Of a stretch of DNA of 33,854 nucleotides, positions 1 through 33,854 are shown piece by piece. Position numbers and translations under genes: made by a program. The notes under the pieces are model-generated. The model was not told the origin of the DNA, ran no database searches, and saw only the letters and a program-made list of their open reading frames with translations. The stretch is from Deltaproteobacteria bacterium. GTDB taxonomy: Bacteria > Desulfobacterota > Deferrisomatia > Deferrisomatales > BM512. Each line of letters starts with the position of its first letter. Position 1 is the stretch's first letter. The stretch is taken from the NCBI GenBank assembly GCA_002869015.1, contig PKTT01000013.1, positions 1 through 33,854 on the forward strand, written 5' to 3'.

Positions 1-19
1 ATATCAAGTCTCTCCTGAG

Positions 20-1198
20 CTATCGGTCAATCTCGCCAAGGACGACATCGACTGAGCCGATAACCGCGATGACGTCGGCTACCATGCGACCGACAATCAT
101 ATCCTTGAGAGCTGCAAGGTTTACGAGACTTGGGGGACGCACGCGGAAGCGGTAGGGTTTCTCCGAGCCGTCGGATACAAGGTAGTACCCTAGCTCTCCC
201 TTGGTCGCTTCGACCGACATATATACGTCGCCCTCGGGGGCCTTATAGCCGCTGCTCATCAGCTTGAAGTGGCGAATGAGCCCTTCTATGCAGTTATACA
301 CCTGCTCCTTCGGCGGCGGGGTATAGCGGAAATCATCGAGCATCACCGGACCGGGGGGGAGGCGGTCGAGCGCCTGCTCCACGATTCTCAGCGACTGGCG
401 CATCTCCTCCATACGAACGAGGTAACGTTCCCATACATCGCCGATTGTGCCGGTGGGTATCTCGAAATCATAAGTATCGTAATCACAGTAAGGCTGGGCC
501 TTGCGCAGATCCCACTTGATACCCGCAGCGCGGAGAACAGGGCCGGTCACAGCGTACTTTTTGCACTCTTCGGCGCTCATCATGCCGATATTCTTGGTAC
601 GCTTTAACCATATTTTGTTCTTGTTCAGCAGCAGCTCATACTCATCCATAAGGGCGGGGAAGGACTTTATGAAGGCTCGCGCTTTTTCAATGAACTTGTC
701 ATTTATATCCGCAGCTACGCCGCCGGGGCGGATAAAGCTCGGCGTGAGCCTGGCGCCGGTGGCCTCCTCCAAAATATCGTGGATCGTCTCCCTGTCGCGG
801 AAAGCGTAGAAGAAGACGGTCATCGCGCCTATATCTAGCGCGTGGGTGGAGAACCAGAGCAGATGCGCCGCGATGCGCTGAAGTTCACATAAAAGCACAC
901 GGAGAACTTTAGCGCGCTCGGGTATATCGTCCTCTATATCGAGGAGCTTTTCCACCGCAAGTGAGTAGCCGAGATTGTTAATCAGCGCCCCGGTATAATC
1001 CATGCGGTCGGTCAGGGGCAGCGCCTGATGGTAGGTTTTATGCTCGGCGAGCTTCTCAAGCCCGCGGTGCAGGTGACCCATGTGGGGAATCGCGTCAACA
1101 ACGGTCTCGCCGTCAAGCTCCAAAATCACCCGGAGGACGCCATGCGTCGCCGGATGGGATGGGCCGAAGTTAACGATCATATTACGTTTTTCACTCAT
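20..1198 (-). CDS. nuoD: NADH-quinone oxidoreductase subunit D
   Basis: This is the 49-kDa-type subunit of complex I. It sits in the peripheral arm beside NuoB and helps form the quinone site. The 392-residue product opens with the family hallmark NFGPSHPATHGVLR, followed by HMGHLHRGLEKLAE, and ends in the typical VLGEIDR. The length is normal for a stand-alone NuoD; in enterobacteria it is fused to NuoC. The ATG is preceded by GGGAG at a good distance. It lies 16 bases behind nuoC in the nuoABCD order, and the operon probably continues to the left outside the window. The stop is TAG. Identification is secure from the sequence. Confidence 0.97.
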   Translation of the reverse strand: MSEKRNMIVNFGPSHPATHGVLRVILELDGETVVDAIPHMGHLHRGLEKLAEHKTYHQALPLTDRMDYTGALINNLGYSLAVEKLLDIEDDIPERAKVLRVLLCELQRIAAHLLWFSTHALDIGAMTVFFYAFRDRETIHDILEEATGARLTPSFIRPGGVAADINDKFIEKARAFIKSFPALMDEYELLLNKNKIWLKRTKNIGMMSAEECKKYAVTGPVLRAAGIKWDLRKAQPYCDYDTYDFEIPTGTIGDVWERYLVRMEEMRQSLRIVEQALDRLPPGPVMLDDFRYTPPPKEQVYNCIEGLIRHFKLMSSGYKAPEGDVYMSVEATKGELGYYLVSDGSEKPYRFRVRPPSLVNLAALKDMIVGRMVADVIAVIGSVDVVLGEIDR

Positions 1199-1214
1199 CG
1201 TCTTCTCCCTAGCC

Positions 1215-1688
1215 CTAACGGTACGTCGTCTTCTGGGGGATTCCCTTTAAGGGGAAATCCTTGCGGAGGGGGTGCCCCTCGTAACCATCCCAGAGGAGGA
1301 TGCGACGAAGATCGCTATGCCCCTCGAAGTGGATACCGAGCAGGTCATAGACCTCTCGCTCAAGCCAGTTAGCCGCCTTCCATACACCCTCTATAGTTGC
1401 AATCTTCTCCCCATCGGCCAGCTCGGCTTTGATGTGGAGCCTTTGATTGTGCTCAAAGGAGTAGAGGATGTAGACCATCTCGAAGCGTTTTTCGCGACCG
1501 AGGTAGTCAACGGCGGTGAGGTCGGTGAGCATGTCGAAGGAGCAGTTGTCGCGCAGGTAGGTCATTACGTCTACAATTGTCGACGCCTCAACCCTTATAA
1601 CGTCCTGCCCGCGGAATGTCTCGCTTGAGACGACCGCGCCTTCGACGCTGCCTTTTAGCCCTTCAAGTATTTGGCTTAACTGGACCAT
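1215..1688 (-). CDS. nuoC: NADH-quinone oxidoreductase subunit C
   Basis: This is the 30-kDa-type complex I subunit, a structural partner of NuoD in the hydrophilic arm. The 157-residue protein carries the family signature around WLEREVYDLLGIHFEGHSDL, followed by RRILLWDGYEGHPLRKDFPL near the C-terminus. It is a separate gene, not a NuoCD fusion. It lies 21 bases downstream of nuoB and 16 upstream of nuoD. The stop is TAG. A long open frame on the opposite strand inside it is a shadow of this gene. Confidence 0.97.
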   Translation of the reverse strand: MVQLSQILEGLKGSVEGAVVSSETFRGQDVIRVEASTIVDVMTYLRDNCSFDMLTDLTAVDYLGREKRFEMVYILYSFEHNQRLHIKAELADGEKIATIEGVWKAANWLEREVYDLLGIHFEGHSDLRRILLWDGYEGHPLRKDFPLKGIPQKTTYR

Positions 1689-1709
1689 AACTTAGCCTCG
1701 CGAAACGTA

Positions 1710-2210
1710 TTAGCCCGCCGCCACCTTGGGGAGGTCGGGACGGTCGGAAAACTTCTCGCTCTTGATCTTCTTTTGCAGCTTCATAATAGCGGCAAGAAGC
1801 GCCTCCGGACGCGGCGGACAGCCCGGCACGTAAACATCCACCGGGATAATCTCATCAACGCCCTGCACTGTGCCGTAGGTGTTGAAGATGCCGCCTGAGC
1901 AGGCGCAAGAGCCATAAGCGATGACCCATTTGGGGTCGGAAATCTGGTTGTAAATGCGCTCGACCATCGGGGCCATCTTTTTAGTGACGGTCCCTGCTAC
2001 GATCATCATGTCGGCCTGGCGCGGAGATGGCCTAAAGGCCTCGGCGCCGAAGCGCGCGATATCGTAATCGGAGGAGGATGCGACCATCATCTCCAGCGCA
2101 CAGCACGCAAGGCCGAAGGTCATCGGCCAGATGGAGTTGGCGCGGCAGAGCCCGACTACTTTCTCAAGGTTGGTGGCAAGTACGGGGGGGAGTTTCTGTT
2201 CTATTCCCAC
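1710..2210 (-). CDS. nuoB: NADH-quinone oxidoreductase subunit B
   Basis: This is the complex I subunit that carries the terminal cluster N2, which hands electrons to quinone. The product has 166 residues. The expected N2 ligands are all present: the tandem Cys36-Cys37 in ACCALEMM, Cys102 in YGSCACSGG and Cys131 in [11 protein letters not shown]. The start is a GTG preceded by AAGGAG at seven bases, and the gene overlaps the end of nuoA by ten bases, which suggests translational coupling. Length and motifs are normal. Confidence 0.97.
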
Positions 2211-2557
2211 TCCAGCACTCCTTTCTTCCAGATGTAGGCGTAACCGACTAGCAGGATGAAGATGAAGACCAGCATCTCAACAAGCCCGAAGAGTCCAAGC
2301 TGTTTAAACTTGACCGCCCACGGATAGAGGAAAACAACCTCGACGTCGAAGACCACGAAGGCCATCGCGATGAGGTAATACTTTACGTGAAAGGGACGGT
2401 AGGCCGGAGGGTCGACCACCATACCGCACTCATAGGTCTCCTGCTTAACCTTGGTCGGGCGTTTAGGGCCCAGGAGGGAGGATATCGCCACGGTTCCCAA
2501 TCCGAACGCCGCAGCGAGCAAAAACAGTATCAAGACGGGGACAAAGTTTTCAACCAT
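2201..2557 (-). CDS. nuoA: NADH-quinone oxidoreductase subunit A
   Basis: This is a small membrane subunit of complex I at the junction of the two arms. The 118 residues contain three hydrophobic segments (about 5-30, 60-82 and 88-110) and the conserved loop QETYECGM with the family cysteine. It is the first gene of the nuo cluster. The ATG has a GAGGAAG ribosome site. A promoter-like sequence lies about 95-120 bases upstream, so nuo need not rely on read-through from rnf. The stop is TAG and overlaps nuoB. Confidence 0.96.
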
Positions 2558-2649
2558 GAAACTTCCTCTTCCAAGCTATCGGAATGAATGGGGAATTTCA
2601 CAAGCTAACATGGAGCGAGTTAATATTTCGCCCACCTCAAACGCGCAAA

Positions 2650-2679
2650 ACAATACTGTTCTGGACGTTGGCCTGTCAA
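2650..2679 (-). promoter_or_regulatory. Predicted sigma-70 promoter for nuoABCD
   Basis: On the minus strand TTGACA (2679-2674) is followed after 18 bases by TATTGT (2655-2650), giving a start near 2643 and a leader of about 85 bases. It lies in the 171-base gap between rnfE and nuoA. The -35 box is perfect and the -10 box matches four of six. A small inverted repeat (GGGA/TCCC) lies directly upstream of the -35 box. The function is inferred from sequence only. Confidence 0.5.
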
Positions 2680-2728
2680 GGGATAACTCCCGAAAACCCT
2701 CAAAATGTGTTGTATTTCCAAAAGTACG

Positions 2729-3328
2729 TCAGGAAGCGCTTCTCGCGCTTGCCAAACGGTTGATAATCGCCAGCAATATTCCAAGCGTTATGAAGGCCCC
2801 CGGTGGGAGGATCATAACTATTACGGGATTGTATCCCGCCCCGAAAATTGAGGCTCCGAATATCGTCCCATTGCCAAAAAGCTCCCTAACAGAGCCTAGT
2901 AAAATCAGGCTCCCGGTAAAACCAAGCCCCATCCCGATACCATCCAGCAATGAACCTATAGGGTTGTTGCGAGAGGCGAAAGCCTCTGCCCTCCCCAGGA
3001 TTACGCAGTTGACGACGATGAGGGGGATAAAGACCCCCAGGGTCTTGTGCATGTCGTGCAGGTAGGCGTTCATTACCAGGTCTACTATGGTTACGAATGT
3101 CGCGATTATCACGATGAAGCATGGTATGCGCACCTTGGCGGGAATAACATTCCTAAGCAGGCTCACCACGACATTTGAGCATATAAGGACAAAAGTAGTC
3201 GCGAGGCCCATACCGAGACCGTTTACCGCCTCTGTAGTTACCGCCAGCGTCGGGCACATCCCGAGGAGGAGCCTGAAGACCGGATTTTCTTTAAAGAGGC
3301 CGCGCGTGAGGTTTTCAAATGCGCTCAT
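2729..3328 (-). CDS. rnfE: Rnf complex membrane subunit RnfE
   Basis: RnfE is an integral membrane subunit of the Rnf ferredoxin:NAD+ oxidoreductase, homologous to NqrD and paired with RnfA. The protein is about 199 residues with six hydrophobic segments. It carries the family patterns [20 protein letters not shown] near the start and [19 protein letters not shown] in the middle, the latter with the conserved cysteine. The ATG at 3328 shares a TGATG junction with the rnfG stop; a GTG one codon earlier is also possible. It is the last gene of rnfABCDGE. The stop is TGA, and no clear hairpin terminator follows. Confidence 0.96.
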
Positions 3329-3900
3329 CACTCACCCCCTCTGTCAATCCCGAGTGAAGACTTGGCGGTATTAAACCCTTCCAGCCCTGCCTTGACCGCG
3401 CTTACCAACGCCCGCGGAGAGATAGTCGCGCCGGTTATCTGGTCGAAATCCCCCCCATCCTTTCTAACGGCCCAGTTGGTGCCCTCCAAGTTCTTACCGA
3501 TGAACATGGCAAGGTACCCCTCATCTGCAAACTTCGCACCGAGGCCGGGGGTCTCTGCGTGGGAAAGTATCCTAACACCGGTAACCTCTCCAGCGGGATT
3601 CACGCCGACCATTGCGGTAATAAGCCCTGAATAGCCCTGCATAGATGAGACCTCGAAAGCGACGCCAGTAACGCTGCCACCGCTGATACCTATGTAATAG
3701 GTCACCCCACCGGACTGTGCAGCATCCACGTCGGGCTGATTCTCGTAAGCGGGCAGAACCGCCTTGATTGCGGAGAGCTTCTCCTGTCGCATCGCCTCAG
3801 CGATGGGGGCTTTGGTCATGCCGTATATCTTTGAGAGGCCAAGCGCAGCAGCCAGGCAGACGATGGCGAGAACAATCACCATCCTTGCTATATCCTTCAT
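3328..3900 (-). CDS. rnfG: Rnf complex FMN-bearing subunit RnfG
   Basis: RnfG is a membrane-anchored periplasmic subunit, homologous to NqrC, that carries FMN covalently on a threonine. From the ATG at 3900 the protein has 190 residues: one N-terminal membrane anchor (about 5-25) and the flavinylation motif [11 protein letters not shown], with the expected FMN-accepting Thr159. It also has the typical [11 protein letters not shown] segment. The start forms a TGATG junction with the stop of rnfD, and a GTG one codon upstream is an alternative. Flavinylation would need an ApbE-type transferase, which is not in this window. Confidence 0.96.
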
Positions 3901-4889
3901 CACTCACCCCCCTTCGCAGGCGCGACAAACCCGAACTTGCGGGGTTTCGTGTACCTGTCTATGAGAGGTACGCACGCGTTCATGAGGAGTATGGAGAAGG
4001 AGACGCCCTCCGGGTAACCGCCCCAGAGGCGGATTATTGCGGTAAGCAGGCCGCAGCCAAAGCCGAATATCCACCGCCCCTTGGTGTTGAGGGGGCTTGT
4101 CACCATGTCGGTCGCCATAAAAAGCGCGCCAATCATAAGACCGCCCGTCATAAGGTGCGCCATTGGGTTCAGATATTTGTCGGGAGCAAAGCCCCAGGCT
4201 GCGGTAGTTACTACAAAGACAGTCGCGATAAAAGCAAGCGGGATGTCTATCGTAATGATTCTACGCCAGTATAGGTAGGCGCCCCCCGCTAGGAGCAAGA
4301 GCGTTGAAACCTCACCTATGCATCCGGCCCGAAACCCGATAAAGAGGTCCAGATAATTCACATTGGGCAAGGCGCCCAGCGCAGGGGTCATCAGAAAAGT
4401 CTTAGCCTCGCCCAGCACCGTAGCTGAGGAAACTGCGTCAGCCAGATATCCTGCCTCAACCGCCCAATTGGTCATAAAGGCCGGGAAGGACACGAGGAGC
4501 AGCACCCGCGCCACAAGGGCGGGGTTGAAGGGGTTGTGTCCCAGCCCCCCGAAAACCTGCTTACCAAGAAGTATCGCCGCAGCGCCGCCAAAGATACAGA
4601 GCCACCAGGGCGCCGATGGGGGCAAATTAAGGGCGAGGAGGAGCCCGGTCAGGACCGCCGAGCCATCGAGAGTGGTATCGGCTCGCCCCCTCATCTTGTT
4701 CGCCACGGCCTCAGAGATTACAGCTGCCGCTACGGTTATGAGGGTCACGCGAACGGCGGGCATACCAAAGAGGTAAAAGCCCCAGAGGGTAGCAGGCAGC
4801 AGCGCTCCCACCACGGACCACATAATGCGGAAGATCGAGTCGCCGTCGTTCACGTGGGGCGAAGAGGTTATGAAGAAGGTTCGGCTCAT
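3900..4889 (-). CDS. rnfD: Rnf complex membrane subunit RnfD
   Basis: RnfD is an integral membrane subunit homologous to NqrB and carries a second covalent FMN. The 329-residue protein has about nine or ten hydrophobic segments and the family start of SPHV followed by a membrane helix. DAVSSATVLG at about 151-160 matches the position of the flavinylation motif, making Thr157 the likely FMN-bearing residue. NPFNPALVARV and LWGGYPEGVSFSILLMN are also typical. It overlaps rnfC by four bases (ATGA) and is joined to rnfG by TGATG, so the operon is tightly coupled. Confidence 0.96.
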   Translation of the reverse strand: MSRTFFITSSPHVNDGDSIFRIMWSVVGALLPATLWGFYLFGMPAVRVTLITVAAAVISEAVANKMRGRADTTLDGSAVLTGLLLALNLPPSAPWWLCIFGGAAAILLGKQVFGGLGHNPFNPALVARVLLLVSFPAFMTNWAVEAGYLADAVSSATVLGEAKTFLMTPALGALPNVNYLDLFIGFRAGCIGEVSTLLLLAGGAYLYWRRIITIDIPLAFIATVFVVTTAAWGFAPDKYLNPMAHLMTGGLMIGALFMATDMVTSPLNTKGRWIFGFGCGLLTAIIRLWGGYPEGVSFSILLMNACVPLIDRYTKPRKFGFVAPAKGGE

Positions 4890-6214
4890 CCTTTAAGCTC
4901 CCTCCTCCTGGCCATTACTCGCCCCTTGGCATAGCGTATGTACTGGACAAGGGGTATCCACGCTGGGCAGACATATGAGCAGCTGCCGCACTCAATGCAG
5001 TCAAGCGCGCTCCACTCGTCGGCCTCGGCGACCTTGTCTTTATCGATTAAGTTGAAGATCGTGGTCGGGGAGAGGCCCATGGGGCAAGCCGAAACGCAGC
5101 GCCCGCAGGAGATGCAGTCGCGATGCCCCGTTGCCCTCACCTGTGACGCCGGGAGGCAAAGAACTCCCGATGTCCCCTTTGTAGCGGGCACCTCTAGGGT
5201 GTGCTGCGCCATCCCCATCATGGGGCCGCCCATTATGACCTTTTGACAATCGTCGGTGAGCCCTCCCGCCTGAGTTACTAGGTGCTCAAGGGTCATCCCC
5301 GTGCGGATGAGGAGATTTTTCGGTTCGTTAACCCCATCCCCGGTAACGGTTGCGACGCGCTCTATCAGTGGCTTGCCCTGGGTTACAGCCTCCCAGATAG
5401 CTACTGCGGTCGCTACATTCTGAACAACCGTGCCGACTGCCATCGGCAACGCGCCTGAGGGCACGTCACGCCCAAGGATAGCGTGGATGAGCTGCTTTTC
5501 AGCCCCCTGCGGGTAGCGTACCTCAAGGCCCCTTATATCGCACCAGCCGCGCTGAGTGGCGAAACGCGCCATCTCGGCGATGGCGTCCGGCTTGTTCTTC
5601 TCAATTCCGATGAAGCCGCGCTCAAGACCAAAGATATTTAAAATGAGTTTTAGCCCGCACATTATATCGTCGCCACGCTCAAGCATGAGCCTGTGGTCGG
5701 CGGTGAGGAAGGGCTCACACTCTACGCCGTTGAGGATAACCGCGTCTATCGGCGACTCCGGTGGGGGTGAGAGCTTGACATGGGTGGGAAAGGTCGCCCC
5801 TCCCATGCCTACGATGCCCGCCTCCAGAATGCGGCTCTTTATGACATTGGGGTCGGCATTCAAGGGGTCGGCGATTGGGGCCATCGGCTCCGCTGCCAGG
5901 TCCTCACCATCGACCTCAATCTCTATGGCGAGTTGTTTAGCGCCCATAGGGTGGTGATAGGGGCCAACGCTCTTGACAATCCCGGAGGTGGAGGAATGAA
6001 TCGGCACGGATACGAATCCGGAGGCTGTCGCGACGACCTGCCCCTTAAGCACCTTATCACCCTTTTTCACCGCCGTCTTGGCGGGAGCGCCAATGTGCTG
6101 ACTTACCGGCAGGAATATCCTCTCCGGTAATGGGGCAACCTCCACCGGCAGCTGCGCTGTGCGCTTCTTCTCATCGGGTGGATGGATGCCGCCCATGAAA
6201 AGGTGTTTACCCAT
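4886..6214 (-). CDS. rnfC: Rnf complex iron-sulfur/NADH-binding subunit RnfC
   Basis: RnfC is the peripheral subunit expected to bind NADH and FMN and to pass electrons through two [4Fe-4S] clusters. From the ATG at 6214 it has 442 residues and begins with the family motif FMGGIHPPDEKK. The centre has the NuoF-like fold signature (GMGGATFPTHVKL). The C-terminus holds two ferredoxin motifs, CISCGRCVSACP and CIECGSCSYVCP. The start was chosen because GGGGAGG precedes it at five bases; an ATG seven codons upstream has no such site. It overlaps rnfB by eight bases and rnfD by four. Confidence 0.96.
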   Translation of the reverse strand: MGKHLFMGGIHPPDEKKRTAQLPVEVAPLPERIFLPVSQHIGAPAKTAVKKGDKVLKGQVVATASGFVSVPIHSSTSGIVKSVGPYHHPMGAKQLAIEIEVDGEDLAAEPMAPIADPLNADPNVIKSRILEAGIVGMGGATFPTHVKLSPPPESPIDAVILNGVECEPFLTADHRLMLERGDDIMCGLKLILNIFGLERGFIGIEKNKPDAIAEMARFATQRGWCDIRGLEVRYPQGAEKQLIHAILGRDVPSGALPMAVGTVVQNVATAVAIWEAVTQGKPLIERVATVTGDGVNEPKNLLIRTGMTLEHLVTQAGGLTDDCQKVIMGGPMMGMAQHTLEVPATKGTSGVLCLPASQVRATGHRDCISCGRCVSACPMGLSPTTIFNLIDKDKVAEADEWSALDCIECGSCSYVCPAWIPLVQYIRYAKGRVMARRRELKG

Positions 6215-7199
6215 TTTCGCCTCCCCTCTCGCCAACCTTTACGATGGCGTCCTTGGGGCAGGCTTCATAGCACTTCATACAGCTCACACATTTATCTTTA
6301 TTTATTAAGTGGGGCTTTTTCTTTTCGCCGGTTACAGCGCCAACAGGGCAGACCTTTGCGCATTTGGTGCAGCCGATACAATCGGCCTCATTCACCTCTA
6401 AGTAATGCCTCGGCGCCGCTGCGTCGTCTATGTTAGAGGTGGGGCAAACTTCGGCGCATCTCCCACAGGAGATGCACTTCGTTATGTCGATTACGGAGAG
6501 CCCATCCTTCATCTCTATAGCATCGACCGGGCATGTTTTTGCGCACTTGGAGCAGCCGATACAGCCTACCTCGCAGACGCTTTTAACCGCCTTGCCCTTC
6601 TCTGGAGAGTTGCACCTTACGTGCACATCAAGTGAGATGGGGGCGAGGGAGATCAGCTGCTTTGGGCAGGAGGCGACGCATTTGCCGCAGCCGGTGCATT
6701 TATCGTTGTCAACAACCGCTATGCCACCCTCACCCACATGTATGGCATCGAAGGGGCATGAGTGTTCGCAGGTGCCAAAACCTATGCAACCGTAAAAACA
6801 GCCCTTAGGGGTGCCGAGCACTAGGGTTGCCGCCCTGCAATCCTCGACTCCGAGGTAAACACCCTTCATAGTCGATTTTTCGCGAGTGCCCTTGCAATGG
6901 ACGATGGCTACGTTGCGTTCGGCTATCTCTGTGGAAACCCCCACGACCTCACCTACTGCCTTGGCGACGGTCTCACCCCCTGGAATGCAAGCTGAGGGAA
7001 TCGCTTCGCCCGCTACTATGGCCTCGGCAAGTGAGTGACATCCTGTGTAGCCGCACGCGCCGCAGTTAGCGCCCGGGAGGAGCTCATCGACCTTTTCGAC
7101 TTTCGGGTCGACGTAGACGGAGAACTTTATGGATGCTATCCCAAGGCCCAGTGCTGCCGCGCCGCCTATAGCAACCAGGATTATTGCCGCCTCAATCAT
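6207..7199 (-). CDS. rnfB: Rnf complex polyferredoxin subunit RnfB
   Basis: RnfB is the membrane-anchored electron-entry subunit that accepts electrons from ferredoxin. The 330-residue protein has one N-terminal helix (about 3-24), the characteristic four-cysteine cluster (Cys46, Cys49, Cys54, Cys71 in CGACGYTGC...C), and then six ferredoxin-type cysteine motifs. One of these is irregular ([13 protein letters not shown]) and five are standard (for example [12 protein letters not shown] and [12 protein letters not shown]). That gives up to seven [4Fe-4S] clusters, many more than the roughly 190-residue enterobacterial RsxB, and resembles the long RnfB of anaerobes. The start overlaps the rnfA stop by ATGA. 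Confidence 0.96.
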
Positions 7200-7789
7200 T
7201 TGACCAGCCCCGCGAAACCCATAAAGGCCAGGGAAAGGAGGCCTGCCGTCACAAGCGCAACAGCGGTACCCTTGAATGCATTGGGCACGTCAGAGAGCTC
7301 CAAGCGCTCCCGCAGCCCCGCAAAGAGAACTATGGCAAGGGTGAAGCCAAGCGCTGCTCCAGCGGAGAAGACGATTGTCTCCACGAAGGAAAATTCTTTT
7401 TGAATGTTGAGGACGGCTACACCGAGAACTGCGCAGTTTGTCGTGATAAGCGGAAGGAATATCCCCAAAGCCTGATACAGAGCAGGAGAGACCTTCTGCA
7501 CAACCATCTCCACCAGCTGCACCAGAGAGGCGATAACAAGGATAAAGGCAATTGTCTGTAGGTACTCTAAACCGAAGGGCTCAAGAAGGTAGCGCTGGAT
7601 CAACCAAGTGACTACGGAGGCCACGGTCATAACAAAGATGACCGCCATCCCCATACCCAACGCTGTCTCCGTCTTCCTTGAAACACCCAGGAAGGGGCAT
7701 ATGCCAAGAAAGCGTGACAGCACAAAGTTGTTGACCAGCACCGACCCGACAAAAAGCAGGGCGAGCTGGACAAGGTATGATTGCTCCAT
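7196..7789 (-). CDS. rnfA: Rnf complex membrane subunit RnfA
   Basis: RnfA is an integral membrane subunit homologous to NqrE and is expected to help form the ion and electron path with RnfE. The 197 residues hold six hydrophobic segments, the family pattern [20 protein letters not shown] near the start and [12 protein letters not shown] in the middle; each carries a conserved cysteine. It is the first gene of rnfABCDGE. The ribosome site is weak: the nearest purine-rich tract, GAAAGG, is about 20 bases upstream. A promoter-like sequence precedes it. Confidence 0.96.
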
Positions 7790-7833
7790 ACGCTACTCGA
7801 AAACCTTTCAATGGAATTAAAATAAAGTTGGAG

Positions 7834-7861
7834 AATAAAATCGATTTTTCCGGGCTGTCAA
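7834..7861 (-). promoter_or_regulatory. Predicted sigma-70 promoter for rnfABCDGE
   Basis: On the minus strand a perfect TTGACA (7861-7856) is followed after 16 bases by TTTATT (7839-7834), giving a start near 7827 and a short leader. It lies directly behind the stop of the Nudix gene on the same strand, so rnf could be transcribed on its own or by read-through. Sequence-based prediction only. Confidence 0.5.
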
Positions 7862-7866
7862 CTACT

Positions 7867-8259
7867 TTATGGGGAAGACATAGCATTCACTATTTCAGAA
7901 TCGGCCTCGGGCATTGGATATTGGTGCAAATTTTCACTTCGCACCCACTTGACTTTTTCACACCCAACCGCCCTGGGGGTACCCGATGAAATATCACAAA
8001 AATAAAATGCAAGCCTTATAGTCGCGTGGGGGTAGGAATGGATTACCTCGCCCCACCGCTCTTCGACCTCAACCGATATGTCAAGCTCCTCTCGCAGTTC
8101 ACGGATGAGCGCATCGCGCTCGTGCTCTCCACTCTCGACCTTTCCACCGGGGAATTCCCAATAACCACCGTGCGGCCCACCCGGAAATCGTTTGGCGATG
8201 AGAACATATCCCCCGCGCCTGATTACACCGGCAACTACATGTAACGCCTTTTGCTCCAT
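7867..8259 (-). CDS. mutT: Nudix hydrolase, MutT-like (8-oxo-dGTP diphosphatase type)
   Basis: This protein probably hydrolyses oxidised purine nucleoside triphosphates, so keeping 8-oxo-dGTP out of DNA. The 130-residue product contains a complete Nudix box, GGKVESGEHERDALIRELRE followed by EL, with the metal-binding RELREEL glutamates. It is preceded by the MutT-like segment GGYWEFPGG. MutT-type length and the FPGGK context favour the mutagenesis-prevention class, but the substrate is not proven by sequence. The start at the ATG at 8259 follows AAGGTGAG; a GTG three codons upstream is less likely. It is divergent from tsuA and reads towards rnfA. Confidence 0.85.
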   Translation of the reverse strand: MEQKALHVVAGVIRRGGYVLIAKRFPGGPHGGYWEFPGGKVESGEHERDALIRELREELDISVEVEERWGEVIHSYPHATIRLAFYFCDISSGTPRAVGCEKVKWVRSENLHQYPMPEADSEIVNAMSSP

Positions 8260-8335
8260 TAGTCTCACCTTAATTTTTCTGCGACATTACCGTTAAAGCA
8301 AATTACCAAAAAAAATTTAAATTTGGGTTGAAGAT

Positions 8336-8364
8336 TTGCTCCATCTTTCTACGCGAATTAGAAT
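8336..8364 (+). promoter_or_regulatory. Predicted sigma-70 promoter for the tsuA-tusA pair
   Basis: TTGCTC (8336-8341) and TAGAAT (8359-8364) are separated by 17 bases, predicting a start near 8371. The site is in the divergent gap between the Nudix gene and the transporter gene. Just downstream is CATG-CTAA-CATG, which could be an operator but is too short to judge. Confidence 0.4.
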
Positions 8365-8412
8365 CATGCTAACATGCTTGTGTAACGATTCACTTTCGAG
8401 CCGGTGAAGGGT

Positions 8413-9522
8413 ATGGATTTCACACAGAAGACAATACTTGCCATGTTAATCATAGGAGGCCTTGCAGGGTGGGTAATGCACCGCTCCGATTTTTGCTTGA
8501 CGGGCATGGTAAGGGATGTATTCCTCACAAGGTCCTACCTTATGCTCCGGGTCCTCTTCCTATACGTCATCTTATCCGCGCTATCATTTGAGGTTATGCG
8601 CCGCCTTGGGGTTTCAATTCAGGCATTTGGCCCCCCCGGACTCGCCCACCTTCTTGGGGGCGTAGGCTTTGGCCTAGGGATGACCCTTTCAGGCAACTGC
8701 GTCTTTGGCTCCGTATATAGATTCGGTAGCGGCGAAGTTACTGGGGCAACTACTATCCTGGGTCTGGTATTCGGGAGCCTGATCTTCTTTGAGTTTGCCA
8801 CCCCCATTAGCGGAGCCCTTAAAAGAATCGCACTCTTCAAAGCGGCAACGATACCGGAGCTTTTTGAAGTAGACCCTCTCTATATAATCCTTCCGTTGGT
8901 TTTTGTCGGCGCGCTGCTTATTAGCTCCTGGGCTAGAGCGGGAAAACTTTCGATGAAGAGCTTCATCTCATCATTCCTGCAACCATGGAAAGCCGCCTTA
9001 GTAATAGCTTTTTTGGGAACCCTGTCTATATTGACTTTTGGAATACCACTATCAATTTCGACCCTCTACTCAAAAGCTGCAACCCAACTTGAGGCGCTTA
9101 TCTTACCCCAACATATAATAAATAACGCTTATTTCACCAAGGGAATCGCTATCGAGCTGCCTTTTCAGGCCGGTAAGATAACCATAGATAACGGACCTGC
9201 GCTGGACACCCTCTCAGCTGCGCAGGGTTCTTTGTTCATTGGGATATTTTTTGGAGCTTTTATTTCTGCTAAAGTAGCCGGAGATTATGAAATTAATTTC
9301 CGCATTCCCCCTAGGCACTATCTTTTGGCTTTCGTTGGGGGAGCAATAATGGCTCTGTCGGCAAGAATAGCTGAGGGTTGTAACGTATGGCATATTTTGG
9401 GGGGGTTGCCATACCTTTCAACATCATCCCTGCTCTTTCTTTTTGGCCTCTTCACTGGAAGCTATCTGGGTAGCCGTATATTGCAGAGAGCAATCATAAC
9501 AACGCCTGGCAGCGCAGAGTAA
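8413..9522 (+). CDS. tsuA: YeeE/YedE-family sulfur (thiosulfate) transporter, TsuA-like
   Basis: This inner-membrane protein probably takes up thiosulfate or a related sulfur compound. Its 369 residues are mostly hydrophobic, with about nine or ten membrane segments. It keeps the three cysteine motifs of the family: HRSDFC (Cys28), LSGNCVFG (Cys96) and RIAEGCN (Cys323). These are the cysteines thought to relay thiosulfate in TsuA. The start at ATG 8413 is supported by GGTGA five bases upstream; a GTG three codons earlier is possible. The next gene, 12 bases on, is a TusA-like partner, the usual TsuA-TsuB pairing. The exact substrate is inferred. Confidence 0.85.
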   Translation: MDFTQKTILAMLIIGGLAGWVMHRSDFCLTGMVRDVFLTRSYLMLRVLFLYVILSALSFEVMRRLGVSIQAFGPPGLAHLLGGVGFGLGMTLSGNCVFGSVYRFGSGEVTGATTILGLVFGSLIFFEFATPISGALKRIALFKAATIPELFEVDPLYIILPLVFVGALLISSWARAGKLSMKSFISSFLQPWKAALVIAFLGTLSILTFGIPLSISTLYSKAATQLEALILPQHIINNAYFTKGIAIELPFQAGKITIDNGPALDTLSAAQGSLFIGIFFGAFISAKVAGDYEINFRIPPRHYLLAFVGGAIMALSARIAEGCNVWHILGGLPYLSTSSLLFLFGLFTGSYLGSRILQRAIITTPGSAE

Positions 9523-9534
9523 CGAGGGAGTGAA

Positions 9535-9783
9535 ATGTCCGCAAAACCGGTGGAATTCGTCGTAGATATCAGGGGGCAGATATGCCCATCCACTCTATTG
9601 ACAGCTTTAAAAGAGATCAACGATCACAGAGATGGCATACGCTCGGGGGAGGTTAAAATAGTCGTCCTCACGACCAATCGCAACGCAACCTCCACAATAC
9701 CAAATGCCGCTGAAAATATGGGTTACAGGGTAAGCGTAGAGAGGGAGAACTCCCATTACAGGATTGAGATTGAAGCTGAATAA
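9535..9783 (+). CDS. TusA/SirA-family sulfur-carrier protein (TsuB-like)
   Basis: This is a small cytoplasmic sulfur carrier, probably the partner that receives sulfur from the TsuA-like transporter upstream. The 82 residues match the TusA fold: DIRGQICPSTLLTALKEIN with the active Cys17, and a central TNRNATSTIPNAAENMGY segment. The usual CPxP motif reads CPST here, with threonine at the second proline; I recall this variant from YeeE-linked TusA homologues. GAGGGAG precedes the ATG. It is clearly co-transcribed with tsuA. Confidence 0.85.
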   Translation: MSAKPVEFVVDIRGQICPSTLLTALKEINDHRDGIRSGEVKIVVLTTNRNATSTIPNAAENMGYRVSVERENSHYRIEIEAE

Positions 9784-9830
9784 ATTTTTAAAAGTTAACC
9801 CTATTACAGCGGTTTTTCATGGGTGAAAAT

Positions 9831-11105
9831 ATGATAAGAGGCGAGGATTCCCAACGCACAAAGGGAGCGGGGGGCGAAAAAGAGGTCTATGAATACCTCC
9901 GCAAATCGATCAACTCACTCCTGGAGGTAATGGGCACCCTTCCATTAAATCCCGAGGAGATAGATGATGAAGACCTCATCGGCCTTGACCCTCTTGGGAT
10001 AATCTCCGGCTCCTTCGGTCAGGTGCTCGACCACCTAAAAGAGACCAACCAGCGCCTTAAGGTAGCCCATGAAGAGCTGCGGGTTTTTTTTGATACAGCT
10101 GGAGTCGCGATCTTTGTCTTCGACCCCTCAATGAACATTATTGCAAAAAATTCAACCGCAAAAGGAATGTTGAAAAAGCCCGATTGCAAACGCTGCTATG
10201 AAGGCATATGCGGTGAGGAAGCACCACCGGAGGGTTGTACGCTCATCAGCATTCTGGAAACCAAGAAGCCGCTTAGCGCCAAAGAGATGGATTTTGGGGG
10301 AAATATTTACGAAGTCACCGGTATCCCCGTTATGGACGATGCGGGGAATATTGACCATGTGGTCATGACGTATTCAGACGTCACGGCCCGGGATAATGCT
10401 CTCAAGGCTATGGAGCAGAGCGAGAAGAAGTACCGGGACCTCTTTGAAAACGCGAACGATTTGATTGCTGCGGTCTCCGGTAAGGGTGAATTCCTCTACG
10501 TAAACAACAAATGGAAAGATGCCCTTGAGTGGAGTTCTGACGATATTACAAAGGCGAATATAATCGATACAGTTGCCCCGGAATATAAACGTGAATTTTT
10601 CCAATCTATGGAGTTATTAAGGGAAAATGGCGGCAACGTCAGCATGGAGACAAGCTTTCTGACCCTCTCCGGCAAAAAACTTATTTTGGATGGTAATGTC
10701 TCGATCTCAAGCGAACCCGGCGAGGAGCCCTTTTTCAGGGGGATCTTCCGAGATATAACTTTGCAAAAGAAGCTGGAGGAGGAATCAAATAAAGCGCAGC
10801 GCCTTGAATCCGTGGGCTTCCTCGCAGGCGGAATAGCACACGATTTTAACAATCTCCTGACAGGCATCCTCGGAAACATCTCCCTTGCAAGGCTATACAG
10901 GGAGGAGGGGCTGGATATAGAGCCAAAACTTGCCGATGCTGAAAAAGCTGTGATCCGTGCACAAAACCTCACTACTCAGCTCCTGACCTTCGCCAAAGGC
11001 GGCACCCCTGTTAAGAAGCTGATAAAGCTAAACGATCTTATAAACGATTCTGCAAACTTCGCGACCTCCAACACCGGCGTCACCTACAAACTCGATTTAG
11101 AGTAG
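9831..11105 (+). CDS. Hybrid sensor kinase, N-terminal part (PAS-PAS-HisKA), ends at an in-frame TAG
   Basis: This is the sensor half of a two-component hybrid kinase. It holds a coiled N-terminal region, a first PAS domain (about 80-185) with a cysteine patch (CKRCYEGICG...GC), a second PAS domain (about 200-315) and a HisKA dimerisation domain with the H-box GGIAHDFNNLLTG, whose phospho-accepting residue is His337. The frame then meets TAG at codon 425, just before the ATPase N-box. The downstream reading continues in the same frame without any insertion or deletion. Alone, this piece has no ATP-binding domain and could not autophosphorylate. The start at 9831 follows GGGTGA; 9819 is an alternative. 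No membrane segment is visible, so it is probably cytoplasmic. Confidence 0.85.
   Translation: MIRGEDSQRTKGAGGEKEVYEYLRKSINSLLEVMGTLPLNPEEIDDEDLIGLDPLGIISGSFGQVLDHLKETNQRLKVAHEELRVFFDTAGVAIFVFDPSMNIIAKNSTAKGMLKKPDCKRCYEGICGEEAPPEGCTLISILETKKPLSAKEMDFGGNIYEVTGIPVMDDAGNIDHVVMTYSDVTARDNALKAMEQSEKKYRDLFENANDLIAAVSGKGEFLYVNNKWKDALEWSSDDITKANIIDTVAPEYKREFFQSMELLRENGGNVSMETSFLTLSGKKLILDGNVSISSEPGEEPFFRGIFRDITLQKKLEEESNKAQRLESVGFLAGGIAHDFNNLLTGILGNISLARLYREEGLDIEPKLADAEKAVIRAQNLTTQLLTFAKGGTPVKKLIKLNDLINDSANFATSNTGVTYKLDLE
11103..11105 (+). other. In-frame amber codon inside the hybrid kinase gene
   Basis: The codons run GAT TTA GAG TAG GGT CTC TGG. The residues on each side (KLDLE and GLWPIEADPGQLDQVF) match the continuous HisKA-to-HATPase linker of this kinase family, so the TAG replaces a single residue. 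One base change from AAG, GAG, CAG or TGG would create it. It could be a real nonsense mutation, a sequencing error, or a suppressed stop. Confidence 0.85.
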
Positions 11106-11183
11106 GGTCTCTGGCCCATTGAAGCGGACCCCGGACAGCTGGATCAGGTCTTTCAAAATCTCCTTAACAATTCAATACATGCT

Positions 11184-11918
11184 ATGCCTAATGGAGGAGA
11201 GATAACTATCTCGGGCTCAAACTTGCCGCTTGAAGAGGTTAAAAAGCTGCATCTTCCCATACCACTTTCGCCCTGCATCACCCTAACCATATCCGATGAA
11301 GGCGTAGGGATTGATCAGGGAGATTTGGATAAGATATTCGACCCCTACTTCTCTACAAGAGAGATGGGCATGGGGCTTGGGCTGGCGACAGTCTACTCTG
11401 TAGTCAGGAATCACGGTGGATACATATCCGTTGAATCAACTCCGGGGGAGGGCACAACATTTATCATTCACCTTCCCGCCAAAGCCGAGGAGGTAAGCGG
11501 AGAGTCCTACGTAGCCCCTGCAACTGATGAAATTAAAGCGCATAAAAAGCGGCTGCTGGTTATGGACGATGACAAAACAGTAATTGAGCTCGTGTGCGAG
11601 CTACTTGTATACATCGGGTATGATGTTTCGAAGGCGATGAAGGGAGAGGAAGCGATAAAGCTATATACTCAGGCGCTGCACAGTGGAAAGCCCTTTGACG
11701 CGGTGATTCTGGATTTGACAATCGCCGGCGGCATGGGCGGGAAGGAAACAGTAAGGGAGCTCAGGAAGCTGGACCCAGCCCTGAAGGCGATGGTATCAAG
11801 CGGTTATTCAAACGACCCGGTTATGTCAAACCCAAATGAGTATGGTTTCAACGCCATCGTGACAAAGCCCTACCGCGCAGCTACCCTCGCGGAGAGCCTC
11901 AAAAAACTCTTCCTATGA
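11184..11918 (+). CDS. Hybrid sensor kinase, C-terminal part (HATPase-receiver)
   Basis: This is the continuation of the kinase, in the same frame as the upstream part. It contains the rest of the HATPase domain (DEGVGIDQGDLDKIFDPYFS, then GMGLGLATVYSVV) and a C-terminal receiver domain with the acidic pair MDDDK and the phospho-acceptor Asp628 in FDAVILDLT (numbered from 9831), plus the conserved Lys in VTKPY. The N-box (VFQNLLNNSIHAM) lies before the first available ATG, which falls inside this domain and has no ribosome site. It is therefore probably not a separate functional gene. Its TGA stop abuts the stop of the opposing HEAT-repeat gene with no gap. Confidence 0.8.
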   Translation: MPNGGEITISGSNLPLEEVKKLHLPIPLSPCITLTISDEGVGIDQGDLDKIFDPYFSTREMGMGLGLATVYSVVRNHGGYISVESTPGEGTTFIIHLPAKAEEVSGESYVAPATDEIKAHKKRLLVMDDDKTVIELVCELLVYIGYDVSKAMKGEEAIKLYTQALHSGKPFDAVILDLTIAGGMGGKETVRELRKLDPALKAMVSSGYSNDPVMSNPNEYGFNAIVTKPYRAATLAESLKKLFL

Positions 11919-12911
11919 TCACTGGGCCTCTTGGAGCCACCCCCTCCACAGAGAGGATTCATAGCCGTAGTCGGCACCGGAAATCTTCTGCAAAGCTACA
12001 ACGGCGGCCCTTCTAACCGCCTCCTCCCTATCTTCAAGGAGGTTCACCAACTCTTCTGCGTTTGCAAGCCCCCCAATCTCACCCGCCGCCCTGACCGCGT
12101 TATACCTTATTTCGGGGTTATTATCTCTTATAAGCCTTGAAACTGCTGAGATGACGAATTCGCTCTTCTTTCTTGCCTGTGTACCAAATTGACCGCGCGC
12201 CGCCTCCACAACCACAGAACCCAGATTTGCCGCCATCTTGATGGAGCTTATCTTTACCTCCGCAGATTTATCGGAGAAGCCTCTAGTTATTATTCCAAGC
12301 AGTATATTGATCTCGCCGGGGTCCGCCGGGACATCAGCGATATCGGAGAAGCCCTCTTCCTCGACTTCGGCAATTTTCTCCTCCCCATATATTGAGGAGG
12401 GTATGTAGCCATCCATAAGAACGACCAGACGATTCGCAGAGCGCTCCGCTACAGCATTGTCACCGACCTCCAGAAGCCAACCCCTAAGATGCTTTAGAAT
12501 TTTGAAAGTCCGCTCACGCCTTAGCTGCTCCTGCATCGCAAGGTTTGTGGAAGCGGCTGAAATCAGAGCCTCCAGGAGTGACTCGGCCCTGTTTCTCACT
12601 ACCATATCCCCGGTGGAGAGGAGCCCAACGAGCCTGTCTATTGCACCTGAGAGAAACTCCATATGGGAGCTGTCGCCTCCAATCGAACCCAGGTGGAGGA
12701 GTATGGACTCTCTGTAAAGCTCCTGAGCGTCATCCTCCCCATGACTAAGCGCTCGGCTCAGAAGCAATACGGCCCTTGAGGGCGGCTCCGCCGAGAGCTC
12801 CCTTGCACTTGGTAAATCACCAAATGAAGGAGTTGAAGCTATCAGCGTCGTAAACGTTACCAGCGCCAATAACTTTGTCCTTGTAATTTCACCTCTGCCC
12901 TTAAAGATCAT
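11919..12911 (-). CDS. Secreted HEAT-repeat protein
   Basis: This is a 330-residue protein of unknown role. It has an N-terminal signal sequence (basic start, hydrophobic 13-26, likely cleavage after the SFG region) and mostly helical, leucine- and alanine-rich sequence. At least two clear HEAT units lie near the C-terminus, including NPEIRYNAVRAAGEIG and EEAVRRAAVVALQKISG. It ends in SLWRGWLQEAQ, a tryptophan tail also found behind HEAT repeats in the second HEAT protein at 24080-25471. It overlaps the acyltransferase gene by ATGA, so the two are co-translated. A periplasmic scaffold role is only a guess. Confidence 0.75.
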   Translation of the reverse strand: MIFKGRGEITRTKLLALVTFTTLIASTPSFGDLPSARELSAEPPSRAVLLLSRALSHGEDDAQELYRESILLHLGSIGGDSSHMEFLSGAIDRLVGLLSTGDMVVRNRAESLLEALISAASTNLAMQEQLRRERTFKILKHLRGWLLEVGDNAVAERSANRLVVLMDGYIPSSIYGEEKIAEVEEEGFSDIADVPADPGEINILLGIITRGFSDKSAEVKISSIKMAANLGSVVVEAARGQFGTQARKKSEFVISAVSRLIRDNNPEIRYNAVRAAGEIGGLANAEELVNLLEDREEAVRRAAVVALQKISGADYGYESSLWRGWLQEAQ

Positions 12912-13900
12912 AAAAATCGTTTTACTCCCTCAGCGGCACCGGATTCACGCTCAGCGCCGAAACGGTATTCAGGCTCTACTAGCCCATTAATCCTCTCCAT
13001 TACCAGATCGGCGACCCCCTGAAAGTTTTCACCCCATCGCTCCTCCGCTTGAGGGGTAAAAGGGGTGAACTCCTCCGTTATGGCGTATTGTGACAGATCC
13101 TCATATGTTATCGGGTCGCCGCACCTTAGCACCACCCGCCCCCTCTTCGCTATCGGCGATGCTCCGGGATAGAGCTTATCCGAACCGCTGCATCCTATAG
13201 GCAGAATTGGATAATCTTTAAAGTAGAGGGCTATCTGACCAATGCCGGGGCGGCCTCTGAGCAAAGTCTTTGAGCGCGTCCCTTCGGGAAAGATGAAGAG
13301 GTCCCTCCCCTTTTCAAAGCTCTCTTTATGAAGGGCCAAAAAAAGTTCCATCATCTTTCCAAAGAGATTGTTCACAGCATTCCTGTAGCTCTCCCGATCG
13401 GGGTCGAACTCGTAGCCAAGGATATTTCGCCTGCTGCGGAAAATATCTTCCGGCACCACGCTTGTACTACTCTCGTCAGCAGCATTCTCAACTATCTCTC
13501 GCAGGCAACGATATTCACCCGCCTCTGGTGTCCGGCCGGTTACACGCTTGAAATCTTTGGCTATTATATAGCCTCTGCTGACGGTGGGAAGAGTGCCGAG
13601 GTGGGAGAGAATATTGCCAAGGATCGGGTTTTCATAATATTTACCCTTGGCCCAAAAAGAGACAACCCTCCCCTTCATATAAAGCGGGTACATCGCGGGG
13701 AAGTAGTTGTAACGGTCGGTGTGATTCACTGCGAAGATAAAGGGCTTATCAGTTAAATCAGGGAGATTATCATAAACAATTTCGACCCCTGGGCAGAAGG
13801 CGAAATTTGGATGTAGCAAACCATAGAGGAGGCACTTTTGGAGGAGGGGCACCCTGGGTATCTTTATCGACTCAAGCCTTTTGAGATCAAGTCCGCCCAT
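12908..13900 (-). CDS. PlsC-like glycerolipid acyltransferase
   Basis: This probably transfers an acyl chain to a lipid acceptor such as lysophosphatidate. The 330-residue protein has the two main family blocks: NHTDRYN at about 59-65 and FPEGTRS at 204-210, followed by the block GRPGIGQIAL and then PILPIGCSG. Two points are unusual. The first block reads H-x4-N where H-x4-D is standard, although an Asp (Asp62) sits inside it. The blocks are also separated by roughly 140 residues, longer than in compact PlsC. No strong membrane helix is visible. It is the first gene of a two-gene operon with the HEAT protein. Substrate unknown. Confidence 0.8.
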   Translation of the reverse strand: MGGLDLKRLESIKIPRVPLLQKCLLYGLLHPNFAFCPGVEIVYDNLPDLTDKPFIFAVNHTDRYNYFPAMYPLYMKGRVVSFWAKGKYYENPILGNILSHLGTLPTVSRGYIIAKDFKRVTGRTPEAGEYRCLREIVENAADESSTSVVPEDIFRSRRNILGYEFDPDRESYRNAVNNLFGKMMELFLALHKESFEKGRDLFIFPEGTRSKTLLRGRPGIGQIALYFKDYPILPIGCSGSDKLYPGASPIAKRGRVVLRCGDPITYEDLSQYAITEEFTPFTPQAEERWGENFQGVADLVMERINGLVEPEYRFGAERESGAAEGVKRFL

Positions 13901-13954
13901 TAGACTTCCCCGCCGCCGAAAGCGACAATGATGTTAGAAAGTGTGTATATTTAC

Positions 13955-13983
13955 CATATAAATGGGGATAAAAGGAGGGTCAA
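13955..13983 (-). promoter_or_regulatory. Predicted promoter for the acyltransferase-HEAT operon
   Basis: On the minus strand TTGACC (13983-13978), a 17-base spacer and TATATG (13960-13955) predict a start near 13948, about 48 bases before the ATG. It lies in the 94-base gap behind the yqaA-like gene. The -10 box matches only four of six, so the call is tentative. Confidence 0.35.
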
Positions 13984-13994
13984 AAGGGCTATTC

Positions 13995-14429
13995 TTACAT
14001 GAGCACCATTGCCACGGCTGCATAGCGCGCCGTCTTACCTGTAAGGGTCAGCAAGGTGAAGCGCCAAATACCAACCCTGAAGAGCCCCGCTACCAAACAG
14101 AGAGCATCCCCCACCAGCGGCAGCCAGCTTAGGAGCAGCGTCCACACCCCGTAGCGCAGGAACGCCGACTCCGCCCGGTCATACCTCACGTTATCTTCAA
14201 TAACGCCCTTTTTCTCAAGAAACTTCCCTCCCCAGCGCCCGATAGCATAAGTGGTGAGCGCGCCGAGGAAGTTCCCCACTGACGCTACGGCGACAGCCGG
14301 GATGGGATCGTTCCCTTGCAGTATCAGCACCGCAAGGAGCCACTCGGACCCCACCGGCGCCAGGGTCGCTGCAACGAAGCTGAGGATAAAGAGAGCCGGG
14401 AGGCCCCAGTTTGCTATATCAAGCTCCAT
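13995..14429 (-). CDS. YqaA-like membrane protein (DedA/SNARE-associated family)
   Basis: This is a small inner-membrane protein of 144 residues with about four hydrophobic segments. The central part has the DedA/YqaA pattern: NFLGALTTYAIGRWGGKF, then RYDRAESAFLRYGVWTLLLS and the glycine-rich LVAGLFRVGIWRF. Members of the wider DedA superfamily are linked to lipid scrambling or flipping and to envelope maintenance; for YqaA itself the role is unknown. It is the last gene of the RND-LolA-barrel operon, 17 bases after the barrel gene, which suggests a lipid or envelope role. The stop is TAA. Confidence 0.8.
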   Translation of the reverse strand: MELDIANWGLPALFILSFVAATLAPVGSEWLLAVLILQGNDPIPAVAVASVGNFLGALTTYAIGRWGGKFLEKKGVIEDNVRYDRAESAFLRYGVWTLLLSWLPLVGDALCLVAGLFRVGIWRFTLLTLTGKTARYAAVAMVLM

Positions 14430-14446
14430 TAGGGCGCTCCCCTCTC

Positions 14447-15679
14447 CTAATAGCTATAGCGAAGCCGGGCATAGATATTGGTGTTATCCTCAAGCTGCCC
14501 GAAGAAGGAGTTCTCCTCCTCCCCGAAAAAAACATTGCCGCCAATGGTGTACTGGAGCTTGTCAGATATTTTGTAGGTCACCTTTGGACGCGCGTAGCCA
14601 TCGTCATCGGTGGGAGAGTAGAATGTAAAGAGCGAAAGTATTAGATTCTGCTGTAGGAACATGCCCCTGTAGCGCAGGGTCCACCAGACTCGGTCCTCTC
14701 CGCGATCGAAGCCTCCCGCATCTTCAGCGGGGGTATCCCAATCCTCCATGTGCTCTATATAAAACTGCACACCAAGGGTCTGCTCCGGGAGAATCTCTCT
14801 TGAGAAAGCAACAAGCCCCCTCACCTCGGAGTTGGGGACCATCGGTTTATCACCGCTTTCGTCCTCCTCCGACTGGTACCTTGCGACCTCAATATTACCG
14901 ACGCCACCGAATATTGCAGACCTTATGGAAGCTCCATAGCTCACGAGCTCTGGATGGTATAGGTTGCCCTCATCCATGTCATAGCCTAGTGGTTGTCCGT
15001 AAAAACCCCTGTAACCATAGAAGGCGATCTCATTGCCTCCTAAGTTGGCGTAGATGCGCCCGGCCAACTCTCCATTATCGATGGTCTTGTCTACCTCAAC
15101 AGGGTCGATTGTGTAACCGCTTTGGGGCCCGGCTTTTCCTGCGCCGCCCCAATAGGATAGGCGCTCGCCGTCAACGAAGCCGTCAGGGGTGAAGATAGGT
15201 GTCCAGGCAAGGTCTATATTCCATGTGTCGCCAAACCAGCTTGCCCGAAGAGCGTCGGAGGGCTTCTTTAGATATTCATCGTCGCGCCCGATGAAAAAGG
15301 ACTGCCAGTCTTTTGGGAATAGGTCGTTTAAAAAGAGCAGGTCGCCGGTTCCCCAAGTGAGTGTCTGCCTGCCGACCTTGAGGTCAATCTGCTCATGCGG
15401 GGTCATGACGATTGAGAGCTCTCGAAGCTCCAGGCGGCTTTCATCCGTGACTCCGTCGGATACGAAATCACCCTTGAACTGAAGAGTCCCATAATCACCG
15501 TCATTCAAAAAATCGAGTTGGAAGCGGCCCTCCTGCATGAGGATTTCGTCATCCGCGTTATCGTCGCTCACTACCCGTGACGCAAGGCCCACCTCTAGAA
15601 ATCCTGTAAAGGGTAGCTCTGCTGCATAGGATAGTGGGGCAATCGCTACAATAAGGGCGGCTATCGCTGTCCTCTTCAT
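14447..15679 (-). CDS. Outer-membrane beta-barrel protein (porin-like)
   Basis: The 410-residue protein has a clean signal peptide (MKRTAIAALIVAIAPLSYAA). Many alternating amphipathic strands follow, starting FTGFLEVGLASRVV, and the protein ends in YARLRYSY. A C-terminal aromatic residue is the usual insertion signal of outer-membrane barrels. The motif VGRQTLTWGTGDLLFLNDLF resembles barrels of the DUF1302 type, which often sit beside RND transporters and LolA-like proteins. It lies 12 bases downstream of the LolA-like gene. Its substrate is unknown; membership in a lipid- or hydrophobe-moving system is inferred from context. The stop is TAG. Confidence 0.8.
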   Translation of the reverse strand: MKRTAIAALIVAIAPLSYAAELPFTGFLEVGLASRVVSDDNADDEILMQEGRFQLDFLNDGDYGTLQFKGDFVSDGVTDESRLELRELSIVMTPHEQIDLKVGRQTLTWGTGDLLFLNDLFPKDWQSFFIGRDDEYLKKPSDALRASWFGDTWNIDLAWTPIFTPDGFVDGERLSYWGGAGKAGPQSGYTIDPVEVDKTIDNGELAGRIYANLGGNEIAFYGYRGFYGQPLGYDMDEGNLYHPELVSYGASIRSAIFGGVGNIEVARYQSEEDESGDKPMVPNSEVRGLVAFSREILPEQTLGVQFYIEHMEDWDTPAEDAGGFDRGEDRVWWTLRYRGMFLQQNLILSLFTFYSPTDDDGYARPKVTYKISDKLQYTIGGNVFFGEEENSFFGQLEDNTNIYARLRYSY

Positions 15680-15691
15680 CTTTTAACTCCC

Positions 15692-16486
15692 CTAGCGGCG
15701 GATGTATTTACGCGGCGGTTTTCTTAGGTAGCGCTCTGTAAAGAGAGACTCTTCAAGGCCTACGCCGTAGGCAATCTCACTGAAAGTCAGCACGGTCTCT
15801 CCGCCGCTTACGAGGTCCTTGACCCTCGACTCTGTAACTGTCGGCACGCCATCGAACTCACCGAACTTCAGCGCCTCGACGACCCTGTAGAGCTTGCCCT
15901 GTTTATCCTCATACTCCGCTTTGACGGGCAAGAAGGTCTTCTTGTCGATCCAGAGCTTATACTTTGAAAACTCAACGGAGTCAGGGTCTTTTGGCACATT
16001 CATCAATATATAGGCATCATCTGTCTCCTCAAGGAGGGAATGGGTGTCATCGTCAACCTGCCTACCCGAAACATCCTCATAGAAGAAATTTGAACCTACA
16101 AAGCTGGTGCGTTTGTCTGACGCCGCAATACGCTTGACGAGGTCCAGCGCAGGCAGATAGAGCCATCGGTCATCATCGCCGCCCACTTTCTTGTGGACCA
16201 TGAAGACAGTCTTCGCCACATCTCCGGGCTTGTGGAAATAGAGGTAGAAGAACTGATCACCTCCATCCTCCTTATCAAGGCGGAGAATTGTAAACTCGCG
16301 TGTGCGCTCATCTCCCTTGTCGTTTTTAATCACCATCTTTACGCGGGCCTTGCCGTCATCCCCACCATAATAGGAAGCGAGGTTTGCGCGGTTAACAATC
16401 TCATCAACATCCATCGCAAAGGAAAGTGCGGGGAGGAAAGCAAGAAGGAGGAGGAGGGCCATGCCCAAGCTCTTAATATTTTTCAT
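15692..16486 (-). CDS. LolA-like outer-membrane lipoprotein-sorting protein
   Basis: This is a periplasmic protein of the LolA-like fold that often partners RND/MMPL transporters. From the ATG at 16486 it has 264 residues with a signal peptide (MKNIKSLGMALLLLLAFLPA). It shows the family signature WLYLPALDLVKRIAASDKRT followed by SFVGSNFFYEDVSGR. This start was chosen because AAAGGA lies nine bases upstream and it gives a proper signal peptide; a longer frame opening at 16531 would overlap the RND gene. It probably binds a lipidic ligand and shuttles it across the periplasm. It is one member of a broad family, not the classic LolA. Confidence 0.85.
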   Translation of the reverse strand: MKNIKSLGMALLLLLAFLPALSFAMDVDEIVNRANLASYYGGDDGKARVKMVIKNDKGDERTREFTILRLDKEDGGDQFFYLYFHKPGDVAKTVFMVHKKVGGDDDRWLYLPALDLVKRIAASDKRTSFVGSNFFYEDVSGRQVDDDTHSLLEETDDAYILMNVPKDPDSVEFSKYKLWIDKKTFLPVKAEYEDKQGKLYRVVEALKFGEFDGVPTVTESRVKDLVSGGETVLTFSEIAYGVGLEESLFTERYLRKPPRKYIRR

Positions 16487-16517
16487 AATCATAAATCCTT
16501 TCGACTTATAAGCCATC

Positions 16518-19154
16518 TCATTTCGCCTCAAACCTGCCCATCTCCTTTTTGAAGAGGAATGGAGCGAGCACCTTGATCAGTGAGGGTAGTATTACAAGGG
16601 TGGCAACTCCGGAGATAGCCATTATCGCAGCCAGAAAAAGGCCTACGGTCTGATAAGGCACAAGGTTAGCGAATAGCAGCGGCAAAAAGCCCAGCGCTAT
16701 TACGATGGCGTTCCTTGAAATCGCCCTTGCAGGCGCTTCCGCCATCTCGCGCGCTGCCTCATACCAACTACCACGCTCCGCTACGGTCTCCCTCGCCCGC
16801 TCTATGTAATGGATAGCGAAGTCTATAGACAACCCAAGGGTCAGGCTGGAGAGCACCGCGACGGGCATATCATAATCTTTTCCCAATAGGCCGATGAGCC
16901 CATAGGTGAAGGCTATAGTCACAGAGAGGGGAATCATGGAGAGGACTCCCCAAAGCAGTGAGCGGAAAAGCAGCGCCATCAATATCAGGACTGTAAGGAA
17001 ACTGCCGAGGAGCGAAGATAGCATGCCGCTAACCATGCGCTCCTGCCAGACGGTGTTGAGATATGTGAGCCCCGCCCATTTATGGGTCAAACCACCCGGG
17101 GGCGGATTGGCGGCGAAATATTTATCGACATCCGTTACAACCTCCTCCATATCCCTGTTGTCGCCTGATTTAAGCTGAACCCATATATTGAGGTTGCGGT
17201 AATCAGGGGTTACAAGGTGCCAGAGGTCATCCGGGTCATGGCTGGACTGGTAGGAGAGGATCGACTGCGCCACCGCCGCCGAGGTATCGGGGATGCGGAA
17301 CTCATCGGGATTGCCCTCAAGAAGCTCCATATATACCTTCTTCACCATATCCGCCAATGAGTTCGATTTGCCAACCACCGGGTCTTTCGCGAGTGTTTTC
17401 TGGAAGTCGTCTACATATCTCAAAACCTCTGGGTCTTTGAAGATATGCGTGGAGAGCCTGATATTCTCAAGGCCCTCCGACATTAAGTCAAGCTCATCTA
17501 AAAGGTCGTAATTATCACCCTCGACGCCCTCGAATTTTTTTGAGAGCTCCTCATCTAGCGCTTTAAAATAAGGAGCTGGATCGGAATCGCCCTTTGCCTC
17601 AGCCTCTGCCGCCAAGTCCTCGGAGAAGGAGGCCATATCCCGAGCGGCAAGGAGCGCCTCGGGGCTCTTCGCCTCTGCTGCGGCAGAATTGAAATACTGC
17701 TTGACCTCACCTAATGCGCCTTTAAGGGAGCCTGCGCTGTCGGCTGGCTCCAGCACCAGATAAGCTCCATATGTGCCACCGAAATGCTCATTTAAAACTT
17801 TATCCGCTACTCGAATCGGATGGTCATCTACGAACCACTTCACCGGGTTGTCGTTGATCTCAATCTTTGTGATTCCAAATACAGATAAAGCGACCACGCC
17901 CATCGTAAGGGCTATATATAATTTTGCCCTCTGCTGTGTTGAGGCGCCAGATACTCTGAGAATTTTCGCAAGGGGTGAACGCCCCTCTCCCTTGCCCTTC
18001 TTGCCACTTGCCTGACCAAAGTTATCGAGGCTCTTCTCCGGGATGAAGAGGAGAATGTAGGCAGGCACCAATAGAACAGTAAAGAGCCAAGCCACGCCTA
18101 CGCCCAAAGCTACGAAAAGACCGAAAACCTGGACCGGCGGGATCGGGGTCATCGCGAGGCTGGCAAAGCCCACCATAGTTGTTACTGAGGTGTAAAACAT
18201 TGGCATGAAGAGCTCGTTCATCACCTCCCTCAGCGCCGCAGCCCTGTTTCGATAATGCTGGTATCTGTCAAAGAAAACCGAAAGTATATGAACGGAGTCC
18301 ACCACCGCGATTGGCATAAGGAAAATTGGGATCATTGAAGACATGATGTGCACGGTATTACCCGTGGAGATAAGCGTCCCCATGGTTATTGCAACGGTTA
18401 GCATCGCAACCATCATCGGGGATATGACAAGCACCAGCTTCTGAAAGAAAAATAACATCAGCAAGAATACAACCATCCCGGCCAGAGGCGCTGAGATAGC
18501 CATCTGCTGGAACATCTCCACGCCAAAGGTGTCCTCGGCCACGGGCAGCCCTGTTATATGGTACTCTTCAGCCCCCTTGCCCTCATGGTCCACCAGCTTT
18601 TTAAGCTCGACGCTGACGCGGTGGGCCATATCTTTTCGCTCAATCGGCACATAAATCGCTACCGCTTTGCCATCTTCACTAACGAGCGTCCCATAGAGCA
18701 TCGGGTTCGCCATAATGCGATCTCGTATATGCAGGGCTTCTTCACGTGTCTTCGGGGGCTCATCCATCAGGTATTTGAAACTTACCGAGCCCATCCCCGC
18801 CTGCAGGATGTCATCAACAGTTGAGGGCGCCATCAAATCTTGAACAACAACCCCGTCTATGAGCTTTGCACCTTCGGTAAGCTCATAGACCTTCCGTAGC
18901 GTCTCAGTGTTGAAAACCCCGTCCGGGTTCTCCTCGTTTACAACCCCGACTACCAGCATATCGGAGAGCGCGAACCGCTCCTTCACCTCATTGTGGAAGA
19001 CGCGCACCGGCTCATCCGCCCCGAGCATATTTTCAGGGTCCGTATCCACCTGTATGTCGCCCACCTTGATTAGCGACAGCGCGGTGAGGAGCAGCGCAAA
19101 TGCGAGGAGAAGTTTCGGGTGCTTGATCGACAGTTCCGTTAATTTTTTGCCCAT
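16518..19154 (-). CDS. RND/MMPL-family transporter (hydrophobe exporter type)
   Basis: This is an inner-membrane transporter of 878 residues with the RND layout: one N-terminal helix, a large periplasmic loop (about 33-210), five or six helices (about 213-375), a second loop (about 425-700) and a final helix bundle (about 705-870). The helices carry the HAE3/MMPL-like pattern MPIAVVDSVHILSVFFDRY in the first half and SLTLGLSIDFAIHYIERARE in the second, including the charged residues in mid-membrane typical of proton-driven members. It is the first gene of the operon with the LolA-like protein, barrel and YqaA-like protein. The likely cargo is a lipid or other hydrophobic compound; the sequence does not say which. 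Confidence 0.88.
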   Translation of the reverse strand: MGKKLTELSIKHPKLLLAFALLLTALSLIKVGDIQVDTDPENMLGADEPVRVFHNEVKERFALSDMLVVGVVNEENPDGVFNTETLRKVYELTEGAKLIDGVVVQDLMAPSTVDDILQAGMGSVSFKYLMDEPPKTREEALHIRDRIMANPMLYGTLVSEDGKAVAIYVPIERKDMAHRVSVELKKLVDHEGKGAEEYHITGLPVAEDTFGVEMFQQMAISAPLAGMVVFLLMLFFFQKLVLVISPMMVAMLTVAITMGTLISTGNTVHIMSSMIPIFLMPIAVVDSVHILSVFFDRYQHYRNRAAALREVMNELFMPMFYTSVTTMVGFASLAMTPIPPVQVFGLFVALGVGVAWLFTVLLVPAYILLFIPEKSLDNFGQASGKKGKGEGRSPLAKILRVSGASTQQRAKLYIALTMGVVALSVFGITKIEINDNPVKWFVDDHPIRVADKVLNEHFGGTYGAYLVLEPADSAGSLKGALGEVKQYFNSAAAEAKSPEALLAARDMASFSEDLAAEAEAKGDSDPAPYFKALDEELSKKFEGVEGDNYDLLDELDLMSEGLENIRLSTHIFKDPEVLRYVDDFQKTLAKDPVVGKSNSLADMVKKVYMELLEGNPDEFRIPDTSAAVAQSILSYQSSHDPDDLWHLVTPDYRNLNIWVQLKSGDNRDMEEVVTDVDKYFAANPPPGGLTHKWAGLTYLNTVWQERMVSGMLSSLLGSFLTVLILMALLFRSLLWGVLSMIPLSVTIAFTYGLIGLLGKDYDMPVAVLSSLTLGLSIDFAIHYIERARETVAERGSWYEAAREMAEAPARAISRNAIVIALGFLPLLFANLVPYQTVGLFLAAIMAISGVATLVILPSLIKVLAPFLFKKEMGRFEAK

Positions 19155-19242
19155 TTTTCTTCCTATCGGAGCGTATTAAAGGGTTTGCCGACTTTGATGC
19201 AGTCAATGACCAAATGGATTCAGTAACGATATCGGAGTTTTG

Positions 19243-19258
19243 TAATTTAGCAAAATTA
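19243..19258. repeat. Operator-like inverted repeat between the RND operon and the Spy-like gene
   Basis: TAATTT-agca-AAATTA is a perfect 6-bp inverted repeat in the 238-base divergent gap. An overlapping arrangement TTTTG...CAAAA also exists. The gap is AT-rich and must hold the promoters for both directions, but I could not find a convincing -35/-10 pair for either. A regulator-binding role is a guess from position. Confidence 0.3.
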
Positions 19259-19395
19259 TGGGCTCTTTTGGAGATCAATATATTTTAATGAGGTGATAGT
19301 TTGAAAATTTACACATTTTTTCCGTTTTTTAGTAACCCGCCGCCCGGCAAGCTCCGTCGAAGTGATCAAATCCATACAACAAAAAGGAGCAAATG

Positions 19396-19914
19396 ATGAA
19401 AAGCATAAAAGCAATCCTGGCAATCTTAACCTTATCGGTCGCGGCGGCGAGCTGGGCCGGCTACTGCGGCGTTAGACCTGAGCTGACCCAGAGTGAGCGC
19501 GCTGAGGTGCGTGGCATTCACAACGCTTTCACTGCTCAGGCAAGAGAGCTTAGAGGAGAGCTCCTGGACTCAAGAGCCCGGCTGGATGCTGCGCTATCGG
19601 ATGAGAAGACGACTGTAGGTGAACTTAGGGATATTCGAGAAGAGCGCAGAGCTTTACGACAGGAACTCAGAGAGCTTCGCAGGGACGAAAAAAGAGAGGT
19701 TGCAAGGGTAGCAGGAGCTAACTTCACCGGCCGCGGCAAAATGAGGGCTTTCAAAAGAGGCGAATGTTTTGAAGGCCCGGCTATGGGTCGCCACAACGGT
19801 CAGCGGAATATGATGCGCGACGGTTATCTCTGTGAAAACTTTGGCGAACCTATGATGCCAAGGCACCGTGGCGAATACGGAATGCGTGGTGGCAACGGGC
19901 CTCGTTGCCGGTAA
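19396..19914 (+). CDS. Spy/CpxP/ZraP-like periplasmic stress protein
   Basis: This is a small secreted protein of 172 residues: a signal peptide (MKSIKAILAILTLSVAAASW), a long charged helix-forming region rich in Arg, Glu and Leu (about 35-115), and a glycine-, methionine- and histidine-rich tail with Cys near the end. The pattern LTQSERAEVRGIHNAF matches periplasmic chaperones or metal-sensing proteins of the Spy/CpxP/ZraP group, and the Met/His tail would suit metal binding. AAGGAG precedes the tandem ATGs; the second gives better spacing. A strong terminator follows. It stands alone, without the two-component genes that often accompany ZraP. Confidence 0.65.
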   Translation: MKSIKAILAILTLSVAAASWAGYCGVRPELTQSERAEVRGIHNAFTAQARELRGELLDSRARLDAALSDEKTTVGELRDIREERRALRQELRELRRDEKREVARVAGANFTGRGKMRAFKRGECFEGPAMGRHNGQRNMMRDGYLCENFGEPMMPRHRGEYGMRGGNGPRCR

Positions 19915-19952
19915 ATATAAGCTTTAGATATTTATAGAAAAGACCCTCCAGA

Positions 19953-20000
19953 GGGGCTCCAGCGCGGTTTTGCGGATTTCCGCCGGGAGCCCCGTTTTTT
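19953..20000 (+). terminator. Rho-independent terminator after the Spy-like gene
   Basis: GGGGCTCC (19953-19960) pairs perfectly with GGAGCCCC (19986-19993), with a possible inner GCGG/CCGC pairing, and is followed by GTTTTTT. It ends the single-gene unit of the Spy-like protein. Confidence 0.9.
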
Positions 20001-20036
20001 CCACCCCCCTAGCCTTTTCAAATCTTTTATACAAAA

Positions 20037-20076
20037 ACTTCAACCAGCCCTTTTGAAGTGTCCTTTAAAGTGTCCT
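20037..20076. repeat. Repeat cluster in the long gap upstream of acs
   Basis: An inverted repeat ACTTCAA (20037-20043) / TTGAAGT (20053-20059) with a 9-base loop runs into a tandem near-repeat TTGAAGTGTCC / TTAAAGTGTCC with a 12-base period. The rest of the 573-base gap from 19915 to 20487 holds a terminator, a pair of GGCAAAATC repeats (20168-20176 and 20187-20195), interleaved short inverted repeats at 20292-20314 and the acs promoter. I see no protein gene in it that I can support. Confidence 0.4.
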
Positions 20077-20291
20077 CATTTTCTTGCCCTTATAGGATTG
20101 CCGTGTATTCTTTTTAAAGCTGACACCCCTCTTTGAAGGAGGAGCGATAGCTTATTGGTCTCACACTGGCAAAATCCATGGCACCCGGCAAAATCAATCA
20201 CATATGCACTATCTCGCCTTAAGCGCTGTGACAAACCATGCATTGTGCTCTAGTGAATAACTTTGCGATTAATTCATAACCTTTTGTTTTA

Positions 20292-20314
20292 CATAGTATT
20301 TGCTATGAAATAGC
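20292..20314. promoter_or_regulatory. Interleaved inverted repeats upstream of the acs promoter
   Basis: CATAG-tatttg-CTATG is followed by the overlapping GCTAT-gaa-ATAGC, so one central arm can pair with either flank. The element lies about 40 bases upstream of the predicted -35 box, a usual position for an activator site. No CRP-type consensus is evident. The role is inferred from position only. Confidence 0.35.
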
Positions 20315-20353
20315 ACTTCATGAAACACCTGTTAATAGGCCATTGATTTGGCC

Positions 20354-20382
20354 TTGATACGTCCACCTGTTGTGGGTATTAT
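20354..20382 (+). promoter_or_regulatory. Predicted sigma-70 promoter for acs
   Basis: TTGATA (20354-20359), a 17-base spacer and TATTAT (20377-20382) each match five of six consensus bases. The predicted start near 20389 leaves a leader of about 99 bases, which contains the palindrome CGCCTAGGCG and a GGGAGGAG tract before the true ribosome site. Confidence 0.55.
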
Positions 20383-20487
20383 AAACCCTCGTTTGATTTT
20401 CAGGGAGGAGCCCGCGTACGCCTCGCCTAGGCGCTCGTGGTACCTGAGCAAATCATCACTTTTTTATATAGGCGAAAGGAGACAGAT

Positions 20488-22461
20488 ATGTCCGACAACA
20501 TCAAAGCGATCTATCCTGTACCTGAAGAATTCAGAAAGACGGCCCTCATAAAGAGCCGTGAAGAGTATCAGAAGCTCTATGATGAATCGATAAACGATAG
20601 CGATGCGTTCTGGACGAGGATGGCGAAGGAGCAAGTCACCTGGTTCAAGGATTTCGATGAGGTTTCGGACTACAAATACTCCAAAGATGAGGTTTACGTT
20701 AAGTGGTTCATGGGCGGCAAGCTCAACATCTCCTACAACTGCTTAGACCGCCACCTTGAAGAGCGTGGCGACCAGACCGCCATAATTTGGGAGGGTAACG
20801 AGCCCACCGAAGACCGCTACATAACCTACAAGGAGATGCACGATCAGGTTTGCCGCTTCGCCAACGTACTAAAAGCCAAGGGCATTAAGAAGGGCGACGT
20901 AGTTACCCTCTACCTCCCGATGATACCCGAGTTGGCTATGGCTATGCTGGCGTGCGCACGTATAGGAGCGATTCACTCTGTCGTCTTCGGCGGTTTTTCC
21001 GCAGACGCTCTCCGCGATCGTATCCAGGATTGCAAGTCCAAGCTCTTGGTCACCTGCGACGGCTACTACCGTGGCGCGAAGCTGGTCAACCAGAAGGCGC
21101 AAGCGGATGAGGGCGTATCACAGTGCCCGACAATTGAGAACGTTGTGGTAGTTGAACGCGTAGGCGCCAGCGCACTTGAAGTGCCGATGGGCCCAAATGA
21201 CTGCTGGTGGCAAAAAGAGGTTGACGCTGCATCCCCCGACTGCAAGTGCGAGGAGATGGACGCAGAGGACCCGCTATTCATCCTCTACACCTCCGGCTCA
21301 ACGGGCAAGCCCAAGGGCGTCATGCACACCACCGGTGGATACCTGGTGTGGACTTCCCTCACCCACAAGTATGTATTTGATTACCATGACGGCGACGTAT
21401 ATTTCTGCGCAGCGGATATCGGCTGGGTCACCGGTCACTCCTACATCGTTTACGGGCCACTCTGTAATGGCGCAATCTCATTGATGTTCGAGGGTGTACC
21501 CAACTATCCCGACGCAGGCCGCTACTGGGATATCATCGGCAAGCACAAAGTCGCAACCCTCTACACGGCCCCCACGGCTATTCGCGCTATAGCATCTCAG
21601 GGCGATGAGTATGTCACCTCCCGCCTCGACAAGCTCGACACTCTTAGGCTCCTCGGCACAGTCGGCGAGCCGATAAACCCGGAAGCATGGAAGTGGTACT
21701 TTGAGCTACCCGGCCGCTCCAAGTGCCCCATTGTAGATACATGGTGGCAGACTGAGACCGGCGGACATCTCATCACCCAGCTTCCCGGCGCCATCGACAT
21801 GAAGCCCGGCAAGGCGCAGACACCATTCTTCGGCGTTGAGCCTGTCATCGTAGACCCCGAAAAGGGCACCGAGCTTGAAGGCGTGTGTGAAGGCGCGCTC
21901 TGTATCAGGAAGCCATGGCCGGGTCAGATGCGCGGCGTCTATGGCGACCCCGACCGCTTCCGCACGACCTACTTCGTCCAGTATGACGGCTACTACTTCA
22001 CAGGTGACGGAGCCAACCGCGACGCCGACGGCGATTACCAGATAACCGGCCGCATCGATGACGTTATCAACGTCTCCGGTCACCGCATGGGCACCGCTGA
22101 GGTCGAATCCGCACTCGTGTTAAGCGCGCACGTAGCAGAGGCCGCTGTTGTTGGTTACCCCCACGAGATGAAGGGTCAGGGCATATACGCCTACGTCACT
22201 CTAAACGCGGGCGTGGACCCCAGCGATGAGCTTAAGAAGGAGCTGGTACAGCTGGTTCGTAAAGAGATTGGGCCGATCGCGACGCCTGATTTCATTCAGT
22301 GGGCTCCCGGCCTGCCGAAGACACGCTCCGGCAAGATCATGCGCCGCATCCTCCGAAAGATTGCCGCCAACGAGGTAGACGCAGGCTTCGGTGACACCTC
22401 AACCCTGCTGGATCCGACAGTAGTCGATACGCTGGTGGATACCCGCGAGAACCGTAGCTAA
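20488..22461 (+). CDS. acs: Acetyl-CoA synthetase
   Basis: Acs activates acetate with ATP and CoA to acetyl-CoA by way of acetyl-AMP. From the ATG at 20488 the protein has 657 residues, close to the usual 650. It has the AMP-binding motif [15 protein letters not shown], the acetate-pocket WWQTETGG, the hinge region [20 protein letters not shown], and the C-terminal [11 protein letters not shown] with the lysine that is commonly acetylated to switch Acs off. The start was chosen because AAAGGAG precedes it; an in-frame start 17 codons upstream lacks a site. It is monocistronic by its own promoter and a strong terminator. It suggests growth on, or recycling of, acetate. Confidence 0.97.
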
Positions 22462-22481
22462 AAAATATTAAAATCAACACC

Positions 22482-22516
22482 GAGGGGGTCGGCGAGTGCC
22501 GGCCCCCTCTTTTTTT
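22482..22516 (+). terminator. Rho-independent terminator after acs
   Basis: The stem GAGGGGGTCGGC (22482-22493) pairs with GCCGGCCCCCTC (22498-22509) with one G-T pair and a 4-base loop, followed by seven T. It ends only 14 bases before the next start codon. Confidence 0.92.
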
Positions 22517-22530
22517 GATATCATCCCGAC

Positions 22531-23475
22531 ATGTCCACGTTAAATGAAACCAGCTCATTTTATAAAGGCGATGATGCCTCCCTCTTTTGGGAGATGACCA
22601 TCTGCCAATCCCTTGGGGAGCTTGACTCACCATACATGGGAGCGCTTCAAAAGGCTGCAACCTTTGGAGATATGCTTCTAAGTAGGCTTAAGCGCTCTCT
22701 CTCGATTGATTCCAATGCGCGCATAGTTGAAGTCGGCGGCGGCTATGGAACCCTCATGGGGCGGCTCCTCAATCAGCTCCCAAACTTAAAAGTCACCATG
22801 ATTGAGCTATCCCCCCGCTTTGCTGCGCTGCAGAGAGAAGCGCTCACAAAATACCCCGGCGTAAGCGTTGTCGAAGGAGATGTTTTTGAGGTGCTGGGTC
22901 AAAGCAACTTTAGCGCAGACCTACTCATCTCAAATGAAAATATTGGCGATTTCCCAACAGCTGAGGGCCTTCTGGCAGAGGAAATCGCAGGGATAATTGA
23001 CCGGGGTACATTTGACGGGAGCATCAAGGGCAGGGTGGCAAGGCTCATAGATCGTTATCAACTACCGCTACCGGAGGATGACCGCCCCTTTGCCTTCAAC
23101 CTGGGCGCTCTTGAATACGTCGAAATGTTAAAAGGGCGGACAAATGCCGCATTTATAAGCGAGCATAGCGCAGACATAGAGCTTAAAAGCCCTTGGGGTG
23201 AGTTCCTTAATCCAACCTTTACGGGCAGGCCACGGCGTATAGAGCTGAAAGGCCATGCAGAGTATTCAATCCGCTTCGGAGACCTTGAGAGAGCGGCCGT
23301 TATGGATGGCTGGAATGTAGAGCGTTTCCCAATGGTAGAACTTTTGGGGGTAAGGCACGATGCAGGTGCACGATTTATGGCGGGCGCAGAGTGTGTCGGC
23401 AATGAGCGCGCTGAAATTATCCATGAATTTTTAAACCACGTGAAAGAGTACGAATGTCTGATATTGAAGAGATAA
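22531..23475 (+). CDS. Class I SAM-dependent methyltransferase, substrate unknown
   Basis: The 314-residue protein has a clear SAM-binding motif I, IVEVGGGYGTLMG at about 65-77, then VTMIELSPRFAALQ as motif II with an acidic end, and VVEGDVFEV. The C-terminal half has no domain I recognise. The ATG has no visible ribosome site and follows the acs terminator by 14 bases, so expression may rely on read-through, or the true start may be further in (Met22 or Met36). It overlaps the following thioesterase gene by 22 bases, so the two are probably translated together. There is no evidence for a specific substrate. Confidence 0.7.
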   Translation: MSTLNETSSFYKGDDASLFWEMTICQSLGELDSPYMGALQKAATFGDMLLSRLKRSLSIDSNARIVEVGGGYGTLMGRLLNQLPNLKVTMIELSPRFAALQREALTKYPGVSVVEGDVFEVLGQSNFSADLLISNENIGDFPTAEGLLAEEIAGIIDRGTFDGSIKGRVARLIDRYQLPLPEDDRPFAFNLGALEYVEMLKGRTNAAFISEHSADIELKSPWGEFLNPTFTGRPRRIELKGHAEYSIRFGDLERAAVMDGWNVERFPMVELLGVRHDAGARFMAGAECVGNERAEIIHEFLNHVKEYECLILKR

Positions 23476-23927
23476 AGGAACTTGAGCGCGAGTATGACGG
23501 CGAAGCGATGCGCGACCCCAGCGGACCACCGCAATTCAACTTAGCGGAGTGGATATCTGAAGCTCCCTTTGAGAAGCTTTGCGGCATGGAGATAGTCAAG
23601 GCTTTTGGGGGCGAGGCATCCATCAGGATGCCATACAGGGTCAAGCTCTCAATGGGTGGGGGGCTTATGCATGGCGGCGCGCTCATGAGCCTGGCGGATA
23701 CGGCGATAGCTATTGCTGTAAAGTCCCTGCTCCCAGAGGGGTCGAAATTTGTGACACACTCCTTAAACAGCAACTTCTTGGCGCCGATGAGGAGAGGAAC
23801 AGCTTTAGCAAGGGCAAAAGTGGAGCGTGTAGAGGGGAAAAAGCTTCACGCTTCTGCCAGCATATTAAATGATGACGATGAACAAGTGGCTGATTTCAAG
23901 GCACTTTTTATCGTAGTTGATATGTAA
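23454..23927 (+). CDS. PaaI-like hotdog-fold thioesterase
   Basis: This probably hydrolyses acyl-CoA or a similar thioester. The 157 residues end in a typical hotdog domain with MHGGALMSLADTAIAIAV at about 72-89 (His73-Gly-Gly and Asp82, the usual catalytic region) and the beta-strand segment HSLNSNFLAPMRRGTALARA. The N-terminal 40 residues are charged and less conserved. It starts inside the 3' end of the methyltransferase gene. The pair is not a combination I know as a pathway, and the acyl substrate is unknown. Confidence 0.85.
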   Translation: MSDIEEIKELEREYDGEAMRDPSGPPQFNLAEWISEAPFEKLCGMEIVKAFGGEASIRMPYRVKLSMGGGLMHGGALMSLADTAIAIAVKSLLPEGSKFVTHSLNSNFLAPMRRGTALARAKVERVEGKKLHASASILNDDDEQVADFKALFIVVDM

Positions 23928-24015
23928 AATAATCTAATCGCGGAAAACCCCTAGTCAATTTTGCGGGTATCCTCTTAATGAAAGCTTTTTTGGGGGTGAG
24001 CTTCGCGCACCGAAG

Positions 24016-24044
24016 TTGAAGAGAAATGACGCCTGTGCAATAAT
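24016..24044 (+). promoter_or_regulatory. Predicted sigma-70 promoter for the second HEAT-repeat gene
   Basis: TTGAAG (24016-24021), 17 bases and AATAAT (24039-24044) predict a start near 24051, about 30 bases before the ATG. It lies in the 146-base gap after the thioesterase gene, in which I saw no clear terminator. Confidence 0.5.
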
Positions 24045-24079
24045 TCACTCGTTTTTCTGCACCTCTATATGGAATGGTT

Positions 24080-25471
24080 ATGATACGAATCGCGCTTCTT
24101 GCACTGCTCGCCCTCTCATTGATCACCCTCCCAGGCAGGTTCTCCTTCGCCGACCTCAGGGAGGATGCTGCCGCCAGAGCAGAGAGGGTAGCGGGGATGT
24201 TAACGGATGACTCCCCTACGGTGAGGAGAGACGGCGCTAAAAAGGTTGAGCGGGATATTGAAAATTATCTCCGCGATTTTTCCACCGACCCCGAAGCGCC
24301 CATATATCTTGAAGAGCTCTTCAAGGCTCTCTCTCCGCTAACAGAAGCTGAAAAATCAACCATCCGCTTGCGCACCTCACGTATTCTTGAAGATTTTACA
24401 ACGGCGATTATTGAGCTCGGGCTGGTTGAGAACTCTACGCAGCTGTTGCAGAGGATCTATACCTATGCACCTGATGAGGAGATTAAAAACTTAATCGGAG
24501 AGGTCCTTGATGAAAGAGGGGCCAAAAAGCCTAAAGAGGCTCCAAAGCAGCTTGCGTCCAAAGAACCTGCCAATGCTAAAGATATAAAGTCTAAGAAAGA
24601 GACCGTGGCAACCAAAGCTACTCAGCCGATGAAAGCAACCGCCGAAGAGGAAAAGCTCGATATAGGCCGCGTAAGCGAAGAGAAAGTTTTAGAAGTAGCG
24701 TCTGTAGCCGAGGGGGAAAACTTATCTGCTCAGACTCCAAAAGAGGTTACCAGCAAGATAATTGAACCACGAAAACCAAGCGAAGAACCACCCGTAAAGG
24801 TAGTTTCGGTTACACCTAAGCCGAAGCCCGAGACTCAAGACAGCGATGCCGTGAAAACGGTTTCGTTAAATGATATTGGATTAGTAGAGGAGGAGACAAT
24901 CGAGCCTACGCGGGTTGTAATTAAAACAACGGGCGCAGCAAATACTCGGCCAACCACAACTAGAACCGTCTCAGTCAAGACAATTTCGTTAAAAGATCTT
25001 TCCAAAACAGAGAAGAATGAGATTCAACCCCCTTCGACCACCAAAGCTCCCACTGCTACCACCACTTTGGCAGGTGACCGCGTCATCTTAAAGATGGTTG
25101 ATGAAAAGTTTGACCGACAAAATCAAGATGACACGCTCTCGGCTCTATCACTCTCCTTTGAGCTGGCGGAGAAGATCAAAGCCTCTGACTTTAGCCCTGA
25201 TGTGGAGCTAAGAAAGTACACTGCATCAATTCGCGCTCATGTGGTAGCGCTACTGAATAACAAAAGCACTGTAATATCAGCGAAGGCGGCTGAGGTGGCA
25301 GGAGCTATCCATGATGAAAACTCCATACCAATTTTGGCGGACCTCCTCGATAGCCCCTCTACCCTAGTGAGGGAGAAAGCGCACGCCGCCTTAAAAGAGA
25401 TCTCCGGGCAAGCATTTCCTCCATCAAGCAGCAGATGGAGAGAATATTTTAAGGAGGAGGTTGGGAAATAA
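24080..25471 (+). CDS. Secreted HEAT-repeat protein with a low-complexity linker
   Basis: This is a 463-residue protein of unknown function. It has a signal peptide (hydrophobic 3-18, ending near GRFSFA), a helical N-terminal domain (about 25-150), a long Lys/Glu/Pro/Thr-rich linker (about 150-335) and a C-terminal helical domain with HEAT-like units (AAEVAGAIHDENSIPILADL, then STLVREKAHAALKEISG). The tail SSRWREYFKEE echoes the first HEAT protein. The linker holds related pieces VKTVSLNDIG and VKTISLKDLS, 41 residues apart. The start is uncertain: the ATG at 24080 has only GGA before it, and 24074 is possible. It is convergent with the small HTH gene, three bases apart. Confidence 0.7.
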   Translation: MIRIALLALLALSLITLPGRFSFADLREDAAARAERVAGMLTDDSPTVRRDGAKKVERDIENYLRDFSTDPEAPIYLEELFKALSPLTEAEKSTIRLRTSRILEDFTTAIIELGLVENSTQLLQRIYTYAPDEEIKNLIGEVLDERGAKKPKEAPKQLASKEPANAKDIKSKKETVATKATQPMKATAEEEKLDIGRVSEEKVLEVASVAEGENLSAQTPKEVTSKIIEPRKPSEEPPVKVVSVTPKPKPETQDSDAVKTVSLNDIGLVEEETIEPTRVVIKTTGAANTRPTTTRTVSVKTISLKDLSKTEKNEIQPPSTTKAPTATTTLAGDRVILKMVDEKFDRQNQDDTLSALSLSFELAEKIKASDFSPDVELRKYTASIRAHVVALLNNKSTVISAKAAEVAGAIHDENSIPILADLLDSPSTLVREKAHAALKEISGQAFPPSSSRWREYFKEEVGK

Positions 25472-25474
25472 TAA

Positions 25475-25720
25475 TCAGTGGAGCGGTCGAACGGGATAAT
25501 CCTGGTAAGCCTCCATCTTTCTGACAGCACGCTTGATCGTAGAAGCAGATGTGCCAAAGCGTTCGGAGAGGTGCCTTATTGTTTCATTGTAACTCTCACC
25601 CCTTCTTCTAAATTCATCGTAAACGATCCAAACTTTTACATCACGAACGGCCCTTTCGCACTCGGCAAACTTCTTGCGTAATATTGGAAAATTTCGAAGC
25701 AGCTTATCCTCTACGATCAT
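25475..25720 (-). CDS. Small helix-turn-helix protein
   Basis: This is an 81-residue, strongly charged protein. The C-terminal half reads as a DNA-binding helix-turn-helix: YNETIRHLSERFGTSASTIK at about 44-63, followed by RAVRKME. The pattern is somewhat like Mor-type phage regulators, but I cannot assign a family. The ATG at 25720 follows AGGGGGAA at good spacing; the frame extends upstream to a TTG with no site. It overlaps the preceding gene by 17 bases, which suggests co-translation in a three-gene minus-strand unit opposite the CI-like repressor. Confidence 0.65.
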   Translation of the reverse strand: MIVEDKLLRNFPILRKKFAECERAVRDVKVWIVYDEFRRRGESYNETIRHLSERFGTSASTIKRAVRKMEAYQDYPVRPLH

Positions 25721-26102
25721 CTTTTCCCCCTGAGCAGACAAAACCCGAAAGCTGACTTAATAGATTAAGCGCTCCTCGGCGGAATCTCTTTTGACCATAA
25801 AGGCGCTGCCGTATGTGGCTAAGGCCCATACCGAGTCTGGCCCCGGCCCGCCTGTGCGTATAGCCTGAGTTTTTAAGCCGCGCCCTTAACCCACGGAGTG
25901 AACCCTCATCAAGGTCTACCTCCTCACCTTCATATTGCATCAACTCTGGGCAACAGTTGTAATTATCCGGGTCCTGATCCCCCATCGCAGGCACTGCCAT
26001 TCCCGACCAGTAATGTACTCCACCATCCCATAACCTGTGGTCTGATAGAGCAGTATATTTTGCCCCGTAAAAGGGCATCCCATTATCCTGCCAACTTCTC
26101 AT
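25704..26102 (-). CDS. Small protein with an XRE-like helix-turn-helix
   Basis: This 132-residue protein has no family I recognise. The N-terminal half is rich in Trp, Tyr and Asp, with a CC pair (NYNCCPELMQYEGEEVDLD). The C-terminal half (about 67-115) resembles an XRE/Cro helix-turn-helix: LRARLKNSGYTHRRAGARLG, then a recognition-helix-like LSHIRQRLYGQKRF. GGGGGGAAGG precedes the ATG. It is the middle gene of the minus-strand unit. DNA binding is inferred from the pattern and should be treated as moderate. Confidence 0.6.
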   Translation of the reverse strand: MRSWQDNGMPFYGAKYTALSDHRLWDGGVHYWSGMAVPAMGDQDPDNYNCCPELMQYEGEEVDLDEGSLRGLRARLKNSGYTHRRAGARLGMGLSHIRQRLYGQKRFRRGALNLLSQLSGFVCSGGKDDRRG

Positions 26103-26132
26103 CCTTCCCCCCTTACCCCTTCTTGCTGAACT

Positions 26133-26417
26133 TTATTTGCGGCCTTCTCCAAAAGCTGCGGACACCCTCTCACTTCCGAAGGTATCGACTAGGCTCTTCA
26201 CCAAGCGCCTTGAGCAATTCGTCCACTCCCCATCAAGCAACACATCCCAGAGGAACCCCCTGCAATCGAGGAGCGCCGCTACCAGCTCCGCCGGCTCGCT
26301 GACAGCCCCACCCTTGCTGTTTGCTACAAGAGGGCAACCAATTGCCTCCCTGCACTCTTTGTAATTTGGAATAGTTAAACGAGGCTTTTCACACGCGGAA
26401 TTGGTCAAAGGCTTCAC
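26133..26417 (-). CDS. Small hypothetical protein, first gene of the phage-like cassette
   Basis: This is a frame of up to 94 residues with no recognised family. It has four cysteines, including CREAIGCPL, and a helical C-terminal half (ELVAALLDCRGFLWDVLLDG, then RLVKSLVDTFGSERVSAAFG). The GTG at 26417 has GAGGG directly against it with no spacing, so a TTG at 26408, seven bases after GAGGGG, may be the true start. It lies 30 bases upstream of the XRE-like gene and about 110 bases downstream of a strong minus-strand promoter. Its position suggests an early or control gene, but this is inference. Confidence 0.5.
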   Translation of the reverse strand: MKPLTNSACEKPRLTIPNYKECREAIGCPLVANSKGGAVSEPAELVAALLDCRGFLWDVLLDGEWTNCSRRLVKSLVDTFGSERVSAAFGEGRK

Positions 26418-26478
26418 CCCTCTGCAGACCGCCTAACCCCCCCGGGCGGCAAAGCCTGCTGACTAGTTTGTGAAATAT

Positions 26479-26507
26479 TTGATTTTTTACGTATTTCCTT
26501 GTATACT
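26479..26507 (+). promoter_or_regulatory. Predicted promoter of the CI-like repressor gene
   Basis: TTGATT (26479-26484), a 17-base spacer and TATACT (26502-26507) predict a rightward start near 26514 and an 80-base leader to the repressor ATG. It faces the leftward promoter at 26534-26562, so each transcript crosses the other start region. Confidence 0.55.
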
Positions 26508-26513
26508 GTTTCT

Positions 26514-26548
26514 ACGAATTTCTATTTTTTAGAATTATATATATTCGT
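26514..26548. promoter_or_regulatory. Operator-like inverted repeats between the two facing promoters
   Basis: ACGAAT (26514-26519) and ATTCGT (26543-26548) form a perfect outer inverted repeat. Inside it TTCTA (26520-26524) and TAGAA (26530-26534) form a second one. The element spans both predicted start points and the leftward -10 box, which is where a repressor would act on both directions. Binding is not shown by sequence alone. Confidence 0.45.
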
Positions 26549-26562
26549 CTTTAACGTACCAA
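26534..26562 (-). promoter_or_regulatory. Predicted leftward promoter of the three small genes
   Basis: On the minus strand TTGGTA (26562-26557), a 17-base spacer and a perfect TATAAT (26539-26534) predict a start near 26527. It drives the unit 26417 to 25475 and faces the repressor promoter, with about 14 bases of overlap between the two starts. Confidence 0.6.
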
Positions 26563-26592
26563 GAAAATAACACCTCTGCCGAGGAGAAAATT

Positions 26593-27081
26593 ATGAAGAG
26601 AGTTCTTGGGGCGAAGGAGGTCTACTCAAACATTCAAAAGTTGAAAGGTTTTACAACAAAGAGGGAGTTGGCAGAGTTTTTTTGTGTAAGCCCTTCGGCC
26701 ATAAGCGATTGGGTAACTAGAAACAACGACACTATTCCAGCAAAAAAAATCGCGGAAGCCAGTCACCGCCACAACTTGAGATGGCAGTGGCTTAGCTATG
26801 GGGAGTTACCCCCTTACGAGGAAAAAATTGTCGAGAAGAGGACTGGTATCGAGCTGGACCCCGTCGAAGTTGAGTTGCTCGGAAGGATAAAGAAATCTCC
26901 CGTCTTTCGGCAAGCTGTAGAGCGAATGATGGGGCTTGATGAGCATTGCATAAAGCTGGTGGCATCAGTTGCCGAGTCCATGGGTGAAAAAGCACGTGAA
27001 GCCGAAGTGAAAAACCCTGGACCTGACTCGCGGGTGGTAAGAGAGAAAAGGAGCATAACCCCTTTCGGCAACCACTGGTAA
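26593..27081 (+). CDS. Phage CI-type repressor-like transcriptional regulator
   Basis: The 162-residue protein has an N-terminal helix-turn-helix of the bacteriophage CI repressor type: TTKRELAEFFCVSPSAISDW at about 21-40, then IPAKKIAEASHRHNLRWQWL, which is the usual continuation of the family (a helix ending in the W-L-x-x-G-E motif, here WLSYGELPPY). It lacks the S24 peptidase domain of self-cleaving repressors; the C-terminal half is helical and charged. GAGGAG precedes the ATG by six bases. It is divergent from the three small genes, with facing promoters between, which is the layout of a phage lysogeny switch. It could also be a domesticated regulator. Confidence 0.8.
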   Translation: MKRVLGAKEVYSNIQKLKGFTTKRELAEFFCVSPSAISDWVTRNNDTIPAKKIAEASHRHNLRWQWLSYGELPPYEEKIVEKRTGIELDPVEVELLGRIKKSPVFRQAVERMMGLDEHCIKLVASVAESMGEKAREAEVKNPGPDSRVVREKRSITPFGNHW

Positions 27082-27190
27082 GGCTCTTTTCTCAAATCGG
27101 CTCTCTTCATGGCGTTGACAAGGGCTTTCTACCGTGACAAGCTCAAGAACAGCAATATTTAAATCACTTACGGTTACAAAGAGGTATGAG

Positions 27191-28438
27191 ATGGCCAAAC
27201 TGGAGCAGCGGCATATAAAATACCCTTTATTGGCGGCAGTCGTCGCCCTGCTCATCCTCCTTACAGCATGCACAGACCAACCATCCAAAACAGTTAATGA
27301 GAGGGCTGAGGCGCTTGCCGCAGAAAATAGCTTTGAAAAAGCCGCTGAGCTTTTGCGAAACTCTCCCGCCTTCGCTACCTCGGATGAACTACTGGCGCAG
27401 TATGTAGATATAGTTACAGGCAACTATATCTTCACTCCAAATTTCAGGGATTTTCTTCTCGCTGACCTAAAACCCGGAGACGATATTGCGTCCGCCCGCA
27501 CCGCCGCAAACCCTGCTGCTCCAAATGAGGTAGGCGTTGAGAAGCTAATTACCTCTCGACTGTCCATTAGACCTGATTCACCCTACGTCAATTTCGCGGC
27601 GGGGCTCCTCGTTTCACGCGGCTCCGAGTGTGGATGCGCAAACTTTGAGGCGTTGCCGTCAACGCGTGGGGCTGAGGTAACCTACTTTGAAAAAGCCTAC
27701 AACGGCGGCATTTACGATTATTGGTCCCTATTTCGCCTTGGCCTTGCAAATCAGATGATTGGCGACGAAACGGGCACTGTCAAGGCGCTCTATTTTTACA
27801 AAAAGTCACTTGAACTCAAAGATGACTTCCTCCCCCTGCGCTACAATATGGGCGTACTCTCCCTAATGACTGGGCAGCTATCCCGCGCTGAGGAGCATGC
27901 CCGTGCTGCGCTGGGGAAATACGGGGTTCCGGGGAAAGACGCGGATACATACTATCTGATGGCGCGGATAAAGGAAGCAGCGGGCGACGATGTCGAGACA
28001 GACGCTATGTATAGGAAAGCGCTCGAACTGTCCCCAGCTCACACCTATGCCTTCTCTTCATACTTAAACTTCCTAAGAAACGCTAAAAGGTTCTCAAGCT
28101 ATGAGGAGGAAGTTTTAAATGGACTCGGCTCGCCACCCTCTTTATCTCCCCTCTTCCCCGCGTACCTAGACTTTCTAACGGGAGCAGGAATAGAAGGGAT
28201 AGACAGGGGTATTATTAAAAAGCTTATCGAGAAAAACTACAAAGATCCATACGAGTGCGCAGCTACGCTCTCAAACCTTGGAAGGGCAGCAGAGTCGAGG
28301 GCAGAGTACGCAATTGCTCTGGCTTGTTACGAGCGTGCGCTGGAGGGTCTGGAGAGCTCTCCCGCGGCAGGGGAAAACATGGTTGAAGACATGCGCGCCC
28401 TTGTTGAAGAAACTCGGGCCAAAGCATACGCTGAATAG
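27191..28438 (+). CDS. TPR-like lipoprotein
   Basis: From the ATG at 27191 the protein has 415 residues. A short cytoplasmic start and a hydrophobic stretch (13-24) lead to the lipobox LLTAC, with Cys27 as the lipidation site. The remainder is helical with tetratricopeptide-like pairs, for example ALYFYKKSLELKDDFLPLRY followed by NMGVLSL, then ADTYYLMARIKEAAGDDVET and AMYRKALELSPAHTYAF, and a last unit AIALACYERALEGLE. AAGAGG supports this start; a GTG 19 codons upstream would spoil the signal. It is probably an envelope-anchored scaffold or assembly factor. The role is unknown and the gene appears monocistronic. Confidence 0.8.
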   Translation: MAKLEQRHIKYPLLAAVVALLILLTACTDQPSKTVNERAEALAAENSFEKAAELLRNSPAFATSDELLAQYVDIVTGNYIFTPNFRDFLLADLKPGDDIASARTAANPAAPNEVGVEKLITSRLSIRPDSPYVNFAAGLLVSRGSECGCANFEALPSTRGAEVTYFEKAYNGGIYDYWSLFRLGLANQMIGDETGTVKALYFYKKSLELKDDFLPLRYNMGVLSLMTGQLSRAEEHARAALGKYGVPGKDADTYYLMARIKEAAGDDVETDAMYRKALELSPAHTYAFSSYLNFLRNAKRFSSYEEEVLNGLGSPPSLSPLFPAYLDFLTGAGIEGIDRGIIKKLIEKNYKDPYECAATLSNLGRAAESRAEYAIALACYERALEGLESSPAAGENMVEDMRALVEETRAKAYAE

Positions 28439-28450
28439 CTTCAATAAAAA

Positions 28451-28476
28451 AGGCGGCCTCGAAGGCCGCCCTCTTT
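28451..28476. terminator. Bidirectional terminator between the lipoprotein and glutamate synthase genes
   Basis: GGCGGCCT (28452-28459) pairs perfectly with AGGCCGCC (28463-28470) around a CGA loop. It is flanked by AAAAAA on the left and CTCTTTT on the right, so it can end the rightward lipoprotein transcript and the leftward glutamate synthase transcript. Confidence 0.9.
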
Positions 28477-28505
28477 TATCTTAATTTATACACCGCTTAT
28501 AGCAT

Positions 28506-30839
28506 CTAGCCGGCAGCCGATAGCTCCCAGATACCACAGGGGCAGACCCCCGCGCAGAATCCACAACCTATGCATTTGTCCGAATCGACCACGTACTCAT
28601 AAGTTCCATTGTCGTGTTCTACACGGCTTATTGCGTTCCAGTAGCAGCTATGCTCACAGATGTGGCAATCACGGCAGGAGCCGCAGCTCATGCACTTACC
28701 ACCCTCGGTGGAGCAGCTCACTGCGCCACCCTCACGCTCACGGTCAAACCACTCAAAGGAGAGCTTTTCGTAGGGCACTATCGTGCGCTTGTCGTCCTCA
28801 TACTCAGTCTTTGTTATAAGCGAGTGGACGTACTCAGCAACCCTAACGCCATCTCCGATGGCGTTTGTGATGAGGCCAGGTTTTGTAACGTCGCCGATTG
28901 CGAAGACCTTGGGGTCGTTGGACTGCCCAACGGAATCTACCCTAATGTGCCCTCGGTCGAGGTCAACCTCCTTGGGCAGGTATTCGAGTTCGGGGGTCTC
29001 ACCGATTGAGATTATCGCAAGGTCCGCATCAAGGTATGTGCCATCGGTGAAGTGAATTTTCTTCTCTTCAAAATCATAATGGTCGGTAAATTTGGGGTAC
29101 TGGATCGTCGCGCCCCTCGCCGCCGCCATCTTCTGCTCCTTGCCGAAGGAGGCAGGCTTCTGTATATCAACCGCCACCACCTCTGCGGCGCCGCAGTTGA
29201 AGGCTTCCACGCAGATGTCCATACCCACATTACCGGCGCCAATGACGACCACCTTCTTACCGGAGAGGTCGCGCTCTATGCCGGCGGTAATCTCTTTTAA
29301 GAAGACTATGCCGGGAAGCACATGCTCGTAACCGGGGAAGGGAATGGTTCGCGGAGAGTGGCTGCCCGTGGCCAGGATAACCGCGTCGGACTCATCATGA
29401 ATTTTATGGTAGAGGTCTGCATCAACCTTTGTTGAAAGGTGTATGTCAACCCCCAGCTCCTTGAAGCGCGAAAGCTCTTTGGAGAGCACCTCGCCGGGCA
29501 GGCGGTCCTCGGGAATGCAGTAATGTATCTTGCCGCCGAGGTTGTCCTCACCCTCGTAAAGAGAGACGTTGTAACCCTTGAGGGCCAACTGGTAGGCCGC
29601 GGAGAGGCCGGCAGGGCCGCCGCCGACCACGGAGACCTTCTCATTTCGCGCCTTCTCTTTAGCGGGCGCGGGGCGGTCTATAGAGAGCCTCCCAAGGAGG
29701 GTCACGTCAACGGGGTCGCTGAGGAATATCGAGCGGGTACATGACTCCATACAGAGGTTGGGGCATACGTAGCCGCAGACGGTGCCGGGGAAGGGAGAGT
29801 ACCTTAAAACCAGATCCAGCGCCGCATCCTCCTTTCCCTCCCTGATGAGCTTGGTGCGCTCATGGGTTGGGATACCGGTGGGGCAGTTGTATGCGCAAGG
29901 AGGCGCATAGCGGTCGTTATCCCAAGAGGGTACGAACCGGCGGTTCTCCCCGGTAACGACATAGGGGATGATGGTGTGGTCAATGTCAAGGTAATCGGCG
30001 AAGATGCCGCCTTTGCCCACTCCAGGCTCCCACGTGCCCTGGCGGAAAGCCTCCATCGAGAGGCGTTTAGCGCCCTTTGACACTCTCTCCTGGGGTGTGA
30101 GCGAGACTATCTTCTTCCAATCCTCTTTGGATTTTGTCAGCTCCTCGAGATAACCGGCGCGGTCTATTGCTTCGAGGTAGGCAGGGAAGTTGGAGGTTAG
30201 CCACTCCCAGTCGGCATCAGTAAGCTCAGCGATTCTAGCGTCCTTCTCGCTGACGCCCTCGACAGGGCCCCTGAAATAAATTGTGCCGCCTACCATACCC
30301 ACGCAGGAGCGGTAGCCAAGAATGTTTTCAGGGTTCCTCGGATCCACGCCACAAACTACCGCAATACCTCCGGCCTTGAACTCTGCGAAGGAGTCGCCAA
30401 CGTCACGAAAATACCATGACTCCACCGGCGCAAAGCGTGGATTGAACTTTGTGAGGGTGTCGCAGCGAGCGCCGCCGCCGCCCTGGACATAAAGTTTGCC
30501 CTGGGCTCCAGCGTTGTGCGCTCCATTTGAGACATCGCCAAGGACGGTGATCTCTGCGCCGCAGTTAACCCAGCCCACGTCATCGGATGCGGAGGTGTTT
30601 ACGACAATCTTCGTCCCCAACATACCCATGCCGCCAAGGCGCTGACCAGGGTAGCCATTGACCTCTAGGGTCACGCCCTCCTCGGAGGGCCATATACGCC
30701 CGCCGATTCCATGCTGCCCATCGGCGTCAATGGTAAGGTGCTTTTCGCCACCTTTCACCGCTGCCTGTATACGAGCGTCCATCTCCTTGGAGGGGACGCG
30801 ACCTTTCTCATCTCTACCTGATATTTCAAACGACCGCAT
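28506..30839 (-). CDS. gltD: Glutamate synthase: GXGXG domain fused to FAD/NAD(P) subunit with C-terminal ferredoxins
   Basis: This subunit feeds electrons into glutamate synthase. The domain order in the 777-residue protein is: a GXGXG structural domain (about 35-200, with repeats such as GYPGQRLGGMG and GAHNAGAQGKLYVQGGGG), a GltD-type cysteine region (CAYNCPTGIP, then CGYVCPNLCMESC), an FAD-binding motif (VSVVGGGPAGLSAAYQLA), an NAD(P)-binding motif (KVVVIGAGNVGMDICVEA), the FAD closing motif FAIGDV, and two C-terminal iron-sulfur motifs (CMSCGSCRDCHICEHSC and CIGCGFCAGVCPCG). In classic bacterial enzymes the GXGXG domain ends the large subunit; here it sits on the small-subunit side. AGGAG precedes the ATG. 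The stop is TAG. Ferredoxin or NADPH could be the donor. Confidence 0.9.
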   Translation of the reverse strand: MRSFEISGRDEKGRVPSKEMDARIQAAVKGGEKHLTIDADGQHGIGGRIWPSEEGVTLEVNGYPGQRLGGMGMLGTKIVVNTSASDDVGWVNCGAEITVLGDVSNGAHNAGAQGKLYVQGGGGARCDTLTKFNPRFAPVESWYFRDVGDSFAEFKAGGIAVVCGVDPRNPENILGYRSCVGMVGGTIYFRGPVEGVSEKDARIAELTDADWEWLTSNFPAYLEAIDRAGYLEELTKSKEDWKKIVSLTPQERVSKGAKRLSMEAFRQGTWEPGVGKGGIFADYLDIDHTIIPYVVTGENRRFVPSWDNDRYAPPCAYNCPTGIPTHERTKLIREGKEDAALDLVLRYSPFPGTVCGYVCPNLCMESCTRSIFLSDPVDVTLLGRLSIDRPAPAKEKARNEKVSVVGGGPAGLSAAYQLALKGYNVSLYEGEDNLGGKIHYCIPEDRLPGEVLSKELSRFKELGVDIHLSTKVDADLYHKIHDESDAVILATGSHSPRTIPFPGYEHVLPGIVFLKEITAGIERDLSGKKVVVIGAGNVGMDICVEAFNCGAAEVVAVDIQKPASFGKEQKMAAARGATIQYPKFTDHYDFEEKKIHFTDGTYLDADLAIISIGETPELEYLPKEVDLDRGHIRVDSVGQSNDPKVFAIGDVTKPGLITNAIGDGVRVAEYVHSLITKTEYEDDKRTIVPYEKLSFEWFDREREGGAVSCSTEGGKCMSCGSCRDCHICEHSCYWNAISRVEHDNGTYEYVVDSDKCIGCGFCAGVCPCGIWELSAAG

Positions 30840-30849
30840 AACGATTCTC

Positions 30850-32505
30850 CTAGCAGGCGTAGTTTATTTCGAGGCGCTTCGCCACGGCGGCGTCGCTCAC
30901 GGAGAGTCCATCGGACATACCAATCGGCAGCTCTGTAGAGCGACCCATCGGAGCGAAAATCTTCTTTAGCTCTTTGTCCGCAGCAACGAATACATCTACC
31001 ACCCGCTGGGCGACCATGTCGGGGTCTAGGCGGCGGAAGATGCGTGGGTCCTGAGTTGTTATCCCCTTGGGGCACTTGCCGGTGTTGCAGATGTTGCAGC
31101 GGTTGTGCTCATCGCCAAGGCAGCCGGCCGCAGCCTGCATAATATACTTGCCGCAATCAACACCGGACGCGCCGAGCATTATGAGCGCTGCGGCATTTGC
31201 GGCGAGATTCCCCTGCTTGCCGACGCCGCCCGCCGCGAAGAGCGGTAATTCGTTTTGTGCGCCGATTTTAACAAGGTTGAGGTAACACTCCCTCAGGTTC
31301 GAGGCGATTGGGTGGCCCATCTTATCAAGGGAGACATTATACGCCGCACCTGTACCGCCATCTTCGCCGTCAATGCCCAGAGCCGCAGCGAAGGGGTTTC
31401 TGGCCAGGTTGTTTAAAACAGCCAGCGCCGTGCGGGTTCCCGATATCTTCGGGTATACGGGCACGCGGAAATTCCACGCCATACTCATCGCGGTGACCAT
31501 CTTCGCGACAGCCTCCTCAATTGAGTATTTGGTCTGATGCGTCGGCGGCGAGGCAAGGTCAACAAACTCCGGCACGCCGCGAATCTTGGCTATGTGCTTC
31601 AAAACCTTGGAGGCCATCAGGAGGCCGCCGTCACCGGGCTTGGCGCCCTGCCCGTATTTGATCTCAATACCCGCCGGGTCGCACTGCATATCGGGGATTG
31701 CATGCACAATCTCATCCCACCCGAAATAACCCGAGGCTATCTGTAGAATGAAATATTTAAGAAATGGCGATTTGAGAAGCCTCGGCGGCATCCCTCCCTC
31801 GCCTGTGCACATAACGACAGGGATATTCTCTACCTCGTTGAGGTAGGCGATGCCCATCGCGAGCCCCTCCCACATGTGGGGCGAGAGGGCGCCTACGCTC
31901 ATGCCGCCTATACGTATGGGGAAAATCTCTCTCACCGGGGGGATAAAGGGCATCCCTTCGGGCAAGAGGAGACCTCCGTCAACCTTTAACGGCAGCTTCT
32001 CCGGTGGTAGATTCCTGCCGAGGTAGGTCCTTACGCGGAATTCATGGCGGCCCGCGTCCAGGGCCGGGTCGGTTAGCATTGAAATGCGTGTAAACTTCAG
32101 CTGGTCGAGCACCGAAGCGCCGGTTTCATTCCTTCTGCCGCCGCGCTTATAGGGCTCACCTCCCTGATTCATGTGCCACGCAAACTTATTTCGCGGATTG
32201 AATACGGGGACAATAGCGTCGTTGGGGCAAACCTGCCTACAGGTCGCGCAACCTATGCAGCGCCTGTTGATATCTACGACCTGTTTAATGCAGGAGCCGA
32301 CCTTCCTCACAGTGGTAGGCAGCGGTGTGGAACCTGTTGACTCCACGACACGCCGTTCATAGACGCCGGGCTCAATCGCCTGCACTGGGCAGATGGATGT
32401 ACACCTGCCGCAGCGGGTGCAAGCGGCGTCATTCCACTGAATTACGTAGGGGAGATCGCTTAACCCAAGCTGATGGTTGACGTCGAGCCGTTCAGCTGAT
32501 TCCAT
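30850..32505 (-). CDS. gltB: Glutamate synthase FMN-binding (synthase) subunit with N-terminal ferredoxins
   Basis: This is the catalytic synthase domain that combines ammonia with 2-oxoglutarate on FMN. The 551-residue protein begins with two [4Fe-4S] motifs (CTRCGRCTSICP and CIGCATCRQVCP). The synthase barrel follows: GEGGMPP, IKYGQGAKPGDGG, GIDGEDGGTGAAYN, and the 3Fe-4S segment CNICNTGKCPKGITTQDP. It lacks the amidotransferase and GXGXG domains, which are in the neighbouring genes, so the layout is archaeal-like. AAGGAG sits eight bases before the ATG. The start overlaps the amidotransferase gene by 46 bases. The stop is TAG, with ten bases to the next gene. Confidence 0.92.
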   Translation of the reverse strand: MESAERLDVNHQLGLSDLPYVIQWNDAACTRCGRCTSICPVQAIEPGVYERRVVESTGSTPLPTTVRKVGSCIKQVVDINRRCIGCATCRQVCPNDAIVPVFNPRNKFAWHMNQGGEPYKRGGRRNETGASVLDQLKFTRISMLTDPALDAGRHEFRVRTYLGRNLPPEKLPLKVDGGLLLPEGMPFIPPVREIFPIRIGGMSVGALSPHMWEGLAMGIAYLNEVENIPVVMCTGEGGMPPRLLKSPFLKYFILQIASGYFGWDEIVHAIPDMQCDPAGIEIKYGQGAKPGDGGLLMASKVLKHIAKIRGVPEFVDLASPPTHQTKYSIEEAVAKMVTAMSMAWNFRVPVYPKISGTRTALAVLNNLARNPFAAALGIDGEDGGTGAAYNVSLDKMGHPIASNLRECYLNLVKIGAQNELPLFAAGGVGKQGNLAANAAALIMLGASGVDCGKYIMQAAAGCLGDEHNRCNICNTGKCPKGITTQDPRIFRRLDPDMVAQRVVDVFVAADKELKKIFAPMGRSTELPIGMSDGLSVSDAAVAKRLEINYAC

Positions 32506-33599
32506 ACCTCTATCTCCTTGGCACCCGGCCTTACCATCACCAGGTCATATTTCATCGGAAAAACATCGTTACTTGTATCGCGGCCGGGAACGGCCTCGCT
32601 AAGCCCGCAAACCTCGCTCATGAAACCAACGCGTCCATTTACGCCGCCCACAACTCCGGGGCGCAGCTTCTTTGCGTCCTGCGTCATGAATACCGTGCCG
32701 TCAATATCGCAGCCGATAACGCAGTTGGGGCCATCGATGGTGAGCATACGGAGGGAGCGCTTCATAAGCTCTAGGGTAGAGGCTTCGGGGCGTCTCGCCA
32801 TCTCTTCACCCTTAAGTGGGGTGATGACATCCTTATAATAGTTAAGGGGGTAGCCCAGCTTTTTCCTTGTGTAGTGTAGGATGTGCGCAAACACCTCGCT
32901 GTCGGAGTTATACCCGACGTACCCTTCCACGCCGCGCGAACCCAAATACTCGCGGATTGGAATAAAGGCGGTGTTCTCCCCGTTGGTCATCGTGAAGTAC
33001 CCCTGGATAAAGAAGGGGTGGCACGCGTAAAGATTGATTGCGTAGTTTGTGTTCTGGCGGCCCTGCGCGAAAACGGTCTTCGCGGTTATGGGGTTTTTGT
33101 CAAGACCGAAGAACTCACCGACCTCCAGAGGGTCGCCAACCTCTTTGAGGGTCACGACGTCAGGCCAAAAAGAGAAGACCGTGATAGACTTGTCCGCCTC
33201 ACCCAGCGCGCGTAGCTCCAAGCGCGTGCGGGTTAGGAGCAAAGCCTTCTCCTCGCTTGACGCATCCTCATAGCTCTCCGGATATTCATAGAGGTTTACG
33301 AGGTATTTATCACGCTTTTGTATCTTCATGCCGGGAGTCACCTTGAGGCGGGGTTCCCAGCGATGCTTGACACGAAAGCCCTTATCGACCATGTAATCCT
33401 GAAGGGTGTGGTAGCCATCGTGGGTCGTAATGGCCGAGAGTACAGGGTACTCCTTCAGGGATTCAAACTCGCCACCGAGATCGCGCATGATGAGGCCAAG
33501 GCCCGAACCATCGTGCCCCTCCTTCATCGTCTCAAGGGCGAGGATCGGCTCCATTGGGGAGATATACTCCGCCGAAACCAGCGCACTCAATCGACACAT
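32460..33599 (-). CDS. Glutamate synthase class II glutamine amidotransferase subunit
   Basis: This releases ammonia from glutamine for the synthase subunit. The 379-residue protein starts MCRLSAL, giving a mature N-terminal Cys nucleophile after Met removal, as in all class II amidotransferases. It also shows HDGSGLGL, TNGENTAF (the NGE oxyanion region) and YNSDSEVFAHIL, which matches the SDSE region of GltB. It is a separate gene where most bacteria have a single 1500-residue GltB. AAGGAG lies six bases before the ATG. It is the first gene of the operon and sits directly behind a sigma-54 promoter. Confidence 0.9.
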   Translation of the reverse strand: MCRLSALVSAEYISPMEPILALETMKEGHDGSGLGLIMRDLGGEFESLKEYPVLSAITTHDGYHTLQDYMVDKGFRVKHRWEPRLKVTPGMKIQKRDKYLVNLYEYPESYEDASSEEKALLLTRTRLELRALGEADKSITVFSFWPDVVTLKEVGDPLEVGEFFGLDKNPITAKTVFAQGRQNTNYAINLYACHPFFIQGYFTMTNGENTAFIPIREYLGSRGVEGYVGYNSDSEVFAHILHYTRKKLGYPLNYYKDVITPLKGEEMARRPEASTLELMKRSLRMLTIDGPNCVIGCDIDGTVFMTQDAKKLRPGVVGGVNGRVGFMSEVCGLSEAVPGRDTSNDVFPMKYDLVMVRPGAKEIEVWNQLNGSTSTISLG

Positions 33600-33651
33600 T
33601 TAAAACTCCTTACAGAAAAAAATTTCCCAATCAAGCGGGAAGAAGATAATT

Positions 33652-33667
33652 AGCAACTAACGTGCCA
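33652..33667 (-). promoter_or_regulatory. Sigma-54 (RpoN) promoter of the glutamate synthase operon
   Basis: The minus strand reads TGGCACGTTAGTTGCT, an essentially perfect -24/-12 element: GG at 33666-33665, GC at 33654-33653, exactly ten bases between them. The predicted start is near 33641, about 42 bases before the amidotransferase ATG. An RpoN enhancer-binding activator such as NtrC is expected from the known mechanism, but its site was not identified. Confidence 0.8.
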
Positions 33668-33743
33668 TTGCCCACAAATGCTCGTAAGTACTTATTATTA
33701 CTTGCTTTTTTGGAAACAGCCATCTTCCCCGCAGGCGCATAAA

Positions 33744-33758
33744 TGCCTATTTTTTATA
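33744..33758. repeat. 15-bp direct repeat, copy 1, upstream of the sigma-54 promoter
   Basis: TGCCTATTTTTTATA on the plus strand, identical to the copy at 33827-33841. It lies about 103-117 bases upstream of the predicted transcription start, within the usual range for an enhancer site. An AGGC/GCCT pair flanks it on the left. It does not match the NtrC consensus. Confidence 0.55.
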
Positions 33759-33826
33759 CACACAAAACGAAGAAGAAGAGAAGTCAAATAGCGTAAACAT
33801 CTGTTATATCTAAATTAATTGGCATT

Positions 33827-33841
33827 TGCCTATTTTTTATA
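33827..33841. repeat. 15-bp direct repeat, copy 2, upstream of the sigma-54 promoter
   Basis: This is the second identical TGCCTATTTTTTATA, 83 bases from copy 1 and about 186-200 bases upstream of the predicted start. Its left edge is part of the inverted repeat GGCA-TT-TGCC (33821-33830). The rest of 33600-33854 is AT-rich and holds no gene I can support. Confidence 0.55.
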
Positions 33842-33854
33842 AAGGCCCATTCCG

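Follow-up and report, generated by a model that had tools for sequence, protein, structure and literature searches.

In the 33.8-kb stretch of DNA analysed here (the window, from genome G000), a short intergenic gap separates a gene for a CI-like repressor, read rightward, from three small genes read leftward, P2, P3 and P4. The repressor gene (26593–27081, forward strand) encodes 162 amino acids with a PF07022 HTH domain (E=2.8e-7; 31.2 bits against a cut-off of 22), and its homologue in G002 likewise lies above the PF07022 cut-off. The protein has no Peptidase_S24 autocleavage domain. Its best solved relative is 2FJR, the CI of phage 186; the match is weak (E=0.013) and covers only residues 9–77, the DNA-binding domain. 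The best phage matches include the CIs of the 186-like phages PSP3 and SEN1 and are similarly weak (E of 0.01 and above) and confined to the HTH. Past residue 77, a search for a 186-like C-terminal oligomerisation domain returned no sequence match, and the structure model is of low confidence (pLDDT 42).

On the reverse strand, P2 (26133–26408) encodes a small protein with four invariant cysteines, a CRGFLWDVLLDGEW motif and no known family; family searches found neither an HTH nor a phage family in it. The P2 reading frame extends to 26417, and translation most likely begins at TTG 26408 rather than GTG 26417, which makes the gap slightly longer (26409–26592). An RNA hairpin hiding the P2 start looked conserved by eye and was rejected (folding not unusual, z -1.4; start-site pairing above that of shuffles only in G001 and G002). 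P3 (25704–26102, reverse strand, 132 amino acids) combines a conserved N-terminal HYW...NCC region with a Cro/C1-like HTH (HTH_31, below cut-off), and its structure is predicted with low confidence (pLDDT 43). P4 (25475–25720, reverse strand, 81 amino acids), whose start overlaps the end of P3, is an HTH protein weakly like the Mor/C phage activators (phrog_836, matched by four of the five family members, best E 0.0014); against the Mor family PF08765 it scores 13.5 bits, below the cut-off of 24.9. P2, P3 and P4 have no above-threshold family match among them, and the searches gave no credible phage, viral or plasmid homologue of P3 and no credible phage or viral homologue of P4.

All four are real coding genes with conserved homologues, as the original prediction had supposed. 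Between G000 and G001, members of one genus, the first and second codon positions of CI, P3 and P4 are 86–96% identical, whereas third positions of the flanking genes are 39–56% identical; such conservation of first and second positions without that of third positions indicates purifying selection.

The locus was followed through five draft MAGs, all those available for one GTDB family, from three genera (g1, G000 and G001; g2, G002 and G004; g3, G003). In all five, a CI homologue is present and the cassette, with P4, P3 and P2 read leftward and CI rightward, occupies the same place beside a HEAT-repeat protein gene (24074–25471, forward strand), a constant neighbour that provides context and is no part of the putative switch. 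The HEAT-repeat protein itself has a long low-complexity middle and diverges fast (39% third-position identity to G001), always adjoining the cassette. Genes of ordinary bacterial types flank the locus (acetate-CoA ligase, methyltransferase, thioesterase, HEAT, TPR and a glutamate-synthase-like oxidoreductase). CI is followed in G002 and G003 by a gene for an HTH-S24 repressor of the self-cleaving type (L010:4876-5547, L011:6440-7159); a TPR lipoprotein-like gene takes its place in the window and G001. Elsewhere in the order there is one remote CI homologue (27%), in G007 (L013:5000-8500). It adjoins integrase-, AlpA- and primase-like frames, a reading of the frames that suggests a P4-like satellite.

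A P3 profile matched the five family genomes but no other in a sample of 395 genomes from the larger phylum. Scans of IMG/VR with CI, P3 and P4 found no relative, nor did searches of phage records with P3 and P4. Portal and baseplate-J families, detected in control genomes, were absent from the five family genomes, and the scanned neighbours included no integrase or phage structural gene. The window holds no tRNA and no Rfam match, and a defence-system library gave weak partial matches only. The view of the locus as a phage-type arrangement without the phage is supported in substance: the gap is conserved, the repressor is of the PF07022 CI type with 186 CI as its closest solved relative, the searches turned up no phage genes, and the same locus recurs across the family.

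Predicted facing promoters in a conserved gap

Two predicted sigma-70-type promoters face each other in the gap. PR (26479–26507, forward strand; TTGATT at 26479–26484, a 17-nt spacer and TATACT at 26502–26507) reads into the CI-like gene from a predicted start near 26514, and PL (26534–26562, reverse strand; TTGGTA at 26562–26557, a 17-nt spacer and TATAAT at 26539–26534) reads into P2-P3-P4 from a predicted start near 26527. The starts, predicted with an E. coli-style sigma-70 weight matrix, lie 13 bp apart and give a 14-nt transcript overlap, and the two -10 elements are separated by 26 bp; the hexamers and spacers proposed earlier are reproduced exactly, and the starts and overlap agree. 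Each promoter is the top-scoring site of its strand in the gap on the matrix (13.1 for PR, 13.2 for PL), with p-values against dinucleotide shuffles of 0.027 and 0.013, respectively. They are also the sole convergent pair in the window when both members must exceed the threshold and start within 62 bp of each other. A pair of this kind appeared in none of 40 window shuffles and in one of 2000 gap shuffles, which retain the A+T richness of the gap.

Support from relatives differs between the two promoters. The PR -10 element is TATACT in four of the five family genomes and TATACG in the fifth. PL in G001 is identical to that in the window, its counterpart in G003 is TTGGAA-17-TATATA, and in G000, G001 and G003 it is the top reverse-strand promoter at the same position (p about 0.01 in G000 and G001), a matrix scan of these three gaps having found no better leftward promoter. 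PL is therefore convincing as a predicted promoter in three genomes of the five, while it scores poorly in both g2 genomes. In G003 and G004 only about 36 nt separate the PR -35 element from the P2 start; this is too short for a back-to-back leftward promoter, and leftward transcripts must therefore start within PR or past it. On promoter prediction, then, the face-to-face layout is supported in genera g1 and g3, and the leftward promoter is weak in g2.

G000 and G001 share 91% identity across the gap, compared with 39–56% at third codon positions in the genes on either side and 50–73% for other gaps. Its conservation ends at the P2 coding start and continues into the first CI codons. Across the five genomes the features that stand out in the alignment are the PR -10 element, three copies of a 15-bp box, and the block CAAGAAAATAACAC (26560–26573). 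This block, which shows few changes across the five, spans roughly -33 to -46 relative to PL and falls within the CI mRNA leader; its position makes it a possible activator site, for example of Mor type.

A repeated box over both promoters

The 15-bp box, TWCGY-YTTTN-RCGWA, is a conserved candidate operator that occurs three times in the gap, twice over PR and once over PL. On the forward strand, O1 (26479–26493, TTGAT-TTTTT-ACGTA) covers the PR -35 element, O2 (26504–26518, TACTG-TTTCT-ACGAA) covers the PR -10 element and start, and O3 (26544–26558, TTCGT-CTTTA-ACGTA) falls in the spacer between the PL -35 and -10 elements. O1 and O2 are spaced by 25 bp in all five genomes, and O2 and O3 by 39–42 bp. 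O3 comes nearest to the consensus in every genome except G002, where O2 scores slightly higher.

The boxes were ranked with matrix models that left out the genome under test, against a background of 12,000–68,000 positions. They took ranks 1–3 in G002, G003 and G004 and ranks 1, 2 and 16 in the window, where O3 is first and O2, the weakest box in genus g1, is sixteenth. When the tested site position was left out as well, the boxes ranked 1–13, except O2 in genus g1 (197 in G000, 23 in the other genome); O2 ranked 1–4 in G002–G004. Recovery by models built without the tested site position indicates that the three boxes repeat a single motif and are more than orthologous positions, with ranks that are somewhat optimistic because the box was spotted by eye in the same five gaps before testing.

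The original prediction had pointed instead to two nested inverted repeats across the starts. Both repeats are present in the window, the outer one with arms at 26514–26525 and 26537–26548 (10 of 12 positions complementary) and the inner one as TTCTA/TAGAA. Neither is conserved across the four relatives, in which the outer repeat pairs at 8/12, 5/11, 6/12 and 3/10 positions and the inner at 4, 2, 1 and 5 of 5. The repeats, weak, short and poorly kept in relatives, were rejected as operators.

Genome-wide, counts of the box equalled those of a reversed-pattern control. With no such enrichment, no regulon is visible, and the circuit appears to be self-acting or to reach its targets through P3 or P4. 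Inspection of ten listed box sites placed most of them inside long open frames; the one clear intergenic pair, which G000 and G001 both conserve, turned out to be another palindrome, CTTTTTTA-TACG-TTAAAAAAG, upstream of the gene for an XRE-cupin regulator. On the other side of this palindrome (CTTTTTTATACGTTAAAAAAG; L076:1285-1440, L077) a glyceraldehyde-3-phosphate-dehydrogenase-like gene is read divergently, and the site is probably the operator of the XRE-cupin regulator itself. A shorter motif, TTTNNACGTATTT, was set aside because its 45 matches barely differ from the control's 44, with clustering in the gap only.

Comparison with known switches

The locus had been likened to the switches of P2- and 186-type phages, and part of the likeness holds: the repressor is of the PF07022, 186 CI-type HTH class, and the facing promoters separate two operons of opposite direction, one for the repressor and one for small regulators, albeit with a weak PL in G002 and G004. 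The differences are several. In P2-like phages the facing promoters are 40–60 bp apart, the repressor has its sites over the lytic promoter and Apl/Cox has sites of its own (PMC7498355), and in 186 pR interferes with pL (PMC7498355, PMC7708051); here the predicted starts are only 13 bp apart. Repressor and Apl/Cox sites are distinct in 186 and P2, the Apl/Cox sites being direct repeats at 10–11 bp, whereas here one type of box, spaced at 25 and 39–42 bp, lies over both promoters. The first gene of the early operon is P2, which has no HTH match, in place of a gene of Apl/Cox type, and no integrase or other phage gene was found among the neighbours scanned. By the features tested, the cassette falls outside the P2/186 switch family.

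Iterated operators common to both promoters, together with an opposing operon that encodes a Cro/C1-like HTH protein (P3), recall instead the OR region and CI/Cro pair of lambda. Unlike in lambda, the promoters are convergent rather than back-to-back, the repressor lacks an S24 domain, and three divergent small proteins stand in place of Cro alone. From the spacing of the starts and the lambda-like boxes over both promoters, the cassette would work as a hybrid of P2/186 and lambda.

Other switches resemble it in single respects. The CI/MOR switch of TP901-1 is likewise a sub-kilobase switch with two opposing regulators; it differs in being phage-borne and is described as divergently transcribing (PMC7250872). 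DicA/dicBF is a repressor circuit that resides in the host and belongs to no active phage (PMC10448788), and convergent promoters form a switch in ScbA-ScbR (PMC3134472). The present cassette lies in no recognisable prophage, a difference from cryptic-prophage circuits of the DicA/dicBF type. In both DicA/dicBF and ScbA-ScbR, the repressor families and cargo differ from those of the cassette.

Candidate mechanism and competing readings

We consider it likely, at moderate confidence, that the cassette is a compact chromosomal switch that has been inherited vertically, traces back to a temperate phage or satellite and uses common operators with convergent promoters. PR would drive the CI-like repressor and PL would drive P2-P3-P4. 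One DNA-binding protein would recognise TWCGY-YTTTN-RCGWA, most likely CI, although P3 also carries an HTH. CI bound at O3 would shut off PL, and at O1 and O2 it would limit its own promoter. Transcriptional interference may add to this repression, the firing of PR or PL hindering the other, given that facing starts only about 13 bp apart leave no room for full occupancy by two polymerases. P3 and/or P4 may act for the leftward state, P3 in a Cro-like and P4 in a Mor-like manner, and P4 possibly activates PL through the conserved block at 26560–26573.

Simpler control would account for part of the same evidence. Genes for HTH regulators with divergent targets are very common, and CI (or P3) could repress both promoters through the boxes as plain autoregulation, homeostatic or derepressed by stress, with neither bistability nor meaningful interference. 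Such a co-repressor would equally need boxes over both promoters, and neither a regulon nor a memory element was seen. We regard this reading as rather unlikely, however, since simple divergent control does not usually come with convergent promoters in place of back-to-back ones, and the presence of P3 and P4, putative DNA-binding proteins on the opposing operon, fits a two-sided circuit better. It is quite improbable that PL matches a promoter by chance, the gap being rich in A+T, with PR alone real and P2-P4 driven from elsewhere: the poor PL consensus in G002 and G004 would agree with this, but its recurrence at one place as the top reverse promoter of G000, G001 and G003, with no better leftward candidate in those gaps, argues against it. 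Least probable is that a prophage or P4-like satellite has decayed, leaving behind an immunity region that does little for the host, as the phage-type CI family and the satellite-like surroundings of the G007 homologue might suggest, because a decaying remnant would not keep the cassette intact and under coding constraint in five genomes of three genera, with a gap more conserved than its genes.

The chromosomal switch that we favour could go further than this. Most studied face-to-face repressor switches are phage-borne. Tentatively, the cassette may be a phage-free, domesticated bistable switch that joins P2-like facing promoters to lambda-like common operators, with initiation complexes made mutually exclusive by their close spacing, and that has held one chromosomal place through the family; its output arm would be three family-specific regulators, of which the one with four invariant cysteines is possibly a redox or metal sensor. 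P2, P3 and P4 are in any case proteins without an annotated family, and promoters converging so closely would offer a natural design for the study of transcriptional interference. A switch owned by the host and fixed in one place, its control DNA better conserved than its genes, would illustrate how a cell takes over a phage decision circuit.

Follow-up and report, generated by a model that had tools for sequence, protein, structure and literature searches.

What drives transcription of the split glutamate synthase operon at this locus, and which protein would switch it on? The window, the whole stretch of DNA analyzed (33,854 nucleotides), is the entire contig C54 of a 2.53 Mb genome in 67 contigs (G000), and thus only 255 bases were available 5' of the first ATG. 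Positions 33600-33854 would be the control region of the operon. The sequence TGGCACGTTAGTTGCT within it was read as a working sigma-54 promoter for the operon, with a probability of roughly 0.8 based on sequence comparison.

The operon consists of three genes on the minus strand, arranged head to tail. The first (32460-33599) encodes a GltB1-like amidotransferase subunit of 379 aa that starts MCRL with a cysteine at position 2, and the second (30850-32505) a GltB2-like FMN subunit of 551 aa with 4Fe-4S domains (Glu_synthase PF01645, E = 1.6e-57), which was the only match to an FMN subunit in G000. The third (28506-30839) encodes a single 777-aa protein in which GXGXG, GltD-like FAD/NAD(P) oxidoreductase and ferredoxin domains are fused. 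The start of the GltB2-like gene overlaps the end of the GltB1-like gene, and a 10-nt gap precedes the third gene. The 777-aa subunit was similar to GltD chains and NfnA, and matched Pyr_redox_2 (E = 2.2e-34), Fer4_7 (E = 9e-9) and GXGXG (E = 6e-6; 26.4 bits, below the 32.5 cut-off). No Pfam or NCBIfam family was identified for the GltB1-like subunit at E ≤ 0.001, and only a weak match was found to GlmS (E = 0.26). Its assignment was based on the MCRL start, with a Cys2 that was invariant in 11 aligned sequences, and on the operon neighbors. The three genes were accordingly annotated as a predicted split (archaeal-type) glutamate synthase, with clear assignments for the FMN and oxidoreductase parts. 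Past the 3' end of the operon, 26593-27081 on the opposite (+) strand encodes a phage CI-type helix-turn-helix protein of 162 aa.

The -24/-12 element TGGCACGTTAGTTGCT (TGGCACG-TTAG-TTGCT; 33652-33667, minus strand) was identified by direct reading, a consensus scan and conservation. Its GG lies at 33666-33665 and its GC at 33654-33653, with ten bases separating them, and it agrees with the sigma-54 consensus TGGCACG-N4-TTGCW at 12/12 positions. The predicted transcription start was placed from the -12 position by counting 12 bases past the C of GC, which gave 33641 and a leader of 42 nt to the ATG. Within the leader, a ribosome-binding site AAGGAG was read at 33606-33611, followed by the ATG at 33599. 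An earlier note on this DNA had given the same element (33667-33652, minus) with the same GG-N10-GC spacing, and had counted 42 bases to the first ATG with a start near 33641; the former was correct, and the latter was reproduced by the same arithmetic as a predicted start. Its further claim, that sigma-54 drives the operon, was supported as a prediction by the sequence, its conservation, the presence of rpoN and nitrogen genes with like promoters. Two features go beyond that note, the paired repeats upstream and the lack of the promoter in four relatives of one family (f2).

On both strands of the window, the zero-mismatch pattern TGGCACG-N4-TTGCT was matched only by TGGCACGTTAGTTGCT, where approximately 0.004 exact matches were expected (12 fixed bases, both strands, equal base use; our own arithmetic). 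Looser matching was uninformative, as 25 window matches were obtained at ≤3 mismatches vs. 28.5 expected by chance. Across G000, the consensus at ≤1 mismatch gave 24 matches (5 exact) vs. 5 for the reversed pattern. Thirteen were intergenic, including all 5 exact matches, and 11 lay inside ORFs; an ORF start was found ≤400 nt downstream of 11 of the 13 intergenic matches. One near-consensus site (L024, G000:C61:11049-11064) lies 71 nt 5' of the gene for a small secreted-looking protein, which may resemble TorF-type porins.

Genes for the sigma-54 machinery and for nitrogen metabolism were located in the same genome. The rpoN gene was found at C7:9850-10323 (E = 1.0e-62), and Sigma54_activat gave 17 matches, of which 16 were strong and carried a GAFTGA-like loop; no NtrC equivalog scored above cut-off among these 16 regulators. 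G000 encodes one glutamine synthetase and two ammonium transporters. An exact sigma-54-like site was located 209 nt 5' of the glnA ATG, and others upstream of amtB1 (-12 part TTGTA, with GT for GC), upstream of amtB2 (10/12 positions) and 60 nt upstream of nifD; the glnA, amtB1 and nifD sites are intergenic. Both nifH and nifD scored above the NCBIfam cut-offs, and the NifA-like regulator adjoining nifD scored just below its own (526.4 vs. 528.85 bits). These genes lie together with a nifV-like gene at L164 (G000:C29:27000-39000), a gene set from which the organism is likely a nitrogen fixer.

To place the promoter among relatives, 12 genomes of the order Deferrisomatales were compared, in families f1 (5), f2 (4), f3 (2) and f4 (1). 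The GltB1 subunit and rpoN were each present in 12/12. Near matches to GltB1 included Deferrisomatales, which would place the window in this order, and the closest named record was PKTU01000002 (Deltaproteobacteria bacterium BM525), at 97% identity; in this sister species the -24/-12 element was kept, with the spacer alone changed. A GG-N10-GC element at ≥10/12 positions was detected upstream of GltB1 in 7/12 order genomes: 5/5 of f1 (at -118 from the ATG in G003, and at -66 to -77 in the others) and 2/2 of f3 (at -75 and -77). None was detected at this threshold in the 4 f2 genomes or the one f4 genome. Among 80 named GltB1 loci, 3 were dropped (<120 nt upstream), and the element (≥10/12) was found in 11/77 vs. 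1/77 on the opposite strand and 0.45 expected by shuffling. The 11 positive loci comprised 3 order members, one Methylomirabilis record (-69) and 7 other records from outside the order; in these 7 the element lies 180-316 nt upstream, and its placement is therefore less clear. The named-locus and order-genome sets are not independent, since seven of the order genomes apparently recur among the named loci as L083-L089. A GltB1 tree resolved neither the order of the families nor loss of the sigma-54 element in f2 vs. gain elsewhere.

Two 17-bp inverted repeats of the type TGCCTA-N5-TAGGCA were identified 5' of the promoter, 83 bp apart. Site 2, TGTATAAAAAATAGGCA (33744-33760, minus), is centered at about -111 from the predicted start, and site 1, TTTATAAAAAATAGGCA (33827-33843, minus), at about -194; both are imperfect (10/12 and 9/12, respectively). 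A pair 76-83 bp apart, or approximately eight helical turns, with each site ≥8/12, was found in 11/12 order genomes. G011 had a single good site, and thus at least one good site was present in 12/12. In none of the 12 upstream regions did any of 500 dinucleotide shuffles score as high as the actual pair. Discovery and testing of the motif used one set of 12 genomes, however, and the permutation, spacing and out-group controls therefore carry more weight than the shuffles. The pair score summed over the 12 genomes was 241, vs. ≤193 for 179 permuted half-sites and ≤204 at spacings other than 76-83. A pair score ≥17 was obtained at 12/12 order loci vs. 0/67 loci outside the order (73 loci, less 6 with <300 nt upstream). 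Single sites scoring ≥8 were uninformative, with 13.6 expected in 12 shuffled upstream regions, and only the pair was informative. In G008, contigs C51 and C81 carry the same repeat pair and probably represent a single locus assembled twice.

The repeats appear to be operon-specific, as no genome-wide enrichment was detected at ≤1 mismatch (36 places vs. 39 for the reversed control, 12 genomes). Thirteen of the 36 places lie 5' of GltB1 by coordinates, and two of the 13 come from a contig that appears to be a duplicate. The exact motif occurred at 4 places in the 12 genomes, 3 before this operon and the fourth inside an ORF. No TGCCTA-type repeats were seen before glnA, amtB1 or amtB2 of G000, by eye and by a scan at ≤1 mismatch. 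Given this and the lack of genome-wide enrichment, no nitrogen-wide activator regulon was visible. Other roles for the upstream sequences were considered. RNA hairpins or terminators of the upstream gene were not favored, as G000 and G001 retain the TAGGCA arm and the spacing but have a disrupted TGCCTA arm. A stretch common to the window and the amtB1 region, GTACTTACG, was dropped, being absent in the sister species (by eye). In D. vulgaris, glutamate synthase is among the PhoB targets given in the available part of one report (PMC3333781); PhoB was set aside as the regulator here, the repeats being unlike a Pho box as judged by eye alone.

The pair was taken as binding sites for an enhancer-binding protein on account of its distance and layout. 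Where a sigma-54 element exists (7/12 genomes), site 2 begins 81-107 bp upstream of it, which is the usual enhancer distance. The layout G-N3-A-W5-T-N3-C matches Fis-type binding, and the TGC-N11-GCA spacing matches NtrC sites. It is therefore somewhat probable, from sequence features, that the repeats are the activator's binding sites. RNA polymerase with sigma-54 would sit waiting on the -24/-12 element, while an enhancer-binding protein of the NtrC/NifA family with a Fis-type DNA-binding end would be bound to the repeats at about -194 and -111; it would loop over and open the complex under nitrogen shortage, which is the presumed signal. The best candidate activator is the lone NifA-like regulator at G000:C41:49329-50930, which has one clear ortholog in each of 11 relatives (68-97% identity). 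It was chosen only because it is present in 12/12 order genomes, like the repeats, in a co-occurrence comparison that covered this one of the 16 regulators. No clear autoregulatory repeats were found before it in the 12 genomes. A second NifA-like regulator gene, in G002, has the repeat TGCCTAAAAAACAGGCA just past a TTGACC-N17-TATAAT promoter (L183:844-860; G002:C41:33343-33359); a repeat of this type was not seen in the four other orthologs examined. A further NifA-like regulator match, at L184 (G003:C1:109265-110689), contains one in-frame TGA.

The repeats also occur in the four f2 genomes and the one f4 genome, where no sigma-54 element could be recognized. The pair brackets TTGACC-N17-TACAAA in three of the f2 genomes (G005, G006 and G007; equalled by 4.5-9.5% of shuffles), and a weaker sigma-70-like promoter in the fourth (G008; equalled by 24.5% of shuffles). 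Neither promoter type was clear in the f4 genome. These arrangements suggest a predicted sigma-70 promoter beneath the same operator pair in f2. More speculatively, and with the odds against it, one dedicated regulator may act on the conserved pair throughout the Deferrisomatales, with sigma-54 in some families and sigma-70 in another, such that one promoter class would have replaced the other while the operator pair stayed as it was.

The -24/-12 sequence is very unlikely to be a chance match. Loose matches did occur at chance frequency and 11/24 near matches in the genome were inside ORFs, but the element itself is exact, intergenic, at a suitable distance and conserved in other genera. A sigma-70 promoter could instead be what mainly drives the operon, with the -24/-12 element minor or idle, and the four f2 genomes apparently manage without such an element. 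This was considered improbable, though less so than a chance match, because the best sigma-70-like score upstream in G000 was no better than shuffles (58.5% as good), whereas the -24/-12 element is exact and its sister-species copy differs in the spacer only.

The most serious alternative concerns the repeats, which may be sites of a local, glutamate-synthase-specific regulator that represses, or both represses and activates, and does not belong to the enhancer-binding proteins, with the sigma-54 promoter activated via other, unrecognized sites. Consistent with this are the near restriction of the motif to this operon (3/4 exact places in 12 genomes), its retention without a sigma-54 element in f2, where the pair brackets the sigma-70-like sequence in three genomes, and the G002 copy, which accompanies a different NifA-like regulator gene at what appears to be its sigma-70 promoter. 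However, the pair stands at enhancer distance wherever sigma-54 elements exist, and its layout is of the Fis type, and the local regulator was judged possible but clearly the less probable reading of the sites. Binding of an activator to the repeats, at a sigma-54 promoter, was retained as the preferred reading.

Predicted sigma-54 control of ammonium assimilation would thereby be extended to the Deferrisomatales, a little-studied order, here with nifH and nifD in the same genome. Conservation of the operator pair provides a testable handle on its regulator, and the contrast of f1 and f3 with f2 a natural case of a possible change of sigma factor with the regulator sites kept.

The operon may be compared with that of G. 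sulfurreducens, where the GOGAT operon GSU1235-1239 has a predicted RpoN promoter (PromScan 88), and thus, like the window operon, a predicted -24/-12 element before a multi-gene glutamate synthase operon. In the same species glnA is RpoN-dependent, and the glnB-glnA promoter was confirmed by primer extension; in the available portion of that study, GOGAT is not among the confirmed promoters and upstream activator sites are not described (PMC2725144). No precedent for a sigma-54-controlled split GOGAT was found in the accessible parts of PMC12316311, where glutamate synthase is not mentioned, or of PMC3224663. No published account of the paired repeats was recognized in the open-license literature searched, and the paired sites appear to be undescribed so far.

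The control region of E. coli glnA has two NtrC sites upstream of a sigma-54 promoter. Those sites share the TGC-N11-GCA spacing with the window repeats, but have ACC where the window half-site has CTA. In D. vulgaris, DVU1823-DVU1821 are presumably a split GOGAT. They are listed under nitrogen metabolism in the sigma-54 regulon of DVU1949, a one-component activator that acts with sigma-54 promoters of nitrogen metabolism and transport operons, in the part of that report available (PMC4641369, Table 1). As sigma-54 control of GOGAT operons has been predicted in both G. sulfurreducens and D. vulgaris, in the portions of those sources at hand (PMC2725144, PMC4641369), the promoter is not new in kind, and the remark in the earlier note that such control is less often described for the split type was only partly right. 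The DVU1949 regulon, as given in the same portion, comprises nine operons, whereas repeats of the window type were found essentially only before this operon.
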